The notes under the pieces: generated by a model | Told to the model about the DNA's origin: nothing | Databases searched by the model: none | The model's input: the letters and a program-made list of their open reading frames with translations, nothing else | Program-made: the position numbers and the translations under genes | In this document: piece by piece, positions 1 through 64,000 of the stretch | How the letters are laid out: each line of letters begins with the position of its first letter | How positions within the stretch are numbered: position 1 is the stretch's first letter | From: an uncultured Pseudodesulfovibrio sp. | Lineage (GTDB): Bacteria > Desulfobacterota > Desulfovibrionia > Desulfovibrionales > Desulfovibrionaceae | Assembly: GCF_963664965.1 (NCBI RefSeq) | Contig: NZ_OY761823.1 | Coordinates: 2,994,001 to 3,058,000 of the forward strand | Reading direction: 5' to 3' | Length of the DNA stretch: 64,000 nucleotides

Positions 1-290
1 CCGGCTTTTTCCTCAAGGACCTCAAGCGGACTCTGGAAGGACGTCCGCCCTACAGGGGCGTCAACAACGACGGCTGGATGATGGGCGCATTTCTCGGATC
101 ATTTCTCGGCACCCTGTTTCAGGTGGCAGACAGTGCCAACGGCGCGAATCTCGTTATCGGGTCCATGGCCGGTGCCTATCTCGGAGCCATGCTCGGTGCA
201 TTTCCCGATGAGTTCATCACCCCCATCCTGCAACTCATGCGCGCCGAAGAAACCGCACGTCTGGTCTCAGACAAGAAACACGCTCACTAG
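1..290 (+). CDS. C-terminal part of a small glycine-rich membrane protein (5' end outside window)
   Basis: The gene enters from the left in the frame starting at base 3, and only its last 95 residues are seen. After a charged stretch (KDLKRTLEGRPPYRG) come two Gly/Ala-rich hydrophobic segments, MMGAFLGSFLGTLF and LVIGSMAGAYLGAMLGAF, separated by a short polar turn. A charged tail ending in KKHAH follows. The regular small-residue spacing resembles a glycine-zipper transmembrane hairpin. I do not recognise a family and propose no function. It converges on the DUF4198 gene. Confidence 0.6.
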   Translation, partial: GFFLKDLKRTLEGRPPYRGVNNDGWMMGAFLGSFLGTLFQVADSANGANLVIGSMAGAYLGAMLGAFPDEFITPILQLMRAEETARLVSDKKHAH

Positions 291-301
291 CCCCAACGAC
301 A

Positions 302-331
302 ACGGCTCGAACGGTTTCCCGTCCGAGCCGT
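302..331. repeat. Inverted repeat between convergent genes
   Basis: ACGGCTCG at 302-309 pairs with CGAGCCGT at 324-331. It lies between two converging stop codons. No T-run follows on either strand, so it may end transcription only weakly or merely protect 3' ends. Confidence 0.4.
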
Positions 332-370
332 GCGGGGAGACATCACCCTCCCAAACACCATGTCGAAAGA

Positions 371-1117
371 CTATTTCATTTCTACCCAAATAACTGCGCC
401 GAGTTCCAGCTCACGTCCCTTGTAGGGCTTGGCATCAGCATTGAGACCGGCAAATCCCCACCATCCTTTCCAAGGACAGGCGAAGGTGAAAACACCGTTG
501 CCGTCAGCCATCACTTCCTGCGTGACCATACGGTCGTTGGGAGCGTTGCGCTTGCCGTCCTTGTTGTAAAACTCGACTTCTACACGAGTATACGGAGCGG
601 GCTTGCCGTCGAGCATGACCACGCCCTGAAAGACGTTGCCTGCATAGTTGCCGAAAGGACGGGTCAGCGGAACGATTTCGGTCTTGAGACCGAGCGGGGT
701 ATTCCATTCCTCACCTTCACCATAGGCATCAACCACGACCTTGGTGATGTGACGAATGTAATTGTTCTCCGCATCTTCCTTGTACGGGACCGGATCGAAA
801 ACGAATGTATACATACCAGGCTGGCGAGGCGTGAAGGAAGTTTTCCAGGCACCGTGCCCCATCACCTTGGCAGGTTTGAGGGAAGACAGCAGGTCAGTCT
901 TCTGCTCATTGTTCGCGACGACAAAGAATTCTGCGGGCTTTTCGAGTTCCATGCCAACCATCTCAAACGGGTGAGAAAACGAAAGGGTCAAATTAATGTC
1001 ACGTTTTTCCTGTGTCACTTCATCAGTATCGGGAATCAGCATCCCGAAATGAGCGGACGCCACCGTCGCAAAAAGAAACACCAAAGCACTTGCCAACAGA
1101 CCGATTCTCGCTTTCAT
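371..1117 (-). CDS. DUF4198 periplasmic protein (NikK-like, metal-uptake associated)
   Basis: A 248-residue secreted protein with a clear N-terminal signal peptide (basic MKARIG, hydrophobic LLASALVFLFATV, then SAHFG). The mature part starts HFGMLIPD and carries the beta-rich pattern of DUF4198, ending in a WVEMK-type strand. In other bacteria DUF4198 proteins sit beside nickel/cobalt transporters as accessory components. That role is inference here, because no transporter gene adjoins it. An ATG six bases upstream (1123) touches the GGAG motif directly; the ATG at 1117 sits six bases from it and is the better start. The promoter upstream contains a GTGTTAC half-site (see the regulatory entry). 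Confidence 0.75.
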   Translation of the reverse strand: MKARIGLLASALVFLFATVASAHFGMLIPDTDEVTQEKRDINLTLSFSHPFEMVGMELEKPAEFFVVANNEQKTDLLSSLKPAKVMGHGAWKTSFTPRQPGMYTFVFDPVPYKEDAENNYIRHITKVVVDAYGEGEEWNTPLGLKTEIVPLTRPFGNYAGNVFQGVVMLDGKPAPYTRVEVEFYNKDGKRNAPNDRMVTQEVMADGNGVFTFACPWKGWWGFAGLNADAKPYKGRELELGAVIWVEMK

Positions 1118-1180
1118 CGTCATTCTCCGAAAAAAAAGGTTACGAATATGAATTACAGCTTCATAATCATTTGACGCATA

Positions 1181-1208
1181 CTAATACCAAACCCGTAACA
1201 CAAGTCAA
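1181..1208 (-). promoter_or_regulatory. Candidate promoter of the DUF4198 gene with NikR-like half-site
   Basis: On the - strand TTGACT (1203-1208) and TATTAG (1181-1186) are 16 bases apart. GTGTTAC (1195-1201 reversed) lies inside the spacer. GTGTTAC/GTAACAC is the half-site reported for NikR in Desulfovibrio; the second half-site is not convincing here. Confidence 0.35.
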
Positions 1209-1248
1209 GCAAGAAAACAGAATTATGTCTCTTCTACCAGTTAAGGAA

Positions 1249-2178
1249 CTATTGGGATTCTTTGGTTTTGCGCCACTTTCGAGCCAATGAAACACCCGAA
1301 AGATTGTGCCACAGGCTGAAAAGAGCTCCCGGCAAGGCGCTGGCCACGCCGAAATGCTTGACAGCAAGCGCCACGCCAAGCCCGGAATTCTGCATGCCGA
1401 CTTCAATGGCGATGGTCCGAGCATCGCGCTTGGAACACTTTGCCAACCGGGCGGTACCGTATCCAAGGGCAAGCCCAAGACCGTTGTGCAACACCACGGC
1501 AACAAGAACAAGGAACGGGAACGCCAACAATGTCTTCTGATTCAACCCGATGATACAGGCGATAAGCAAGGCAATCACCAGAATGGAGATGGAGGGAAAA
1601 TATCTCAAAAACGATTCAAGCCGCTTTCTAAAAATACGGCGTAACACCAACCCGTCAACAAGAGGAAACACCACGATCCAGAATACGGATTGGACCATGG
1701 ACCAAAAATCGATCTGAATCTGCTTCTCAAGGACAAAGTAAATGATGGCCGGTGTCAGCACCGGAGCCAGACAGGTCGAAGCCAGTGTCATGGTGACGGA
1801 CAGCGGCACGTTCGCTTTGGCGAGATACGCTATGACATTGGAAGCCGTCCCTCCCGGACACGCACCGACAACGACCATGCCGATGACAACTTCAGGCGGA
1901 AGACCCAAAACATATGAAATACACACAGCAAGCAATGGCATAACAGCGTACTGTAGGACCACACCGAGACCGACAAGTCGCCACTTACGCAAAATATCAC
2001 GAAAATCCTCGAAATCGAGCGTCAACCCCATACCGAACATGATGATTCCCAGACCAAGCGGAATATGCGGTTTGATCCAGATAAATGATGGAGGATAAGC
2101 CAGAGCTACGCCGGACAAAATCACGGCGATCAATACGAAATGCCTCTCGATAAACCAAGGGATGGCTGATATATTCAT
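1249..2178 (-). CDS. Bile acid:sodium symporter (BASS/SBF) family transporter
   Basis: About 309 residues with nine to ten hydrophobic segments. Conserved SBF-family stretches are present: GLGIIMFGMGLTLDFEDF near the N-terminus, a GACPGGTASNVIAYLAKANV segment mid-protein (the substrate/Na+ crossover helix) and EVGMQNSGLGVALA near the end. These proteins move organic anions with Na+ across the inner membrane; the substrate here is unknown. An in-frame TTG lies upstream at 2256, but the family length favours the ATG at 2178. No good ribosome site precedes it. A TTGACA on the - strand about 40 bases upstream suggests a short or absent leader. Confidence 0.8.
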   Translation of the reverse strand: MNISAIPWFIERHFVLIAVILSGVALAYPPSFIWIKPHIPLGLGIIMFGMGLTLDFEDFRDILRKWRLVGLGVVLQYAVMPLLAVCISYVLGLPPEVVIGMVVVGACPGGTASNVIAYLAKANVPLSVTMTLASTCLAPVLTPAIIYFVLEKQIQIDFWSMVQSVFWIVVFPLVDGLVLRRIFRKRLESFLRYFPSISILVIALLIACIIGLNQKTLLAFPFLVLVAVVLHNGLGLALGYGTARLAKCSKRDARTIAIEVGMQNSGLGVALAVKHFGVASALPGALFSLWHNLSGVSLARKWRKTKESQ

Positions 2179-2276
2179 AGCGCATGATTTGGCTGAGAAA
2201 CAGGCTTGTGTCAACGACTTCAGGGAAAAGCAGGCAAACGAGATCGTTTTTTTCAAAATTCACACGCAATGGATGG

Positions 2277-2306
2277 TTGACGAAACCACCCGGAACACTG
2301 TAGGAA
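2277..2306 (+). promoter_or_regulatory. Candidate promoter of the SRP RNA
   Basis: TTGACG (2277-2282) and TAGGAA (2301-2306) are 18 bases apart, placing transcription start near 2314-2322, just before the predicted SRP RNA helix. The -10 match is weak. Confidence 0.3.
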
Positions 2307-2321
2307 GTCTTTTCCCGAATC

Positions 2322-2410
2322 GAGGGAAGCCGGATGGCGGTTGCGCTGAGAACCCCGTCAGGTCCGAAAGGAAGCAGCGGTATTGGTTGCTGCCGGGTGT
2401 CCGGTTTCCA
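2322..2410 (+). ncRNA. ffs: Bacterial small signal recognition particle RNA (4.5S)
   Basis: The helix 8 signature GTCAGGTCCGAAAGGAAGC (from 2357) is the Ffh M-domain binding site of bacterial SRP RNA. The outer arms GGGAAGCCGGA (about 2324-2334) and TCCGGTTTCC (about 2400-2409) pair to close one long hairpin of roughly 90 nucleotides, as expected for the short eubacterial form. The apical loop is GAAA between CC and GG, where most bacteria have GGAA. A strong terminator follows at once. The RNA pairs with Ffh to target inner-membrane proteins co-translationally. Exact ends are estimated from pairing. Confidence 0.9.
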
Positions 2411-2416
2411 CTCAAA

Positions 2417-2445
2417 GGCGCGTTCATCATGAACGCGCCTTTTTT
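2417..2445 (+). terminator. Intrinsic terminator of the SRP RNA
   Basis: GGCGCGTTCA (2417-2426) and TGAACGCGCC (2430-2439) form a perfect 10-bp stem with a 3-base loop, followed by a run of T. The stem could also serve the converging chemoreceptor transcript on the - strand. Confidence 0.9.
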
Positions 2446-2466
2446 CATGCCCAACTGACTTCCTGA

Positions 2467-2496
2467 GCCGTCCCCGCAGAGAGAACGGCCTTTTTT
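2467..2496 (+). terminator. Second, weaker terminator-like hairpin
   Basis: GCCGT (2467-2471) pairs with ACGGC (2485-2489), followed closely by six T. It would act as a backup to the SRP RNA terminator. Confidence 0.4.
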
Positions 2497-2512
2497 AGAC
2501 ATACCCCAAAAA

Positions 2513-4399
2513 TTATGCGGGCAGCGGAACCATCTCCTCCTTACGGACGACAACCGACCTGTCAGCGACGCCCGCTTCCTGATCGAGCCTGAAATAGCTC
2601 ATCGCCTGCTGAACGGCAGCCGCCTGCTGCGCCAGATTTTCCGCTGTCGCCGCCAGCTCCTCGACAGCCGAAGCATTCCCCTGAACCGACTGATCCAGTT
2701 GGCCCATGGCATTTGCCACATTGTCCACACCGGTCGTCTGATCCACATTGGAGGCATTGATCTCCTGCACCATATGCGCGGTTTTCTGGATTTCAGGTAT
2801 CATCCGATCAAAAAGCTCACCGGCCTGCTCCGCGATATCCACACAGTCGGAAGACAGGGTTCCGATCTCTCCGGCAGCGACGCCGCTTCGTTCAGCCAAT
2901 TTCCGGACTTCGGCCGCGACAACGGCAAAACCCTTGCCGGCTTCTCCTGCCCTCGCCGCCTCAATAGCGGCATTCAAGGCCAGCAGGTTGGTCTGCCGAG
3001 CGATTTCCTCGATGATGGTGATCCGCTCCGCGATCTTGTGCATGGCGGAAACAGCCTGCGAAATGATCTCGCCGCCATTCTCCGCATCGTTGGCATTCGC
3101 CCTTGCAATGTTTTCCGTCTCCTCGGCGGCGTGGCTTGCCTGACGGATATTGGCGGACAACTGCTCGACGCTCGCAGAGACCTCTTCCACAACCGCGGCC
3201 TGTTCCGACACACTCTGCGACAGGTTTTCGGACGAGGCACTCACCTCCTCACTTCCGGCGGCAACGGAGCTGGTCGCCTCCTGAACACTCCCGATGATTT
3301 CACGCAGTCGAAATGACATGCCGCGCATGGCTTCGATGATCTTTCCAATTTCATCCGCCCGGTAAATATCGACTTCCGTAGAAAGATCGCCGTCAGCTAT
3401 ATCCGAAGCAAACGTCACGCCATGCCCGAGCGGCTTGGTGACTTGCCGCGTGGTCAGCACTGTCAAAACAACTGCGGCGAGCAATGCCGCAAGAGTGATC
3501 GTCACGGAACGGACATAACTGCTATCAACATCAACCAGTACGGCCTGTTCCATGGTCACCATTTCTTCTTCAGCGGTTTTCATCACGCTTTCAACCAACG
3601 GCTCAATCTGATGCACAGCCTTACGGAGTGCAGCCGTTCCTTCGCTAATCTGTGCATCCTCAGCCACCAACGCATGAAATTTCTCGCCATATCCAGTTAA
3701 AAGAACTGACAGTTCACTTCGATAATCGCTATTGATGGAAAGAGTCGAAACCTTTTCATCAAGAAGCCCGAGCTGCTTGTCCACCCGCTTGATATATTTC
3801 TCGCTCCCACGGAGTAGATAGTCCTTTTCATAGCGCCGCAACATGAGCATTTCAGCCATGAGGTCCCGGCTCTCATACCGGGACATTTCGCCACTCAATT
3901 CCTTGACTCTGGCCTCGACGGCATGGACCGCCTTCCTGAAATCACCTTGTAGCCCCGTATCATGCGTCAATCCCCGGGCCTGCCAATATCCCACGACCTT
4001 CATGAATGCCGCATGGTACGCACTGATGTACTGAACGATATTTCTGGCAACACTGGCGTCACCGCTCATACCGGTGGCTTCGTCAAGCTGAACGAGCTGT
4101 GCCGCGTTCTTCCGGATACTTTCAACCAACCCCGTCACCCGGGGAACATATTTCATATCCTTGCGGGCAAAAAAATCTTTCTCATTTCTCCGGCACTGCA
4201 ACATCTCATTCGAGACAGTCTGGGCAACCGCTTTTTTCGCCGCAGTATTGTTGACCAAAAAACCATAGGAGTCCTTTGTCGCATCAAGGGAAACCGCAAA
4301 ACTCCCCAAAGCCAGCAGAAACACCGCAGCCACAACGGAAAACCCTATCCCCAGCTTCGCCGCCATGGGAAAATCGGCAAACAGTTTACTCAGCGACAT
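2513..4399 (-). CDS. Methyl-accepting chemotaxis protein with HBM sensor domain
   Basis: A 628-residue chemoreceptor. An N-terminal transmembrane helix ([20 protein letters not shown]) is followed by a periplasmic helical bimodular (HBM) domain, marked by the repeated signatures [10 protein letters not shown] and [12 protein letters not shown] second membrane helix, a HAMP linker and the methyl-accepting coiled coil follow. The hairpin tip contains [18 protein letters not shown], the contact site for CheA/CheW. HBM receptors such as Pseudomonas McpS bind organic acids; the ligand here is unknown. There is no CheR/CheB-type C-terminal pentapeptide. The start at 4399 is chosen because GAGAGG sits five bases upstream; a longer reading frame extends to 4468 without a ribosome site. 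No chemotaxis genes adjoin it. Confidence 0.93.
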
Positions 4400-4562
4400 G
4401 ACACCCTCTCTTGGTAAAGGACCGAAGAAACCAATTAATGTCACACAATTGTAACATTTCAGCCTCAAAATGGTACTTTCAAGCTTACCACCCTATTTTT
4501 TTTAAAACAACAAATCGCCTTCCTTCATGCAGAAAAAATAAAGGTCCTGAACTGAGACAACG

Positions 4563-4592
4563 AAAAAAGACCTACCGAAATTTCGGTAGGCC
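4563..4592 (-). terminator. Terminator of tRNA-Ser
   Basis: CCTACCGAAA and TTTCGGTAGG (4571-4590) form a perfect 10-bp stem. On the - strand it is followed by T-rich sequence just downstream of tRNA-Ser. Confidence 0.85.
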
Positions 4593-4605
4593 TTTGTGGT
4601 GTCGC

Positions 4606-4697
4606 TGGCGGAGAGGAGAGGATTTGAACCTCCGGTACCCGTGAAGGTACACACGCTTTCCAGGCGTGCTCCTTAAGCCGGACTCGGACACCTCTCC
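4606..4697 (-). tRNA. tRNA-Ser (anticodon GGA)
   Basis: A 92-nucleotide class II tRNA on the - strand. The acceptor GGAGAGG pairs with CCTCTCC, and the anticodon stem-loop reads CACGCCTGGAAAGCGTG with GGA central. There is a long variable arm (TACCTTCACGGGTA) and a T arm GGAGG-TTCAAAT-CCTCT. The CCA end is encoded at 4606-4608. The long variable arm and GGA anticodon identify serine (UCC/UCU codons). Confidence 0.96.
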
Positions 4698-4769
4698 GCG
4701 TCGAGAGGCAGTTTCTAGCTAATATGATCTGCCTTGGCAAGTGAAAAATGCAAGATTCTTCATTTTTTT

Positions 4770-5687
4770 TTACAAAGGTAATTGAATACTTCCACGAAAC
4801 TCTTCCAAACTCTCGGCTCCGACCTCTTCGAGCAGCTTTTCAACCTCATCCACGAGGTCGAATGCGAAGTCGGGACGAAGGAAATTGGCTGTACCGACCT
4901 GAACGGCCTGTGCGCCGACGAGAAGGAACTCCAACGCATCCTCTGCCGAGGCGATGCCCCCGATGCCCACAACCGGGATATCAACGGCCTGTACGACTTG
5001 ATGCACGCAGCGGAGTGCCACGGGCTTGATAGCCGGACCGGAAAGTCCTGCAATGACGTTTGCAATGCGCGGCCTGCGGTTACGGATGTCCACAGCCATA
5101 CCGGACAGCGTATTGATGAGCGACAGGGAATCGGCTCCGCCCTCTGCCGCAGCGCGGGCGCATACCGTGATGTCCGTCACGTTGGGTGACAGCTTGACCA
5201 TGACATGCTTGTTTCCGGCGTTCTTTTTCACAGCCTCGGTCACCTTGCCGATCTGCGCCGGGTCCTGCCCGAAGGCGATGCCGCCCTCTTTCACGTTGGG
5301 ACAGGAGACGTTGACCTCAAGGGCCGCGATGCCTTCCTCTCCGGCAAGCACGCCAGCCAGTTCGCCGAACTCTTCGGCATCACAGGCATACAGGTTGGCA
5401 ATGATCGCCACGTCCTTCCACGGAAGCGCGGGCAGCGCTCTGGTAATGAAATTCTCCACACCGGGATTCTGGATGCCGATGGCGTTCAGCATGCCGCAGG
5501 GAGTTTCCGCTATACGCGGCATGGGATTGCCTTCACGCGGCTTGAGGGAAAGCCCTTTCGCCACAATGCCGCCGAGTTTCTTCAAATCACCGAAAGACGA
5601 AAATTCCAGTCCGAAACCGAAGGTGCCGGAAGCGGTCATGATCGGATTCTTGAGGTCCAGACCACCGAATGAAACATTCATATCCAT
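4770..5687 (-). CDS. pyrD: Dihydroorotate dehydrogenase B, catalytic subunit
   Basis: This 305-residue FMN enzyme oxidises dihydroorotate to orotate in pyrimidine synthesis. It is the class 1B type, which works with PyrK and NAD+, as shown by the catalytic cysteine C129 in NVSCPNVKEGG (class 2 enzymes have serine). FMN phosphate-binding segments GIGGIASAEDA and VGAQAVQVGTA lie near the C-terminus. It follows pyrK with nine bases between them, so the two subunits are co-transcribed and made together. Length is typical for PyrDB. Confidence 0.95.
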   Translation of the reverse strand: MDMNVSFGGLDLKNPIMTASGTFGFGLEFSSFGDLKKLGGIVAKGLSLKPREGNPMPRIAETPCGMLNAIGIQNPGVENFITRALPALPWKDVAIIANLYACDAEEFGELAGVLAGEEGIAALEVNVSCPNVKEGGIAFGQDPAQIGKVTEAVKKNAGNKHVMVKLSPNVTDITVCARAAAEGGADSLSLINTLSGMAVDIRNRRPRIANVIAGLSGPAIKPVALRCVHQVVQAVDIPVVGIGGIASAEDALEFLLVGAQAVQVGTANFLRPDFAFDLVDEVEKLLEEVGAESLEEFRGSIQLPL

Positions 5688-5696
5688 TATATGCTC

Positions 5697-6482
5697 CTAC
5701 AGCTCAACTTTATCAGTCCAGAAGACCGGACCGCGGGTGCAGACCTGAACATGGTGCCCTTCGCCGTCCTTTGTCACACAGCCGAGACACGCGCCGACAC
5801 CGCAGGCCATGCGGTTTTCAAGCGAGACCTGAGCCCGCGCACCGAACTCGTTTGCAAATTGCTGCACAGTCTTCATGAATGGCGTGGGACCGCAGGATAA
5901 AATGAGTCCATCCTTATCAGCGTACTCCTTGATCTGCTCCCTGAGAGATGCGATAATCTGCTGCAAATCCTCTGTTTTTTCCTCGATCATGCACTGGCAA
6001 TCCACCTTTTCGGAAAGCATGCCGAACGGGTAACATCCAAGCGGCAGGCGATGCGCCAGAAAGAGCTTCAAATTTTCAGGATGCGGATGTTGCTCGACAT
6101 ATCCGCGAAAAGGTGCGATTCCGATGCCGCCGGACAAAAGCAACGTGGGTGTATCGGGCTCCATGGCAAACGAATTGCCGAGCGGCCCCCATATGGACAC
6201 GGTGTCACCGGGCTTCATGGAACAGATGCGGTTGGTACCGCGTCCGACCTTCTGAATGAACAGGGTAAGCGTCTCGCCATCTGCCGAGCAAATGGAGAAC
6301 GGCCTGCCCCACATGAGATCAAGCTCCCAGCTCGTCGGACGGATCATGACGAACTGACCGGGCTTCCACCCAGCCCAGTCCGGGTACTCAAGTGTGATTT
6401 CAAAAAATTCGTCCGGTCTTTCTAATTGACCGACCGGGGATACTTCCAATACCTTAACAGTCCGGCAGTTCCTCAAGGACAT
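5697..6482 (-). CDS. pyrK: Dihydroorotate dehydrogenase B, electron-transfer subunit
   Basis: A 261-residue ferredoxin-reductase-like subunit. It passes electrons from the PyrD FMN through a [2Fe-2S] cluster and FAD to NAD+. The N-terminal FAD-binding barrel contains RPFSICSADG, the NAD domain begins LLLSGGIGIAPFRGYVE, and the C-terminal cluster ligands are in CGVGACLGC with a further Cys in VQVC. It precedes pyrD in the operon. Its start codon is only 20 bases from the start of the divergent U32 gene, so its promoter must overlap that neighbour. Confidence 0.95.
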   Translation of the reverse strand: MSLRNCRTVKVLEVSPVGQLERPDEFFEITLEYPDWAGWKPGQFVMIRPTSWELDLMWGRPFSICSADGETLTLFIQKVGRGTNRICSMKPGDTVSIWGPLGNSFAMEPDTPTLLLSGGIGIAPFRGYVEQHPHPENLKLFLAHRLPLGCYPFGMLSEKVDCQCMIEEKTEDLQQIIASLREQIKEYADKDGLILSCGPTPFMKTVQQFANEFGARAQVSLENRMACGVGACLGCVTKDGEGHHVQVCTRGPVFWTDKVEL

Positions 6483-6502
6483 GTATTAAACCCTTATAGA
6501 GT

Positions 6503-8479
6503 ATGAATCATTTACCAGAAATAATGGCCCCCGCAGGGGACAAGACATCCTTCCTCGCTGCCGTGGCAGCCGGAGCGGACGCCGTATACGTCGGCCTAAA
6601 ACACTTCTCGGCCCGAATGCAGGCCACTAACTTTTCTATCAGCGAGTTAAGCCAGCTGGCAAGTCTCGGGCGCGATCGCGGGACCAAGACCTACGTTGCC
6701 ATGAATACATTGGTCAAGCCGGGGGATGTGGAATCTGCCGGACGGCTTCTCGACCGCCTGCAAAAAACCGTCAAGCCCTACGCCATCATCGTGCAGGACC
6801 TCGCCATGGTGGAAATCGCCAAGCAGGTGGGCTTTCAGGGTGAAATCCATTTATCCACCCTCGCCAACCTGAGCCACCCGGCCGGTCTGGAAATCGCCAA
6901 GAAGCTCGGCGTCAAACGCGTGGTCGTTCCCCGCGAACTGAACCTCGACGAAGTCAAGCTCATGGCCGATGCCTGCCCCAAGGACATGGACCTTGAAATT
7001 TTCGTTCACGGCGCGCTCTGCCACTGCGTATCAGGACGCTGCTACTGGTCCAGCTACCTCGGCGGGAAATCCGGCCTGCGCGGACGCTGCGTACAGCCCT
7101 GCCGCCGCCTGTACACACAGAACAAGCAGAATCCCCAGCGCCTTTTCTCCTGCACCGACCTTTCCCTCGACGTGCTGACCAAGCCCCTGCTCTCCATGCC
7201 CAAGGTCTCGGCATGGAAGATCGAAGGCCGCAAAAAAGGTCCGCACTATGTCTATTATACAGTCCGCGCCTATCAGATGCTCCGCGACAATCCCAAGGAT
7301 GCACAGGCAAAAAAAGCGGCGCAGGACCTGCTCGACCAGGCTCTCGGACGGCCCACCAGCCACTCGACTTTCCTGCCGCAACGCCCGTTCATGCCGATCA
7401 CGCCCAACGGCGAAACCAGCTCCGGCCGACTCATCGGCGAAGTGAAGCGCGAACAGAAGAAAACATACTTCCAGCCGCGCGAACCGCTTCACCCCGGCGA
7501 TCTGGTCCGTATCGGCTACGAGGACCAACCCGGTCACCGCACCATCCCCATTCGCCGTCGCGTACCCAAACGCGGCCGCATGGACATTCCCTTTTCAAAG
7601 CACGTCAAGGGACCGGCACTGCCGTCCGGCACCAAAGTCTTTCTCGTGGACCGGCGCGAACCGGAGCTGATGAAACTCATCAAGGGCCTTGAAAAGGAAC
7701 TCGACTTCTTCCCGGCTCCGAAGCCAAGGGAATCGACCTTTACGCCCAAATGGCCGAAGACAGCGTCTCGCGCCAATGTCCGCCCGGAAAACCTGACGCT
7801 TTTCCGCCAGATACCGCGCGGCAAGATTCACGGCAAAGTCGCCTTCTGGCTGGAAAAGCCCACCATCGGCAAAGTGCCCCGCGCTTCGGTCAACCGCAGC
7901 CAGTGGTGGCTTCCGCCCGTCATCTGGCCTGATGAAGACAAAAGATACCGCTCCCTTATCAAGGAAGCAGTAAAAAAAGGTGCCCGCGAATTCGTCATCA
8001 ACGCACCGTGGCAGTCCGCGTACTTCACGGATCGCAAAAATGTCAGACTCATAGCCGGTCCGTACTGCAACGCATCCAACCGGCTGAGCCTCAAGGTTCT
8101 CAAGGACCTTGGGTGCTCCTCTGCCATCATCAGCCCCGAGCTGCCCGAAGAAGACGTGTACGCCGTATCCCAGAACCCGCCCATACCGCTCGGCATGGTC
8201 ATCAAGGGACTCTGGCCGTTCGGCATAGCACGTTTCCTGTCGGAAGAAGTGCGTTTTGAAGAGCCGATAAAAAGCCCGATGCACGAAGTCGCATTCGTCA
8301 AGAAATTCGGCCAGAACAACTGGATATTCCCCGGTTGGGAACTTGACCTGAACGACGAGTACAAAAAGCTTGAACGCATGGGATACAGGTCGTTCATCAC
8401 CATCAAGGAAGAATGGCCCCGTTCCGTTCCCCGGCCCAAACGGACCAGCACCTTCAACTGGAAGTTGAAACTGTTATAA
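6503..8479 (+). CDS. Peptidase U32 family protein (RlhA/TrhP-like)
   Basis: A 658-residue U32-family protein. The N-terminal barrel starts PEIMAPAGDKTSFLAAVAAG, typical of the family. A four-cysteine motif, CHCVSGRCYWSS plus GRCVQPCR, matches the conserved U32 cysteines, and KVSAWKIEGRKKGPHYVYYT is the family signature. The C-terminal half is an extra region as in RlhA-type members. Characterised relatives modify RNA (hydroxylation of 23S rRNA or tRNA uridines) rather than cleave protein, so an RNA-modification role is more likely than proteolysis; that is inference. It diverges from pyrK. A terminator follows directly. Confidence 0.85.
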   Translation: MNHLPEIMAPAGDKTSFLAAVAAGADAVYVGLKHFSARMQATNFSISELSQLASLGRDRGTKTYVAMNTLVKPGDVESAGRLLDRLQKTVKPYAIIVQDLAMVEIAKQVGFQGEIHLSTLANLSHPAGLEIAKKLGVKRVVVPRELNLDEVKLMADACPKDMDLEIFVHGALCHCVSGRCYWSSYLGGKSGLRGRCVQPCRRLYTQNKQNPQRLFSCTDLSLDVLTKPLLSMPKVSAWKIEGRKKGPHYVYYTVRAYQMLRDNPKDAQAKKAAQDLLDQALGRPTSHSTFLPQRPFMPITPNGETSSGRLIGEVKREQKKTYFQPREPLHPGDLVRIGYEDQPGHRTIPIRRRVPKRGRMDIPFSKHVKGPALPSGTKVFLVDRREPELMKLIKGLEKELDFFPAPKPRESTFTPKWPKTASRANVRPENLTLFRQIPRGKIHGKVAFWLEKPTIGKVPRASVNRSQWWLPPVIWPDEDKRYRSLIKEAVKKGAREFVINAPWQSAYFTDRKNVRLIAGPYCNASNRLSLKVLKDLGCSSAIISPELPEEDVYAVSQNPPIPLGMVIKGLWPFGIARFLSEEVRFEEPIKSPMHEVAFVKKFGQNNWIFPGWELDLNDEYKKLERMGYRSFITIKEEWPRSVPRPKRTSTFNWKLKLL

Positions 8480-8482
8480 TGT

Positions 8483-8520
8483 CAACGGCCCGCCATATAC
8501 ATATGACGGGCCTTTTTTTG
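8483..8520 (+). terminator. Terminator of the U32 gene
   Basis: GGCCCG and CGGGCC flank an AT-rich loop containing ATATACATAT and are followed by a run of seven T. It lies within ten bases of the U32 stop codon. Confidence 0.8.
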
Positions 8521-8595
8521 CAAAACCTTCAACCGCCCCCTCCCCTACAGCAAACACTGTTTACGCAAACAAAAACATTGCGTTCCAAGGGGTAA

Positions 8596-8667
8596 GGCTG
8601 TATGTAAATGAGCTTGTCCGGAGGGTGACGGCGTTACCCGTCCGGATGGAGAAGCCGCTCGTTTTTT
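8596..8667 (+). promoter_or_regulatory. Terminator-like leader structure before carB
   Basis: TCCGGA-GGGTGAC (8617-8629) pairs with GTTACCC-G-TCCGGA (8633-8646), a 13-bp stem with one bulge. It is framed by GAGC (8610-8613) and GCTC (8657-8660), and T x6 follows at 8662-8667, about 40 bases before the carB start. A competing pair, GGCT (8596-8599) with AGCC (8653-8656), would disrupt the outer stem. This could be an attenuator for carB or the end of a short RNA; I see no leader peptide. Confidence 0.45.
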
Positions 8668-8709
8668 CCGTCTGAAAAAATGCCGTAACTTCAACTGTTT
8701 CCACACAGA

Positions 8710-11700
8710 ATGCCCAAACGCACAGATATCAAGAAGATCATGCTGATCGGGTCCGGCCCCATTGTCATTGGCCAGGCCTGCGAGTTCGACTATTCCGGTA
8801 CCCAGGCGCTCAAAGCGCTGAAAGAAGAAGGGTACGAGGTAGTCCTGGTCAATTCCAATCCCGCATCAATCATGACCGATCCGGAGTTGGCCGACGCCAC
8901 TTACATTGAACCCATAGAACCGGAAACAGTTGCCCGAATCATCGAGAAAGAGCGCCCCGACGCTCTTTTGCCGACTCTGGGGGGACAGACCGGTCTCAAC
9001 ACCGCCCTCGCCGTTGCTGACATGGGTGTGCTCGACAAATTCAATGTCGAACTCATCGGTGCCGACATCGACGTCATCAACAAGGCGGAAAGCCGCGAAG
9101 AATTCCGTGAGGCCATGGAAAACATCGGCCTGAAGATGCCCCAATCCGGTATCTGCCGTACCATGGACGATGTTCGCGAATGGGGCCAGAAAATCCCGTT
9201 CCCCATCATCGTTCGCCCCGCCTACACACTGGGCGGCTCCGGCGGCGGTGTCGCTTACAATATGGAAGAACTGGAAGAGATCTGCTCCAATGGTCTCGCC
9301 CTATCCATGAAAAGCGAAATCATGCTCGAACGCTCCATTCTCGGATGGAAGGAGTACGAGCTTGAGGTGATGCGCGACAAGAAAGACAACTGCGTCATCA
9401 TCTGCTCCATCGAAAACCTCGACCCCATGGGCGTGCACACCGGCGATTCCGTCACGGTGGCCCCGGCCCAGACTCTCACGGACGACGAGTACCAGAACCT
9501 GCGGGACTACTCGCTTGCCGTCATGCGTGAAATCGGCGTCGAAACCGGTGGATCAAACGTCCAGTTCGCCATCAACCCGGAAGACGGCGAGGTCATCATC
9601 ATCGAGATGAACCCCCGCGTGTCCCGTTCTTCGGCCCTTGCGTCGAAAGCCACCGGATTCCCCATCGCAAAGATCGCGGCCAAACTCGCCGTGGGCTACA
9701 CGCTGGATGAAATTCCCAACGACATCACCCGCGAGACAATGGCCTCCTTTGAACCGGCCATTGATTACTGCGTCATCAAAATCCCGAGATTCACCTTTGA
9801 GAAATTCCCGGGCACGGACGATTACCTGACCACGGCCATGAAGTCCGTCGGTGAAACCATGGCTATCGGCCGCACATTCAAGGAAGCTCTCCAGAAAGGC
9901 CTGCGCTCCCTTGAAACCGGTCACATCGGTCTGGGCAAGAAATTCGAAACCTGTGACATTGACAGGAACGAAATTCTCAAGCTGCTTCGCAAGCCCAACT
10001 CCGAACGCCTGTACGCACTGCGTAACGCGCTTCGCTGCGGCATGACCGAAGACGAAGTCTTTGAGGCCACCAAAATCGACCCGTGGTTCCTGCGCCAGTT
10101 CGTCGACATCTTCGAAATGGAAAAGGAACTCATCGAGTTCGGCAAAAAGGAAGGCGTATCCGCCGAGGCTGACGGCATGGAAGACATGCTGCGGAAAGCC
10201 AAGGAATACGGTTATTCCGACCCGCAGCTCGCCGCCATGTGGCGCACGAGCGAGGATGCTGTCCGTACCCTGAGAAAGGAACTGAACATCATCCCGACCT
10301 ACTATCTGGTCGACACCTGCGCGGCGGAATTCGAAGCCTATACGCCGTATTACTACTCCACATACGAGACCGGACAGGAAAATGTCCGCGACGAAAAGAA
10401 GAAGATAATCATCCTCGGAGGCGGTCCCAACCGCATCGGTCAGGGAATCGAGTTCGACTACTGCTGCTGCCACTCCTCCTTCACCCTGAAGGAAATGGGC
10501 GTGCAGTCCATCATGGTCAACTCCAACCCTGAGACCGTTTCCACCGACTACGACACGTCCGACAAGCTCTACTTCGAGCCGCTGACTTTCGAGGACGTGA
10601 TGAATATCGTCGAATTCGAAAAACCCGACGGCGTGATCGTCCAGTTCGGCGGCCAGACTCCGCTGAACCTCGCCATCCGCCTGATGAATGCGGGCGTGCC
10701 GCTCATCGGCACCAGCCCGGACGCCATCGACCGCGCCGAAGACCGCGAACGCTTCAAGCAGTTCCTGAACAAACTGCACCTCAAGCAGCCGCCGAACGGC
10801 ACGGCCATGTCCATGACAGAAGCCCGTGAAGTCGCTGAAAGCCTCGACTTCCCGCTGGTTCTTCGCCCGTCCTACGTTCTCGGCGGACGCGGCATGGACA
10901 TCGTCTACTCCATGGAAGAATTCGAACACTACTTCCGACACTCTGCACGCGTCGCCCCGGAACATCCAGTACTCATCGACAAATTCCTCGAATACGCAAT
11001 CGAGGTCGACGTCGACGCGCTGGCCGACGGTGAGGACGTCTACATCGGCGGCGTCATGGAACACATCGAAGAAGCCGGAATTCACTCCGGTGATTCGGCA
11101 TCCGTACTGCCGCCCTACAGCCTGAGTTCCGAACTGGTACGAGAAATCGAACGCCAGACCATTGCCATGGCAAAGGAACTCGGCGTCATCGGCCTGATGA
11201 ACGTCCAGTTCGCCATCAAGGACGGCGAGGTATACATCATCGAGGTCAACCCGCGTGCATCGCGTACGGTGCCGTTCGTGTCCAAGGCCACGGGCGTCCC
11301 GCTTGCCAAGCTCGCCACCCGCGTCATGCTGGGCGAAAAGCTCAAGGACCTCAACCCCGCCTCCATGCGTAAGAAAGGACACGTCTCCGTCAAGGAATCC
11401 GTGTTCCCGTTCAGCAAGTTCCCCAATGTGGACGTGCTGCTCGGACCTGAAATGCGCTCCACCGGCGAAGTCATGGGCGTGGACCCGAGCTTCGGCCTTG
11501 CATACATGAAGTCTCAGCTTGCCGCGGGCCAGAAACTGCCCACCAAAGGCTCGGTCTTCATCTCTGTCAACGATTGGGACAAATCCAAGATCGTACTGGT
11601 CGCCCGCGATTTCGAGGCCATGGGCTTCGAAGTCATGGCAACCGGCGGTACGGCGGACTTCCTCAAGGAAAAAGGCGTCAACGTCACCAAGGTCAACAAG

Positions 11701-11946
11701 GTGCACGAAGGCCAGCGTCCCCACGTTGTCGATCACATCAAGAACGGAATGATTGATCTGGTCATCAACACACCGTCCGGCAAAAAAACCGTCGGCGATG
11801 CCAAGATGATCCGCCAGAACACGCTTCTGTACAACATCCCCTACACCACCACGGTGTCGGGTGCCCGGGCCGTTGCCCAGGCCATATTGGAAGTCAAGGA
11901 AACCGGCTTGCAGGTTCAGAGCCTGCAAAAATACTACGGCGCGTAA
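8710..11946 (+). CDS. carB: Carbamoyl phosphate synthase, large subunit
   Basis: 1078 residues, full length. It makes carbamoyl phosphate from bicarbonate, glutamine-derived ammonia and two ATP for pyrimidine and arginine synthesis. Two homologous halves are visible: the first starts [20 protein letters not shown], the second [20 protein letters not shown]. Each carries an ATP-grasp domain with the RPSYVLGG or RPAYTLGG loop. The last ~130 residues form the allosteric MGS-like domain ([23 protein letters not shown] region). The glutaminase subunit carA is not adjacent. purF follows after 40 bases. A hairpin with a T-run precedes the start and could attenuate transcription. Confidence 0.98.
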
Positions 11947-11986
11947 ACGCCTAGCTGAAAAGTCAGAAAGGACGACGAGACCAGCC

Positions 11987-13402
11987 ATGAAAAAAGAGTA
12001 TTGCGGACTATTCGGTGTATACGGCCACAAGGAGGCCGCCAGAATGACCTACTTCGGACTCTATGCCCAGCAGCATCGCGGGCAGGAGTCCGCAGGAATA
12101 GTGACCTGGGACGGGGAAAAGATCCGCGAACAGAAAGGTATGGGACTGGTTGCCGACGTGTTCAACGAACGGCATCTGGGCAAGGAACTCAAGGGCGACA
12201 TCGCCATGGGACACATCCGTTACTCCACGACAGGCGCGTCACTGATTCGCAACGCCCAGCCGTTCATAGTCCGGCACGGCAGCCTTCGTCTTGCTCTGGC
12301 GCACAACGGCAACTTGGTGAATACCTACGAGCTTCGTGCAGAACTTGAGGCAAGCGGCTCCATCTTCCAGACCACCATGGATACCGAAGTCTTCGCTCAC
12401 CTCATCATCAAGTATCTGAACGGTTCCGGCGACATTGAAGACGCCATTGCCAAGGCCTGCTCAAGGGTGCGCGGCGCGTTCTCCATGCTCATTCTCGCCA
12501 ACGACAAGCTCATCGCCATCAAGGACCCCAACGGGGTCCGTCCGTTGGCGCTGGGCCGCGTGGGCGACCGATACGTCATCGCCTCCGAGACCTGCGCTTT
12601 TGACCTCATTGAGGCCGAATACCTGCGCCCGCTCAATCCCGGCGAGATGATCACCATTCAGGACAACAAGCTGAAATCCACTCACTACTGTGATTCTCAG
12701 CCGAAACGCCAGTGCATCTTCGAACTGATCTACTTCGCCCGTCCTGACTCCCATGTCTTCGGTGACGTCGTGTACGAACGTCGCAAGGCCATGGGTGCCA
12801 TGCTTGCCAAGGAAGCTCCGGTGGACGCAGACTTTGTCATGCCGTTCCCGGATTCCGGCAACTACGCTGCTGTCGGTTATTCGCAGGAATCCGGCGTGCC
12901 GCTTGAACTTGCCATGATTCGAAATCACTACGTCGGCCGAACATTCATTCAGCCTTCGCAGGACATGCGCGACTTCTCTGTCCGCGTGAAACTGAATCCG
13001 GTCAAGTCCATGGTGCAAGGCAAACGCATCATCATCGTGGAAGACTCCATTGTGCGCGGCACAACCATCCGCGCCCGAGTGAAAAAGCTGCGCGAACTCG
13101 GCGCACGGGAAATTCATCTGCGGGTCAGTTGCCCGCCGATCAAAAACCCCTGCTTCTACGGCATTGACTTCTCGTCCAAGGGCGAACTCATCGCAGCACA
13201 TCATACACAGGAAGATATCGCCCGATTCCTCGGAATCGAGTCCCTGCACTACCTGACCATCCCCGGCCTCCTCGACTCGGTCACCGACGACGACGCATGG
13301 TGTCTCGCCTGCTTCGACGGCAACTACCCGATTCCTTTGGCCAACAAGATGGGCAAAGACTGCCTTGAGGCTGCTCCGGGAATCATCAAGGAATTCTGCT
13401 AG
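11987..13402 (+). CDS. purF: Amidophosphoribosyltransferase
   Basis: A 471-residue enzyme that commits PRPP and glutamine to purine synthesis. The start at 11987 gives MKKEYCGLFGVY, so the nucleophile would be C6, exposed by removal of a five-residue propeptide as in Bacillus PurF. The PRPP-binding loop IIIVEDSIVRGTT is intact. Cysteines in KRQCIFE, NPCFYG and WCLACFDGNYP match the [4Fe-4S] ligands of the Bacillus-type enzyme, so this is the oxygen-sensitive iron-sulfur class. A longer frame reaches back into carB but the homology begins here. It lies in a run with carB and kpsF. Confidence 0.97.
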   Translation: MKKEYCGLFGVYGHKEAARMTYFGLYAQQHRGQESAGIVTWDGEKIREQKGMGLVADVFNERHLGKELKGDIAMGHIRYSTTGASLIRNAQPFIVRHGSLRLALAHNGNLVNTYELRAELEASGSIFQTTMDTEVFAHLIIKYLNGSGDIEDAIAKACSRVRGAFSMLILANDKLIAIKDPNGVRPLALGRVGDRYVIASETCAFDLIEAEYLRPLNPGEMITIQDNKLKSTHYCDSQPKRQCIFELIYFARPDSHVFGDVVYERRKAMGAMLAKEAPVDADFVMPFPDSGNYAAVGYSQESGVPLELAMIRNHYVGRTFIQPSQDMRDFSVRVKLNPVKSMVQGKRIIIVEDSIVRGTTIRARVKKLRELGAREIHLRVSCPPIKNPCFYGIDFSSKGELIAAHHTQEDIARFLGIESLHYLTIPGLLDSVTDDDAWCLACFDGNYPIPLANKMGKDCLEAAPGIIKEFC

Positions 13403-13413
13403 CAGGAGCCTGC

Positions 13414-14430
13414 ATGGGTACCATGTCCAAAAATACAGATTGGCTTGAACTGGCCCGCGAGGTCCTTGATATAGAAATCGAGGGCCTTGAGGCGGTGAAA
13501 GGACAACTCGACGAACAGTTTGCCAAGGCAGTCACTGCCATGGCGCAATGTTCCGGACGCGTCGTCATTACCGGCGTGGGCAAGTCAGGGCTTGTGGGCC
13601 GGAAAATCGCAGCCACCCTGTCAAGTACGGGAACGCCGTCCTTCTTCCTTCACCCGGTGGAAGGCGCACACGGCGACATGGGCATGATCCGCAAGGAAGA
13701 CGTGGTGCTCGCCATCTCCAATTCCGGCGGAACTGACGAACTCAACGCCATCATTCCCACCCTGCGCTCTCTCGGCACCACGGTCATCGCCATGACGGGC
13801 AACCCGGCCTCGGCCATGTCCGAACTGAGTGACATGACCATCAAGGTCAAGGTCCCGCGCGAGGCATGCCGGATGGGACTGGCTCCCACGTCAAGCACGA
13901 CCGCGCAACTGGCCGTGGGTGATGCTCTGGCTGTTTGCCTCATGGAATGGAAGTCCTTCGATAAAGAGGATTTCAAAAAATTCCATCCCGGCGGATCGCT
14001 CGGGCAACGCCTTGCCACCTGCGTCGATCAGCTCATGCACACCGAAGGACTTCCGGTCGTCCGGGATGACGTCACGCTGAAAACAGCACTTGAGACACTC
14101 AATTCCGGCGGTCTCGGATTGGTCGGCATCGTTGATGAGAACTCCGTGCTCAAAGGCGTTTTCACGGACGGCGACGTACGACGCGAAGTCTGCTGCGGTC
14201 CGTTCGATCTTGATCGCCCGGTCACCGAAGTCATGACGGCCTCACCCCGCCGAGCCACGGTTGGCGAATCATCCGCCCATGTGCTCGACATCATGGAACA
14301 GCATGAAATCACGGTGCTTCCCGTGGTGAACGACAACAGCGAACTGGTGGGCATGGTTCACCTGCACGACCTGCTCGGCAAAGGCTCGCTGCGGTTCTCC
14401 AATGGCCTCGGTAAAAGGAGCGCCGGATAA
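13414..14430 (+). CDS. kpsF: Arabinose-5-phosphate isomerase (KpsF/GutQ family)
   Basis: A 338-residue sugar isomerase that converts ribulose 5-phosphate to arabinose 5-phosphate, the first step to the Kdo of lipopolysaccharide. The N-terminal SIS domain includes VVITGVGKSGLVGRKIAATL and the HPVEGAHGDMGM loop with the catalytic histidine. FHPGGSLGQRL leads into two C-terminal CBS domains. AGGAG six bases upstream supports the start at 13414. It follows purF by 11 bases, so the two are likely co-transcribed. Confidence 0.93.
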   Translation: MGTMSKNTDWLELAREVLDIEIEGLEAVKGQLDEQFAKAVTAMAQCSGRVVITGVGKSGLVGRKIAATLSSTGTPSFFLHPVEGAHGDMGMIRKEDVVLAISNSGGTDELNAIIPTLRSLGTTVIAMTGNPASAMSELSDMTIKVKVPREACRMGLAPTSSTTAQLAVGDALAVCLMEWKSFDKEDFKKFHPGGSLGQRLATCVDQLMHTEGLPVVRDDVTLKTALETLNSGGLGLVGIVDENSVLKGVFTDGDVRREVCCGPFDLDRPVTEVMTASPRRATVGESSAHVLDIMEQHEITVLPVVNDNSELVGMVHLHDLLGKGSLRFSNGLGKRSAG

Positions 14431-14445
14431 CCGGCGACAAAGCCA

Positions 14446-15009
14446 ATGTCCCTTACCCAGACCGGCGATTCCGATATATGTAGACGGTGTTCCCTCCAGG
14501 GACCGACGTGCTGCCGCATTGCCCATGGACAGGAAGAGTTCTGCTTCCCGCTGTCCCAGATCGAAAAGGAACGGATTCAGGAGCATGTTCCGTATACCGG
14601 GGGCTTTGAACTGTCCCCCAACTCCGCTGCCTTCATAGACAACGCCTGCCGTCTGTTTCCCGGGGAAGAGGACACGGTCCGCAAACTGTTCCCCGAAGGC
14701 AAGGACCACTTCCGTCTGGCGGTGGACTCCATGGGTGCCTGCCGTTTTCTCGGCCCTGAAGGATGCGAAATCCCGCAGGAAGCCAGACCATACTACTGCC
14801 GTCTTTTCCCGTTCTGGATGGCAGGACATGAAATTATATTTTTCGATTCTCCCATCTGCCTCGCACGACGGGAGGAAAAGACCCTGACACGAATGCTGAG
14901 AGGCCTTGATATGAACAAGGCCACAGTCAAAGACCTCTACGGACGACTCCGACTGGTCTGGGGACTGCCGCCCGCACGAGGCGCCTCAAAGGTAAAAAAA
15001 GGTTTCTGA
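14446..15009 (+). CDS. YkgJ-type cysteine cluster protein
   Basis: A 187-residue protein of the zinc/iron-chelating YkgJ (CxxCxxxCC) family. CRRCSLQGPTCCRI appears at the N-terminus, then GACRFLGPEGCEI and RPYYCRLFPFW, which is the standard distribution of the eight-cysteine cluster. The biochemical role of the family is not settled. It lies between kpsF and mrcA in a tight + strand operon (15 and 5 base gaps). A second copy of this domain occurs in the window fused to a phosphatase (37716-38801). Confidence 0.85.
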   Translation: MSLTQTGDSDICRRCSLQGPTCCRIAHGQEEFCFPLSQIEKERIQEHVPYTGGFELSPNSAAFIDNACRLFPGEEDTVRKLFPEGKDHFRLAVDSMGACRFLGPEGCEIPQEARPYYCRLFPFWMAGHEIIFFDSPICLARREEKTLTRMLRGLDMNKATVKDLYGRLRLVWGLPPARGASKVKKGF

Positions 15010-15014
15010 TTTCC

Positions 15015-17360
15015 ATGAAAACATTGAAAATACTGCTCGTTATCTTTCTGATCTGCCTTGTCGCCGGTATCGGTGCAGCCTTCGGCCTCTACAACTGGGC
15101 CGCCAAGGACCTGCCCGGATTCAAGAAAATCACCGACTACAATCCTCCGCTCGTCACCACGGTTTATGCGAAAGACAATCAGGTACTCGGCTATTTTTAC
15201 AAGGAAAAACGCTTTCTCGTGACCCTTGACCAGATGTCCGAGTGGCTGCCCAAGGCATTCCTTGCCGCCGAGGACGCGAGCTTCTATCAACATGACGGCG
15301 TTGATCTTACCGCCATTGCCCGCGCGTTCGTGGCAAACATGAAAGCCGGACGCACCAAACAGGGCGGATCAACCATCACGCAGCAGATCATCAAACGCCT
15401 GCTCCTGACTTCGGAAAAGAGCTACAAACGAAAGCTCAAGGAAGCCATTCTCGCCTTCCGTCTGGAAAACTATCTGACCAAGGAAGAAATCCTCACCATC
15501 TATCTGAACCAGATTTTCCTCGGAGCACACTCGTACGGCATCGAGGCTGCGGCCCGCACCTATTTCGCCAAGCATGCAAAAGACCTGTCCATCGCACAGT
15601 CCGCCATGCTCGCGGGCTTGCCGCAGGCACCCAGCCGCTACAATCCCTACAAGAACTTCAAGTTGGCGAAACAACGCCAGCTCTACGTGCTTGAACAGAT
15701 GCACCATCTGAACTGGATTTCCACTGCCCAGTACAAGGAAGCACTGGCAGAAGAAATAGTGCTCTCAAGCATGCCTGACCCGTCGTGGAAAACCGGCGCG
15801 TACTATCTTGAAGAAGTGCGCCGCTGGCTCATTGATGAATACGGCGAGGAAACCGTGTACAAAGGCGGCCTGACGGTCACCACCTCCTGTGACATGAAAC
15901 ATCAGGCTCTCGCGGAAAAAGCACTCAGGCGCGGGCTGCTCAACTCGGCAAAACGGAGAGGCTGGCTCGGCCCGATTGAAAACATCAATCCCGGTGACGT
16001 ATCCCGTATTCTGGAAGAAGGTCCTCAGGATACTGAAAAGATAATGGAAAAGGACAACCCGTTCAAGGCATGGGTCGCCAAGGTGGAAAAAGACAAGGCC
16101 TTTGTCCGCTTCGGCAAATATCAGGGCATTATTCCTCTCAAGGCAGTCTGGTGGGTGCGTGAACCCGACATCAAGAAAAGCCATGAGGACGCGCCGAATC
16201 CCAAGGATGTCCGAAAGGTACTCAAACGCGGCGACGTGATATGGGTCACTGTCAACAAAGCTCCGGAAGCCGAGGAAGGCATCTGGGAACTCGACCTTGA
16301 ACGCGAACCACTCGTGGAAGGCGCATTGGTTTCCATCAAGCCGGACACCGGCGAAGTCCCGGCTCTGGTCGGCGGCTATTCCTTCAACAAGAGCCAGTTC
16401 AACCGCGCCACGCAGGCCAAACGCCAGCCCGGTTCGGCCTTCAAGCCCATTGTCTATTCCACTGCCATCGACAACGGGTATACCCCGGCATCCATCATTC
16501 TGGACGCCCCGATCGTGTATGCCAACGACGAACAGGGCAAGCTCTGGCGTCCCCAAAACTTTGAAGGGACTTTCGAAGGCCCCACTCTGCTGCGGACCGC
16601 GCTGGTCAAATCCAAAAACCTCGTGACCATCCGCATTGCCCAGAAACTCGGCATCAGAAAAATCATCGAACGCGCCAAGGCATTGGGCCTTCGCACCGAG
16701 TTCCCGGCAGACCTGTCAGTATCCCTGGGTTCGGCAGTCGTCTCGCTCGTCAACCTGTGCGAGGCCTACACCGCATTTGCCCGCGGCGGTTCCTACATCA
16801 AGCCGCGCATCGTACTTTCCGTCAACTCCGCATGGGGCGAGGAACTGTACAGCTCTGTCCCGGAAACAGTGGATGCCATCAGCCCGCAGACCGCATACAT
16901 CATGGCTTCACTCATGAAGCAGGTTGTCCAGAACGGTACCGGCTGGCGCGCCAAGGTGCTCAAACGTCCCATCGCAGGCAAGACCGGCACATCAAACAAC
17001 GAACAGGACGCATGGTTCATGGGCTATACCCCCTACCTGCTCACCGGCGTCTATGTCGGCTTTGACGAACTCAAGCCCATGGGCAAATGGGAAACCGGTT
17101 CCCGTGCGGCAAGCCCCATATGGGTATCCTACCGCAAAGGCGTGGAAGAAGATTACCCATATCAGGACTTCACCCAGCCGCCGGGAATTGTTATGGTCAA
17201 TGTGGATGCCAATTCCGGCAAGCTCGCTTCGTCCGGCTCATCAAAGGAATTCTTCCTGCCGTTCAAGGAAGGCACCCAGCCGACAGAAAGAGCAGGAAGC
17301 GGCAGCGCAGGCTCCGACACCCCGGCATCGGCGGACGATCTGTTCAAGCAGACATTCTAG
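15015..17360 (+). CDS. mrcA: Penicillin-binding protein 1A (bifunctional peptidoglycan synthase)
   Basis: A 781-residue class A PBP. One N-terminal membrane anchor (LLVIFLICLVAGIGAAFGLY) is followed by a GT51 glycosyltransferase domain with the catalytic EDASFYQHDGVD motif and QGGSTITQQI. An OB-like linker comes next, then the transpeptidase domain with active-site SAFKP, SKN and KTGTSNN. The tail is Ser/Gly-rich and probably disordered (GSGSAGSDTPASADD). It polymerises and cross-links peptidoglycan outside the inner membrane. It is the last large gene of the envelope-linked run after kpsF. Confidence 0.95.
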   Translation: MKTLKILLVIFLICLVAGIGAAFGLYNWAAKDLPGFKKITDYNPPLVTTVYAKDNQVLGYFYKEKRFLVTLDQMSEWLPKAFLAAEDASFYQHDGVDLTAIARAFVANMKAGRTKQGGSTITQQIIKRLLLTSEKSYKRKLKEAILAFRLENYLTKEEILTIYLNQIFLGAHSYGIEAAARTYFAKHAKDLSIAQSAMLAGLPQAPSRYNPYKNFKLAKQRQLYVLEQMHHLNWISTAQYKEALAEEIVLSSMPDPSWKTGAYYLEEVRRWLIDEYGEETVYKGGLTVTTSCDMKHQALAEKALRRGLLNSAKRRGWLGPIENINPGDVSRILEEGPQDTEKIMEKDNPFKAWVAKVEKDKAFVRFGKYQGIIPLKAVWWVREPDIKKSHEDAPNPKDVRKVLKRGDVIWVTVNKAPEAEEGIWELDLEREPLVEGALVSIKPDTGEVPALVGGYSFNKSQFNRATQAKRQPGSAFKPIVYSTAIDNGYTPASIILDAPIVYANDEQGKLWRPQNFEGTFEGPTLLRTALVKSKNLVTIRIAQKLGIRKIIERAKALGLRTEFPADLSVSLGSAVVSLVNLCEAYTAFARGGSYIKPRIVLSVNSAWGEELYSSVPETVDAISPQTAYIMASLMKQVVQNGTGWRAKVLKRPIAGKTGTSNNEQDAWFMGYTPYLLTGVYVGFDELKPMGKWETGSRAASPIWVSYRKGVEEDYPYQDFTQPPGIVMVNVDANSGKLASSGSSKEFFLPFKEGTQPTERAGSGSAGSDTPASADDLFKQTF

Positions 17361-17391
17361 GAGCCGATGAACACATAAAAAAGGATTCGAC

Positions 17392-18174
17392 ATGGAACTC
17401 GATCTCTATCAGGTAGATGCGTTTGCGGAAAATGTTTTCAGCGGCAACCCTGCGGCGATCGTCCCACTGTTCGAATGGTTGAGCGACGATCTCATGCAGA
17501 ACATCGCTGCGGAGAACAATCTGTCCGAAACCGCCTTTTTCGTTCGCAAGGGAGAATACTTCGAACTCCGCTGGTTTACCACGGAGTCCGAAGTCGACCT
17601 CTGCGGCCACGCCACACTTGCCAGCGCACATGTCCTCTATGAACATCTCGACTATGCCGATCCGGTCGTGGTCTTCGAGACCAAGAGCGGCCGTCTGTTC
17701 GTAGACCGCGAGGACAACAAGTATTCACTGGATGTCCCGGCATGGGGTGTTCGCGAAATTCAGGTAACCGAGCGCGTCGCCAAGGCGCTTGGCGTACGCC
17801 CCGCCGAGCTCTACATGGGAGAACGCGACATGATGGCCGTCTTTGACAATGAAAGGACTGTCCGAGAACTCACTCCGGACTTCCGCCTTGTCTCGCAGCT
17901 TGACGGCATGTGTATGATCTGCACCGCGCCCGCTCTCGATTTCGATTTCGTCTCGCGCACCTTTGTTCCCGAAGAGGGAATTCCAGAAGACCCAGTCACC
18001 GGCTCCGCACACTGCACGCTCGTCCCGTTCTGGGCCGACCGCCTCGGCAAATCCGAACTCGCGGCATTTCAGGCCTCGAAACGCGGCGGCAGGCTGGACT
18101 GCGAACACCTCAGCGACCGCGTCAAGATCGCTGGAAAATGCGTTACCTATCTGAAAGGACAAATCATCCTGTAG
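17392..18174 (+). CDS. PhzF family isomerase
   Basis: A 260-residue protein of the PhzF/diaminopimelate-epimerase fold. N-terminal DLYQVDAFAENVFSGNPAAI and NNLSETAFFV (with the catalytic glutamate) are the family hallmarks. EDPVTGSAHCTLVPFW begins the second half-domain signature. Family members isomerise small metabolites; only a few, such as PhzF itself, have known substrates, and nothing here points to phenazine synthesis. AAGGA six bases upstream supports the start. It is followed after eight bases by a tautomerase-like gene, so the pair may act on related small carboxylates. Confidence 0.9.
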   Translation: MELDLYQVDAFAENVFSGNPAAIVPLFEWLSDDLMQNIAAENNLSETAFFVRKGEYFELRWFTTESEVDLCGHATLASAHVLYEHLDYADPVVVFETKSGRLFVDREDNKYSLDVPAWGVREIQVTERVAKALGVRPAELYMGERDMMAVFDNERTVRELTPDFRLVSQLDGMCMICTAPALDFDFVSRTFVPEEGIPEDPVTGSAHCTLVPFWADRLGKSELAAFQASKRGGRLDCEHLSDRVKIAGKCVTYLKGQIIL

Positions 18175-18182
18175 GAGTTCAC

Positions 18183-18527
18183 ATGCCATTCATCAAAGTT
18201 GAAACGAACGTTGTCATTGATGAGGCGGACATCCCTTCCGTCACGAAAAAGATGTCCGAACTCGCGGCTTCCATGCTTGGCAAACCCGAAACCTATGTCC
18301 TTGCCATTCTGACCCCGGAAAAACCGCTGCTCTTCGGGGGAACAGACGCCCCGGCAGCGTACGTCACCCTTGATTCGATAGGCCTGCCCGAGGATCGCAC
18401 CACCGATCTTTCAAAAGAGATTTGCGGCTTCCTTGCCTCCAATCTCGGCATTCCCGGCAACCGCGTCTACATCGCGTTCGGCGACATTCAACGCCATCTG
18501 TTCGGCTGGGATGGAAAGACATTTTAA
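18183..18527 (+). CDS. MIF/phenylpyruvate tautomerase-like protein
   Basis: A 114-residue protein that begins MPFIKVETN, keeping the Pro2 that acts as catalytic base in the tautomerase superfamily once Met is removed. The pattern of two beta-alpha-beta repeats, GKPETYVLAIL mid-protein and NRVYIAFGDIQRHLFGWDG at the end, fits macrophage migration inhibitory factor-like proteins. Homologues tautomerise keto-enol acids in vitro, and the natural substrate is unknown. AGGAG sits before the start. The gene directly follows phzF. Confidence 0.85.
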   Translation: MPFIKVETNVVIDEADIPSVTKKMSELAASMLGKPETYVLAILTPEKPLLFGGTDAPAAYVTLDSIGLPEDRTTDLSKEICGFLASNLGIPGNRVYIAFGDIQRHLFGWDGKTF

Positions 18528-18607
18528 ATCCATGAAAGTCATCGACCATATTCCCGCTCTCCATCACAATTACAAACACACAATGCGCGCCACAGTCCGG
18601 AGCAATA

Positions 18608-19438
18608 ATGAATGATTTCTTTCATGATCCATATGTAATAAAAGCAATACAAAGCATAAGCCTCGCTCTGGTCGTATTCATTCTGACCAAAATCACGACA
18701 GCCGTCGTCACCAGAAAAGGCAAACGTTTCTCGGAAGCCTCTTTCGCCATCAAGTTCACAGCGACCTGCCTGTTCGGGATAACGCTAATTTTCATCTGGC
18801 TGGAAGGGTTCGGCCCCATACTGACAGCAATGACAATTGTAGCAGCGGCATTGACGATCGTATCCAAGGAGCTTCTTCTCAATTTTCTGGGATCATTCGT
18901 TATCTTCTGGAGAGAACTGTTTGCAATAGGAGACCGGGTTCAGGTCGGGGAATCCTCCGGGGATGTCATAGACAAAGGCCTCATGTACTTCACCCTTCTG
19001 GAAGCAGGAACTCCCGGCTCGACAGGGCACAGCACAGGCCGCCTCATCAAGGTCCCCAATGCATTGGCGCTGACCCAACCGGTTTCCAACGCCACACGGG
19101 GAGCAGGACACGTATGGCATGAAATCAAGATTGCCATAACCAAGGAAAGTGATTGGGAAGAAGCCAAAAGCATTCTTCTGTCGGCGATCGAAGACTATTA
19201 CACGCAGGAAAAAATCAATCTCACTCGAATCAAGAAGGAATTCGAAAGGAAACGGGTCTTCTTCAAGCAACTCTCCCCCCGCGCCTATCTGGATATTACC
19301 ACAGGGGGAATAGAATTAACCGTGAGATATATCTGCAAATCCCGAATGATACGGGAAAGCCGGGATCATATCCTTTCGAAATTCCTTCATGAAATGAAGC
19401 AGGCAAAAATCACGCTTGCCAACGAGCAACTCTGCTAA
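18608..19438 (+). CDS. Small-conductance mechanosensitive channel family protein (MscS-like)
   Basis: A 276-residue membrane protein with three hydrophobic helices. The pore-lining segment (FLGSFVIFWRELFAIGDRV) leads into the beta domain with the MscS signature GDRVQVGESSGDV. The C-terminal alpha/beta domain is present. MscS channels release solutes under membrane tension; a role in osmotic protection is family inference. GGAGC upstream supports the start. It converges on the TauE gene with no recognisable terminator between them. Confidence 0.85.
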   Translation: MNDFFHDPYVIKAIQSISLALVVFILTKITTAVVTRKGKRFSEASFAIKFTATCLFGITLIFIWLEGFGPILTAMTIVAAALTIVSKELLLNFLGSFVIFWRELFAIGDRVQVGESSGDVIDKGLMYFTLLEAGTPGSTGHSTGRLIKVPNALALTQPVSNATRGAGHVWHEIKIAITKESDWEEAKSILLSAIEDYYTQEKINLTRIKKEFERKRVFFKQLSPRAYLDITTGGIELTVRYICKSRMIRESRDHILSKFLHEMKQAKITLANEQLC

Positions 19439-19481
19439 TCGCAAATAAACACGCTTCTTTTCGCCCCAAAGCCCAAGACGA

Positions 19482-20282
19482 CTAAAAAAACGCGCTAATG
19501 AGCATTCTTGTCGCGACCACGAACAGCAGGATCGCGAATATCTTCTTGAGCTTTGCCACAGGCAGGCTGTGTGCCAGCTTCGCCCCAAGCGGTGCGGTCA
19601 ACACACTCATGCAGATAATGCCGAGGAAAGCAGGAATGTATACGTAGCCGATATGCGGACCGGGAATGCCCTCGACACCGAGACCGTTGACGACAAACCC
19701 GGCGGTTCCGGCGAGCGCAATGGGAAGACCGACAGCCGCAGCCGTGGCAATCGCAGTATGCATGGTCTGGTTGCACCAGCTCAGAAACGGGACGGTCAAC
19801 GTGCCGCCGCCGATACCGACGAGTGCAGAGAAAATACCAATGCCGTTCCCCACGCCGAACATACCGGCCATACCGGGCAATTCGCGGGCGGATTCCGTTT
19901 TCTTCCCGGTCAGCATTTTCGTGGCGACATAATAGAGAAACACGCCGAACAATGCCTTCAGGAACATGGTGGACAATATCGAGGCCAGCCATGCGCCGAG
20001 ATACGTGCCGGTTATGATCCCCGGAGCCAAGCGCCAGAACGCACTGTAGTTGATAGCTCCGCGCTTGTGATGGGCACGCATGCTTGAAAGGGACGTGAAA
20101 ATGATGGTCGCAAGCGATGTACCGAGCGCGATATGCTGAATATGAACATCGGGAAAGCCTTGCAGTTCAAATGCGATATTGAGCATCGGCACGATGACCA
20201 GTCCACCGCCGATACCGAGCAGACCGGCCAACACGCCCGCAAACGCGCCAAGCACGATGTAAAGAAGATATGTTGTTATCAT
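19482..20282 (-). CDS. TauE/SafE family anion permease
   Basis: A 266-residue permease with about eight membrane helices in two repeats. Each repeat holds the family glycine-rich turn (GLLGIGGGLVIVPML and ALVGIGGGTLTVPFLSW). TauE/SafE proteins move sulfite, sulfonates or other organic anions. It is the last gene of an operon with a GntR regulator and an FMN 2-hydroxyacid dehydrogenase, so a hydroxy- or sulfo-carboxylate is a reasonable substrate guess. A hairpin separates it from the dehydrogenase. A second, larger TauE protein is at 46319-47446. Confidence 0.88.
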   Translation of the reverse strand: MITTYLLYIVLGAFAGVLAGLLGIGGGLVIVPMLNIAFELQGFPDVHIQHIALGTSLATIIFTSLSSMRAHHKRGAINYSAFWRLAPGIITGTYLGAWLASILSTMFLKALFGVFLYYVATKMLTGKKTESARELPGMAGMFGVGNGIGIFSALVGIGGGTLTVPFLSWCNQTMHTAIATAAAVGLPIALAGTAGFVVNGLGVEGIPGPHIGYVYIPAFLGIICMSVLTAPLGAKLAHSLPVAKLKKIFAILLFVVATRMLISAFF

Positions 20283-20291
20283 GATATATCC

Positions 20292-20316
20292 CGGCCCGCC
20301 TCAGTGAGACGGGCCG
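20292..20316 (-). repeat. Intercistronic hairpin between dehydrogenase and TauE genes
   Basis: CGGCCCG (20292-20298) pairs with CGGGCCG (20310-20316), and CTCA/TGAG extends the stem after one mismatch. No T-run follows on the - strand. It may stabilise the upstream message or lower expression of the permease. Confidence 0.6.
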
Positions 20317-20328
20317 CTTTGGTAATGA

Positions 20329-21348
20329 TTATTTGAAGAGTACCCGGTCAGTAATGGACTTGATGTCGGCGCTGCCGGTCAAAACCATGGCCTGCTTGAG
20401 CTGCCCCTTGAGCATTGCGTAATATTTCTCGACCCCTTCCTGCAAACCGCCCATGGCGGCAACAGATACAGGACGGCCAACCATGACCGCATCGGCACCG
20501 AGGGCCACCATCTTGAGGACATCGCTGCCGTCACGGACACCTCCGTCCACAAGAATGCAGATATCTCCCTTGACCGCCTTGGCGATACCGGACAACACCT
20601 CGGCAGTACCCGGTGCGTGGTCAAGCACACGGCCACCGTGGTTGGAGACGACAATGGCATCGGCCCCGACCTCGACCGCACGTTTCGCCTCATCCGGGGT
20701 CATGATCCCCTTGAGAATGAATTTCGCGCCCCAGCCATGTATCTTGGCGACAATTTCCTTGAGCTGGGCAAGTGTCTTGGGCGCCACAGGCCGCCCCATT
20801 TGGCGCAGGGTAATCAATCCGGCGGCGTCCACATCCATGCCGTAGACCGAACAGCCGGTAGCACGGGCCTTTTCGAACTTTTCTTCTATTTCATCCCCTT
20901 CCCACGGCTTGATGAACGGAATTCCATGTCCGTCGTTCTTTTCAACAGCCGAGAAACCCGCTTCATGAATAAACGGCGGCACACCGTCGCCCACACCGGC
21001 AATGAGTCCTGCTGCCCTGCTACCGCCGACAACCGCATCCGCATATGCTTCCTCGGAAATGGCTCCACCCATATTGAATGATACGCCGCCGATCGGCGCG
21101 GCAATCACAGGCATATCAAGATCGTAACCAAGGACGGAACACGTCGTGTCCGGGTCAGTGACGCCGTGCAGAAGACGCATGTTGAGCCGGATATTCGCCA
21201 GTGCCGAAACATTGTTCTTGAAGGACGCTCCGGTACCGAGACCTCCCATGCCGGGAACTTCGCCCACACAAGCCCTGCCGTCACAGACCTTGCAGACACG
21301 ACAGAATCCTTTCATCATTTCACGAGCCTTATCCTTGACCTCTTTCAT
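20329..21348 (-). CDS. FMN-dependent alpha-hydroxy-acid dehydrogenase/oxidase family protein
   Basis: A 339-residue barrel of the glycolate oxidase/L-lactate dehydrogenase family. The segment AIVVSNHGGRVLDHAPG holds the catalytic His-Gly-Gly-Arg, and ILVDGGVRDGSDVLKMVALG with VMVGRPVSVA binds the FMN phosphate. The N-terminus has four cysteines (C16, C19, C22, C27 in CRVCKVCDGRAC), seen in versions from anaerobes but not in classical lactate oxidases; their role is unknown to me. GGAGG four bases upstream fixes the start. It sits between a FadR-type regulator and a TauE permease. The substrate is likely lactate or another 2-hydroxyacid. Confidence 0.88.
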   Translation of the reverse strand: MKEVKDKAREMMKGFCRVCKVCDGRACVGEVPGMGGLGTGASFKNNVSALANIRLNMRLLHGVTDPDTTCSVLGYDLDMPVIAAPIGGVSFNMGGAISEEAYADAVVGGSRAAGLIAGVGDGVPPFIHEAGFSAVEKNDGHGIPFIKPWEGDEIEEKFEKARATGCSVYGMDVDAAGLITLRQMGRPVAPKTLAQLKEIVAKIHGWGAKFILKGIMTPDEAKRAVEVGADAIVVSNHGGRVLDHAPGTAEVLSGIAKAVKGDICILVDGGVRDGSDVLKMVALGADAVMVGRPVSVAAMGGLQEGVEKYYAMLKGQLKQAMVLTGSADIKSITDRVLFK

Positions 21349-21372
21349 GGAACCTCCAACTGAAACTACCTG

Positions 21373-22065
21373 TTATTTATTCGAAAAAACAATGGCTTCG
21401 ACTTCATCAAGATGCATACGCATAGCCCGTTCAGCCTGCATGACATGACCGCCCTTCACGGCCTCTACAATGCGTCGGTGAGCGGCCAGCGATGCCTTCT
21501 GGCGCTTTGGTGATTGCAAACCCTCTGCCCTGCTATCGGAAAAATCATCGTGCAAAGCCGCAACCATGGCACGCAGGACCTGATTTCCTGAAGCCTCGGC
21601 AAGCAACCCGTGCAACTTCTGGTCATAAGCACGACCGGTTTCACCGGCCTTGACCTGACGGGACTGCTCGGCGATGACGGCTTCCATTCGAGTAATCAGA
21701 TCAGGAGACGCATTGCGTGCCGCCATTGCGGCAATTTCCGGTTCAATAAGCTTGCGGACTTCAAAAATATCACGAAGCTCCGGCTGCATCCTCATGATCG
21801 CTCCGGCCAGCGACACAGCGAAATCCTCCGGCTCACTGTCACTGACGAACGTTCCGGCCCCCTGACGGCTCTCGACCATTCCCTGCTCAGACAAAGCCCG
21901 AATGGCCTCGCGAACGGTGTTGCGCGATACCGAAAACAATTCGGCCAACCGACGCTCCGGCGGCAACCTGTCCCCGCGTACCAACTCGCCCCGATCAATC
22001 ATCCCTCGAATCTGAAGAACAATATCCTCGTAAATAGACTTTCTGCTGACTGGTTTTACATCCAT
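21373..22065 (-). CDS. GntR/FadR-family transcriptional regulator (LldR-like)
   Basis: A 230-residue regulator. The N-terminal winged helix contains LPPERRLAELFSVSRNTVREAIRAL and the GAGTFV wing. The C-terminal all-helical FCD ligand domain has the typical metal/ligand residues. The start at 22065 lies nine bases after GAGGAG; upstream ATGs overlap that site. FCD regulators often sense lactate, pyruvate or other carboxylates, which suits the downstream hydroxyacid dehydrogenase. A perfect TGGT-N3-ACCA operator lies about 120 bases upstream, suggesting autoregulation of the three-gene operon. Confidence 0.92.
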   Translation of the reverse strand: MDVKPVSRKSIYEDIVLQIRGMIDRGELVRGDRLPPERRLAELFSVSRNTVREAIRALSEQGMVESRQGAGTFVSDSEPEDFAVSLAGAIMRMQPELRDIFEVRKLIEPEIAAMAARNASPDLITRMEAVIAEQSRQVKAGETGRAYDQKLHGLLAEASGNQVLRAMVAALHDDFSDSRAEGLQSPKRQKASLAAHRRIVEAVKGGHVMQAERAMRMHLDEVEAIVFSNK

Positions 22066-22183
22066 GAAAACCATCTCCTCATAACCACGCAATCACGGCC
22101 TGACGGCCCTCGAATGAATTCTGCCACGTTTCAGGACAAACCAACGCCTTCCTCTGAAAATCAGATTGGTGCTGCATTCGGCT

Positions 22184-22215
22184 ATTGGTTGGACCAATCA
22201 TCCAGTTAGACCAAT
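22184..22215. promoter_or_regulatory. Candidate GntR operator (TGGT-N3-ACCA) upstream of the regulator operon
   Basis: ATTGGT-TGG-ACCAAT (22184-22198) is a perfect inverted repeat with the TGGT-N3-ACCA core used by FadR-subfamily GntR proteins. An additional ACCAAT half-site lies at 22210-22215, and an ATTGGT on the other side near 22165. It precedes the GntR gene. Confidence 0.65.
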
Positions 22216-22305
22216 CCGCCCCACAGGTCAACAACAACCTGCGAGCGCACCGGAATGCGACGAAAAGAGAAGTCAGAACCGACTGAATATATAGGAGTTA
22301 ATCAG

Positions 22306-23490
22306 CTACGCACTTCGCAGCGTATGCAGGGTGATTTCCGGAACGGCTCCCAACCTCATGGGCGGGCCCCAATAGCCGGTTCCCACATTGACATACAGCA
22401 ATGTATTTTCATGCAGGTGCAGCCCTCGAATATATGGCTGGAAAAAATGAATGGCGAGCGTCCACGGAAAATACTGACCGCCATGAGTATGGCCGGAAAG
22501 CTGAATATCAAACCCCGCACGGCTTGCTTCAAAGACCGATCGCGGTTGATGCGCCAAAAGAATGGAAACATCATGCTCAGGGGCATCTGCCATGGCCTTT
22601 GCCGGAGAGGAGTCGTGCGGTGGATAGATGCGCCCGCCCGTAAAATCGGTCACCCCGCCAAGAAGAATCCTTCCCTTGCCCGTCTCTATGAGAGTGTGCT
22701 CATTGTTGAGCGGCTTCATGCCAAGGTCTTTCAACTTGTGAGTCCATCGCTCCACACCGGAGTAATATTCATGGTTCCCGGTACAAAACCAGACGCCATG
22801 CGGAGCTGCAAGACTCCCGAAAGGACCGACCGCACCGTTGAGTGCCGCAACAGACCCGTCAACGACATCGCCGGTATGCACGATCATGTCGGCGCCGAGT
22901 GAATTGACCTCATCCACCACCATGCGAGTCCAGTCGCCCCGAATGGTCGGTCCGATATGCGTATCTGAAATCTGTGCAATGGTGAAACCGTCGAGTCCTG
23001 CGGGAAGACCTATAACAGGTAACTCATTATGAACTATCGAAGGCTTGCGCCGAGCTTCATAGACAGCATACCCGGCCATCGGCATGGAAACGGCAAGAAT
23101 GCCTGCATTGGTGACATTGAGCAGAAAACGCCGCCGCTCCCGGTCTGGCCCGATAAAATAAGGCCGCCTGCTTCGCCTGATGTAAAATTTTCTCGCAAAA
23201 TGAACGGTCCTGCGTACCAGAATGGGGAAATCCCTCAGGAGCATGAAAACCACGACAATCGAGACCAGCCCAAGGAAGCTGTAACCGATCCAATCGATCA
23301 CATTGAAAATATCACTGCCAACCGACTCTCGACGGACAAACCACAAAACACGCTGTCCATAAAGCAGAACGGCAATACAGAACCACGCAGCCAGTTTTCG
23401 CCCACGGCTTATCGGCATGGGCTCGACAAGACGCCAGCCAAGGTAGGCAATCAGAAAGGTTGCGACAGTAAGAACAAAAACAAGCCACAT
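22306..23490 (-). CDS. Membrane-anchored metallophosphoesterase
   Basis: About 394 residues. Three to four N-terminal membrane helices (WLVFVLTVATFLIAYLGW and following) are followed by a calcineurin-like phosphoesterase domain with the full metal motif set: QISDTHIG, VHTGDVVDG, CTGNHEYYSG and SGHTHGGQYFP. The family (YkuE/YaeI-like) includes enzymes acting on lipid-linked pyrophosphates such as UDP-diacylglucosamine. The substrate here is unknown. The start at 23490 is six bases after CCGGGA; longer frames to 23580 lack a better site. It stands alone and diverges from the nrdG leader region. Confidence 0.82.
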   Translation of the reverse strand: MWLVFVLTVATFLIAYLGWRLVEPMPISRGRKLAAWFCIAVLLYGQRVLWFVRRESVGSDIFNVIDWIGYSFLGLVSIVVVFMLLRDFPILVRRTVHFARKFYIRRSRRPYFIGPDRERRRFLLNVTNAGILAVSMPMAGYAVYEARRKPSIVHNELPVIGLPAGLDGFTIAQISDTHIGPTIRGDWTRMVVDEVNSLGADMIVHTGDVVDGSVAALNGAVGPFGSLAAPHGVWFCTGNHEYYSGVERWTHKLKDLGMKPLNNEHTLIETGKGRILLGGVTDFTGGRIYPPHDSSPAKAMADAPEHDVSILLAHQPRSVFEASRAGFDIQLSGHTHGGQYFPWTLAIHFFQPYIRGLHLHENTLLYVNVGTGYWGPPMRLGAVPEITLHTLRSA

Positions 23491-23666
23491 AAGCATTCCC
23501 GGTAGTTTCTCCTTTTCCCCTTCTGCCCACATGGGATACAATTCAATATTTGTCAAATTGCTGCACAACCGCCCCCCCACAAAAAAACTCTCCCGTCCTT
23601 ATTTTTTGGCAAAAAGCAAAGGCAAAAGACATGCCAAAAAAAAGCAGAAAAAAAGGCATACATCAC

Positions 23667-23885
23667 TTGACAAACCGAGAGAGGTTGCGGCTATTGCGCT
23701 TCCCGCAAACCGGGAAAAAGTCACATTTTTTTAGACTCTCTCCCTGTGGAATCCGGCCAAAAAAGAGTTTCCAACCGGGAACCCTTGTGGTAAGTAAGTT
23801 TCATCTTGGCGACATGCTTTTTTCAAAGTCGCAACATCCTTCGCCTGTCGAAAACCGCCCCCTTTGAATGAGGGGATTTTTTTTT
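23667..23885 (+). other. Structured non-coding leader or small RNA upstream of nrdG
   Basis: No gene is credible from 23491 to 24196. TTGACA (23667-23672) with a weak -10 (GCTATT, 23690-23695) could start an RNA near 23702. Hairpins follow: TTCCCG/CGGGAA (23700-23716), GTTTCC/GGGAAC (23767-23782), and GCGAC (23809-23813)/GTCGC (23828-23832). A terminator-like CCCCT (23859-23863)/AGGGG (23871-23875) with nine T completes it. TTCAAAG (23822-23828) is perfectly complementary to CTTTGAA (23862-23868) and would block that terminator. I recognise no known riboswitch class. Confidence 0.45.
23859..23885 (+). terminator. Terminator-like stem in the nrdG leader
   Basis: CCCCT (23859-23863) pairs with AGGGG (23871-23875) around a seven-base loop, and a run of nine T starts at 23877. 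It lies 310 bases before nrdG, so it may end a separate short RNA or act conditionally. Confidence 0.55.
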
Positions 23886-23921
23886 CTAAACTTCATCTAG
23901 AAAAAAGTTAAATATATTCGC

Positions 23922-23940
23922 GTTTACTGATTTGGTAAAC
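23922..23940. promoter_or_regulatory. Inverted repeat GTTTAC-N7-GTAAAC, possible operator for nrdG-nrdD
   Basis: A perfect 6-bp inverted repeat in the AT-rich promoter region of nrdG. It does not match the NrdR, FNR or Rex consensus that I know. The regulator is not identified. Confidence 0.35.
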
Positions 23941-24196
23941 TGTTGAAAACTTTTTCATAATGACAACAATTGCTGATAACTGCTCAAAACAGCGACTACA
24001 CACCTGACTAGGCTATTTTTACACTGGAACCCCCTGTACAAAAAACTTTTCCTGAGTTAGACAAAGAGACACGCGCCAACAGCTTCCCAAACGTGCAAAA
24101 GGGCTGTTGGCTGACCGAAAAGATGATGCTTCACGCAACGTCACAAAAGAACACACGCGGTCACTTACTGTTTCCGGGGAAAGGGAGAAGACAAGA

Positions 24197-24880
24197 ATGA
24201 ATGAACCCAATGAGGTTTGGAAATACGTGCGCGGTTTCGAGAAGCTAAGCTTCTGCGACTGGCCGGGCCGCCACACCTGCGTTATTTTTTTGGGTGGATG
24301 CAATCTACATTGCCCGACGTGCCACAATTTTCAGCTCGCATGGGACATGCAATCCCTGCCCGTCATCGACCACAGCCGGATCAATGGCTTTCTTCGTGAC
24401 CGCGCCGGCTGGCTCGACGGGATAACCGTCACCGGCGGCGAGCCCACCACTGTCCCCGGCATTGGCGAACTTCTCTATGAATTGAAGAAATCCGGCCTGC
24501 CCGTAAAAATGGACACGAACGGAATGCGTCCCGAAGTCGTCAAGGATCTCATGAAGTATGAGCTGGCAGATGTCTTTGCCGTGGACGTCAAAGGCCCGTA
24601 TGAAAAATACCCGTCCCTGACAGGCCACGCCGTGTCCGCAATCGCGGCCAAAGCCAATCTCGAACGTATTTTCGAGCTGGCCGAGACAAAACCCGAGGCA
24701 TTCTACTTCAGAATCACACGGGTCCCCGGCCTCACTGAGAACGATCTCGCCACTGCCCAGAGCTATCTGCCTCTGGAATACGATCTCACCATTCAAAAAT
24801 ATGTGCCCCCAAGGAGGATGACGGAGCATGCCAAGCCAGATCATGAAGAGAGACGGCCGGTTGGAAACGTGGTCAACTGA
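24197..24880 (+). CDS. nrdG: Anaerobic ribonucleotide reductase activating protein
   Basis: A 227-residue radical-SAM enzyme that installs the glycyl radical on NrdD. The cluster motif CNLHCPTC (C35, C39, C42) binds the [4Fe-4S] that cleaves S-adenosylmethionine, and DGITVTGGEPT is the SAM-binding GGE motif. The start at 24197 follows GGGAGA by eight bases; a longer frame to 24107 lacks family similarity. Its 3' end overlaps nrdD by 53 bases, indicating coupled translation. The ~700-base upstream region contains structured RNA and an inverted repeat. Confidence 0.93.
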   Translation: MNEPNEVWKYVRGFEKLSFCDWPGRHTCVIFLGGCNLHCPTCHNFQLAWDMQSLPVIDHSRINGFLRDRAGWLDGITVTGGEPTTVPGIGELLYELKKSGLPVKMDTNGMRPEVVKDLMKYELADVFAVDVKGPYEKYPSLTGHAVSAIAAKANLERIFELAETKPEAFYFRITRVPGLTENDLATAQSYLPLEYDLTIQKYVPPRRMTEHAKPDHEERRPVGNVVN

Positions 24881-26885
24881 CCGCATCGCCCAGGCCATTT
24901 TCAAAGCGCTCAGCGCCAGCGGGATCAAAGACCCCCTCCTCTCCAAACGTCTTGCAAAGAAGGTCGAGAAAAAACTCGACGGCATCGACATTCCCGAGCA
25001 GGAGCACGTCCAGAACACGGTCGAACAGATTCTCATGGAATCCCGCCAGTTCGAAATCGCCAAGAAATATATTCTTTACAGAGAGAAACGCCGCCAGCTG
25101 CGTTCGCAAAAGGAAGCCTATCTTGATATCAAGGACGTCATCGACACCTACCTTGATCAGGCTGACTGGCGCGTCAATGAAAATGCAAACATGACGCACT
25201 CCTTTCAGGGACTCATGCTGCATCTTTCCGGAACGGTGCAGGCCCGTTACGCTCTGGAAAAATACCCGGAAGAAATTCGCCTCGCCCACGAGCACGGCTA
25301 TTTCCATATACATGATCTTTCATTCGGTCTCGCCGGATACTGTGCGGGCTGGTCCCTACGCGATCTGTTGCTTGAAGGATTCAATCTGGAAGGACGCGCC
25401 TCGGCCGGTCCGGCCAAGCATTTCGACACCGCGCTCGGGCAGATGAACAACTTCCTCGGCACACTCCAGAACGAGTGGGCCGGCGCACAGGCGTTCAATA
25501 ATGTCGACACCTATCTTGCTCCGTTCATCCGCCATGACGGCCTGAGCTACGACCAAGTCCGCCAGTGCATGCAGAAATTCGTGTTCAACCTGAACACCAC
25601 GTCCCGCTGGGGTGGGCAGTCTCCGTTTACCAACCTTTCCTTCGACCTTGTCGCGCCGAAGCATATCGCGTCCGAACCGATCATCATCGGCGGAAAATAT
25701 GACGACGAGCTGACGTACGGCGACTTTGAAGAAGAAATGGCCATGATCAACAAGGCCTACATCGAGGTCATGCTTGAAGGCGATCACCACGACCGCATCT
25801 TCTCGTTCCCGATCCCGACGTACAACGTCACCGAAGACTTCCCGTGGGAATCCGAAATCGGCGAACTGCTCATGAAGCTCACCGCCAAATACGGTGTCCC
25901 CTACTTCCAGAACTTCATCAGTTCGGACCTCAATCCTGAAGACGTGCGCTCCATGTGCTGCCGCCTCCAGATGGATCTGCGTGAGCTGCGGACCAAGACA
26001 GGCGGCCTGTTCGGCGCAGGTGACCTGACCGGCTCCATCGGCGTGGTCACACTCAACCTGCCCAAACTTGCCTATCTGGCCCAGAGTGAAGACGATTTCC
26101 TCGATCTCATCACGGAATACGCGGAACTCGCCAAGGATTCACTCGAATACAAACGCAAGGTCATCAACAACAACCTTGAATCGGGTATGTTCCCGTGGTC
26201 CAAGCGCTATCTGAAAAACGGATACAAGGGCCACTTCTCCACCATCGGCCTGCTCGGTGGACACGAAGCCTGTCTCAATCTCATCGGCAAGGGCATCGAA
26301 ACCGAATCCGGCGTCCGCCTCATGCGTCGCACACTGAATCACCTGCGTCGCCTGACCTCCCGCTTTCAGGAGGAAACCGGCAGCCTGTACAATCTCGAAG
26401 CCACTCCCGCCGAAGGAACCAGCTACCGTCTGGCCAAAATCGACAAGGCGCTCTATGCCGACATCAAGGCACAGGGCAACGGCACACCGTACTACACCAA
26501 CTCCACGCAGTTGCCTGTGGGCATCTCCGAGGATGTGCTTTATGCCCTTGAGCATCAGAACCAGTTGCAACCGCTCTACACCGGCGGCACGGTCTTCCAC
26601 ACCTTCCTTGGCGAAGCTGTGGCCGATCCGGCATCACTCAAGAACTTCATCCTCAAGGCGTTCTCCAAGACCAAGATTCCGTATGTCTCGGTCACACCGA
26701 CCTTCTCCATCTGCAAGGAGCACGGTTACGTTCTCGGCGAACACTTTGAATGCCCCACCTGCGGTCAGGAAGCCGAAGTCTACACCCGTATCGTCGGCTA
26801 CTATCGTCCGGTCTCCCGCTGGAACAAGGGAAAACAGGCGGAATATACCGACCGCGTCGTCTTCAGTGACTGCCTGTGCAATTAA
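24828..26885 (+). CDS. nrdD: Anaerobic (class III) ribonucleoside-triphosphate reductase
   Basis: A 685-residue oxygen-sensitive enzyme that makes deoxynucleoside triphosphates. The N-terminus (KRDGRLETWSTDRIAQAI) is an ATP-cone allosteric domain. The C-terminus has a zinc-binding cysteine pair (ECPTCGQE) and the glycyl-radical loop RIVGYYRP, with the radical expected on G657. AGGAGG lies ten bases before the start inside nrdG. It is made with its activase NrdG, as expected for a strict anaerobe. A long perfect palindrome follows the stop codon. Confidence 0.96.
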   Translation: MPSQIMKRDGRLETWSTDRIAQAIFKALSASGIKDPLLSKRLAKKVEKKLDGIDIPEQEHVQNTVEQILMESRQFEIAKKYILYREKRRQLRSQKEAYLDIKDVIDTYLDQADWRVNENANMTHSFQGLMLHLSGTVQARYALEKYPEEIRLAHEHGYFHIHDLSFGLAGYCAGWSLRDLLLEGFNLEGRASAGPAKHFDTALGQMNNFLGTLQNEWAGAQAFNNVDTYLAPFIRHDGLSYDQVRQCMQKFVFNLNTTSRWGGQSPFTNLSFDLVAPKHIASEPIIIGGKYDDELTYGDFEEEMAMINKAYIEVMLEGDHHDRIFSFPIPTYNVTEDFPWESEIGELLMKLTAKYGVPYFQNFISSDLNPEDVRSMCCRLQMDLRELRTKTGGLFGAGDLTGSIGVVTLNLPKLAYLAQSEDDFLDLITEYAELAKDSLEYKRKVINNNLESGMFPWSKRYLKNGYKGHFSTIGLLGGHEACLNLIGKGIETESGVRLMRRTLNHLRRLTSRFQEETGSLYNLEATPAEGTSYRLAKIDKALYADIKAQGNGTPYYTNSTQLPVGISEDVLYALEHQNQLQPLYTGGTVFHTFLGEAVADPASLKNFILKAFSKTKIPYVSVTPTFSICKEHGYVLGEHFECPTCGQEAEVYTRIVGYYRPVSRWNKGKQAEYTDRVVFSDCLCN

Positions 26886-26941
26886 CGTAAATACATTTCT
26901 CAACCCCTGCTAGAGGAAGCATGGCTTGAGGATATTGGGAA

Positions 26942-26978
26942 TGTGAGGCCTTCGTCGTTCAACGACGAAGGCCTCACA
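26942..26978. repeat. 37-base perfect palindrome after nrdD
   Basis: An 18-base arm (26942-26959) beginning TGTGAGGCC is the exact reverse complement of 26961-26978, with a single C between. It would form an exceptionally stable hairpin in RNA, but no T-run follows on either strand. It probably defines the nrdD mRNA 3' end; a protein-binding role cannot be excluded. Confidence 0.8.
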
Positions 26979-27070
26979 CATTTCTGCGCCTGTCACAGCG
27001 AAAAAACCGACAAATATGACGCAAAAAAAAGACATGAAAACTTTATCCAATTCTTCATTGACACCCCCAT

Positions 27071-27090
27071 AATTGAGACTTATTTTCAAT
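27071..27090. promoter_or_regulatory. Fur-box-like operator upstream of feoA
   Basis: ATTGA and TCAAT half-sites (within 27071-27090) with an AT-rich centre resemble the Fur operator. It lies about 30-45 bases before feoA, a position suited to iron repression. Confidence 0.5.
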
Positions 27091-27117
27091 CACACACAGC
27101 AACGGTAAAAGGGAAAA

Positions 27118-27402
27118 ATGACTCAAAAACCACTCACAGATTATCCTGAAGGAACTATCGTCCGTGTCGCCGATATCAACGGCGGACAACGGGCACGGGC
27201 ACGCATGCTCGCCATGGGCATGACGCCGGGATGCCCAGTGGAAATCCTTTCAGGAGGCCCCACAGGATGTCGCGTACGCGTACGCGGTTCAGAAGTTGTC
27301 CTGTGCTGCGGTCTGGCCGGGAAGATTCTGGCTGTTGAAAATGATGCCAAGGAAGGACCGCATTGCAAATGCTGTCCAAAGGCACACGCAAAAGCTTCAT
27401 GA
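27118..27402 (+). CDS. feoA: FeoA-family protein
   Basis: A 94-residue SH3-like FeoA domain protein (GTIVRVADINGGQRARARM, then MGMTPGCPVEIL and a Gly-rich VRVRGSEVVLC strand). The C-terminus adds a short cysteine-rich tail, CKCCPKAHAKAS, which could bind metal. FeoA assists the FeoB ferrous iron transporter at the inner membrane, but no feoB is next to it. A Fur-like box lies upstream and a clear terminator downstream, so it is a single-gene unit. It may be one of several FeoA copies, as in many Desulfovibrio. Confidence 0.85.
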   Translation: MTQKPLTDYPEGTIVRVADINGGQRARARMLAMGMTPGCPVEILSGGPTGCRVRVRGSEVVLCCGLAGKILAVENDAKEGPHCKCCPKAHAKAS

Positions 27403-27427
27403 TTTTCACCGCATACGCATACTTGCC

Positions 27428-27456
27428 AAGCCGCCGTTCAGGCGGCTTTTCTTTTT
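27428..27456 (+). terminator. Terminator of feoA
   Basis: AAGCCGCC (27428-27435) and GGCGGCTT (27441-27448) form a perfect 8-bp stem with loop GTTCA, followed by TTCTTTTT. Confidence 0.9.
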
Positions 27457-27579
27457 ATGAGGGAAGAACCAGCAGACCAACGCCTCGACACATTTTCATG
27501 CGACGAATCGGAATTATACTTGTATCACGACGTCGCACGGTGCTAGAGTAAGGCCAAGACTGTGGAGGTCACGCATTAC

Positions 27580-28530
27580 ATGTCCGAAAGCATCAGAATT
27601 GGTGTCAGTGCCTGTGCCCTCGGCGAACAGGTTCGCCACGACGGCACCCACGCACAGAATCATTATCTCACTGAAACGTTCAGAAAATACGTCGAATTCA
27701 TTCCTCTCTGTCCTGAGCTGGCATGCGGCATGCGAATCCCGCGTGAACGCGTACGCCAGATCGATTGTGCAGGAGACATCAGGCTCATAGGTGAATTTTC
27801 CGGTGAAGACTGGACTGATCGCATGAACCAATGGGCCGACCGAATTCTGCCCGGACTGGAAGAAGATGAACTCAGCGGTTTTGTATTCAAGAGCCACTCT
27901 CCCTCATGCGCTCTGGTTCAGGGGAAAATTCATTCCACAACAGGCAAGCCGACTCGTCGCGGCACCGGATTCTTCGCTCGAAGAATGATCAAGCACTTTC
28001 CGCTTCTGCCCGTCGAAGCCAGCACACGTCTCCACAATCCATACACCCGCGAAAATTTTCTGCGCCGGGTTTTCGTCTACAAACGCTGGCAGAACCTCAT
28101 TCGGGAAGAAAAGAAGATCGGTCGTCTTCTGGACTTTCATGCGCGCCACAAAATGCTCATCCGCGCCCACGACCTGAAGGGATACAGGGAAATGGGGAAA
28201 CTGCTGGGTGAAAGCTCCGTATCGAACACGGACAAGATATTCGACCTGTATGCCCAACAGCTTTTCCAGTCGCTCAAACTCAAGGCCACTCCGACAAAAA
28301 ATGCGGATGTACTCATGCATGTTCTGGGATTTTTCAAAAAACAGCTGGGACATGCCGACAAGGCTGAGCTGCTGGAAATGATTCAGGACTACAAGAATGG
28401 TGAACTACCGTTGCTCGTGCCTGTGACCGTGCTCAATCACTATGCACGCAAATACGACATTCCGTATCTGATGCAGCAGTATTACCTGAACCCGGACAAA
28501 ACCGAGCTGAAACTGCTCAATCACGTATAG
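27580..28530 (+). CDS. DUF523-DUF1722 protein (YbgA family)
   Basis: 316 residues. The N-terminal DUF523 domain (RIGVSACALGEQVRHDG, PLCPELACGM, KSHSPSCAL with three conserved cysteines) is joined to a C-terminal helical DUF1722/YbgA domain (KRWQNLIREEKKIGRLLDFHARHKM). The fusion is common and conserved; its function is not established. The DUF523 cysteines may hold a metal or cluster. GGAGG lies 11 bases before the ATG at 27580. A GTG at 27562 overlaps that site and is less likely. Its stop overlaps the end of the converging orphan gene by ten bases. Confidence 0.85.
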   Translation: MSESIRIGVSACALGEQVRHDGTHAQNHYLTETFRKYVEFIPLCPELACGMRIPRERVRQIDCAGDIRLIGEFSGEDWTDRMNQWADRILPGLEEDELSGFVFKSHSPSCALVQGKIHSTTGKPTRRGTGFFARRMIKHFPLLPVEASTRLHNPYTRENFLRRVFVYKRWQNLIREEKKIGRLLDFHARHKMLIRAHDLKGYREMGKLLGESSVSNTDKIFDLYAQQLFQSLKLKATPTKNADVLMHVLGFFKKQLGHADKAELLEMIQDYKNGELPLLVPVTVLNHYARKYDIPYLMQQYYLNPDKTELKLLNHV

Positions 28531-29315
28531 GCAAGCGAAGCTCCGGTTCCTTCCGGGTCAAGCATCAGCCGCACACCTTTGACGTCACCGCCACTCTCAA
28601 GCCAGGACTTGAGCAGTGTCCGATTACGCAGCACAACGGGATGAGGCCAGCCGTACCCGGCCTGATCGAGCAGTCCTGCGGCCATGGTCGGGTAATGCTT
28701 GGCGGCACTCAGGCAAGCAAGCAGATTGAGACATAGCTCATTCATGGGAAACCGCAGCGTCATGGCCTTGCCAAGCGGCAACATGACTTCACTGAATCGG
28801 CGAGCCTTGAAGTAGGCCACAGCCAGATCGAACTGAACCGAGTGCAGTCCGGGCAGCCCTTCGGCAATAGCTTCACGCTCGGAGACGTCATACGTAATCC
28901 GGTCCGAGGCATACGGCGTACCGTCTACATTGCAGATGGAAACATCAAAACCGAACTCACGAGCATGCGCCAACCCACGTTCGGCATCGTCCGGAGCGAG
29001 CCGCATATCAAGTCGCTGGCATCCGGACAAACGCATTTCCCGAAATAGCTCACGACTCACGTCATCTGTAATGACCGCACTCCACAAAACATTGATATCC
29101 AAAGTCCGCATCCGAAGACACAGCTCTATCCCGCTTTCCTCGTCAGAAAAGAACTCGGCATCAACAAATAAAAGCGACGAAAGCTGCTTTTCCTCAATGG
29201 TCTTGGCCAATTCCGCGACCGTACCGGCGGCGTCCCACCGCACAACGGCCTGCACTGCGCCAATCGCCTTCCGATCTTTCCCCATAGGCAAGGCGTCGAT
29301 CATCTCAATATGCAT
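28521..29315 (-). CDS. Orphan protein resembling a radical-SAM half-barrel without its cluster motif
   Basis: 264 residues. Residues ~45-130 match the second half of a B12-type radical-SAM barrel: LLFVDAEFFSDEESGIELC, then DINVLWSAVITDDVSRELF and MRLSGCQRLDMRL, which correspond to the usual FvDdnF, itW and lL..mk.aGC..i pattern. The CxxxCxxC cluster loop and cobalamin domain are absent, so it should not be a working radical-SAM enzyme. The C-terminal ~110 residues are helical and TPR-like (QFDLAVAYFKARRFSEVM). I recognise no named family. A perfect 14-base palindrome lies 34 bases before the start. It overlaps the DUF523 gene tail by ten bases. Confidence 0.65.
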   Translation of the reverse strand: MHIEMIDALPMGKDRKAIGAVQAVVRWDAAGTVAELAKTIEEKQLSSLLFVDAEFFSDEESGIELCLRMRTLDINVLWSAVITDDVSRELFREMRLSGCQRLDMRLAPDDAERGLAHAREFGFDVSICNVDGTPYASDRITYDVSEREAIAEGLPGLHSVQFDLAVAYFKARRFSEVMLPLGKAMTLRFPMNELCLNLLACLSAAKHYPTMAAGLLDQAGYGWPHPVVLRNRTLLKSWLESGGDVKGVRLMLDPEGTGASLAYT

Positions 29316-29348
29316 AATTCCACCCCGGACCGTCCGTTTTTTGTCGCT

Positions 29349-29362
29349 TTGGACGCGTCCAA
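29349..29362. promoter_or_regulatory. 14-base perfect palindrome upstream of the orphan gene
   Basis: TTGGACGCGTCCAA is fully self-complementary and sits 34 bases upstream of the 29315 start. It is a candidate dimeric-repressor operator; the regulator is not known. Confidence 0.4.
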
Positions 29363-29440
29363 TCAGTGAATTGCAAGGAATTTGCCAAATCAGAAAATGA
29401 GATGAAGTGGCAATATGTTTGATCGATAATCTGAAAAAAC

Positions 29441-29476
29441 GAAAAAATCCCTGAAAGCCAATGCTTTCAGGGATTT
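29441..29476 (-). terminator. Terminator of metG
   Basis: AAATCCCTGAAAGC (29445-29458) and GCTTTCAGGGATTT (29463-29476) form a perfect 14-bp stem with a 4-base loop. A T-rich tract follows on the - strand, 55 bases after the metG stop. Confidence 0.92.
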
Positions 29477-29529
29477 CAATTTCCTATTTATCCGGGATAC
29501 GGCCCTTGAAGAGCCTTCGGTGACAGTTT

Positions 29530-31482
29530 TTAACTCACCTTGCTGCCGGAAACGACTTCGGCCGTGGTGGTCAGAAGCTGCAAACCGTCGCCGGATTTGA
29601 CCGCGAGGATCATGCCCTGCGAAAGCTGCTTGCGAAGCTTGCGCGGCTTGAGATTGCAGACAACCACAACCTGCTTGCCGAGCAGATCATCAGGTGAGAA
29701 AAAGTCGGCAATACCGGCGACCACCTGACGAAGTTCATCATCCCCCGTATCCACGCGAACAAGCAGCAGCCGATCGGCGTCAGGGTGCTTTTCCACTTCC
29801 TTGACCGTACCGACACGCAGGTCGAGCTTCTGGAAATCCTCGAACTCGATGGTAGCGGGAGCGTCGGCCTCAGCCTTCTTCTCCTGCTTCTTGCTCTTCT
29901 TGGCTTTGCTCTTGCCGTTGCCGTTCTTATCCTGCGGCTTGGGCTCGGGCACGTCAACACGTGGGAACAGATTGGATGTCTTGGAGACAGTCTCTCCAGA
30001 CTCGAGAAGTCCCCACACCTCAAGTTCCTTGGGCAGGTTAACCTTCTCGGCATCAAATGCGATACCAAGCTGTTCAAGCATCTTTTCAGCCGAATCAGGC
30101 ATGACGGGCCAGACATGCACCGCGATCTTACGCATGTTTTCCAGCAGCACATAAATCACGGTAGACAGGCGTTCAGTGTTCTTTTCCTTGAACAACGTCC
30201 ACGGTGCAGTGGCGTCAATATACTTGTTCAGCCCGCGAACCAAGGTCCACAATCCCTCCAAAGCGCGAGAGAACTTCATATCATTGAAGTTATCCTGAAA
30301 CGACTTCATGGCGTCCTGACCAAGCTTCTTGATCTCGGCATCCACGATGTCTTCCACGTCGGGACGGGGAATCTCTCCACCGAAGTACTTGTGGGTCATG
30401 GACAAGGTACGGCTGAACAGGTTGCCAAGATCATTGGCGAGATCAGCGTTCAAGCGACCGACCAGTGCATCCTCGGAAAAACTGGCATCCTGCCCGAAGG
30501 ACATTTCACGCAGCAGGAAATAACGGAACGGATCAAGACCGTAGGTGTCCTTCATGGCCAACGGCTCAATGACGTTGCCGATGGACTTGGACATCTTGGT
30601 GTCCTTGACGAGCCAGTAACCATGAACATTCAGGGACTGGTAGGGATCAATGCCCGCCGCTTTCAGCATGGTGGGCCAGAAAATGGCATGTGGCTTGAGG
30701 ATATCCTTGGCAACCAGATGATTCGCGTTGGGCCAGAATTTCTCGAACTTGTCACCCTGCGGGTACTCAAGCGCCGTCAGGTAGTTGATGAGCGCATCAA
30801 ACCAGACATAGGTGACGTAATCATTGTCGAAAGGCAGCTCAATGCCCCATGTCAGGCGGGATTTGGGCCGCGAGATGCACAGGTCTTCCAGCTCGCCGGA
30901 CTCCAGCAGGCTCAGAACTTCATTCTTGTATCGTTCCGGGCGGATGAAATCGGGATTGCTCAGGATATGCTCCTTGAGCCAATCCTGATATTTCGACATC
31001 TTGAAAAAATAGTTCTTTTCCGCAATATATTCCGGCACGGTCTGGTGATCCGGGCATTTGCCGTCCACCAGTTCTTTTTCGGTGTAGAAACGTTCACAGC
31101 CGAAACAGTAGTGACCGCCGTATTCGCCAAAATAGATATCCCCGGAATCATAAACTTTTTGCAGAATTTCCTGCACGACTTCCACATGACGGGGTTCCGT
31201 GGTGCGAATGAAATCGTTGTTGGAAATATTCATGTTCGGCCACATATCCCGGAAGAGTCCGCTGATGGTGTCAACATATTCCTGCGGGGACTGACCATTG
31301 GCTTCGGCAGCCTGAACGATCTTGTCGCCATGCTCATCCGTGCCGGTAAGGAAATACGTCTCCTCACCCATCAACCGATGGAAACGACTCAATGAATCGG
31401 CCACGGTGGTGGTGTACGCATGCCCCAGATGGGGTTTGGCGTTCACATAGTAGATAGGTGTGGTGATATAAAAACGTTTCAA
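29530..31482 (-). CDS. metG: Methionyl-tRNA synthetase
   Basis: 650 residues. It charges tRNA-Met with methionine. The class I motifs are PHLGHAY (HIGH) and KMSKS in KDTKMSKSIGNV; the zinc knuckle is CFGCERF with CPDH. An anticodon-binding helical domain is followed by a lysine-rich linker (about residues 505-545, KSKAKKSKKQEKK) and a C-terminal Trbp111-like tRNA-binding OB domain (DLRVGTVKEVEKHPDADRLL). The linker insertion is longer and more basic than usual. It follows ricT by 44 bases on the same strand and ends at a strong terminator. Confidence 0.97.
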   Translation of the reverse strand: MKRFYITTPIYYVNAKPHLGHAYTTTVADSLSRFHRLMGEETYFLTGTDEHGDKIVQAAEANGQSPQEYVDTISGLFRDMWPNMNISNNDFIRTTEPRHVEVVQEILQKVYDSGDIYFGEYGGHYCFGCERFYTEKELVDGKCPDHQTVPEYIAEKNYFFKMSKYQDWLKEHILSNPDFIRPERYKNEVLSLLESGELEDLCISRPKSRLTWGIELPFDNDYVTYVWFDALINYLTALEYPQGDKFEKFWPNANHLVAKDILKPHAIFWPTMLKAAGIDPYQSLNVHGYWLVKDTKMSKSIGNVIEPLAMKDTYGLDPFRYFLLREMSFGQDASFSEDALVGRLNADLANDLGNLFSRTLSMTHKYFGGEIPRPDVEDIVDAEIKKLGQDAMKSFQDNFNDMKFSRALEGLWTLVRGLNKYIDATAPWTLFKEKNTERLSTVIYVLLENMRKIAVHVWPVMPDSAEKMLEQLGIAFDAEKVNLPKELEVWGLLESGETVSKTSNLFPRVDVPEPKPQDKNGNGKSKAKKSKKQEKKAEADAPATIEFEDFQKLDLRVGTVKEVEKHPDADRLLLVRVDTGDDELRQVVAGIADFFSPDDLLGKQVVVVCNLKPRKLRKQLSQGMILAVKSGDGLQLLTTTAEVVSGSKVS

Positions 31483-31526
31483 ACCAATTCTCCTTGTTCT
31501 GCGGGATACGCTGCCCGCCCGAACCT

Positions 31527-32726
31527 TTATTTCTTTGACGGTCTGCGCCTGCGCCGTCTGGGCCTGCGTGATTTTTTCGGCTTATCCTCACCGGACGCTG
31601 CACCGGAGTCCTTCCGCGCCGAGTCCGGACGACTCGGTTTGCCGGAACGATCAGGCTTACCGCCCTGCTCCTGCTTGCCGGACTTATCCGGTTTGCCGGG
31701 ACGTCCCCTGCGATCAGAACGAGGCTGCCTGTCAGGTTTGCCCCGTTTGCCGGACCCATCATCGGTTTTGCGAGATTTACCGGGACTCCGGCTATCCGAA
31801 GAACCGGCAGCCTTTTGTGCAGAATCTCCACCCTGCGGTCTGGCAGGCCTGCGTCCACCACGCCGCCCACGAGCACTCTGAGTCCTGATCTCAGCCATGG
31901 CCTCTTCGCTCGGCGGCTTGTTAACTATTTCATTCCATTCGTCAATGGAAACTTCCTTTTCATCATAGTTTTCCGTAAGCAGGGTCAAGGATTTCTTGAA
32001 GAAATTGGACCGCAGGACTTTCACGGATCCCAATTCGGTCGTGTATTTCTTGCCCACTCGAGGACACATTCGATGAAATTCTTCATATCCCTTCTGCTCG
32101 AAACTCAAGCAGCAGAGAAGTCGTCCACAAATACCTGAAATTTTTGTCGGATTCAAAAAGAGATTCTGTTCCTTGGCCATCTTGATGGTCACGGGAACAA
32201 ATTTACGCATGAAACGGCGGCAACAGCATATCTGACCGCAGTTGCCGATGGCACCGAGCATCTGCGTCTCATGGCGCACACCGATCTGGCGCAACTCGAT
32301 ACGGGTCCGGTACTCTCGGACAAGGTCCTTGATGAGTTCACGAAAATCGATACGTCCCGGCGCGGTAAAATAGAAAATCATCTTGCTGCGATCAAAAAAG
32401 ACTTCCACGTCCACCAGCTTCATGCCGAGCTTATGCTCTGCAATGCACTTGCGGCAATACTTGAAGGCATCACGAGAAAGTGTCTTATTCTCTTCCACGG
32501 CCTCCATGTCCTTGTCATTGGCAAGACGATAAATGGCCTTGTGTCCTTCATCCTCCGAGTCCTCGGTTTCCTGAGGAGCCTGCTTGATGAGAACAACATG
32601 CCCAAGCCCCATGCCCTGATCCGTCTTCACGATGACATGCTGGCCCTCGCGAACGACGAACGGACCTGAGGCAAAGTAGTATACCTGTCCGTAATCATTG
32701 AATTTAACACCAAGAATTTGGCTCAT
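31527..32726 (-). CDS. ricT: PSP1/RicT-family regulatory iron-sulfur protein
   Basis: 399 residues. The N-terminal PSP1 domain (residues 1 to ~280) contains IGNCGQICCCRRFM and ISGICGRLLCCLSFE, the clustered cysteines that in Bacillus RicT (YaaT) take part in Fe-S binding by the Ric complex affecting RNA maturation. The last ~110 residues are a low-complexity Arg/Lys/Ser/Pro/Gly tail with recurrent GKP and DKSGK-like units, probably disordered and RNA-binding. Partners RicA and RicF are not in the window. The start at 32726 gives MSQILGVKFND, the usual family beginning. A small hairpin (32751-32767) lies in the leader. Confidence 0.85.
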   Translation of the reverse strand: MSQILGVKFNDYGQVYYFASGPFVVREGQHVIVKTDQGMGLGHVVLIKQAPQETEDSEDEGHKAIYRLANDKDMEAVEENKTLSRDAFKYCRKCIAEHKLGMKLVDVEVFFDRSKMIFYFTAPGRIDFRELIKDLVREYRTRIELRQIGVRHETQMLGAIGNCGQICCCRRFMRKFVPVTIKMAKEQNLFLNPTKISGICGRLLCCLSFEQKGYEEFHRMCPRVGKKYTTELGSVKVLRSNFFKKSLTLLTENYDEKEVSIDEWNEIVNKPPSEEAMAEIRTQSARGRRGGRRPARPQGGDSAQKAAGSSDSRSPGKSRKTDDGSGKRGKPDRQPRSDRRGRPGKPDKSGKQEQGGKPDRSGKPSRPDSARKDSGAASGEDKPKKSRRPRRRRRRPSKK

Positions 32727-32750
32727 TGGTTGTATTCCTGCATATATAAA

Positions 32751-32767
32751 CCCTCGAATTTCGAGGG
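32751..32767 (-). repeat. Small hairpin in the ricT leader
   Basis: CCCTCGA (32751-32757) and TCGAGGG (32761-32767) form a 7-bp stem with a 3-base loop, 25 bases before the ricT start. On the - strand it is followed by TTTATATATG, not a strong U-run. Confidence 0.4.
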
Positions 32768-32895
32768 GAGAAAGTGTCTTTGAAAGACGTAACATATTAG
32801 AAAACGCCGCCGACTTCAAATGTACAGTCACGGCAGAAGCCGGACAGGTCCATATCGAACCCGCCCGGCTTCTCAAATTTGCTGTTCAGGGCAAA

Positions 32896-33291
32896 CTACA
32901 GAAGCCCGAGACTTTTCACTTCGCTCATCAGTTTGTCTTCATCAATAGGCTTGACGAGATATGATGTCGCGCCACCAAGAAAGAATGCATCGTGTGTCTC
33001 TTTCTCATCGTCCAGCATGGTGGTGACAATAACCTTGGCTTCGTCATTGGGTCCGACTTCGTGTTCCTTTTCTATGGCCCGTATCTCCCTGAGCGCCTGC
33101 TGACCATCAAGTTCCGGCATAAGCAGATCGAGACAGATAAGATCATACGGTTCATTGGCTGCCAGTCCGCGCCGAAAGGCCTCGATAGCCTCCTCGCCGT
33201 TCACCGCTATATCACAGTGGGCAACAGGACGAAGGATTTCATGTATCATGTTTCGGCTGTAAAAGTCGTCATCAACAATCAAGGCTCGCAT
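32896..33291 (-). CDS. Stand-alone response regulator receiver
   Basis: 131 residues forming only a CheY-like receiver. The acidic pocket is in LIVDDDF, the phospho-acceptor is D55 in LICLDLLMPELDG, the switch Thr is in IVTTML and the conserved Lys is in YLVKPID. There is no output domain. Three consecutive ATGs occur; the third (33291) is six bases from GGGAGG. It follows an MBL hydrolase and an HDOD gene on the same strand, so it may relay signals to them. No kinase is adjacent. Confidence 0.9.
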   Translation of the reverse strand: MRALIVDDDFYSRNMIHEILRPVAHCDIAVNGEEAIEAFRRGLAANEPYDLICLDLLMPELDGQQALREIRAIEKEHEVGPNDEAKVIVTTMLDDEKETHDAFFLGGATSYLVKPIDEDKLMSEVKSLGLL

Positions 33292-33389
33292 CATCATCCT
33301 CCCAGGCAGTAGCTCTTCAACCCCGATAGAATATAAAACGTTCTCATTTTTCACAAACAAATGCAACAAATCGAATTTTGCACATGTCT

Positions 33390-34271
33390 TTACATTTCGA
33401 CAACTTCGCCCTCACGAGCCATATCGAAATTCACTCCGCTGTCCTTCCACTCGTCCTGAAGGCGCGCCAGAATCGCATCAATCTGCTCATCTGTACGCGT
33501 GGTCTCATGATGGGTCAGGTATACCTTCCCCACACCAGCCTCCTGAGCCAGCGCAAGAGTGCGCTCAAAAGTGGAATGCCCCCATCCCTGCTTCATCGGA
33601 TATTCCTCTTCCGAATACTGTGCATCCGCAATAAGCACATCCACATCACGCAAGAATTCGACAATGCCCTGATTCCGCTCCTGAACGATTTTCTCGTAAT
33701 CGTCGTAATCTTCTTCTCCGGGCTGGTAAATATTGTAAAACGGCTCGTGGTCTCCGGTAAAAAACAATGTCTTTCCATCGCAGCGCACCTTGCTGCCAAA
33801 ATCCATTGCCGGATGATTCATGAGCAAAGTGGATACCGTGGCAAACCCAAGATCGACAGTCTGACCGTCGGACAGGGTATCGTACGATATATCAGCTTGC
33901 AGTTCGGCAACGCGCACCGGGAAATGCGGATATTCCATCTGCTTGGCAAGCACAGCCTCGATACCGGTCATGGTCAGCGGGTCCGGCGGGCCGTAAATAA
34001 TCAACTCATTCCCCGGAACAAACATGGGAATGAAGAACGGCAGTCCCTGAATGTGGTCCCAGTGTGTGTGCGACACGAACAGATGGCATTTGACAGGCAT
34101 GGAAGCGGCAAGCTCAATTCCCAGTTCCCGAATGCCGGTTCCGGCATCAAGGATAATCAGGTCATCCGCATCGGAGCGCACTTCGATACAGGTCGTATTG
34201 CCACCGTATTTGACAGTACCCGCCCCGGGAGCGGCCAAAGACCCACGCGTACCCCTGAAACGAAAACGCAT
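33390..34271 (-). CDS. MBL-fold metallo-hydrolase
   Basis: 293 residues starting MRFRFRGTRGS. The dinuclear metal motif SHTHWDH is intact, followed by NHPAM and FFTGDHEP histidine/aspartate ligands and TLALAQEAGVGKVYLTHHE at the C-terminus. The architecture resembles cyclic-nucleotide phosphodiesterase or RNase Z-like MBL proteins found with signalling genes; the substrate is unknown. Its ATG overlaps the HDOD gene stop by one base (TGATG), with GGAGG inside the HDOD end, so the two are translationally coupled. Confidence 0.88.
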   Translation of the reverse strand: MRFRFRGTRGSLAAPGAGTVKYGGNTTCIEVRSDADDLIILDAGTGIRELGIELAASMPVKCHLFVSHTHWDHIQGLPFFIPMFVPGNELIIYGPPDPLTMTGIEAVLAKQMEYPHFPVRVAELQADISYDTLSDGQTVDLGFATVSTLLMNHPAMDFGSKVRCDGKTLFFTGDHEPFYNIYQPGEEDYDDYEKIVQERNQGIVEFLRDVDVLIADAQYSEEEYPMKQGWGHSTFERTLALAQEAGVGKVYLTHHETTRTDEQIDAILARLQDEWKDSGVNFDMAREGEVVEM

Positions 34272-35134
34272 CAGTTTGCCTCCCCCAATTTGATGAAAAC
34301 ACGGGCATGCTCAACTTCTTCGTCAAGCGTCGGCAATTCCTTGATAAGCCCATCCAGATCCTGTGAGAACCTGTCTTTTACAGAGTCAGGCAACGGGTCA
34401 ATATGGTAATTCGCGGCAGAGCCGAAGGCGAGCTTCTTGCTGATCTGATTGGCGGCAAAAACGCAATCGACCAATTGGGAAGACTTTTCTCCACTCTCTA
34501 CCAGATGATGGTTTTCGATTGCCTCGGACAACTCTGGCGGCAAATTCCACTTTTCAGCCAGCAGCGCACCGATTTCCGCATGGTTTGCCCCGATAATCCC
34601 GGTTTCCACATCCTGCAACGGCAGTTTGGAATCTCTGGCCTTTTCGCACGCCTGTTGAAATTCATCCGGCATGTAGAGCGCAAAAACAATTTTGCCGATA
34701 TCGTGCAGCAGTCCGGCGGCAAAGTAATCCGCGGCTTCATCCCGCGACACGCCGAGCATGGAGCCGAGCAGACGCGTTGCCGCTGCCACGGCAAGTGAAT
34801 GCAGCCAGAAACTGCCCATCTCAAGACCGGCGACGTTGGATTTGGGAATGGCACCGATGGCAGCAAGCCCGAGGGCCACGTTTTTCAAGGTGTTGAGCCC
34901 AAGATAAACGCTGGCATGATTGATGGAGGTTATTTCACGCGACAATCCGAAATAGGCCGAATTGACAAGGCGCAAAATTTTCAGGGTGAAAACAGGATCC
35001 TTCTTGATAACATCAACCAGTTCCTTTTGAGAACAGTTGATATCCGAGGCGAGTTTCAAGACCTGATGCACGCTTTTCGGAAAAGCGGGCATTTTCTCCA
35101 CCGCTGTCATCAGTTTTTTCTTAACGTCCTGCAT
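34271..35134 (-). CDS. HDOD domain protein
   Basis: 287 residues covering one HDOD domain (VHQVLKLASDINCSQKELVD, then AGLLHDIGKIVFALY and NHAEIGALLAEKWNLPPEL). HDOD is related to HD phosphohydrolases but usually lacks catalysis and acts in signalling. Here the HD dyad of LLHDIGK is kept. It is the first gene of a three-gene unit with the MBL hydrolase and the lone receiver, a plausible regulatory module whose signal is unknown. Confidence 0.88.
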   Translation of the reverse strand: MQDVKKKLMTAVEKMPAFPKSVHQVLKLASDINCSQKELVDVIKKDPVFTLKILRLVNSAYFGLSREITSINHASVYLGLNTLKNVALGLAAIGAIPKSNVAGLEMGSFWLHSLAVAAATRLLGSMLGVSRDEAADYFAAGLLHDIGKIVFALYMPDEFQQACEKARDSKLPLQDVETGIIGANHAEIGALLAEKWNLPPELSEAIENHHLVESGEKSSQLVDCVFAANQISKKLAFGSAANYHIDPLPDSVKDRFSQDLDGLIKELPTLDEEVEHARVFIKLGEAN

Positions 35135-35251
35135 TGGTCCCGCAAATTGAATAGTATGTCACCCTTTCCCCCGCGCAATAACGCGAAAGACACCACTCCT
35201 TTATAAACCTCAACAGAGTTATTGCAGGAATGAACGGATTTAGCAAGAGCC

Positions 35252-37663
35252 TTACGGCAAAAAGGCACGTATCGACAGGACATTGTCAGCATTCCATACG
35301 GCCTGGATCAATCCATGCCGGGAAGTACTGAAAACAGGCACCCCGACAGCATCGAGAACTTTCTGATCAGGGAACCCATACCTATTGAGATATCCGTTGG
35401 AACACAGCGCGACCTCGGCACCCACCCCATGATAGAAATCCATATCGATGCTCGACTTGCTGCCATGGTGAGGCAAGACAAGAACATCAGCCTTTAACGG
35501 CATCCCCGAAGCAACAAATGAAGCCAATGCGTCAGTCTGGACATCCCCCGGCAGCAAGGCAAGTCCCCTTCCATCCCGAACAAGCCGCAACACGAGTGAC
35601 CGTTCGTTGGCGTGAGAATTCCTATATTCTACAGCAGGATGCAGAATTTCAAAAAACGTATCATCCCCCAAGACAACCTGCTCACCGGCATACAGCGGCT
35701 GCGGGACAAGGCCGGACTCCTCAAGGGCTGCCCGCATCTTCTTTCCGGTCCGTCCTCTCGGCAACATGCCATTGGTGTAGAATGCCCCGACCTCGAAACG
35801 TGATAGAATATGAGGCAGACCGTGGCTGTGATCGGAATCGGGATGGCTCATGAACACGCCGTCGAGTCGTGGAACGCGCCCCCGTGTCAGATAGGGAGCG
35901 ACCACGGCCTCGCCAATGTCAAACCGGCTTGAACCTCCGCCACCGTCCACAAGCCAGCGGTGTCCACCGGGCAGCGAAATCAAGGCAGATTGCCCCAGAC
36001 CGACATCAATGACAGTCAGCCGCGCCTCGTCCTGGGCATCAGCCACCATGATCGAAACATGCGGCGCAACCATGAAAAGAAATCCCACAGCCGCCACTCC
36101 GGGAAACAATCGTCGGTTTGCCCATGCGGTCAAGGCCACAGCCAACAGCACGGTACACCCGACAATTTCCGGCCACAAAGGACGCAAAACAGCCGTCACG
36201 GGAAGATACCCGGCTCCCTCTGCCAAATGCAGCAAAGCAAGCAGCCAATCCATTATCTGTGCGGCTGTGCCAAGGCACCACACGCCAAACGGAGCCACCC
36301 ACGGAGCTGTCACACAGAGCGCACCGACAAGCCCAAGCGGCATGACGGCACAGCCGAGAACGGGCAGCCATACAAGATTGAACAGGATGTTCGGTGTCCA
36401 TGTGCCGAAATACCATGATACAAGAGGAAGCAGCGCGAGATTGGCACAGAGACTCAAGGCAAGCAGCCCACCGGCCCAGCCAATCGCCTTGTGCCACCTT
36501 GTGCCGCCGGAACGAAACAAAGGCCTCACCTGCGGGAACATGAGTCCGATACCCGCCACCGCCACGGCAGACATCTGAAGGCTGAGATCAAACACGGACA
36601 GCGGATCAAAGAGAACAATAGCGGCCAGGGCAAAGAACAATCCGTCAAGAAGCAGCCGTCCACGCCCCTGAAAAAGAAAAAATCCCCAGACGCCATACAT
36701 GACCGCGGCCCTGACAAGCGATGGCGAAGGCTGTCCGATCCATGCATAGGCCAGCACCAACGGCGCGGCAAACAGCACCCCGAGCTTCTGCCGGGGCATG
36801 GACAACATGACGGACGGATTCAGCCATCCAACCAGCCACGCGAGACCGAACCCCATGGCCGCGACAAAACCGACATGCAGCCCTGACAAGGCAAGGGTGT
36901 GCGAAAGCCCTGCCGACCGTGCCGCGTCAGTCGTCTCTGCGTTGAGCAGGGACCTGTCTCCTGTCACCAATGCCAACACCATGGCCCCGCCCTGCGTATC
37001 AGGAACATTCCGGGCCACGGCACTTCGCAGGCCGGATTTCAAAGACCACAAAAAAACAACAGGGCGCTCGCCCCATGTCGCTTTCCACTTGCGTCCCTGC
37101 GGCCATGCGCGCCAATGCACCCCCTGCCGCAGCCAGTACCAGCCATAATCCCAGCCACCGGGATTGGCGAAGCCGCGCACCGGGACAACCCGCATCCGCC
37201 CTTTGAACGACTGTCCCGGCACAGGGGCATAATCGGGAGATCGCCAGTTCCAAACGAGCTTTCCCGGCAATGGCCGTTCCTGCCCATCCAATTCGTATCG
37301 GAGATCACGCAGGACAATCCGCCGCCGATGGTCGGTCCTCGGCTCACTCCTGTCCACCATGCCATACACGACGACCGGCGTTCGCTTCTCCATCCACGCA
37401 AGGCCCTCCACAGAAACGGCAGCACGCTGTGCCGCATAGCTGAAGCCGAACGCGGCGCACATCAGAAACGCCAAAACCGGAAGCCGCTTCAGCCAGCCCC
37501 GAAAACAGACATCCACAAAAAAGACCACACCGAGCGCAGTCAGGGAAGCAACCGGATAACGGTATGAAAAGACGCCGAGAACAAAAGCGAGAAAATAACT
37601 CTGCCACGGCAACAGGCCGGGGACATTCAGGCGGGAGGCAAAAGAAGAAAAGCGGTCATTCAC
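35252..37663 (-). CDS. comEC: ComEC/Rec2-family DNA uptake channel protein
   Basis: 803 residues. An N-terminal hydrophobic pair of helices and DUF4131/OB region is followed by the multi-helix Competence domain (HTLALSGLHVGFVAAMG, the family signature). A C-terminal metallo-beta-lactamase domain has HPDSDHSHGLPHIL and VLPHHGSKSS. ComEC carries single-stranded DNA across the inner membrane in natural transformation. The MBL part is predicted to degrade the non-transforming strand. No other competence genes lie nearby. It follows the phosphatase/cysteine-cluster gene but with a 52-base gap. Confidence 0.93.
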   Translation of the reverse strand: MNDRFSSFASRLNVPGLLPWQSYFLAFVLGVFSYRYPVASLTALGVVFFVDVCFRGWLKRLPVLAFLMCAAFGFSYAAQRAAVSVEGLAWMEKRTPVVVYGMVDRSEPRTDHRRRIVLRDLRYELDGQERPLPGKLVWNWRSPDYAPVPGQSFKGRMRVVPVRGFANPGGWDYGWYWLRQGVHWRAWPQGRKWKATWGERPVVFLWSLKSGLRSAVARNVPDTQGGAMVLALVTGDRSLLNAETTDAARSAGLSHTLALSGLHVGFVAAMGFGLAWLVGWLNPSVMLSMPRQKLGVLFAAPLVLAYAWIGQPSPSLVRAAVMYGVWGFFLFQGRGRLLLDGLFFALAAIVLFDPLSVFDLSLQMSAVAVAGIGLMFPQVRPLFRSGGTRWHKAIGWAGGLLALSLCANLALLPLVSWYFGTWTPNILFNLVWLPVLGCAVMPLGLVGALCVTAPWVAPFGVWCLGTAAQIMDWLLALLHLAEGAGYLPVTAVLRPLWPEIVGCTVLLAVALTAWANRRLFPGVAAVGFLFMVAPHVSIMVADAQDEARLTVIDVGLGQSALISLPGGHRWLVDGGGGSSRFDIGEAVVAPYLTRGRVPRLDGVFMSHPDSDHSHGLPHILSRFEVGAFYTNGMLPRGRTGKKMRAALEESGLVPQPLYAGEQVVLGDDTFFEILHPAVEYRNSHANERSLVLRLVRDGRGLALLPGDVQTDALASFVASGMPLKADVLVLPHHGSKSSIDMDFYHGVGAEVALCSNGYLNRYGFPDQKVLDAVGVPVFSTSRHGLIQAVWNADNVLSIRAFLP

Positions 37664-37715
37664 GGGCGATCCTCATGTATTACGGTCGCCTGATGCATAG
37701 CAGGAAGCCATCCGG

Positions 37716-38801
37716 TTAGCCAGCGTCGCCAATCCCCTGCTGCATCATGAACTTGAAAACAGTCTCCATGAATTTTCCGGACGCCACGTCAGGCAGAGAA
37801 AAAAGCGGCAACTCGGATCCGGTCATGGCTCCCGTATACGCAAACCACATTTCCGAAGAAATCTTTGCGAGAGCCGGGGTCAGCATCTCTTCCCACAACA
37901 AATCCCCGGCACTTTCTTCAAGGCCGTACGCCCGACACTGAAGCGGCCGATGGTCAAACAGCATGCACTGCCCGTCAAGCAGCAACGGACAGACCGCGTC
38001 CACACCGGAAAGGCAGTATTCCACGCCCTCACGCTCGTCACCGAGATCATGCGCCGCCTGCCGCTCGGCCTGAGCCGTGGCAACGGCACGCTCGATGACC
38101 GCCACCCGCTCATCACTGCTCAGTTCCAGATTGATACGATGGCTGACATGCACGGCCTCCGCCAGACTCAACCGAACCGGAGTCCGACAGCACATATCAT
38201 GATCCTGTCCACAGGACTTGCAACCACTACAATCAACGAGACGCTCATCGACCCGTTGCACCAATTCCTCATAATCATTGAAAAATGGTGTCAGATCGAC
38301 CAAGCGTTTGAATTCAAGGGACGGCTCCCGCACCGTAAGACGCCCACTTTTCTTGCCGTATTTGCGAACGGTACGCCACTGCACGAAATTCGCAGGTTTG
38401 GACTTGAGCTTCTTGAGCGCCCGCCCCGCCAGTTTATGCCCCAACCCACGCCGCAGCAGATAGGCATTGAGCACAGTGCCGGTCCGTCCGATGCCGTGGC
38501 GGCAGTGAATGAGCACCTTCTTGCCGAGATAAATGGCTTCGTCGAGCCACTCCAGCGTTTTCTCCAGTTCGATAAGTCCCGGCGCTTCCTCGTCATCAAG
38601 GGGCAGGTAATGCACTTCAAACCCTGCCTCGCTCTCGATATCATGCAGGTCACAAAATTCACCGCACAGATTGAGAATCGCATCAACTCCCTGACTGCGG
38701 ATGGCGTCAAGCTGCGGATGACTCATGGGAGCATGCCCCACGCCTAGCTGATCGGTCACCCATGTGACCTGATACACCGGCTTATTACGAAACAGCTTCA
38801 T
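37716..38801 (-). CDS. Dual-specificity phosphatase fused to a YkgJ-type cysteine cluster
   Basis: 361 residues with two domains. Residues ~10-150 form a dual-specificity/tyrosine phosphatase: general acid D70 in YLPLDDEEAPG and the P-loop HCRHGIGRTG with nucleophile C100 and R106. From ~190 comes a cysteine cluster, CSGCKSCGQDHDMCC, then VCPLLLDGQCMLFDHRPLQCRAYG, the YkgJ zinc/iron-chelating pattern. Such a fusion suggests phosphatase activity gated by metal or redox state; that is inference. GGAGAG precedes the start. It overlaps the 3' end of the PEP-synthase-like gene by 17 bases, so it is the last member of that operon and may dephosphorylate one of its products. Confidence 0.85.
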   Translation of the reverse strand: MKLFRNKPVYQVTWVTDQLGVGHAPMSHPQLDAIRSQGVDAILNLCGEFCDLHDIESEAGFEVHYLPLDDEEAPGLIELEKTLEWLDEAIYLGKKVLIHCRHGIGRTGTVLNAYLLRRGLGHKLAGRALKKLKSKPANFVQWRTVRKYGKKSGRLTVREPSLEFKRLVDLTPFFNDYEELVQRVDERLVDCSGCKSCGQDHDMCCRTPVRLSLAEAVHVSHRINLELSSDERVAVIERAVATAQAERQAAHDLGDEREGVEYCLSGVDAVCPLLLDGQCMLFDHRPLQCRAYGLEESAGDLLWEEMLTPALAKISSEMWFAYTGAMTGSELPLFSLPDVASGKFMETVFKFMMQQGIGDAG

Positions 38802-41241
38802 CCCGACTCTCCGCACTCTCGATAAACCGCTCGACCTCGATGGCAACCTGCTCCTCATTCTGCATACGCATATCCATAAGCCGCGTAATGGCCATCAGAT
38901 ATCCCAGCCGCATAAGAATCCGCCGTGTCTCGTTTTCTCCGAGGCGATGACATCTGGCGTCAATCATGTCACCACGCGTCTGAATCTCGAAACCGTAATG
39001 TTTCAAAACCCGGCGAATGAATTCAAGCCGCAGAAGCCGCTGGTCAAAACCGGCCCCTCCACCCTTGAAACGGAAATTGATGTAATTGGCACCGCTTTCG
39101 GCCCCGCATACGGAGTCCACCACGGAAAAATGATAGCCGAAACGAATCATCAAATGCAGATAGTCTTCGGATATGAGTCCGTAACTCGCCAGCAGCTTGG
39201 AATCGAAGCTGAATATGCCGCCCGCCATTTTGTCGAATTCTTCCCAGTCCATGTGCGTCAGCTTTTCCGGCCACTGTACGCGAGGGTCAGATAGCCCGTA
39301 CCACAGCGCCCACATGGGACGGCTTTTTATATCCTGCGGCATGACGTATTTCGCATCCCCCGCATTGGCAAAAAGTCCATCACCCAGATCAAGAAGATAC
39401 ATGACCAGCGGCAGGCTGGTCCTGAGCCGCCGGGACGCCCCCATGCCACGACCTCTCTTGTCCACGAGCGAGAACATCTCGCCCACGGCCTTTTCATGGC
39501 AGAACCGCACCACGTCATGCAATGAACGGCACCCTTCCGGTGAAAAGTCCTCGGCCTGCGGGTCAGTAAGGTTAAGCCGAACAGTCAACGGGACCACGGT
39601 CTCATACTGTTTGAGCACCCGCTCCGATATTTTCTCTCCTGTCCGCCCACGGGTCAGGATCGACTCGACACAGCCGTCGAAAATCATGCCGTTTGTGCCG
39701 TCCACGGTCACCAGACGTCCGGGTGCAAGTGAAGGATCCTGACTGCCTACCAGCACGGGAACACCAAACTCCCGCGCCACTGAAGCAAAATGACTTGCCC
39801 TGCTGCCGTTGCCCGCAATGACGCCGCTCATCTTGCTGATAAACGTCAACAGTGCCGGTTTCAAAGTCGGCGTGACCACGATGGCCCCATCCGGGATACG
39901 AGCTATTCTCTCTCCGGTATCGGCATAATAGATTTCACCGCACCCGACCCCGGTGGAAGCCCGTTCCAGCCCTTCGATAAGCGGCGGCGCGGTAACGGGA
40001 ATCGTATCATCTGCGGCCTCGTCCCGCTCAAGCTGCAAAGGACGGGTCTGCAAAATGAACAACTCGCCGGTCACGTCTTCGGCCCACTCGATATCCTGAG
40101 GACCGCCGAAAACACGCTCAAGCCGCATGGCGTATTCAGCAAGGCGCACCAAAGTTTCTTCGGACGGCAGCCCGCCCTCGTCCGGCGCACACCCTTCGTC
40201 GAGTTGCAGTTTTCTGTCACGGGAAAGAACCGCCTTGGACGGAGACACGCTGCCGTCCACCAGGTTGTGTGCAAGGCCGCGCACACCGTACACACCGACA
40301 CTGTCCTGCCCCATGCAGTCGGGATCAAGGGAATAGACCACGCCTGCCGTATCCGCATCCACCATGGGGATGACAAGCACGGCCATAGACGTGTCGCTGT
40401 CCGTCAAACCGTTGGAAATACGATAGGTTATAGCGCGGGGACAATACTTTCCAGCCAAAACGCGCTTATACGCCTCAAGCACATCATTCGGCTGTACATT
40501 GAGTTCGCTGGCATATTGTCCGGCAAAGGAAATTTCACCATCCTCAGCAAGAGCGCTCGACCGAACCGCAATTAGGTCATCGCCGGTGATAATCTCGGAC
40601 ACGGCAAAACGAATGCCGCGGGCTATATCCTCCGGCACCTCTCCCGCCAGAATGAGTTCCTGCATTTCAGCCGTCAGATGAGCGAGCATATCCCGGTCAT
40701 GCACCACCATCTCACGGAGCATCTCTTCCATTTTGTCACGAATACCATTGAAATCAATGAAATAATTGAAAGCATTGGCGGTTATGACAAATCCTGGAGG
40801 CACCGGTACATGAGCCTCGTTGCGTGCCCGTCCGAGATTGGCTGCCTTGCCGCCCGCAAGCCGGGGAAGGGAAGCAGCGTCTTCCAGCGAAAGGATATAC
40901 GGAGGCCCCACGTCCGGCTGTTCCAGCTCCATGGCCATACGGACATAAAACTGAATCTTGCGAAAATAATCAGGCAGATCCATGTAACGGGACGGATTCA
41001 TCTCCACGAGCTGTCCGGCCATGGTCTGCACGGCTTCAGCCAACTGGGCGGCAAGCCAGTTGGCCCGCTGCCGGTCAGCCAGTTTTTCGCCGTAAAACAA
41101 CTCCTCAAGGTCGGCAATGAGCTCCAGAGCAATGGCGTCATGCCGCAAGAGCGACTTGAACGCCTCATATTTGCGCCGAAGCAGAGTACCCGGTGCGAAC
41201 ACCTGATAGGTCCAGTGCTTGAAAAGTTGTGTGACCAGCAT
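38785..41241 (-). CDS. PEP synthase/PPDK-like protein with ATP-grasp and phospho-His domains but no PEP-binding barrel
   Basis: 818 residues. Residues ~1-115 are a helical N-terminal extension. Residues ~120-410 form the ATP-grasp pyruvate-phosphate-dikinase domain (GGKAANLGRAR, VPVPPGFVITANAF, AVRSSALAEDG and DIEWAEDV). Residues ~430-510 form the swivelling phospho-histidine domain, with H484 in SRASHFASVAREFGVPVLVG. The PEP/pyruvate TIM barrel of true PEP synthases is replaced by ~300 residues of unfamiliar sequence (KGGGAGFDQRLLRLEFIRRV region). So ATP-dependent phosphorylation of H484 is possible, but phosphoryl transfer to pyruvate is not expected. It lies between a receiver gene (8-base gap) and the phosphatase fusion (overlap). 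Confidence 0.82.
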   Translation of the reverse strand: MLVTQLFKHWTYQVFAPGTLLRRKYEAFKSLLRHDAIALELIADLEELFYGEKLADRQRANWLAAQLAEAVQTMAGQLVEMNPSRYMDLPDYFRKIQFYVRMAMELEQPDVGPPYILSLEDAASLPRLAGGKAANLGRARNEAHVPVPPGFVITANAFNYFIDFNGIRDKMEEMLREMVVHDRDMLAHLTAEMQELILAGEVPEDIARGIRFAVSEIITGDDLIAVRSSALAEDGEISFAGQYASELNVQPNDVLEAYKRVLAGKYCPRAITYRISNGLTDSDTSMAVLVIPMVDADTAGVVYSLDPDCMGQDSVGVYGVRGLAHNLVDGSVSPSKAVLSRDRKLQLDEGCAPDEGGLPSEETLVRLAEYAMRLERVFGGPQDIEWAEDVTGELFILQTRPLQLERDEAADDTIPVTAPPLIEGLERASTGVGCGEIYYADTGERIARIPDGAIVVTPTLKPALLTFISKMSGVIAGNGSRASHFASVAREFGVPVLVGSQDPSLAPGRLVTVDGTNGMIFDGCVESILTRGRTGEKISERVLKQYETVVPLTVRLNLTDPQAEDFSPEGCRSLHDVVRFCHEKAVGEMFSLVDKRGRGMGASRRLRTSLPLVMYLLDLGDGLFANAGDAKYVMPQDIKSRPMWALWYGLSDPRVQWPEKLTHMDWEEFDKMAGGIFSFDSKLLASYGLISEDYLHLMIRFGYHFSVVDSVCGAESGANYINFRFKGGGAGFDQRLLRLEFIRRVLKHYGFEIQTRGDMIDARCHRLGENETRRILMRLGYLMAITRLMDMRMQNEEQVAIEVERFIESAESRDEAVS

Positions 41242-41249
41242 TCTGTCTC

Positions 41250-41609
41250 CTAGGCGTTGAGGACTTCCGCGACCTTGGTTTCAAGTTCGTCCTTGTTGAT
41301 AGGCTTGACACAATATTCCTGTGCGCCGAGCCGAAGCGATTCACGAGCGGTTTCAAGTGTGGGATATCCGGTCAGCATAATGGCCCGTATCCCCGGATTG
41401 ACCTTCTTGAGTTCCTCAAGCACCTCGACACCGGTCAGCTTCTTGAGCTTGATATCAAGGATGGCGAGATCCACGGGGTTTTTCCGGGCATGGTCCAACG
41501 CATCTTCCTCTTCAGTGAAGGCCGTCACACTATGCCCCTTGCGCTCAAGGATGCGCTTGACCAGCGCTCCGGCATCGGAAACATCATCCAATACTATTAT
41601 ATCAGCCAT
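41250..41609 (-). CDS. CheY-like response regulator
   Basis: A 119-residue single receiver domain. D8/D9 form the metal pocket, D52 in LAILDIKL is the acceptor, T80 is in IMLTGYP and K102 is in CVKPIN. There is no output domain. AGGAG five bases upstream supports the start. It is placed between the sensor kinase (9-base gap) and the PEP-synthase-like gene (8-base gap), so its phosphorylated form may control that protein directly. Confidence 0.93.
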   Translation of the reverse strand: MADIIVLDDVSDAGALVKRILERKGHSVTAFTEEEDALDHARKNPVDLAILDIKLKKLTGVEVLEELKKVNPGIRAIMLTGYPTLETARESLRLGAQEYCVKPINKDELETKVAEVLNA

Positions 41610-41618
41610 CTCTGCTCC

Positions 41619-43709
41619 TTATTCATTATCCTTGTACTCCACACTCTCACCGGACTCTTCCATCTCTTCCTCTTCGCCGTGGTCCAACGGAAGATTCACC
41701 CCGATCAAAGTTCCCACCCCGGCATCCTTGCCCAGATATTCCTTCGGGAACTCGAACGACGGGGGCACGGGGCTGGTCGCATGAATGTCACCATCGTGAT
41801 CCTCAATGATACCAAACGAGACAGACAGTCCGAGTCCGGTTCCACGCCCCACGGGCTTGGTACTGTAAAATGGATCAAAAATCTTTTTGATTCCCTCGTC
41901 GGAAATACCTTCACCAGTGTCTGCGACCCACAATGAGACTATCCCCACAGGGGTATCAAGGCGTGTACGGACGAGGATGGTTCCGCCCTTCTCGCGCATG
42001 GCGTCACGGGCGTTGGTCAGCAGGTTGATCCAGACCTGTTTCAGCTTTTCGGGATCTCCGTAAATGACAGGGAAACGATCATCGAGTTCGGTCACGATTT
42101 CCACATGATCGAGCTGGAACGTATGCCGAACAAGGCTGATCGCTTCCATAACCGAGTTATTGAAGCACATTTCCCGCTTGGTGGAATCCGCCTGACGCGA
42201 AAATCCCAACAAGTCGGCAACGATCTTCTTGCAGACCTGCGTCTGTTTTTCGATCACACGAAGGTCCTGATGAATCTGGCTTCCCTCTTCCACATCTTCC
42301 TGCAACAACTGGGAATAACCGAGAATGATACCGAGCGGCGTATTGATTTCATGCGCCACACCTCCGGCCATGAGGCCGAGCGATTCCATTTTCTGCGCCT
42401 GAACGATCTGGCGTTCGTACCCCTTGAGATCGGTAATATCACGGTCGGTACGCAACATGCCGGTAATACGGCCATTATCGCCATGGACCGGGATGCAGAC
42501 AACATGAAACCACCGTTCCACACCATTTTCCTCCACCACGAGCTGCGTATCAAGCCGCAATCCCGAATCAAGGATATCACGGGCCGCCATATGCCGTTCC
42601 TCGGCACGCTTTTCATCAAAAATATCAAAGTCGGTCTTCCCGACAAGTTCCGGCACTTCAAGGCCGACATGATGGGCAAAACTCCGGTTGGCACCCATGT
42701 ATCGCAGCCGGGTGTCGATGAGCGAGACACGGTCCGGCGTCACGTCAAGAATGGTACGCATCAGGCGCTGCTGGTCGCGCAGGTCACGCTCCACGGTTCT
42801 CAGTTCTCCGATGTGCGTCTTGAGAGACAGGGCCATGACGTCAAACGTTTCGGCAAGATCCTGCAATTCATCCCCTACGCCTTCACGATAGACCTTACAC
42901 ATGCGGCAGGAATCCTGCTTCCGCGAATGTCCCTCACCGTCACTGCATTCCGGGCACATGGTTCCGGCAATATACCAGCACCGACGTCGGGTGTCGCCAT
43001 ATGCGGGGCAAGCCTCAAGCCCGCACTGCTGCCGCTCCCAGCAATGGGTGACGTCAGACGGTCCGGATTGCATGTCCAAATCACCCATGAGCATGGACTC
43101 GGCATGCTCCTTGAGACGGCCAATTCGATTGGCGACCTGTCTGGAAAAAAGATTTCCGAGTATCACGGCCAGAAGCAACGCACCGGAAAAGAAACCGGCG
43201 ACCATGGTTAACTGACGATGCACCGTCGCGTTGATGCGCGTCTTGGACAAGCCGATACGCACAGTCCCGATTCGATCTGTCCCCACAACCACAGGTGAAG
43301 CAAAATCATAAATACGGGAAGCACCGTCTGCTACTAGCTGAATATGAATTTTTTGCCCGTTTTCAACGCTGTTCGCCCGAATCAGATCAAGCGGAAAACC
43401 TTTATGAAAGGTATGCGCGAGGACATGGCCGACTCCGTCCTGAACAAAGACATACACCACATCACCAACGGCAATCTGCTCATCGACCATGTTTTTCAGG
43501 CGCAAAAAATCGAGCGCAAGCATGGGTTCCACGGCCCGCGCAGCCAGACTTTCGGAAAGAGCCTGACCACGCAGCTTGTTTTCTTCAACAAGCGTCTCAA
43601 CCGTCATTCTTCCAACAAGAGGCAGCAGCAGCGCCGCCATGACAACAAGTATCGACGACATGCCGATGTTCAGCTTGGTCCTGAATTTGAGTCTGGAGAA
43701 AATACGCAT
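41619..43709 (-). CDS. Sensor histidine kinase with two-CW cysteine motif, HAMP and PAS
   Basis: 696 residues. A membrane helix (~17-34), a periplasmic sensor segment (~35-165) and a second helix (~168-188) lead to a HAMP region. Residues 223-271 hold eight cysteines in the two-CW pattern (CWERQQC, RRRCWYIAGTMC, CRMCKVY), probably binding metal or an Fe-S cluster. A PAS domain follows (~318-425), then the kinase core with phospho-acceptor H453 in GGVAHEINTPLG and an HATPase domain with DTGEGIS and GRGTGLGLSV. It is directly downstream (8 bases) of a PhnD-type binding protein, a likely periplasmic partner, and upstream of its receiver. Confidence 0.92.
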   Translation of the reverse strand: MRIFSRLKFRTKLNIGMSSILVVMAALLLPLVGRMTVETLVEENKLRGQALSESLAARAVEPMLALDFLRLKNMVDEQIAVGDVVYVFVQDGVGHVLAHTFHKGFPLDLIRANSVENGQKIHIQLVADGASRIYDFASPVVVGTDRIGTVRIGLSKTRINATVHRQLTMVAGFFSGALLLAVILGNLFSRQVANRIGRLKEHAESMLMGDLDMQSGPSDVTHCWERQQCGLEACPAYGDTRRRCWYIAGTMCPECSDGEGHSRKQDSCRMCKVYREGVGDELQDLAETFDVMALSLKTHIGELRTVERDLRDQQRLMRTILDVTPDRVSLIDTRLRYMGANRSFAHHVGLEVPELVGKTDFDIFDEKRAEERHMAARDILDSGLRLDTQLVVEENGVERWFHVVCIPVHGDNGRITGMLRTDRDITDLKGYERQIVQAQKMESLGLMAGGVAHEINTPLGIILGYSQLLQEDVEEGSQIHQDLRVIEKQTQVCKKIVADLLGFSRQADSTKREMCFNNSVMEAISLVRHTFQLDHVEIVTELDDRFPVIYGDPEKLKQVWINLLTNARDAMREKGGTILVRTRLDTPVGIVSLWVADTGEGISDEGIKKIFDPFYSTKPVGRGTGLGLSVSFGIIEDHDGDIHATSPVPPSFEFPKEYLGKDAGVGTLIGVNLPLDHGEEEEMEESGESVEYKDNE

Positions 43710-43717
43710 GACGTCCC

Positions 43718-44674
43718 CTAATCCAGCCCAAGCTTATTCGCCAGTTCACGAACCGGATCGTAATCCGCATCAACAGCCGGAATGATCCCCCGGATGCCAG
43801 CCGAATCGAGAATCTGCGAGGCATGAATACAGGCCTGCCCCCCTTCACGATTCAGTGCGAACATGGCCTGTGCAATGGCTTCCACCACAGCCGGATCAAG
43901 TCCCTTGCGGGCGGCATACACCCAACCGGGATACGACCGAGTCTCCGCCAACACCCGGATATCATCCAGATGCACTTTCTCCGCCACGACATCCAGTGTC
44001 CCCTTGCGGATGGTGCCCACATCATACGCACCGGCATGAACGCCGAGCACGACTTTTTCCTGCTTGCCCCCCGGTCCCGGCGCAAACTCGACTTCCTCGA
44101 AATCCTTCAGGTAAATGCCATGGTCATAGAAAAGCCCGAGCGGGAAAAGATACCCACCAGCGGAACGCGGGTCCACAGCGATCCACCGCTTGCCGCGGCA
44201 TTCTTCGATACTCTTGATTGTCGGATTGTCCTTTCGGCAAATGATCTGGCCCTGAAAATCAGGTTTTCCGGACGGCTCCAATATCCGTGCGAACGCCGTT
44301 GCCCCGGCCTTGGCGAGCTTGATGTAAACAAAAGGATTGGAATACGAAATATCGATTTCGCCACGTTCGACCATCTTGATATGTTCATCAAACGTGTCAG
44401 GGAAAATCTGACGAAGCGGCAACCCGGTGGTCTCCCGAAGGTATTGCAATAATGCCCGATGCCGCTGAAATGAGACAGTATGCGAGTACTGCGGCAGGTA
44501 TGCGTATGTGATCGCTTCCTGCTTCTGCGGCGCAACCAGTTTATCTCTCCGGTTCAGGTCCACACGAATGACGGGTTCATCATCCCCGCAACCACCGAGC
44601 AAAGCCATCATGGCAGCCACAACAGCCAGCAAAACCGGTCGAAAAACACTTGCAAACAATCTGTCTCGCATCAT
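43718..44674 (-). CDS. PhnD-type phosphate/phosphonate substrate-binding lipoprotein
   Basis: 318 residues. The signal sequence ends in a lipobox, LLGGC, with lipidated C29. The mature protein is a type II periplasmic binding fold of the PhnD family (TYAYLPQYSHTVSFQRH, GEIDISYSNPFVYIKLA, RSAGGYLFPLGLFYDHG). No ABC permease or ATPase is nearby; instead a histidine kinase follows after eight bases. The protein therefore probably presents a ligand to the kinase, as TorT does for TorS, rather than feeding a transporter. The ligand may be a phosphonate, phosphite or other oxyanion. Confidence 0.88.
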   Translation of the reverse strand: MMRDRLFASVFRPVLLAVVAAMMALLGGCGDDEPVIRVDLNRRDKLVAPQKQEAITYAYLPQYSHTVSFQRHRALLQYLRETTGLPLRQIFPDTFDEHIKMVERGEIDISYSNPFVYIKLAKAGATAFARILEPSGKPDFQGQIICRKDNPTIKSIEECRGKRWIAVDPRSAGGYLFPLGLFYDHGIYLKDFEEVEFAPGPGGKQEKVVLGVHAGAYDVGTIRKGTLDVVAEKVHLDDIRVLAETRSYPGWVYAARKGLDPAVVEAIAQAMFALNREGGQACIHASQILDSAGIRGIIPAVDADYDPVRELANKLGLD

Positions 44675-44835
44675 CCGTCAATCCTTACACGTTCACCACT
44701 CGCCTTCAACCCCGGCAATTCGACAATTAACCGGCATCTCAGCTATTATACCACTTGGCATCCCGTCCATTACACCGTATAAACAGGTCATTACGCAACT
44801 TATTCCGCCATTTTGCCCATAACCAAGGAGACCCT

Positions 44836-45354
44836 GTGGCGAATACATACAAAATCCCCATGAAAAAAATCGTTCTGATCGCGCTGCTCGCCTTTATTGC
44901 CGTTGTTGCCGCCGCGGTTACCTGGAGCTTCCGATCCGGACTTCTGTGGACCGGCATTTGCCTCATTGCCGTTGCTGGACCGCTCTCCATTCTCTACTGG
45001 TACATGCTGTACATCAATCCCAAGCGTGCCAGCATCACCGTGGCAGACGAAGGAGTCCTTCTCGCCGCGCCCCCCTTTGCCAGTGCTGTCATTCCCTGGG
45101 CCGCCGTTGAAAAGGCGTTCCCTGTCAATCTCGTAACCGACGAAGACTTCAAGGCCGTCAAAACCAAGAAAATGATGCAGTTCGCAGGGTACCGCTCCGG
45201 CATCATAGAACTCAAGGGTTCCAAGGAAGCTGTCGTTGTCGCCAACCGTCCCGACGTACTCTGCCTCCAGACGGAAGAACGTTTTTACCTGCTCGGCCCC
45301 AGCGACATCGAAGGTTTCACAACGGACGTCGACGCTGTCATGAGCCAGAAATAG
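44836..45354 (+). CDS. Membrane protein with bacterial PH-like domain
   Basis: 172 residues from a GTG start at 44836, chosen because AAGGAG lies five bases upstream; a longer frame from 44755 lacks a ribosome site. Two N-terminal membrane helices (VLIALLAFIAVVAAAVTW and GICLIAVAGPLSILYWYML) precede a beta-rich domain (ASITVADEGVLLAAPPF to LGPSDIEGFTTDVDAV) with the layout of bacterial PH domains. Function unknown. It diverges from the PhnD gene and ends at its own terminator. Confidence 0.75.
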   Translation: MANTYKIPMKKIVLIALLAFIAVVAAAVTWSFRSGLLWTGICLIAVAGPLSILYWYMLYINPKRASITVADEGVLLAAPPFASAVIPWAAVEKAFPVNLVTDEDFKAVKTKKMMQFAGYRSGIIELKGSKEAVVVANRPDVLCLQTEERFYLLGPSDIEGFTTDVDAVMSQK

Positions 45355-45391
45355 AACGGATAAAACATCTCCAATCTCGTCAGCAAACCAT

Positions 45392-45438
45392 AGCCAGCCT
45401 TTCCGACTCACCAGACGGCAAGGTTGGCTTGTTTTTTT
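45392..45438 (+). terminator. Terminator of the PH-domain gene
   Basis: AGCCAGCC (45392-45399) pairs with GGTTGGCT (45422-45429) across a 22-base loop and is followed by seven T. Confidence 0.6.
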
Positions 45439-45592
45439 ACAGCCCATCCTGCTGCTGCCTGTTGGTTGCCAACTCCCGACATCTTGCCCACAGCAGGAAA
45501 TTCTCCCGCGTGGGACCGAAACCAGTCCAGGCCTGTCCGCACGACAAAAGGGCCGCAAAGCCCTCTCCATTCACCAATATCAAACAACAAAA

Positions 45593-45616
45593 AAGCCGTC
45601 CTGTCAGGGACGGCTT
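45593..45616 (-). terminator. Terminator of the TauE-partner operon
   Basis: AAGCCGTCC (45593-45601) pairs with GGGACGGCTT (45607-45616). On the - strand TTTTTTGTTG follows, just after the membrane-protein gene. Between 45439 and 45592 I see no credible gene. Confidence 0.85.
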
Positions 45617-45633
45617 CCACTTGAATCACACAT

Positions 45634-46245
45634 CTATGAGCTTTCGGGCAAAGGATCACTGCTTGTCGGTTTTTCAGACTTTTTCATGAGATCGGAGAAC
45701 ATCATCATTTCTTCTTCGCCTTCGTTTTCCTTGATTTTGCGCTTGATGGTCTTGAATACCGGCAGCCAGGGCTTGGCCTTGCCGAACAGGAACCGGGTCA
45801 GGATGTAGGCGGGAATAAAGATGAACGGGGGGCCGACTTCACCGATAAAGGGGACTACGAAGTCAACTTCTCCGAAACGATAAAAAAGCCAGCCGATACC
45901 GAAAGGAACGATCCAAAGGGATGATGCGAAAAGCGCGATGTGAGAAAAGAAATTTTTGCCAAAGGCTTCATTTGCAATGGAGTTGCAGGCCTTCCACGCT
46001 TTCTTGTCCTTGGCCCCGATGGCCTTGACGGAAAGATTGTGGTGGCCGACCATTTCGCGGTTGATCTTGGCGAAATGCTTTGCATTGAGAAAATAGATAC
46101 CGGCCATGCACAGTTCACCCAGAACCGTGGCGGCAAGGCTGACCCAGAAGATGCCGATGGCGAAACCGACATACGGATTGTCGGTAAGACGAAACGCCCA
46201 GATCATCCAGGGATCGAGAAACTCATATATCATTTGGCCGGTCAT
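45634..46245 (-). CDS. Small multi-helix membrane protein, partner of a TauE permease
   Basis: 203 residues with an N-terminal helix (GFAIGIFWVSLAATVLGEL), an amphipathic/charged stretch (NAKHFAKINREMVGHHNLSVKAIG), two further hydrophobic segments (FFSHIALFASSLWIVPFGIGWLF and VGPPFIFIPAYILTRFLFG) and a charged, acidic C-terminal tail. The order helix, charged coiled stretch, then helices is reminiscent of DUF106/EMC3-like proteins, but I cannot support a family call. AGGA six bases upstream fits the start. It follows the TauE gene, with a strong hairpin between them, and should be co-transcribed. Confidence 0.7.
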   Translation of the reverse strand: MTGQMIYEFLDPWMIWAFRLTDNPYVGFAIGIFWVSLAATVLGELCMAGIYFLNAKHFAKINREMVGHHNLSVKAIGAKDKKAWKACNSIANEAFGKNFFSHIALFASSLWIVPFGIGWLFYRFGEVDFVVPFIGEVGPPFIFIPAYILTRFLFGKAKPWLPVFKTIKRKIKENEGEEEMMMFSDLMKKSEKPTSSDPLPESS

Positions 46246-46265
46246 TGTATTTCCTGTTTTTTATG

Positions 46266-46291
46266 GGGGCCGCCCGGAATTGGGCGGCCCC
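46266..46291 (-). repeat. Strong intercistronic hairpin after the TauE gene
   Basis: GGGGCCGCCC (46266-46275) and GGGCGGCCCC (46282-46291) form a perfect GC-only 10-bp stem. On the - strand it is followed by an A-rich leader rather than T, so it is more likely a mRNA-stability or partial-termination element than a full terminator. Confidence 0.7.
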
Positions 46292-46318
46292 TGTTGTCTT
46301 TACGTTATGACTCGCGAC

Positions 46319-47446
46319 TTAGAAGGGGGGAACCAGGGAGTAACCGAGGAAGCCCTTGGTGGTGTAGCGGACACCAACGTAAACGGCGAGTACGATGAAG
46401 ATGTACTTGAGGACTCTGTCCGGGATGAACTTGGAGGTCTTGGGTCCGATGATGGAACCGATGACGATACCGATAAGCTCTGCACCGATCAGGCCCCACT
46501 CAACCGGAGTCTGCTTGAGCAGCATGTAGGATGCGATGGAGTTGACCATACCGATGAAGACCGCCATGGCGGAGGTACCGGCAACAAGGTACATGGGCAG
46601 ACCTGCAACGGAAGTCAGGAACGGCACCAGCAGGAAGCCGCCACCGACACCGAGGAAGGAAGCCAGCGCTGCGATGAAGAAACCACCGACAACCGGAATC
46701 AGGGGATTGAACTTGAACTCGACGCCGAAGAAGGTGAATTCACAGGCAGTCGGGGTGAACTTCTGAACCTTGACGCCCATTTCAGCCATATCGACATCGG
46801 CACCAGCCTGCTGTTCCTTGACGGACTTCTGGAAAGCTGCGGCAGCTTCCTTGGCGGCTTTCTTGTTGGCCTGACCCTTCGGGGTGGTTTCGTAGAAGAG
46901 GTAGCAACCGAGGAACAGGACGAAGAGACCGAAGTAACCGAGGTAGGCCTTCAGGCTGATCTTGCCTGCGGTGAGCCAGGGCACGAGCCAGGAACCGGCA
47001 ACGGAACCGATGGCAAGGGCAACGCCCAGCGGCAGCACAAGGCGACCTGCTTTATAATAGTTGAAGGAAGACAGGGCGGCGGAGCAACCAACCAACCACT
47101 GGTTCGACACACGGATGGAGTCGGTGACGACCTTGTTGAGCTTCATGGTTTTCTTGAAGCTCTTGGCGTAGTCGCCGAGGCCGTAGATGGTGATGTGACC
47201 GACACCGGCCATGATACCGCCGAATGCGCCGACGGTGGAGAAAATCCAGCCAACCCACACGGCCCAGACGAGACCGATGAGAATGTTCAACTGCGGAGCG
47301 CCGGGAATGCCGAGATACCCGACTTCACCCTGCGGTTTTGCCTCGGCAATGGCCTCGGACAGACGATCAGCCCACGCAGGTTCCGCCACAAAGCAGACGG
47401 CGACCAACAGGGCCAGCATCAAAAGAGATTTTTTGGAACGTAACAC
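46319..47446 (-). CDS. Large TauE/SafE family permease with N-terminal signal segment
   Basis: 375 residues, about 100 longer than the other TauE in the window. The start is GTG, five bases after AGGAGG. A cleavable-looking signal (SLLMLALLVAVCFVAEPAWA) and a periplasmic stretch precede the first TauE repeat. The two repeats are separated by a charged ~50-residue loop (NKKAAKEAAAAFQKSVKEQQ). The second repeat holds SFLGVGGGFLLVPFLT. Such long TauE proteins are typical of sulfate reducers and are presumed to move sulfur oxyanions or sulfonates. It heads a two-gene operon with the small membrane protein. Confidence 0.85.
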   Translation of the reverse strand: MLRSKKSLLMLALLVAVCFVAEPAWADRLSEAIAEAKPQGEVGYLGIPGAPQLNILIGLVWAVWVGWIFSTVGAFGGIMAGVGHITIYGLGDYAKSFKKTMKLNKVVTDSIRVSNQWLVGCSAALSSFNYYKAGRLVLPLGVALAIGSVAGSWLVPWLTAGKISLKAYLGYFGLFVLFLGCYLFYETTPKGQANKKAAKEAAAAFQKSVKEQQAGADVDMAEMGVKVQKFTPTACEFTFFGVEFKFNPLIPVVGGFFIAALASFLGVGGGFLLVPFLTSVAGLPMYLVAGTSAMAVFIGMVNSIASYMLLKQTPVEWGLIGAELIGIVIGSIIGPKTSKFIPDRVLKYIFIVLAVYVGVRYTTKGFLGYSLVPPF

Positions 47447-47527
47447 TTTTTCCTCCTCAGAAAGTAATCGTGTTGTTTACCCCGAAAATTAACTTCGCCG
47501 CCACACGCGGCAAAGCAAGTACCTTAT

Positions 47528-47983
47528 CTATTCCGGTCGTACGAAAGTCAGCGCACTTGCCGTACATCCGGTCACGCAGGCAGGAGTGCCACCGGCATCT
47601 ACCCTGTCCACGCAATAATCACATTTCATGATCTTTCCGGCCTCATCATTGAAAACCGGAATGTGCCAGGGACACGCTTCGATAATCGCCTCAGCGACTT
47701 CCTTGGTGATCTCCTTGGTCTCGTCTATAAGGACAAGGCCGTCTTCCCTGACATAAAATGCTCCCTGACTTGCGGGAACACACTGCGGCTTTTTACAGTG
47801 CCGGCAGTTTTCGTACTTCAGCTTGGCAGAAGGTTTCCCGTCCTTGTCGGCGATGGGTCCCTCGGCGATGAGACGGTTGAGACTCAGGCCGACCGGCACC
47901 TTGTTCTTCACCTTGCAATGAACGAGACAGGCGTCACAGGCGATACACCGCTTCTTGTCAAATTTGATTTTGTAAATGGCCAT
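47528..47983 (-). CDS. Ferredoxin-type [4Fe-4S] electron-transfer protein
   Basis: 151 residues with twelve cysteines at the spacing expected for three [4Fe-4S] clusters: C13/C16/C19/C23, C60/C63/C68 with C104, and C121/C124/C136/C140. The layout (CIACDACLVHC, CRHCKKPQC, CDYCVDR) is that of the small electron-transfer subunit of molybdopterin oxidoreductases (DmsB/PsrB-like), shorter than DmsB. There is no signal peptide. It is divergent from the molybdopterin catalytic gene, separated by a 291-base promoter region with two CRP/HcpR-type boxes, so the two are probably partner subunits under shared control. Confidence 0.88.
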   Translation of the reverse strand: MAIYKIKFDKKRCIACDACLVHCKVKNKVPVGLSLNRLIAEGPIADKDGKPSAKLKYENCRHCKKPQCVPASQGAFYVREDGLVLIDETKEITKEVAEAIIEACPWHIPVFNDEAGKIMKCDYCVDRVDAGGTPACVTGCTASALTFVRPE

Positions 47984-48074
47984 TTCACACCTCAAGTATG
48001 TCGTTTATGCGCGCAGTTCCTAAGATGAATCAACATCTGAGGAAAAAAGCGGGGTTGGTCAATGATACTTCTGC

Positions 48075-48092
48075 TTGTGACAAATTTCTCAT
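48075..48092. promoter_or_regulatory. CRP/HcpR-type box 1 (one mismatch)
   Basis: TTGTGA-CAAATT-TCTCAT follows the TTGTGA-N6-TCACAA pattern with one core mismatch in the right half. It lies 92 bases from the ferredoxin start codon. Confidence 0.45.
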
Positions 48093-48138
48093 ACAAATGG
48101 CATTATTTTTTTACTTTTTCCTTTTCGCCGAAAAAAAT

Positions 48139-48158
48139 CATGTGATACTTTTCACATG
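48139..48158. promoter_or_regulatory. CRP/HcpR-type box 2 (perfect palindrome)
   Basis: CATGTGA-TACTTT-TCACATG is a perfect 7-6-7 inverted repeat with the TGTGA-N6-TCACA core of CRP/FNR-superfamily sites. In Desulfovibrio the close consensus TTGTGA-N6-TCACAA belongs to HcpR. It lies between the divergent ferredoxin and molybdopterin genes. Confidence 0.7.
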
Positions 48159-48189
48159 CGGGTATATCATTGCGATCAATTGACACACG

Positions 48190-48218
48190 TTGATAGCTTC
48201 CACCGTACGAATTATGGT
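48190..48218 (+). promoter_or_regulatory. Candidate promoter of the molybdopterin oxidoreductase gene
   Basis: TTGATA (48190-48195) and TATGGT (48213-48218) are separated by 17 bases. It is downstream of CRP-type box 2, which would be centred near -76, an activating position. Confidence 0.4.
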
Positions 48219-48274
48219 ATTAATATTTCAGCCCTGCGTGAGTCACAATTTCACCCCCGTGGGAGGAGGATACG

Positions 48275-50365
48275 ATGAGTAAGGAATATGTCTACAGCAT
48301 CTGCGGCATGTGCTCGGTGCGCTGCCCCATTCAAGTCGAGGTCGTTGACGGCAAAGCCGAATACGTTCAAGGCAACCCCCACGCGGCAGGCCTCATGGGC
48401 TCTCTCTGCCCTCGCGGAGCGGCCGGTCCTGCGCTGACTCACGACGATGAGCGTCCGCAGTACCCCATGATTCGTGAAGGCGAGCGTGGGGAAGGAAAAT
48501 GGAAACGGGTTTCGTGGGACGAAGCGCTCGATTACGTGGCGGACAAACTCACAGCCATTCAGGAAAAGTACGGTAAGGACTCGGTTCTCTTCTCTGACCG
48601 CGGCGGCCCATTCCGTGATTTCTACCGCGCCTTTCTGCGCGGCATCGGCACGGCCAACTACAACAACCACGATTCCGCCTGTGCCCGTAACGTCCAGAAC
48701 GCGGCCCTTTCCGTTTTCGGATTCGGACGCAAGGGCGTTTCCTACGACCTGAAAAACGCCAAGCACGTCATTCTGCAACAGCGCAATATTTTCGAAGCCG
48801 TCAACGTCGCCGAGGTCAACAACCTCCTCGACGCCATGGGCAAGGGGTGCAAACTCTCGGTCATCGACATCCGTGCCAACGTCCCTGCCACCAAGGCCGA
48901 CAATTTCTTCATGATCCGCCCCGGAACCGACTATGGTTTCAACCTCGCGGTCATCAATACCCTTATCAACGAAGACTTGTACGACAAGAAATTCGTTGCC
49001 GACTGGATGGAAGACTTCGACAAGCTCAAGGAATTCGTCCAGCCCTACACCCCGGAATGGGCCGAAGAAGAAACCGGCATCAAGGCCGACGCCATCCGCG
49101 ACTTCTGCCGCCAGCTTGCCGAAGCCGCCCCGAGCGTACTCTGGCATCCCGGCTGGATGACCGCCCGCTACGGCGATTCCTTCTACATGACCCGCACCAT
49201 CTACATCATCAACTCCTTGCTCGGAGCCATCGGCGCACAGGGCGGCCTGCCGTTCATGAACAAGCCGGGAGACGTCGGAGCCAAGGGGCTGAACAGCTTC
49301 ATGAACCTCTATCCCAAGCCCGAAGGCAAGCGCGTTGACGGTGTGGGATGGATGGATGGCCGCAAGCACTTTGACGCAGGTCCGGGCCTTGTCCACCTCG
49401 CGTACGAAGCCGCCGAATCCGGCGCGCCCTACCCAGTCAAGGCGTACATCGTAAACCGCCACGACCCGCTCATGGCTTTCCCGGATTCCGCAGACGTCAA
49501 GTCCATGTGGGACGACATTGAACTCATCGTGGCCCCCACGTTCTCATGGTCCGATACCGCGTGGAATGCCGACGTGGTCCTGCCGATCTCGCCGTTCCTC
49601 GAACGCGACGACACCATCATGACCAAAAATGGTCCCAAGCCCGGTTTCGTCATGCGTAAACGCGCCATGCAGCCGATCTACGACACCAAGGCCATCTGGG
49701 AAATCTACGCAGGCCTTGCCAAGCGCATGGGATTGTCCGAACTGGATTACGATAATATTGAAGACATCTGGAAATTCCAGCTTGAAGGCACAGGCGTCTC
49801 CCTTGAGGACTTCGACGAAAAGGGCTTTGTCACCCTCGCCTCCGAACCGCTCTACAAGCCGGTCAAGGAAGGTTCCTTCAAGACGCCTTCCGGCAAAATC
49901 CAGATCATCGACGCCAAGCTCGAAGCCGACGGCCTGCCGTCCCTCAAGCCGTATGAATCCCCGGAACGTCCGCCCATGGACAAATTCCGCATTACCTTCG
50001 GCCGCTGCGTCCTGCACACGCAGGGACACACCGTCAACAACAAGCTCCTGTTTGAGCGCATGTCCGAGAACACTCTCTGGATCAATACCGAGCGGGCCAA
50101 GGCCATCGGCATTGAAGACGGCGAATATGTCAACGTCACGGGCAACGGTCACACCGGCTCCATCAGGGCGTTCGTCACCGACTTCATTCACCCCGAAGCG
50201 ATCTTCATGATCCACGGCTTCGGACACACCCTGCCTGTCGAATCCCGCGCCAAGGGCAAGGGAGTGGCAGACAACGAACTCATGCCCAAGGGCATTCGTA
50301 AATATGACAAGTGTGGCGGAGCCGTCTCCATGCAGGAGCACTTCGTCAGCGTAACCAAAGCATAG
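48275..50365 (+). CDS. Cytoplasmic molybdopterin oxidoreductase (DMSO-reductase superfamily, Phs/Psr-like)
   Basis: 696 residues. C10, C13, C17 and C45 (CGMCSVRCP and LCPRG) bind the N-terminal [4Fe-4S]. C136 in NHDSACARN is the likely molybdenum ligand, as in polysulfide/thiosulfate reductases. The C-terminal molybdopterin-dinucleotide domain is present (INTERAKAIGIEDGEYVNV, then MIHGFGHTLP). There is no Tat signal and no membrane-anchor gene nearby, so it should work in the cytoplasm with the divergent ferredoxin. The substrate is unknown; a sulfur compound or aldehyde-like donor is possible given the TauE neighbours. A strong GGAGGAGG precedes the start. Confidence 0.9.
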   Translation: MSKEYVYSICGMCSVRCPIQVEVVDGKAEYVQGNPHAAGLMGSLCPRGAAGPALTHDDERPQYPMIREGERGEGKWKRVSWDEALDYVADKLTAIQEKYGKDSVLFSDRGGPFRDFYRAFLRGIGTANYNNHDSACARNVQNAALSVFGFGRKGVSYDLKNAKHVILQQRNIFEAVNVAEVNNLLDAMGKGCKLSVIDIRANVPATKADNFFMIRPGTDYGFNLAVINTLINEDLYDKKFVADWMEDFDKLKEFVQPYTPEWAEEETGIKADAIRDFCRQLAEAAPSVLWHPGWMTARYGDSFYMTRTIYIINSLLGAIGAQGGLPFMNKPGDVGAKGLNSFMNLYPKPEGKRVDGVGWMDGRKHFDAGPGLVHLAYEAAESGAPYPVKAYIVNRHDPLMAFPDSADVKSMWDDIELIVAPTFSWSDTAWNADVVLPISPFLERDDTIMTKNGPKPGFVMRKRAMQPIYDTKAIWEIYAGLAKRMGLSELDYDNIEDIWKFQLEGTGVSLEDFDEKGFVTLASEPLYKPVKEGSFKTPSGKIQIIDAKLEADGLPSLKPYESPERPPMDKFRITFGRCVLHTQGHTVNNKLLFERMSENTLWINTERAKAIGIEDGEYVNVTGNGHTGSIRAFVTDFIHPEAIFMIHGFGHTLPVESRAKGKGVADNELMPKGIRKYDKCGGAVSMQEHFVSVTKA

Positions 50366-50401
50366 AGCATCACACCATACATCCTACCTCACTCACAGGG
50401 A

Positions 50402-50434
50402 AAGGCGGCCGGAACATCGTGTTCCGACCGCCTT
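50402..50434. terminator. Bidirectional terminator between Mo oxidoreductase and murA
   Basis: AAGGCGG-CCGGAACA and TGTTCCG-ACCGCCTT (50402-50434) form a stem of about 15 bp with a 3-base loop and one bulge. Moderately T-rich sequence follows on both strands. Confidence 0.75.
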
Positions 50435-50503
50435 CTCGCTTTTACGGTGTTTTCAACGCAACTTCGGGGAGTCCTGAAGGACCGCCCTTCAATCACATGA
50501 GTT

Positions 50504-51760
50504 CTATTCGCTGACCCGCTTGATTCTGGCCCCGACGCCGGAGAGCTTTTCCTCGATATTCTCGTATCCGCGATCAAGATGATAGATACGCTCGATGGTC
50601 GTGATGCCTTCGGCGGCAAGACCGGCAAGAACGAGAGAAGCGGAGGCCCGGAGATCGGACGCCATGACAGGTGCACCGGTCAGTTTGCCAACGCCGTGAA
50701 CCATGGCGGTACGTCCCTTGAGACGCACGTCCGCACCGAGGCGAACGAGTTCGAGAACATGCATGAAGCGATTCTCGAATATTTTTTCCTCAATGGTGCC
50801 CGCGCCCTGCCCGAAACACATGAGCGCCATGAGCTGCGCCTGCATGTCCGTAGGGAAACCGGGATGCGGAAGCGTGGTGACATCGACATTCTTGACGAGT
50901 CCGTTGGCTCGGCGGACCAGAACATACCCGTCCTCCTCCTGAAGCCAGACACCCATCTCGCGGAGCTTGTAGCTCACGGCGTCAAGCGCATCAAAAGGAC
51001 AGTCGAGAATCTCAAGCTCGCCGCCGGTGATGGCTGCCGCGACCATGTAGGTTCCGGCTTCGATGCGGTCGGGCATGACGCGATACTTGCAGCCCTTGAG
51101 GGATTTCACGCCTTCAATGGTAATGACGCTGGTGCCGTGGCCCGTGATCTTCGCACCGCAGGCGTTGAGGAAATTGGCAAGATCCTCGACTTCGGGTTCA
51201 CGCGCGGCGTTTTCAAGAACAGTCGTGCCGTCGGCAAGGCTGGCAGCCATGAGCAGGTTCTCGGTTCCACCGACGGTCGGGAAATCAAGAGTGATTCTGG
51301 CACCCTTGAGGCGACCGGAACATTTCCCCTTGATATATCCTTCAGTCAGCTCAAACTCCGCGCCCATGCGCTCGAGTCCGCGCAGATGGAGATCGACCGG
51401 ACGGGCACCGATGGCACAGCCGCCGGGAAGCGCGACACGGGCTTCGCCGAGACGGGCGAGCAGCGGGCCGAGACACAGTACGGAAGCGCGCATGGTCTTG
51501 ACGAGTTCGTACGGAGCCTCGGGTTTGAGATCGAGGCAGTCGCTGGTCGCATCATTTTTGTCAAAGGTCGTTTCGCAACCGAGAATGTTGAGAAGCTTGA
51601 GCGAAGTATGAATATCCGCAAGACGCGGAACGTTGCTCAACTCGACCTTTCCCTCGACCAGCAAACACGCCATAAGGATTGGTAATGCTGCGTTTTTGGC
51701 CCCGCTGACCTGAATGCTGCCCTGTAAAGGAACGCCACCTTCAATGATAAGTTTATCCAT
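50504..51760 (-). CDS. murA: UDP-N-acetylglucosamine 1-carboxyvinyltransferase
   Basis: 418 residues. It catalyses the first committed step of peptidoglycan synthesis, transferring enolpyruvate from PEP to UDP-GlcNAc. K22-N23 (SGAKNAALP) and the catalytic C115 in [15 protein letters not shown] are in their standard positions; C115 predicts fosfomycin sensitivity. AAGGT five bases upstream supports the start. It is a single-gene unit facing tRNA-His. Confidence 0.97.
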
Positions 51761-51785
51761 AGTTTACCTTTTTTTATTCTTTTGC

Positions 51786-51814
51786 TTGACCGCAGTAAAA
51801 ACCTTCGCTAGAAG
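51786..51814 (+). promoter_or_regulatory. Promoter of tRNA-His
   Basis: TTGACC (51786-51791) and TAGAAG (51809-51814) are separated by 17 bases, 16 bases before the mature tRNA. Confidence 0.55.
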
Positions 51815-51830
51815 TTTTCTCCTCAACACG

Positions 51831-51906
51831 GTGGGTGTAGCTCAGTTGGTAGAGCACTTGGTTGTGGCCCAAGTGGCCGTGGGTTCAAGTCCCATCACTC
51901 ACCCCA
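51831..51906 (+). tRNA. tRNA-His (anticodon GTG)
   Basis: A 76-nucleotide tRNA. The acceptor GTGGGTG pairs with CACTCAC. An encoded G precedes position 1 and would face C73, the G-1:C73 identity pair of tRNA-His. The anticodon loop is TTGTGGC, the T arm GTGGG-TTCAAGT-CCCAT, and CCA is encoded at 51904-51906. Confidence 0.97.
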
Positions 51907-51916
51907 GAGCATAATC

Positions 51917-51949
51917 GGGCGGTACTTCGGTACCGCCCTTTTATTTTTT
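51917..51949 (+). terminator. Terminator of tRNA-His
   Basis: GGGCGGTAC (51917-51925) and GTACCGCCC (51930-51938) form a perfect 9-bp stem with a TTCG tetraloop, followed by TTTTATTTTTT. It can also end the converging SYLF gene. Confidence 0.95.
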
Positions 51950-52714
51950 CCTGCCATTATTCTCACCGGCAGACGCCTTTGCCGCCGCTTCGGCCATGTC
52001 CAGCAGATCGCACAAGTGACGTGCGCCCGCAGGAACCTCGGCCGTATTATACAATACATTTTCCGGGCTGCCGTCCTTCACGTCGTGATACGCCGCGTTC
52101 AGGCCATTCCGGTTGGAGAGTCCGCCGCCCCGAATACCGATCCCGACAAACAAACCGGAAGTCTCGCCAATAAAGACCACATCTCCGGTCTCGTAGAACT
52201 CCGGGGTACGGTTACCCTCATAATCTTCATCAAGAAACGTGATGGCCGCACGTCCCTGCAAAACACCGCCGGTTTCAAGGACGTAACGCACATCCTCCGC
52301 ATCCATGTAAAGGATGATTCCCGACATTCTGGTCACGCCCGCCTGAGCGCCGACACCGCCGGTTCCCTTGGAAAGGAAAGCAGGACCGCTCCAGCCATGC
52401 GCGGTCCGCGCCATGACAACGGCACTGCCGCCGCCAAGAGAAAAGAAAAAGCTCACGTCACCCATGGCGGGAATAATCATGACCCCTTTCGCTCTTGCGA
52501 TCAGGCTGTTCAGGACGTCCTTTTTCTCCCCTTCCAGATTGGAACGCAAAACAGCCGTGGCGGAATCAACAAGCTCCTGGCCGACCGCCGCATTGCGCGC
52601 AACAGTGGAGGAGCTTTTCCCGGCACAGCCGAACAGAAAAAAGCTGGAAAGAATCAGGACCCAAAGGGTTGGGAAACGAACTGCCATAAGTGTGGGGTAA
52701 AGGGGTTGCCCCAT
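51941..52714 (-). CDS. SYLF-domain lipoprotein
   Basis: About 257 residues from the ATG at 52714. A signal helix (PTLWVLILSSFFLFGC) ends in a lipobox with C30, predicting an outer- or inner-membrane lipoprotein. The mature part is a SYLF (DUF500/Ysc84) domain: AKGVMIIPAMGDVSFFFSLGGG, then SGPAFLSKGTGGVGAQAG and GLFVGIGIRGGGLS. SYLF domains bind lipids in eukaryotes; bacterial roles are unclear. The selB stop is four bases upstream, so the start at 52714 implies coupling. An ATG at 52684 would also give a lipoprotein but lacks a ribosome site. Confidence 0.85.
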   Translation of the reverse strand: MGQPLYPTLMAVRFPTLWVLILSSFFLFGCAGKSSSTVARNAAVGQELVDSATAVLRSNLEGEKKDVLNSLIARAKGVMIIPAMGDVSFFFSLGGGSAVVMARTAHGWSGPAFLSKGTGGVGAQAGVTRMSGIILYMDAEDVRYVLETGGVLQGRAAITFLDEDYEGNRTPEFYETGDVVFIGETSGLFVGIGIRGGGLSNRNGLNAAYHDVKDGSPENVLYNTAEVPAGARHLCDLLDMAEAAAKASAGENNGRKK

Positions 52715-52718
52715 GGTG

Positions 52719-54626
52719 TCAAGACCGTTTCCTGAGGTGCCGCACATCCCCCACTCGCACGGTGAGCTTTTCCTTGTCGAAATACTCAAGAACAGGAATG
52801 AGATATTTGCGGGACAGTCCGGTCAACCCCTTGAAGTCCGGGGCGGACATTTCCTGATTATCCGCAAAGAAACCGATGATCTTCTCCTTGATCGAATCAA
52901 GTGCCAAACCATGGTAGTACATATCGTCCTTCACGCGGACAAGCTGTCCCTGATCCTGTAACAGGCGAAACACGGGCGCGGCCTGCTTGAAATCCATGCC
53001 GAGCGGTTCGAGCACGTCCTTGAGATTCGGCGGCGTGAGCCCGCCCTTCTCATAGGCACCGAGCACGGTCTCGCGCACCTTCTCCTGATCGGACGCCAGC
53101 GAAACCTTGTGGTCCTTGAGCCGCAGCACTTCCTGCTCGGCCACCACGTCACCCTTCTTGAGCAACCGCTCCACAATGAAATGAAACAGCTTGGGCGGCA
53201 GCTCCCGGCCCCAGGAAGACGCCAGTTCACCACGCTGCACGCCCGGTTTCATGGAATCCTTTTTATGAAATGCTTCAAGGTATTCAAGCAGGGAGTCCGC
53301 CAGAGCCTGCGCCATGTCTCCGCCTGCGTAACGGCGTGTATCCTTGTCGAACAGAACCGCCTTCTGCTGCCCGCCAAGCACGCCGAGCGTCTTCTCAAGC
53401 GCCTTGGACTGAAGATTGGTCATGGTCAGCAATTCATTGAAGGTGACGCCTTTCGGACCTGCCAGTTCAAGCTGTGCGGCAGCGACCTCTTCCGGCACAT
53501 CGGAAGAAAGCTGCTTCAACAGCTCCACTGCGTCCGAGAACCGCTTTATCTTGTGCCCGACAGGCCCGACAATACGTCCGCCAGCAAAAGCCCTGAGAGG
53601 CGAAAATGAGCGCAACACGATACGGTCGTCATACACCCCTGCCAGCGGTTCGGTGAACCGGACCTGACACACGGCGGTCTCACCGGGTTGCAATTCGTCA
53701 CGGTCGAGCAGATAGATTCTCGCCAGCACTTCCCGCGCACCATGATGAAAATGAATTTCCCTGCGATGCTTGAGCGGCAGGTGCGAGGATTCCAGCACGG
53801 TCAGCTCGATGTCCCATACGTCCGACGGGAACAGTGAACCGGGCCGTGCCAGCACGTCGCCACGCCGGACATCATCCACCTCAAGGCCATGCAGGTTGAC
53901 GGCGGTCCGCCGTCCGGCCTGAGCCGTCTCCACTGTCTCACCGTGGGATTGCAGCCCACGCACCTTGGACGGGGCTTCCTTGGGGTAAAGGACCACATCC
54001 TCCCCAACCGAGATGGAACCGGAAATCATGGTGCCGGTAATGACCGTGCCGTGTCCCTTCATGGTGAAAACGCGGTCCACCGGAATGCGGAAAAGATCGG
54101 AGCGGCGCTTCGGCTTGAATTCCTTGAGCAGCGCCCTGATCTCGTCCTTGAGCGCATCCAGCCCCTCGCCGGTATGCGCGGACACGGGAACGATGGGCGC
54201 ACCACCAAGGAACGTCGGCTCCAGATACGAGGCCACTTCCTCCTCGACCATTTCGAGCCATTCGGCATCGACCATATCCGTCTTTGTCAGGGCCACGATG
54301 CCGGTGGTGACGCCGAGCAACTGGCAGATTTCAAGATGCTCCCGAGTCTGCGGCATGATGCCTTCGTCCGCCGCGATGATCAGAGTGACGAAGTCCACGC
54401 CCGCGGCCCCGGCCACCATGTTCTTGACGAACTTTTCATGGCCGGGAACGTCCACGATGCCGAGTCGGCTGCCGCCGCCCAGATCAAGGTGTGCGAATCC
54501 GAGTTCAATGGTGATGCCGCGCTTTTTCTCTTCGGAGAGACGGTCGCAGTCGATGCCCGTAAGCGCTTTGACGAGTGTGGTTTTACCGTGGTCGATGTGT
54601 CCCGCGGTTCCCATGATAACCGGCAT
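52719..54626 (-). CDS. selB: Selenocysteine-specific translation elongation factor
   Basis: 635 residues. It delivers Sec-tRNA to UGA codons marked by a SECIS hairpin. The GTPase domain begins [18 protein letters not shown], with [12 protein letters not shown] (G3) and TKTD (G4). Two beta-barrels follow ([12 protein letters not shown]), then four C-terminal winged-helix domains that bind the SECIS, ending [20 protein letters not shown]. The start at 54626 gives the family N-terminus; a longer frame to 54680 is less likely. selA lies 7.4 kb away on the same strand. selC was not found in the window. Confidence 0.96.
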
Positions 54627-54782
54627 GTATATATGATCCTTTTTTTCAGAAGTCGTTTTCTTCAATATCAGCCTGTGCATAATAGAGAAAAAACGCGCGG
54701 CTCACAAGGATACCCGGGTTGACCGCTTTTCAACACCGACCGCCCCGATTGCCGGAGATAAAAACATTTTTCGGATTACTTG

Positions 54783-54811
54783 TTGACTTTCATTTTACAG
54801 AGGCATTTAAT
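54783..54811 (+). promoter_or_regulatory. Promoter of the SulP transporter gene
   Basis: TTGACT (54783-54788), 17 bases, TTTAAT (54806-54811): a good sigma-70 match about 100 bases before the start codon. A small GCGCG/CGCGC stem (54812-54827) lies at the start of the transcript. Confidence 0.6.
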
Positions 54812-54913
54812 GCGCGCTTTCCGCGCGAGCCTCAGCCTCTGGCCTCTCCTTTCTTATAAGATCGACCACCGACTGTGCCCCACGGAGACACCACCCAAAC
54901 AGGAGGTTTCTCA

Positions 54914-56626
54914 ATGGTTCATTCTCTTTTTTCACGTCTAAAATCCAACCTTCCGACAAGCGTATCCTTTCTGCGCTCAGGGTATTCCCTGACAAAAGCA
55001 CGACGCGACCTCGGCGCAGGTGTCACGGTTGGAATCGTCGCCCTTCCCCTGGCAATGGCATTTGCCATCGCCTCGGGCGCTACACCGGAAATGGGCCTTT
55101 TTACCGCAATCACTGCCGGATTCGTGATTTCCGCTTTCGGCGGAACACGCTTTCAGATCGGCGGTCCGACTGGCGCATTTGTCGTCATCATCGCGGGCGT
55201 TGTCGCCCGTCATGGTTTTGAAGGTCTTCTCGCGGCGACCATTCTGGCAGGACTCTTCCTTATCGTCATGGGCCTTTTCGGTCTGGGCCGCCTGCTCCAG
55301 TTCATCCCCTACCCGGTCACTGCGGGTTTCACATCCGGCATCGGTCTCCTGATCTTTTCATCACAGATCAAGGACTTCTTCGGCCTGCAACTACAACAGG
55401 TTCCAGCGGATTTTCTCGGGAAAATGCTGGCCTGCGGTCAGGCTTTTCCCACAATGGCTCCGACGACCCTCGGCATCGGCATGCTGACGCTTGTTTCAAT
55501 GCTGCTCGTCCGCCGCTACATTCCCCGCATCCCGGCCCCGTTCGTAGGCATCGTTCTTGCCACAGTCGTTTCATGGGCGCTAGGTCTGAGCACGGAAACC
55601 ATCGGAAGCCGATTCGGCGGCATTCCCTCCACCCTGCCGAGCATCGTTCCGTTCTGGTCGGGCGACCTGAACCTTCGGGCAATATTACCCGACGCATTCA
55701 CCATCGCCATTCTGGCAGGCATCGAATCACTGCTCAGTGCAACCGTGGCTGACGGCATGAGCGGCGACAAGCACAATTCCTCAACGGAACTTGTCGCGCA
55801 GGGTATAGCCAACGTCTTCTCCGCCATCTTCGGCGGCCTGCCAGCAACCGGCGCAATCGCACGAACCGCCACCAACATCCGGGCGGGAGCATACTCCCCC
55901 ATGGCCGGAATCATTCACGTCTGCACCCTGATCCTGTTCATCAAGTTCTTTGCCCCTCTGGCATCACTTATCCCGCTTTCAAGTCTGGCAGCGGTCCTGA
56001 TGGTGGTTGCATGGGACATGAGCGAACCACACCGGATCAAGCGCCTCTTTCTCGCACCGAAATCCGACTCCGCGGTCATGGTCATCGCCTTCGGCCTTAC
56101 CGTCTTCGTGGACCTGACCGTTGCAGTGGAAATCGGCGTCGTGCTGGCCGCCATGCTCTTCATGAAACGGATGAGCGAACTGACCGACATCCACAACCTC
56201 GACACCGGGCTTCCGGAAGAGGAAGTCTTTGACAAACGCAATGGCCGGGAACGTGTGGTGGTGTATGAAATCTCCGGCCCGCTGTTCTTCGGCATGGCAC
56301 AGCGTTTCGTGGACGTCATGCGGTTCACTCGCAAGAAACCGGAGGTGCTGGTCCTCTGCATGCGGTCAGTACCGACAATTGACGCGACAGGACTTGAAGG
56401 GCTTGAAACGGTCATACGCCGTGCCCAGTCACAGAAAATCCGAGTGGTTCTTTCCGGTGTTCACCCGCAGATAATGCAGATAATGGATCGGCTTGGAACG
56501 ACAGAACTGGTTGGAGCCGAAAACATCTTCCCGGACTTTTCCACAGCGGTCCGCAAGACGCTTGTTCGCATGCCCGACCTTGATAAAAAACCGGAAACGA
56601 CAGGCAAACCGGCGCATGCGCTGTAA
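54914..56626 (+). CDS. SulP-family inorganic anion transporter
   Basis: 570 residues. The core has about 12-14 membrane helices (AGVTVGIVALPLAMAFAIASG, the family motif near the N-terminus, GGPTGAFVVIIAG, and SLAAVLMVVAWDM). A C-terminal STAS domain follows (VVVYEISGPLFFGMAQRFV, PTIDATGLEGLETV). SulP proteins carry sulfate, bicarbonate or related anions. Sulfate is attractive in a sulfate reducer but cannot be told from bicarbonate by sequence alone. AGGAGG seven bases upstream fixes the start; a longer frame to 54875 exists. Confidence 0.92.
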   Translation: MVHSLFSRLKSNLPTSVSFLRSGYSLTKARRDLGAGVTVGIVALPLAMAFAIASGATPEMGLFTAITAGFVISAFGGTRFQIGGPTGAFVVIIAGVVARHGFEGLLAATILAGLFLIVMGLFGLGRLLQFIPYPVTAGFTSGIGLLIFSSQIKDFFGLQLQQVPADFLGKMLACGQAFPTMAPTTLGIGMLTLVSMLLVRRYIPRIPAPFVGIVLATVVSWALGLSTETIGSRFGGIPSTLPSIVPFWSGDLNLRAILPDAFTIAILAGIESLLSATVADGMSGDKHNSSTELVAQGIANVFSAIFGGLPATGAIARTATNIRAGAYSPMAGIIHVCTLILFIKFFAPLASLIPLSSLAAVLMVVAWDMSEPHRIKRLFLAPKSDSAVMVIAFGLTVFVDLTVAVEIGVVLAAMLFMKRMSELTDIHNLDTGLPEEEVFDKRNGRERVVVYEISGPLFFGMAQRFVDVMRFTRKKPEVLVLCMRSVPTIDATGLEGLETVIRRAQSQKIRVVLSGVHPQIMQIMDRLGTTELVGAENIFPDFSTAVRKTLVRMPDLDKKPETTGKPAHAL

Positions 56627-56668
56627 ACCTCTTCACCAAAAGGACCATCAGGCAAACGCGTAAAGACA

Positions 56669-56709
56669 GGGCATGCCGGAGACATTTCCGGCATGCCCTC
56701 CTTTTTTCC
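56669..56709 (+). terminator. Terminator of the SulP gene
   Basis: GGGCATGCCGGA (56669-56680) and TCCGGCATGCCC (56687-56698) form a perfect 12-bp stem, followed by TCCTTTTTT. Confidence 0.95.
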
Positions 56710-56774
56710 CTCCATCTCCGGCGTAACGGCGGGTGCGGGCCAAACGCCTTTTTCTCATAAACTGAACAAAAACT

Positions 56775-56800
56775 GTCACGAATTTTGTAATATCCGTGAC
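56775..56800. promoter_or_regulatory. Inverted repeat upstream of modB, candidate molybdate-regulator site
   Basis: GTCACG (56775-56780) and CGTGAC (56795-56800) are a perfect inverted repeat around a 14-base AT-rich centre. It is about 150 bases before modB. It does not match the E. coli ModE box, so the regulator is uncertain. The rest of 56711-56946 is AT-rich promoter-like sequence without a gene. Confidence 0.4.
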
Positions 56801-56946
56801 TGTTTATATATTCTTTACAAATTTTTCCGTGTGTGCATAATACTGAGTTAAAACCATGACGATGCAAGGTAATGAAAATCTTCATCCAATCATGAAAAGA
56901 CCAATCGGGCACACATTCAAACAAACGCATTTCACTTGGTACCATT

Positions 56947-57636
56947 ATGGATTTAATCTGGCTTGATTTCTCGAACACAGCCTTTACGAGCCCACTGCTG
57001 CTGACTCTCAAGGTTGCCGGGTTGGCAACACTGTGGGCACTGGTGCTCGGTGTGTCTGCGGCCTATGTGCTCGCCCGATGGGAATTTCCCGGAAGAGACT
57101 TTCTGGACGCCATCTTCACTCTGCCCATGGTCATGCCGCCCACGGTGCTCGGCTATTACCTATTGGTATTTATCGGGCGCAGAGGGATTCTCGGAAGCTG
57201 GTTGCAGGAACACTGCAACATTACCCTCATGTTCACATGGCAAGGTGCCGTCATCGCCGCCACGGTGGTCGCCTTTCCATTGGTCTTCAAATCCGCTCGC
57301 GCTGCTCTTGAGGGAGTCGGCGCACAATATGAAAACGCGGCCCGCACTCTCGGACAGGGTGAGCTGGCCGTGTTCCTGCGAGTCTCACTCCCTCTGGCCT
57401 TCAGAGGTGTGTTATCCGGCGGGATGCTCGCCTTTGCGCGGGCCATGGGAGAATTCGGAGCCACCCTTATGGTGGCGGGCAACCTTCCGGGCAGGACCCA
57501 GACCCTTTCGCTGGCCGTCTATTCCGCGGTTCAGGCCGGAAACGACGCACTGGCCAACACGCTGGTGCTGGTCATCAGCATAGTCTGTGTGCTTATTCTC
57601 ATGACAACAAGCAAATTATTAAAACCACCATGTTAA
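56947..57636 (+). CDS. modB: Molybdate ABC transporter permease
   Basis: 229 residues with about five membrane helices. The EAA loop (AARTLGQGELAVFLRVSLPLA) contacts the ATPase, and FARAMGEFGATLMVAGNLPG is the ModB/CysT signature. It forms the membrane channel of the molybdate importer. It is the first gene of a modB-modA-modC run; no good ribosome site precedes its ATG. Confidence 0.93.
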   Translation: MDLIWLDFSNTAFTSPLLLTLKVAGLATLWALVLGVSAAYVLARWEFPGRDFLDAIFTLPMVMPPTVLGYYLLVFIGRRGILGSWLQEHCNITLMFTWQGAVIAATVVAFPLVFKSARAALEGVGAQYENAARTLGQGELAVFLRVSLPLAFRGVLSGGMLAFARAMGEFGATLMVAGNLPGRTQTLSLAVYSAVQAGNDALANTLVLVISIVCVLILMTTSKLLKPPC

Positions 57637-57657
57637 ATACCATTTAAGGAGCCATCA

Positions 57658-58422
57658 ATGAAACGCGCTACCATTCTAACCTCTATTGTTTTCTCCTGCC
57701 TTCTTGTCGCAGGGGCCGTCACCAACGCTCTGGCGCAGGAACTGATCGTTTCAGCCGCCGCCAGCCTGACCGACGCATTCAGCGACATTGAACCCGCTTT
57801 CGAGAAAGCGCATCCCGGTGTGGACATCATCATGAACTTCGCATCATCCGGCGCTCTGTACCGCCAGATTGAGCAGGGGGCACCCGCCGACGTATATGCC
57901 TCGGCCAATCCCAAATGGATGAACAAGGCCATTGCCAAAGGCTTCATCGAAAATACCGACGCCCATATTTTTGCCCACAACTCGCTGGTGCTGACGACTC
58001 CCGAAGACAACCCGGCAGGCATCAAAACGCTGAACGACCTCACCGGAAGCAAGGTCACCTCCATCGGTATCGGCACCCCCGAAACCGTTCCCGCAGGGCA
58101 ATACGCCAAAGGCGCGCTCACGGCCAAAAACCTCTACAAGAAACTGACGCCCAAAATGATCTTCGGCGAATCCGTCCGTCAGGTGCTGGACTATCTGTCC
58201 CGCGGTGAAATCGACTGTGGTTTCGTTTACCGCACCGACGCAGTCAAGGCGGGCAAGCACGTCCTCATCATCGAAGAAATTCCTCTCAAAAAACCGGTTA
58301 CCTACCCCATAGCCGTGCTCAAGCAGTCCACCACGCCGGACATGGCCAAGGCATTCGTGGAATTTGTCCGCAGTGAGGCAGGCATCGCCCTGCTTGAAGC
58401 ACGCGGCTTCACCCGGCCATAA
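57658..58422 (+). CDS. modA: Molybdate-binding periplasmic protein
   Basis: 254 residues with a cleavable signal peptide (TSIVFSCLLVAGAVTNALA). The mature start LIVSAAASLTDAFSDIEPAF and FASSGALYRQIEQGAPADVY are classical ModA oxyanion-binding loops. AAGGAG six bases upstream supports the start. Molybdate is the expected ligand; tungstate cannot be excluded from sequence. It lies between modB and modC, an unusual order since modA commonly comes first. Confidence 0.94.
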   Translation: MKRATILTSIVFSCLLVAGAVTNALAQELIVSAAASLTDAFSDIEPAFEKAHPGVDIIMNFASSGALYRQIEQGAPADVYASANPKWMNKAIAKGFIENTDAHIFAHNSLVLTTPEDNPAGIKTLNDLTGSKVTSIGIGTPETVPAGQYAKGALTAKNLYKKLTPKMIFGESVRQVLDYLSRGEIDCGFVYRTDAVKAGKHVLIIEEIPLKKPVTYPIAVLKQSTTPDMAKAFVEFVRSEAGIALLEARGFTRP

Positions 58423-58439
58423 TTCCAGTTCACACATTC

Positions 58440-59183
58440 ATGAAATTCGAACTTGATATCACGAAACGCATGTGCAGCGGAGGAGAAGAATTTCTCCTCC
58501 GCTCGCAGTTTTCTTCGACAGACCGCGCTCTGGTTCTGTTCGGCCCGTCCGGCTCAGGCAAGACCCTCACCCTCCGAGCCATAGCAGGCATGCTTACCCC
58601 GGATGAAGGATATATACGTGTCAACGGCGATGTGGTCTTCGATTCAAGCGCAGGCATAAACATCCCCACCCGGCATCGCAAAGTCGGCTACCTGTTTCAG
58701 GACTATGCCCTGTTCCCGCATCTGACCGTGCAGGAAAACATCGCCTTCGGCCTGAAACCGCTCTTTGGTCGAATCGGACGAAAGGAGTTCCGCCGCGTAG
58801 AGGAACTGATAGAAATATTCGGTCTGGGAAAAGTCACCGGGCAAAAACCAATCGCCCTGTCCGGCGGACAACAGCAGCGGACGGCACTGGCCCGCGCACT
58901 GGCGACCTCTCCCAAGATTCTCCTGCTGGACGAACCGTTCAGCGCTCTGGACCAGCCCCTACGCATACGCATGCGTAAGGAACTTGCCAGAATTCTGGAA
59001 GCTTTCGACATCCCCATGATCATGGTCACCCACGATTCCGACGAAGTCGAATCGTTTGCCGAAACCATTGTGATTTATCACAACGGCAACGTGACAAACG
59101 TGCATTCGGCTGAAGATTTCATCGATTCGAAACAAAGCCTTACCGAAAACCTGCGCCAGCAGGTAGCCAAAGCCTACGAGTAA
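58440..59183 (+). CDS. modC: Molybdate ABC transporter ATP-binding protein (short form)
   Basis: 247 residues. Walker A GPSGSGKTL, Q-loop YLFQDYALFPH, signature ALSGGQQQRTALARAL and Walker B ILLLDEPFSALD are all intact. At 247 residues it stops after the nucleotide-binding domain and lacks the C-terminal MOP/TOBE regulatory domain that brings E. coli ModC to about 350 residues, so trans-inhibition by molybdate may be absent. It follows modA by 17 bases and completes the transporter. Confidence 0.9.
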   Translation: MKFELDITKRMCSGGEEFLLRSQFSSTDRALVLFGPSGSGKTLTLRAIAGMLTPDEGYIRVNGDVVFDSSAGINIPTRHRKVGYLFQDYALFPHLTVQENIAFGLKPLFGRIGRKEFRRVEELIEIFGLGKVTGQKPIALSGGQQQRTALARALATSPKILLLDEPFSALDQPLRIRMRKELARILEAFDIPMIMVTHDSDEVESFAETIVIYHNGNVTNVHSAEDFIDSKQSLTENLRQQVAKAYE

Positions 59184-59244
59184 TGACGGAAAAATGATAA
59201 GAGCCTTTCAACACGACAAGCTGCTGGAATAGCTGCAAAAAAGG

Positions 59245-60426
59245 CTAATCCACAAAAAGAGACTCAGGAAAAGTGACATAAAAACAACTTCCGACACCAA
59301 ACTCGGACTCAGCCCAAATCTTTCCGCCATAGTGCTCGACAATCTCCTTGCAGATCGGCAGCCCCAGCCCTGTGCCAAGCTTGGTTGAACTCAATGTGTC
59401 ACCTTTTCTGGCGATAAAATACTTATCAAAAATCCTGCTCAGGTTTTCTTCCGTCATGCCGACACCTTGGTCACAGACTGAAACCTGTATACAGCCAAGC
59501 TCACGGGTAACCGTGACAGTTATATCTCCCGACTTCGTAAACTTGAACGAGTTGCTGATAAGATTGACGAAAACCTGTGTGATCAAATCCAGATCAACAC
59601 GAAGTACAGGAAGCTTACGAGGGACATCAACCTTCAAGGAAACAGAAGAATTCTCAACAAACAGTCCCTCCACGGCCGTGACAGATGCCCCGACGATATC
59701 ATCCAGCGAAACAGGCACATCGTCCCACGTCATCTGGCCGGACTCGATTCTGGCCAAATCCAGAACATTGTTGATCAACCGTGTCAGACGGCTGCACTCG
59801 CTGCATACGATGGAAAGATTCTTTTCCAACCGCTCACGCTTTCGCGCAGTTTGCGCCTGCTTTCCTTCTATCTCCCGAATCGCGTCGAGATCCTTCTGCA
59901 TCAACTTGGTAAAACCGAAAATCGACGTCAACGGAGTACGCAATTCATGAGAAACCTGCGAGAGGAAGTCCGACTTCAACTGTTCTGATTCCTGCGCCTT
60001 CATTCTCCGTGAAATCTCGTTTTTCAAATCCTCATTCAGACTGATAAGCTTTTCCTGCTCCTGCTCCAACCTCACGGAATAATCTTTCAAATCCTGATTG
60101 GAAGCCTTGAGAGAACTGAATGCCTGCCGCTGAATGACAATCCCGATATAGACGAAAATACCGCCAAAAAAGAAGATCAGGCCAATAAACAGGTTACTGA
60201 CGATATCTATTTGATTGATGAAAAGAAAAATAACACCAAGATAAGACAAAAAGAAAAAGACCATGAAGGTCATGTGGGTTCGGATCAGAAACGAAGTTCG
60301 CCGGGAACGCGCTTTGAGAGATTCACGGACTGTGAGCATCAATTGTCTGTGACTGAAGATATTCCGCAGCATCAAAAGAGCTCCTGCGAATATCAAAATG
60401 CACGCAACAACAGTACTCCAGTTCAT
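59245..60426 (-). CDS. Membrane-bound sensor histidine kinase
   Basis: 393 residues. Three N-terminal membrane helices (VVACILIFAGALLML, THMTFMVFFFLSYLGVIFLF, LFIGLIFFFGGIFVYIGIVI) have almost no periplasmic loop, so the signal is likely intramembrane or cytoplasmic. A coiled coil (~105-150) leads to the HisKA domain with FLSQVSHELRTPLTS and an HATPase domain with NSFKFTKSGD, DQGVGMT and GTGLGLPICKEIV. No response regulator is adjacent. The second of two ATGs (60426) is five bases from GGGGAG. No terminator is obvious between it and modC, which converges on it. Confidence 0.9.
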   Translation of the reverse strand: MNWSTVVACILIFAGALLMLRNIFSHRQLMLTVRESLKARSRRTSFLIRTHMTFMVFFFLSYLGVIFLFINQIDIVSNLFIGLIFFFGGIFVYIGIVIQRQAFSSLKASNQDLKDYSVRLEQEQEKLISLNEDLKNEISRRMKAQESEQLKSDFLSQVSHELRTPLTSIFGFTKLMQKDLDAIREIEGKQAQTARKRERLEKNLSIVCSECSRLTRLINNVLDLARIESGQMTWDDVPVSLDDIVGASVTAVEGLFVENSSVSLKVDVPRKLPVLRVDLDLITQVFVNLISNSFKFTKSGDITVTVTRELGCIQVSVCDQGVGMTEENLSRIFDKYFIARKGDTLSSTKLGTGLGLPICKEIVEHYGGKIWAESEFGVGSCFYVTFPESLFVD

Positions 60427-60622
60427 CATTTCTCCCCTGAACGAAAAATCGTAACAGTAAACATTCAGCTATTATTATCCCTTATCCGTGGCATTTAGGT
60501 AGGTAATTGTCTAGTATATTGTGGACACATGAAAATCTGCACACAAATCGAATCGAGATTCCGAGGACACATAATTACACCGCAATAAAACTGTTTTTTC
60601 ATCCCATCGTCACCGCAGTCGA

Positions 60623-60652
60623 TAAAAAAAGGCATGCCGATTCGGCATGCCT
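60623..60652 (-). terminator. Terminator of the aminopeptidase/selA operon
   Basis: AGGCATGCCG (60630-60639) and CGGCATGCCT (60643-60652) form a 10-bp stem. On the - strand a T7 tract follows. The stretch 60430-60622 shows no gene. Confidence 0.9.
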
Positions 60653-60676
60653 TTTCTACTTGTATCCAATTCCGTT

Positions 60677-62063
60677 CTAATTTTTAAGAAACTCACGAAA
60701 AGCCAATGTGCAAGCGTAGATATCCGCCTTGCTGGCCAGCTCGAACGGAGAGTGCATGGACAGGACCGGCACACCCACGTCAATGACGTCCATGCCGTAG
60801 ACCGCAAGGAACTTGGCGACAGTTCCGCCGCCGCCCACGTCCACCTTGCCGAGTTCCGACATGTGCCACGGAATGCCCGCATCATCGAAGATGCGGCGCA
60901 GCCAGCCGATGAAATCGGGATGGGCGTCGTTTGCCCCCACCTTGCCGCGATGGCCGGTGAACTTGTTGAAGCACGGACCGTAGCCCAGACGTGCCGCATT
61001 GAGCGGTTCGTACACGTCCTTATGGTCCGGATCCATGGCGGCGGACACGTCCGCCGACAGAGGCCGAGCCGTTCATGAAAATCTTTGACAGGCGCGCGCC
61101 CGGTTCCCATGCGTCGGCAAGCTCTTCCATGCAATATTCAAAGAACAGCGACTTCGCGCCTGTGGCACCGTCCGAACCGATTTCCTCCTTGTCCCAGAAC
61201 AGCACGATCTGGGCGTACTCCGGTTCCGGCTCCTCAAGAAATGCCTCAAGAGCGCAGAAAACGCTGGACCGGTCGTCATGTCCGTAACCGCCGATCATGG
61301 ATTCATCCAGACCGACAAAACGAGCGCGGCCGGCGGGCACAGCCTGAATCTCGGCGCTGAAGAAATCGGATTCATCGATTCCGTATTTCTTGTTCAGAAG
61401 CTCCAGCACCTTGATCTTGACCGGATCACTCGGCTTGTCGTCACCCTTTTTCGGTGCGGCTGCCGGAGATTGTCCGAGAATGATATTCAACTTTTCCGCA
61501 TCAAAGGCGTCCGACACCTTCTTGACCACTTCCTTGTACGCAAGGTGCGGCAGCAGATCGGTAATGGTGAAAACCGGGTCCTTGGGATCTTCACCGATGC
61601 AGATGGTCACCTCTTCACCGGACTTCTTGACCACGGTTCCATGCAGGGCAAGCGGGATGGCAAGCCACTGGTATTTACGGATGCCGCCGTAGTAATGCGT
61701 CTTGCCGAGGCAGATGTCGGTGTCTTCATATAACGGACGCTGCTTGAGATCGAGACGCGGGCAGTCGGCGTGCGCTCCGACAAGACGAAACCCTTCGCTC
61801 AAGGGACGTTTGCCCTTGCGCGCCAAAAAGCATGTCTTGTTGCGGTTGAAACGATACGCCAGCGGCGCTTTCAGATCATCCACGAAACCGGCTTTGGTCA
61901 CGCGCTCGCGCACGTAATCCATGACCAGCCGTTCGGTCTTGCAGTCAGACAGAAAATCCACATACCGTTTTGCCATGGAATGCATGGCCTTGAGGTCCTT
62001 TTTCGACGAGTACACATCCCACGCCGATTGCGGTTCGTATTCGAGATCGTGTTTCTTGCTCAT
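60677..62063 (-). pseudogene. M18 family aminopeptidase, interrupted by a frameshift
   Basis: The first frame (62063 to 61020) carries most of an M18 zinc aminopeptidase: GAHADCPRLDLK, GGYGHDDRSSVFCALE and WDKEEIGSDGATGA supply metal and catalytic residues. Near 61055-61065 the family sequence jumps to another frame: after FMNGS the expected LSADVSAAMDPDHKDV continues in the frame that ends at 60677, with HRGKVGANDAH and the last zinc ligand in LSMHSPFELASKADIY. A one-base insertion or two-base deletion explains it. There is no slippery heptamer, so it is either a real pseudogene or a sequencing error. If corrected, the protein would be about 461 residues, normal for the family. It precedes the terminator and follows selA by nine bases. 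Confidence 0.8.
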
Positions 62064-62072
62064 TGCGAATCC

Positions 62073-63479
62073 TTATTTGCCGAAAGCAGTAAGGGCCTGT
62101 CGAAGCGCGACAGCCGCCATCCTGATTTCGGTTGAATTGAGAGTACGGGGATCAATCAGAAAAACATCATCCTCGATACGTGCCACCAACGGCGGATCGG
62201 TATCAAGGAGCGCATCCCGCAGATCATCCACGGAAATATCTTTCGGCGACACGGTCACCATGGTTCCGGGCAGGTCGTATTCGGGAAAAGCCCCGCCGCC
62301 CACACGGGAAAAACCTTTCTTCATGCCAACAGTTACCTTTTCACCCAGCTCGTCCTTGACGGCATCCACCAGACGCCGCGCCTTGCTCTTGAGCGATTCC
62401 TGCGAGGCCGTGACCATCTTGAGCGTCGGCACGGTGCGCCGCGCCACGTCCATGTCGAGGTACAACCGCAAGGTGGCCTCAAGCGCGGCCAGCGTCATCT
62501 TGTCGATACGCATGGCGCGGTTGACCGGATTCTTCTTGATGCGGTCAATGTATTCCTTCCGCCCGACGATAACGCCCGCCTGCGGCCCGCCAAGCACCTT
62601 GTCGCCGGAAAAAGACACCACGTCCGCGCCCTGTGCCACGACCTGCTGCACCGTGGGTTCACCGAGCAGCCCTTCGCCCGAAAGAGAATACAGCGTGCCG
62701 CTGCCAAGGTCTTCGATGACAGGCAGGTTGTACTTGTCGCCAAGCGCCCGCATTTCAGGCAGGGTCACTTCCTTGGTGAACCCGACCACACGGAAATTCG
62801 ACGTATGCACCCGCATGAGCGCACCAGTGTCGTCATTGATGGCATTTTCATAGTCATGCACATGCGCCCGATTCGTGGCCCCGACTTCACGCAGGATGGC
62901 CCCGGATTTCGTCATCACGTCCGGGATACGGAACGAACCGCCGATCTCCACGAGCTGCCCGCGGGAAACAATCACTTCCTTATCCTTGGCAAGCGTCTCA
63001 AGCATGATGAATACGGCGGCGGCATTATTGTTGACCACGAGCGCGGCTTCGGCCCCGGTGATGTCGCAGAGAATCTGCTCAACGTGGCTGTACCGGCTGC
63101 CCCGCTTTCCCGTAGTGAGATCAAACTCGCAGTTGGAATAATGACCGCATGCCTCGACCACGGCTTCAATCGCGGGCTTGGCGAGCAATGACCGTCCAAG
63201 GTTGGTATGCACGACCACGCCGGTACCGTTCAGTACACGACGGAAATGGGGCCTCGACTGGGAACGGACATACGCCACGAGCCTCGGCATGAGATTGTCG
63301 AGGTGCAGTTGTTTCGGTTCGGTAATGGCCCCGGAGCGAATCTCTTCACGGCAGATATCAAGAAAAGCAGCCGCATGTTCCTTGATGAGCGGACGCGGCA
63401 ATGCGGACAATTCGCTGTCGGAAGAAAGTCCGGCAAGGACCTGATCCATGGACGGCAGATGGCGATACAAAATACTCAT
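62073..63479 (-). CDS. selA: L-seryl-tRNA(Sec) selenium transferase
   Basis: 468 residues. This PLP enzyme converts seryl-tRNA(Sec) to selenocysteyl-tRNA(Sec) with selenophosphate. GTGVVVHTNLGRSLL is the family N-terminal signature. NNNAAAVFIMLETLA and EIGGSFRIPDV bind the cofactor and substrate, and the PLP lysine is in SFSGDKVLGGPQAG. AAGGA five bases upstream supports the start. It lies between folC and the aminopeptidase with nine-base gaps on both sides. With selB 7.4 kb away it shows that the organism makes selenoproteins. Confidence 0.96.
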   Translation of the reverse strand: MSILYRHLPSMDQVLAGLSSDSELSALPRPLIKEHAAAFLDICREEIRSGAITEPKQLHLDNLMPRLVAYVRSQSRPHFRRVLNGTGVVVHTNLGRSLLAKPAIEAVVEACGHYSNCEFDLTTGKRGSRYSHVEQILCDITGAEAALVVNNNAAAVFIMLETLAKDKEVIVSRGQLVEIGGSFRIPDVMTKSGAILREVGATNRAHVHDYENAINDDTGALMRVHTSNFRVVGFTKEVTLPEMRALGDKYNLPVIEDLGSGTLYSLSGEGLLGEPTVQQVVAQGADVVSFSGDKVLGGPQAGVIVGRKEYIDRIKKNPVNRAMRIDKMTLAALEATLRLYLDMDVARRTVPTLKMVTASQESLKSKARRLVDAVKDELGEKVTVGMKKGFSRVGGGAFPEYDLPGTMVTVSPKDISVDDLRDALLDTDPPLVARIEDDVFLIDPRTLNSTEIRMAAVALRQALTAFGK

Positions 63480-63488
63480 AAATATCCT

Positions 63489-64000
63489 TTAATTCGGACT
63501 GAGAAATTCCGGATGAAGGAGATAGAACTCGGAAAGCAGATACAGGGAACCACACACGAGAATCGGCCCCTCGACATCTTCGCAGGCCTCCAGCGCCTGC
63601 TCCATGGACTCCGCGCTCCGGGCAGTTTCACCCAGCAGGCCCGCCAATGTTTCGGCATCGGATGCCCGCTCGTTTTCCATGGACGGGACCAGAATAGGCC
63701 CATCGGTCAGGCCTTGCACCAAAGGCAGCATCGCTGTGCAGTCCTTGTCCTTGAGGCAGGCGAAGACAACGGCTCCCGGCCGGATGTCCTCGGCATGCAA
63801 CGCAGCGGACAGCGCCTCAAGCGCATGACTGTTATGCGCGCCGTCGAGAATGAATGCCTTGCCGCCGAGTTCAATCCACTGCATCCGACCCGGCAGAAAA
63901 GCGGTTTCCAGCCCGAACAGTTCGGCAACGTGTTCGCTCCGTATATCCTTTTCCACGGCATAGTACCGCCACCCGGCAAGAGCAAGGCGAGCGTTAGCCG
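63489..64000 (-). CDS. folC: Folylpolyglutamate/dihydrofolate synthase, C-terminal part (5' end outside window)
   Basis: The last ~170 residues are visible; the frame stays open to the window edge. NARLALAGWRYYA, FLPGRMQWIELGGKAFILDGAHNSHALEALSAAL (the Mur-ligase-type C-terminal domain with the DGAHN motif) and VFACLKDKD identify FolC. It adds glutamate to folates and may also make dihydrofolate. It runs directly into selA. Confidence 0.88.
   Translation of the reverse strand, partial: ANARLALAGWRYYAVEKDIRSEHVAELFGLETAFLPGRMQWIELGGKAFILDGAHNSHALEALSAALHAEDIRPGAVVFACLKDKDCTAMLPLVQGLTDGPILVPSMENERASDAETLAGLLGETARSAESMEQALEACEDVEGPILVCGSLYLLSEFYLLHPEFLSPN

Follow-up and report, generated by a model that had tools for sequence, protein, structure and literature searches.

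A conserved five-gene set of Desulfovibrionales joining a PhnD-like lipoprotein, a lone receiver and a barrel-less dikinase, with a probable role in sensing and uptake of a sulfur-containing anion

What does a gene set combining an anion-binding lipoprotein, a sensor histidine kinase, a receiver without output domain, a dikinase-like protein and a phosphatase perceive, and what does it control? This question is raised by a locus in the genome of an uncultured Pseudodesulfovibrio sp., contained in a window of 64,000 nucleotides (the whole stretch of DNA analysed, from contig NZ_OY761823.1). The answer proposed here is that the set probably detects a sulfur-containing anion and governs how it is taken up, by way of an unusual ATP-driven phosphotransferase.

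All five genes lie on the - strand. Specifically, the gene coding for a PhnD/PtxB-like lipoprotein of 318 aa, the presumed oxyanion-binding sensor (43718..44674), is followed by those for the sensor histidine kinase (41619..43709), a stand-alone receiver domain of 119 aa (41250..41609), the barrel-less dikinase-like protein (38785..41241) and a phosphatase of the DSP type with a fused YkgJ-like cysteine region (37716..38801, with its ATG at 38801). The lipoprotein and kinase genes are separated by 8 bases, the kinase and receiver genes by 9 and the receiver and dikinase genes by 8, and the dikinase and phosphatase genes overlap by 17 bases, a description that the first-pass annotation had given correctly to the base. 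Such gaps, together with the overlap, leave no space for intergenic promoters or terminators. Some 70 bases ahead of the lipoprotein gene we noticed by eye a weak candidate for an extended -10 element, TGG TATAAT (44745..44750, - strand), which is absent from the list produced by a consensus promoter scan. The five genes make up a conserved, operon-like set, whose co-transcription is predicted.

The conservation of the set was assessed starting from the dikinase, for which the search found a match in 149 of the 150 genomes that represent the order, a count that includes ordinary PEP-synthase-like genes and paralogues. From the matches listed, 38 regions, each 9 to 19 kb long and from a different genome, were chosen non-randomly, and their reading frames were called by a script following a first-start rule, with some starts over-extended. 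The script placed the five genes in order and on one strand in 27 of these 38 dikinase loci, each from a different genome of the order, and this conservation is above chance. The loosest of the 27 are L057, in which gaps of about 3 kb separate parts of the set, and L066, which holds weak relatives and a longer regulator. As for the remaining loci, L055 fails the order test solely through an over-extended dikinase frame; dikinase and phosphatase are retained in L041, L042 and L068, with the sensor and permease not in line; L056 has receiver, dikinase and phosphatase, and in L059 and L060 the receiver and dikinase are present; the genes of L058 and L075 form two opposed blocks; the phosphatase of L062 is not visible in the region examined; and L071 is of the paralogue type described below. 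A receiver is found on the same strand and at most 200 bp from the dikinase in 34 of the 38 loci, the one in L066 being the longer regulator.

Outside the order, all five genes are in line in L104, and in L190 the dikinase stands ahead of a lipoprotein-kinase-receiver-phosphatase series. Two MAGs, L086 and L087, which are named Desulfosarcina and Desulfobacteraceae, have a dikinase-phosphatase block facing a receiver-kinase-lipoprotein block, and four of the five genes have the same facing arrangement in L085. In addition, another 20 regions from beyond the order, representing 18 families, yielded a phosphatase in 10 cases, a kinase in 13 and a receiver in 14. The five-gene set persists, rearranged, elsewhere in the phylum, and the re-sorting of the same genes in other lineages argues for a joint function.

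On the sensing side, the lipoprotein matches the Pfam family Phosphonate-bd (8.2e-59) and carries a lipobox, LGGC, identified by eye. Its nearest solved structures are PtxB, a phosphonate-binding protein, HtxB and ArrX, with AioX ranking lower; the presence of AioX/ArrX-type sensors among these relatives is in keeping with the earlier proposal that the lipoprotein could present a ligand to the kinase. Phosphite- and phosphonate-binders are closest overall. The pocket residues S-T-S of PtxB align with S-A-G of the lipoprotein. The lipoprotein family was aligned separately in 26 rows (25 of 30 relatives used). The kinase consists of an sCache domain, a weak HAMP, a cysteine/tryptophan stretch, PAS, HisKA and HATPase_c, the corresponding Pfam families being sCache_3_2, PAS_4, HisKA and HATPase_c, with HAMP detected only below its cut-off. 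Its phospho-histidine H453 is invariant in 24 of 24 rows (23 of 29 relatives used), as are C223, C229, C234, C244, W245, C268 and C271, the six cysteines belonging to the juxtamembrane stretch. We take 'two-CW' to be a label for this cysteine/tryptophan stretch; no family so named occurs among the Pfam matches of the kinase or the best 25 of its 82 NCBIfam matches. The receiver (Pfam Response_reg, 1.5e-23) is intact, with D52, T80 and K102 kept in all 24 rows (23 of 33 relatives used), and its gene encodes the receiver domain alone, with no DNA-binding output domain.

The phosphatase scores above the Pfam cut-offs for PF22785 (4.5e-18) and DSPc (8.9e-12), and its motif HC..GIGRTGT is kept in 28 of 28 rows (27 of 34 relatives used), with H99, C100, R106 and T107 invariant. 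The match of its fused region to CxxCxxCC reaches 17.6 bits against a cut-off of 23, yet six cysteines of that region (C197, C204, C205, C271, C279 and C289) are invariant in 28 of 28. Hence, of the families originally assigned to the five products, PhnD, kinase, receiver, barrel-less PPDK-like protein and phosphatase are recovered by Pfam, but CxxCxxCC stays below its cut-off. Mean column identity is 78% for the receiver, 63 for the lipoprotein, 60 for the kinase, 55 for the phosphatase and 45 for the dikinase, rough figures taken from differing sets of rows.

The dikinase matches the Pfam families PPDK_N (1.8e-69) and PEP-utilizers (2.8e-16), and no PEP/pyruvate barrel family was found in Pfam at E values up to 0.1. 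A helical N-terminus (approximately residues 1-120) precedes the PPDK_N ATP-grasp (128-411), a phospho-histidine swivel domain (449-518) and a C-terminal domain (524-818). K132, R227, E385, Q398 and H484, at positions aligning with PEP synthase, are invariant in 37 of 37 dikinases, an alignment that includes 30 of the 38 order loci and six named contigs; the ATP-grasp and histidine residues of the phospho-histidine enzyme recognised in the first reading are thus intact. The dikinases of five Pseudodesulfovibrio contigs (L076-L080) are 76-79% identical to that of the window. The predicted structure (pLDDT 86.5) has PEP synthase, rifampin phosphotransferase and PPDK as best structural matches.

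The C-terminal domain (38788..39672, - strand) is modelled as one mixed alpha/beta domain with antiparallel strands (pLDDT 84.8). No Pfam family matches this region, and no confident relative of the domain was found. A search of 297 genomes from the phylum found it in 107, and an alignment of 45 sequences has 20 invariant columns, among them, in the numbering of the domain, H52, D53, R56, H59, E60, H181, R215 and D267. At least four frames shorter than 500 aa contain the domain among the matches listed; three end at contig ends and one is real. This real short form, L204, lies on a 2.0-Mb contig and joins stretches that match residues 1-96 and 546-807 of the window dikinase in one frame of 393 aa, which matches no Pfam family and lacks the ATP-grasp and histidine domains. 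It adjoins a phosphatase and is near a lone receiver, with PhsAB-like genes in the region, and its closest relatives are the dikinases of L085 and L087, not the paralogues. Such a protein implies that the outer domains are able to function, or at least to be maintained, where phosphotransfer is absent. Phosphotransfer would not be needed in every lineage and the outer domains may do the work; it also suggests that these domains bind the partner.

The extent first given to the unit, 37716..44674, proved too short, because a 203-aa gene, a TauE permease and a PhsAB-like molybdoenzyme lie upstream (45634-50365). Between permease and lipoprotein, the 203-aa gene (45634..46245, - strand) encodes a product judged by eye to be membrane-protein-like; it matches no Pfam family and has relatives in 17 of the 38 order loci. 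The TauE/SafE-type anion permease of 375 aa (46319..47446, - strand; PF01925, 3e-26) is located 1.6 kb from the five genes, with an opposite-strand PH-domain gene between. Next to it are the gene for a PhsB-like 4Fe-4S protein (47528..47995, - strand; Fer4_11, 4.1e-23), whose best NCBIfam match is a DMSO-reductase B subunit (3.3e-24, below the cut-off), and, divergent to it, that for a PhsA/PsrA-like molybdoenzyme (48275..50365, + strand). The latter matches NCBIfam PhsA at 3.9e-152 with 508 bits, under the cut-off of 694, and PDB 2vpw, named thiosulfate reductase, at 8.7e-101. By eye, no Tat signal is visible in the molybdoenzyme, from which we expect a cytoplasmic location and a substrate that would have to be imported; no membrane-anchor subunit was noticed among the reading frames near the PhsAB-like genes. 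Relatives also use polysulfide.

In the order loci as cut, many of them short regions, TauE was seen in 19 of 38, PhsB in 13 and PhsA in 8. A TauE match occurs in 11 of the named loci, and in 9 of these it is adjoined by PhsA- and PhsB-like genes: all nine loci with a strong match (L077-L083, L091 and L098) have both genes adjoining, and L085 and L087, with weak TauE matches, have no PhsAB. In L062 the genes for PhsA, PhsB, TauE, lipoprotein, kinase, receiver and dikinase share one direction. No PhsA or PhsB was detected in 42 paralogue regions or 40 control regions at E values up to 1e-20. According to the part of PMC5840216 available, the substrates of TSUP permeases are not predictable from sequence.

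The genome of the window encodes two more dikinases of the same kind, one accompanied by a DASS-type symporter, a CBS-receiver, kinases and receivers, the other by a kinase, receivers and a TauE permease. We therefore compared 42 paralogue regions, 40 of them chosen non-randomly among the matches listed and the other two being L036 and L037, with 40 control regions taken at fixed coordinates, two per genome, from 20 genomes with long contigs. A TauE or DASS permease was found in 24 of the 42 paralogue regions versus 1 of the 40 controls (Fisher, p 2e-8), and in 22 of 40 (p 1e-7) after removal of L036 and L037, the two that had suggested the permease link; these tests count related genomes as independent, and the p values overstate that independence. 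The single positive control, L173, also holds a dikinase locus, and no TauE/DASS gene was found in any of the 37 controls without a dikinase, 14 of which have two-component genes (p 1e-4 against these 14). The permease and two-component models were built from few seeds of the same data, and distant permeases are missed. Kinases were found in 25 of 42 paralogue regions versus 10 of 40 controls, and receivers in 32 versus 11. Since 18 of the 42 paralogue regions have no TauE/DASS gene and 7 lack permease, kinase and receiver altogether, the permease pattern is a tendency. Outside the order, a TauE/DASS-type permease is present in 8 of 20 regions, three by weak matches, and the end of the dikinase gene is abutted or overlapped by a DASS-like gene in L095 and L096. 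The barrel-less dikinases that carry this C-terminal domain might constitute a phylum-wide class of two-component outputs, phospho-histidine enzymes switched by lone receivers and turning TauE/DASS permeases on or off, a generalisation that we advance tentatively and consider possible rather than probable. No description of a signalling logic in which receiver-switched dikinases control anion permeases was found in the literature searched.

The set had been thought undescribed; the same ordered annotations, with mutant phenotypes, are reported in Table 3 of PMC4001038. In the available part of that paper they form the Desulfovibrio 'nitrate cluster' (DVU0251-DVU0245 / Dde_0597-Dde_0605), mutants of which resist nitrate, with DVU0251 as the permease, DVU0247 as the receiver and DVU0246 as the dikinase. 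Isolated D. vulgaris mutants in DVU0246, 0247, 0250 and 0251 grew equally with and without 100 mM nitrate, the isolated phosphatase mutant was slowed by 100 mM nitrate and the isolated mutant in the kinase gene, annotated as a pseudogene, showed little or no advantage in a preliminary result; none of the isolated mutants gained in nitrite (PMC4001038). In D. vulgaris pools the values were 11.44 for the permease, -5.82 for 0250, 3.86 for the lipoprotein, 1.43 for the kinase, 9.14 for the receiver, 2.18 for the dikinase and -6.04 for the phosphatase; in D. alaskensis pools, nitrate fitness was above 2 for the listed genes, including the kinase (2.34) and the phosphatase (2.08), and lipoprotein mutants were scored in pools alone (3.86 and 3.51) (PMC4001038). 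The pooled D. vulgaris value of the dikinase, 2.18, is far below the 11.44 of the permease; for DVU0250 the pooled and isolated results conflict, and for the phosphatase the two species do (PMC4001038).

Expression of the cluster tends upward under nitrate, and G20 mutants are mildly sick on thiosulfate according to an unpublished remark of the authors, who hypothesised that the cluster is a leaky thiosulfate transporter (PMC4001038). Gene order should place receiver and dikinase after the permease, and the D. vulgaris phosphatase mutant remains sensitive; polarity on permease or phosphatase would then not explain the dikinase phenotype reported there, and we infer that the entry or action of nitrate requires the dikinase itself. 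The literature searched, mostly without full texts, contained no ligand, phosphotransfer or transport measurements for the cluster. The gene cluster is already known, its native function being left open by PMC4001038 in the part available; new, within the searches made, are the interpretation along AioX lines, the links to PhsAB and, recurrently, to permeases, the short form, and the unassigned C-terminal domain.

We propose the following mechanism, in which the five genes would be the part of a sulfur-oxyanion island that senses and switches. A sulfur oxyanion, most likely thiosulfate, would bind the lipoprotein outside the cytoplasmic membrane, and the signal would pass to the Cache/PAS kinase and on to the lone receiver, by analogy with AioX-AioS-AioR for arsenite. 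The receiver, having no DNA-binding part, would act on the adjoining dikinase; this would move a phosphate from ATP to H484 and, via the C-terminal domain, to a putative acceptor, which would enable the TauE-type permease. The phosphatase may take phosphate off the same circuit, with the cysteine cluster tuning it to metal or redox state. Finally, the imported anion would be reduced by the PhsAB-like enzyme, apparently cytoplasmic, and nitrate would leak in via the same permease, so that losing permease, receiver or dikinase would give nitrate resistance.

This proposal is built on gene content, conservation, intact catalytic residues and linkage to TauE/DASS and PhsAB-like genes, together with the published mutant phenotypes (PMC4001038). 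Its parts are not equally secure. That the cluster serves sulfur-oxyanion uptake appears likely to us. We also lean, if only slightly, towards the dikinase as the output of the receiver, because the receiver is lone and without a DNA-binding part and the dikinase is its steady partner. The chain as a whole, in which the five genes and their neighbours form a sulfur-oxyanion sensor with a receiver acting through the dikinase to enable the permease, is given a little under an even chance. The phosphatase may oppose the dikinase; mutation of its gene leaves D. vulgaris sensitive to nitrate and makes D. alaskensis resistant (PMC4001038). Counting against the proposed chain are the short form L204, the tendency of expression to rise under nitrate (PMC4001038) and the 19 of 38 order loci in which TauE was not seen. 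Further points against it are, from the genetics, the pseudogene annotation and small mutant effect of the D. vulgaris kinase, the low pooled value of the dikinase and the conflicting results for DVU0250 and the phosphatase (PMC4001038), and, from the sequences, the 1.6 kb and opposite-strand gene that part the permease from the five genes, the two TauE loci without PhsAB, the PhsA match under its cut-off, the unpredictability of TSUP substrates (PMC5840216) and the paralogue regions without a permease.

Other explanations of the same data have to be considered. The dikinase could be a metabolic enzyme that traps an imported anion or carbon substrate by vectorial phosphorylation in its C-terminal domain, a role that would suit its nearest solved relatives, PEP synthase and rifampin phosphotransferase, which phosphorylate small molecules, as well as the invariant His, Asp, Arg and Glu of the C-terminal domain, typical of an active site, and the frequent adjacency of paralogues to DASS/TauE permeases. 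However, its most constant neighbours are receivers (within 200 bp in 34 of 38 loci, and in 32 of 42 paralogue regions), the L204 form has no ATP-grasp and, to our knowledge, inorganic sulfur anions are not trapped by phosphorylation. We judge a metabolic dikinase unlikely, if worth serious attention. The hypothesis of the authors of PMC4001038, a leaky thiosulfate transporter with a sensor, could also hold with dikinase and phosphatase having a separate or structural role, the outer domains of the dikinase mattering rather than its catalysis. The three loci with dikinase and phosphatase and no in-line sensor or permease (L041, L042 and L068) fit such an arrangement, as does the L204 form without ATP-grasp and histidine domains; it is at odds with the nitrate resistance of the isolated dikinase mutant (PMC4001038) and with the invariance of the ATP-grasp and histidine residues in all 37 full-length rows, and we find it unlikely.

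A further possibility is that the dikinase donates phosphate to the receiver and so acts as a histidine kinase of unconventional type, the classical kinase being mainly a sensor or phosphatase. The transfer from a phospho-histidine to a receiver aspartate is normal receiver chemistry, and receiver-dikinase pairs without an adjoining same-strand kinase exist in L056, L059 and L060; against this, we know of no swivelling dikinase that serves as phosphate donor to a receiver, and the kinases keep H453 invariant in 24 of 24. D. vulgaris, for its part, needs receiver and dikinase despite the pseudogene annotation of its kinase (PMC4001038), which speaks for direct donation; even so, we regard it as quite improbable.

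The preferred reading, a sulfur-oxyanion sensor acting through the dikinase on a permease, has a bearing beyond this locus. The nitrate cluster concerns the response of sulfate reducers to nitrate applied to control souring in oil fields. Together, an AioX-type sensor, a reductase resembling PhsAB and a permease-linked dikinase family give this cluster a testable pathway. In addition, the link to the dikinase suggests a new kind of two-component output.

As to known systems, the closest is the nitrate cluster, which by annotation has the same order as the window (TauE, hypothetical, PtxB-like, kinase, receiver, PPDK-like, DSP), orthology to the DVU/Dde genes being judged from order and annotation alone; in the window, unlike in the cluster, the opposite-strand PH-domain gene parts the permease pair from the five genes, and in D. 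alaskensis the cluster includes a DUF169 gene, Dde_0597 (PMC4001038). The neighbouring molybdoenzyme has the thiosulfate/polysulfide reductases PhsAB/PsrAB as best match, and differs from them in that its PhsA-like subunit stays below the PhsA cut-off and no Tat signal was seen in it. With PEP synthase and PPDK, the dikinase has in common the ATP-grasp, the swivelling phospho-histidine domain and the catalytic residues, but those enzymes have a pyruvate/PEP barrel, whereas the window dikinase has another C-terminal domain in its place, and its class has, two positions ahead of the His, Ala in 36 of 37 sequences and Thr in one. In rifampin phosphotransferase, the domain order is ATP-binding, rifampin-binding, His. 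That enzyme (5hv1, 5hv2) is also a dikinase without pyruvate barrel; the window protein differs from it in the order ATP-grasp, His, C-terminal domain and in the third domain itself, and scores 155 bits against NCBIfam Rph, whose cut-off is 999. Finally, AioXSR and ArrXSR likewise unite a PhnD-like binding protein gene with a kinase and a regulator beside a molybdoenzyme, and for AioX it has been proposed that the binding protein, once loaded, serves as the ligand of the kinase (PMC5908839, in the part available). They differ from the window in that here the regulator is a lone receiver in place of one with a DNA-binding output, and its output is apparently the dikinase.

The C-terminal domain of the dikinase (window 38788-39672, minus strand) carries an HD..R..HE helix motif together with an RFGYHF motif, both of which are kept almost intact in distant paralogues. 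The domain thus marked resembles a catalytic site or a binding site. A 393-aa dikinase relative, encoded on the minus strand of the 2.0-Mb contig L204 (9307-10488), consists of the N- and C-terminal domains only, the ATP-grasp and histidine domains being absent, and is adjoined by phosphatase, receiver and PhsAB-like genes.

Dikinase loci also appeared among the fixed-coordinate control regions: L173 contained a kinase-receivers-TauE-dikinase locus, and in L177 and L182 a dikinase was present without a permease. In each of four other regions (L127, L136, L138 and L142) two dikinase paralogues lie close together, the pairs in L136 and L142 being accompanied by two DASS genes and CBS-receivers.

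Within the window, the lipoprotein gene is split from the permease pair by a bacterial PH-domain gene (PF10882; 44755-45354, plus strand) on the opposite strand, whose relatives occupy this position in 5 of the 38 order loci. About 4.5 kb past the PhsA-like gene lies a SulP-like anion transporter gene with a STAS-like end (54875-56626, plus strand), an assignment made by reading only. Elsewhere in the same genome, the DASS-type dikinase locus of paralogue region L036 is followed by a gene for an NhaB Na+/H+ antiporter (L036 14430-16079), which perhaps points to sodium-coupled uptake at L036.
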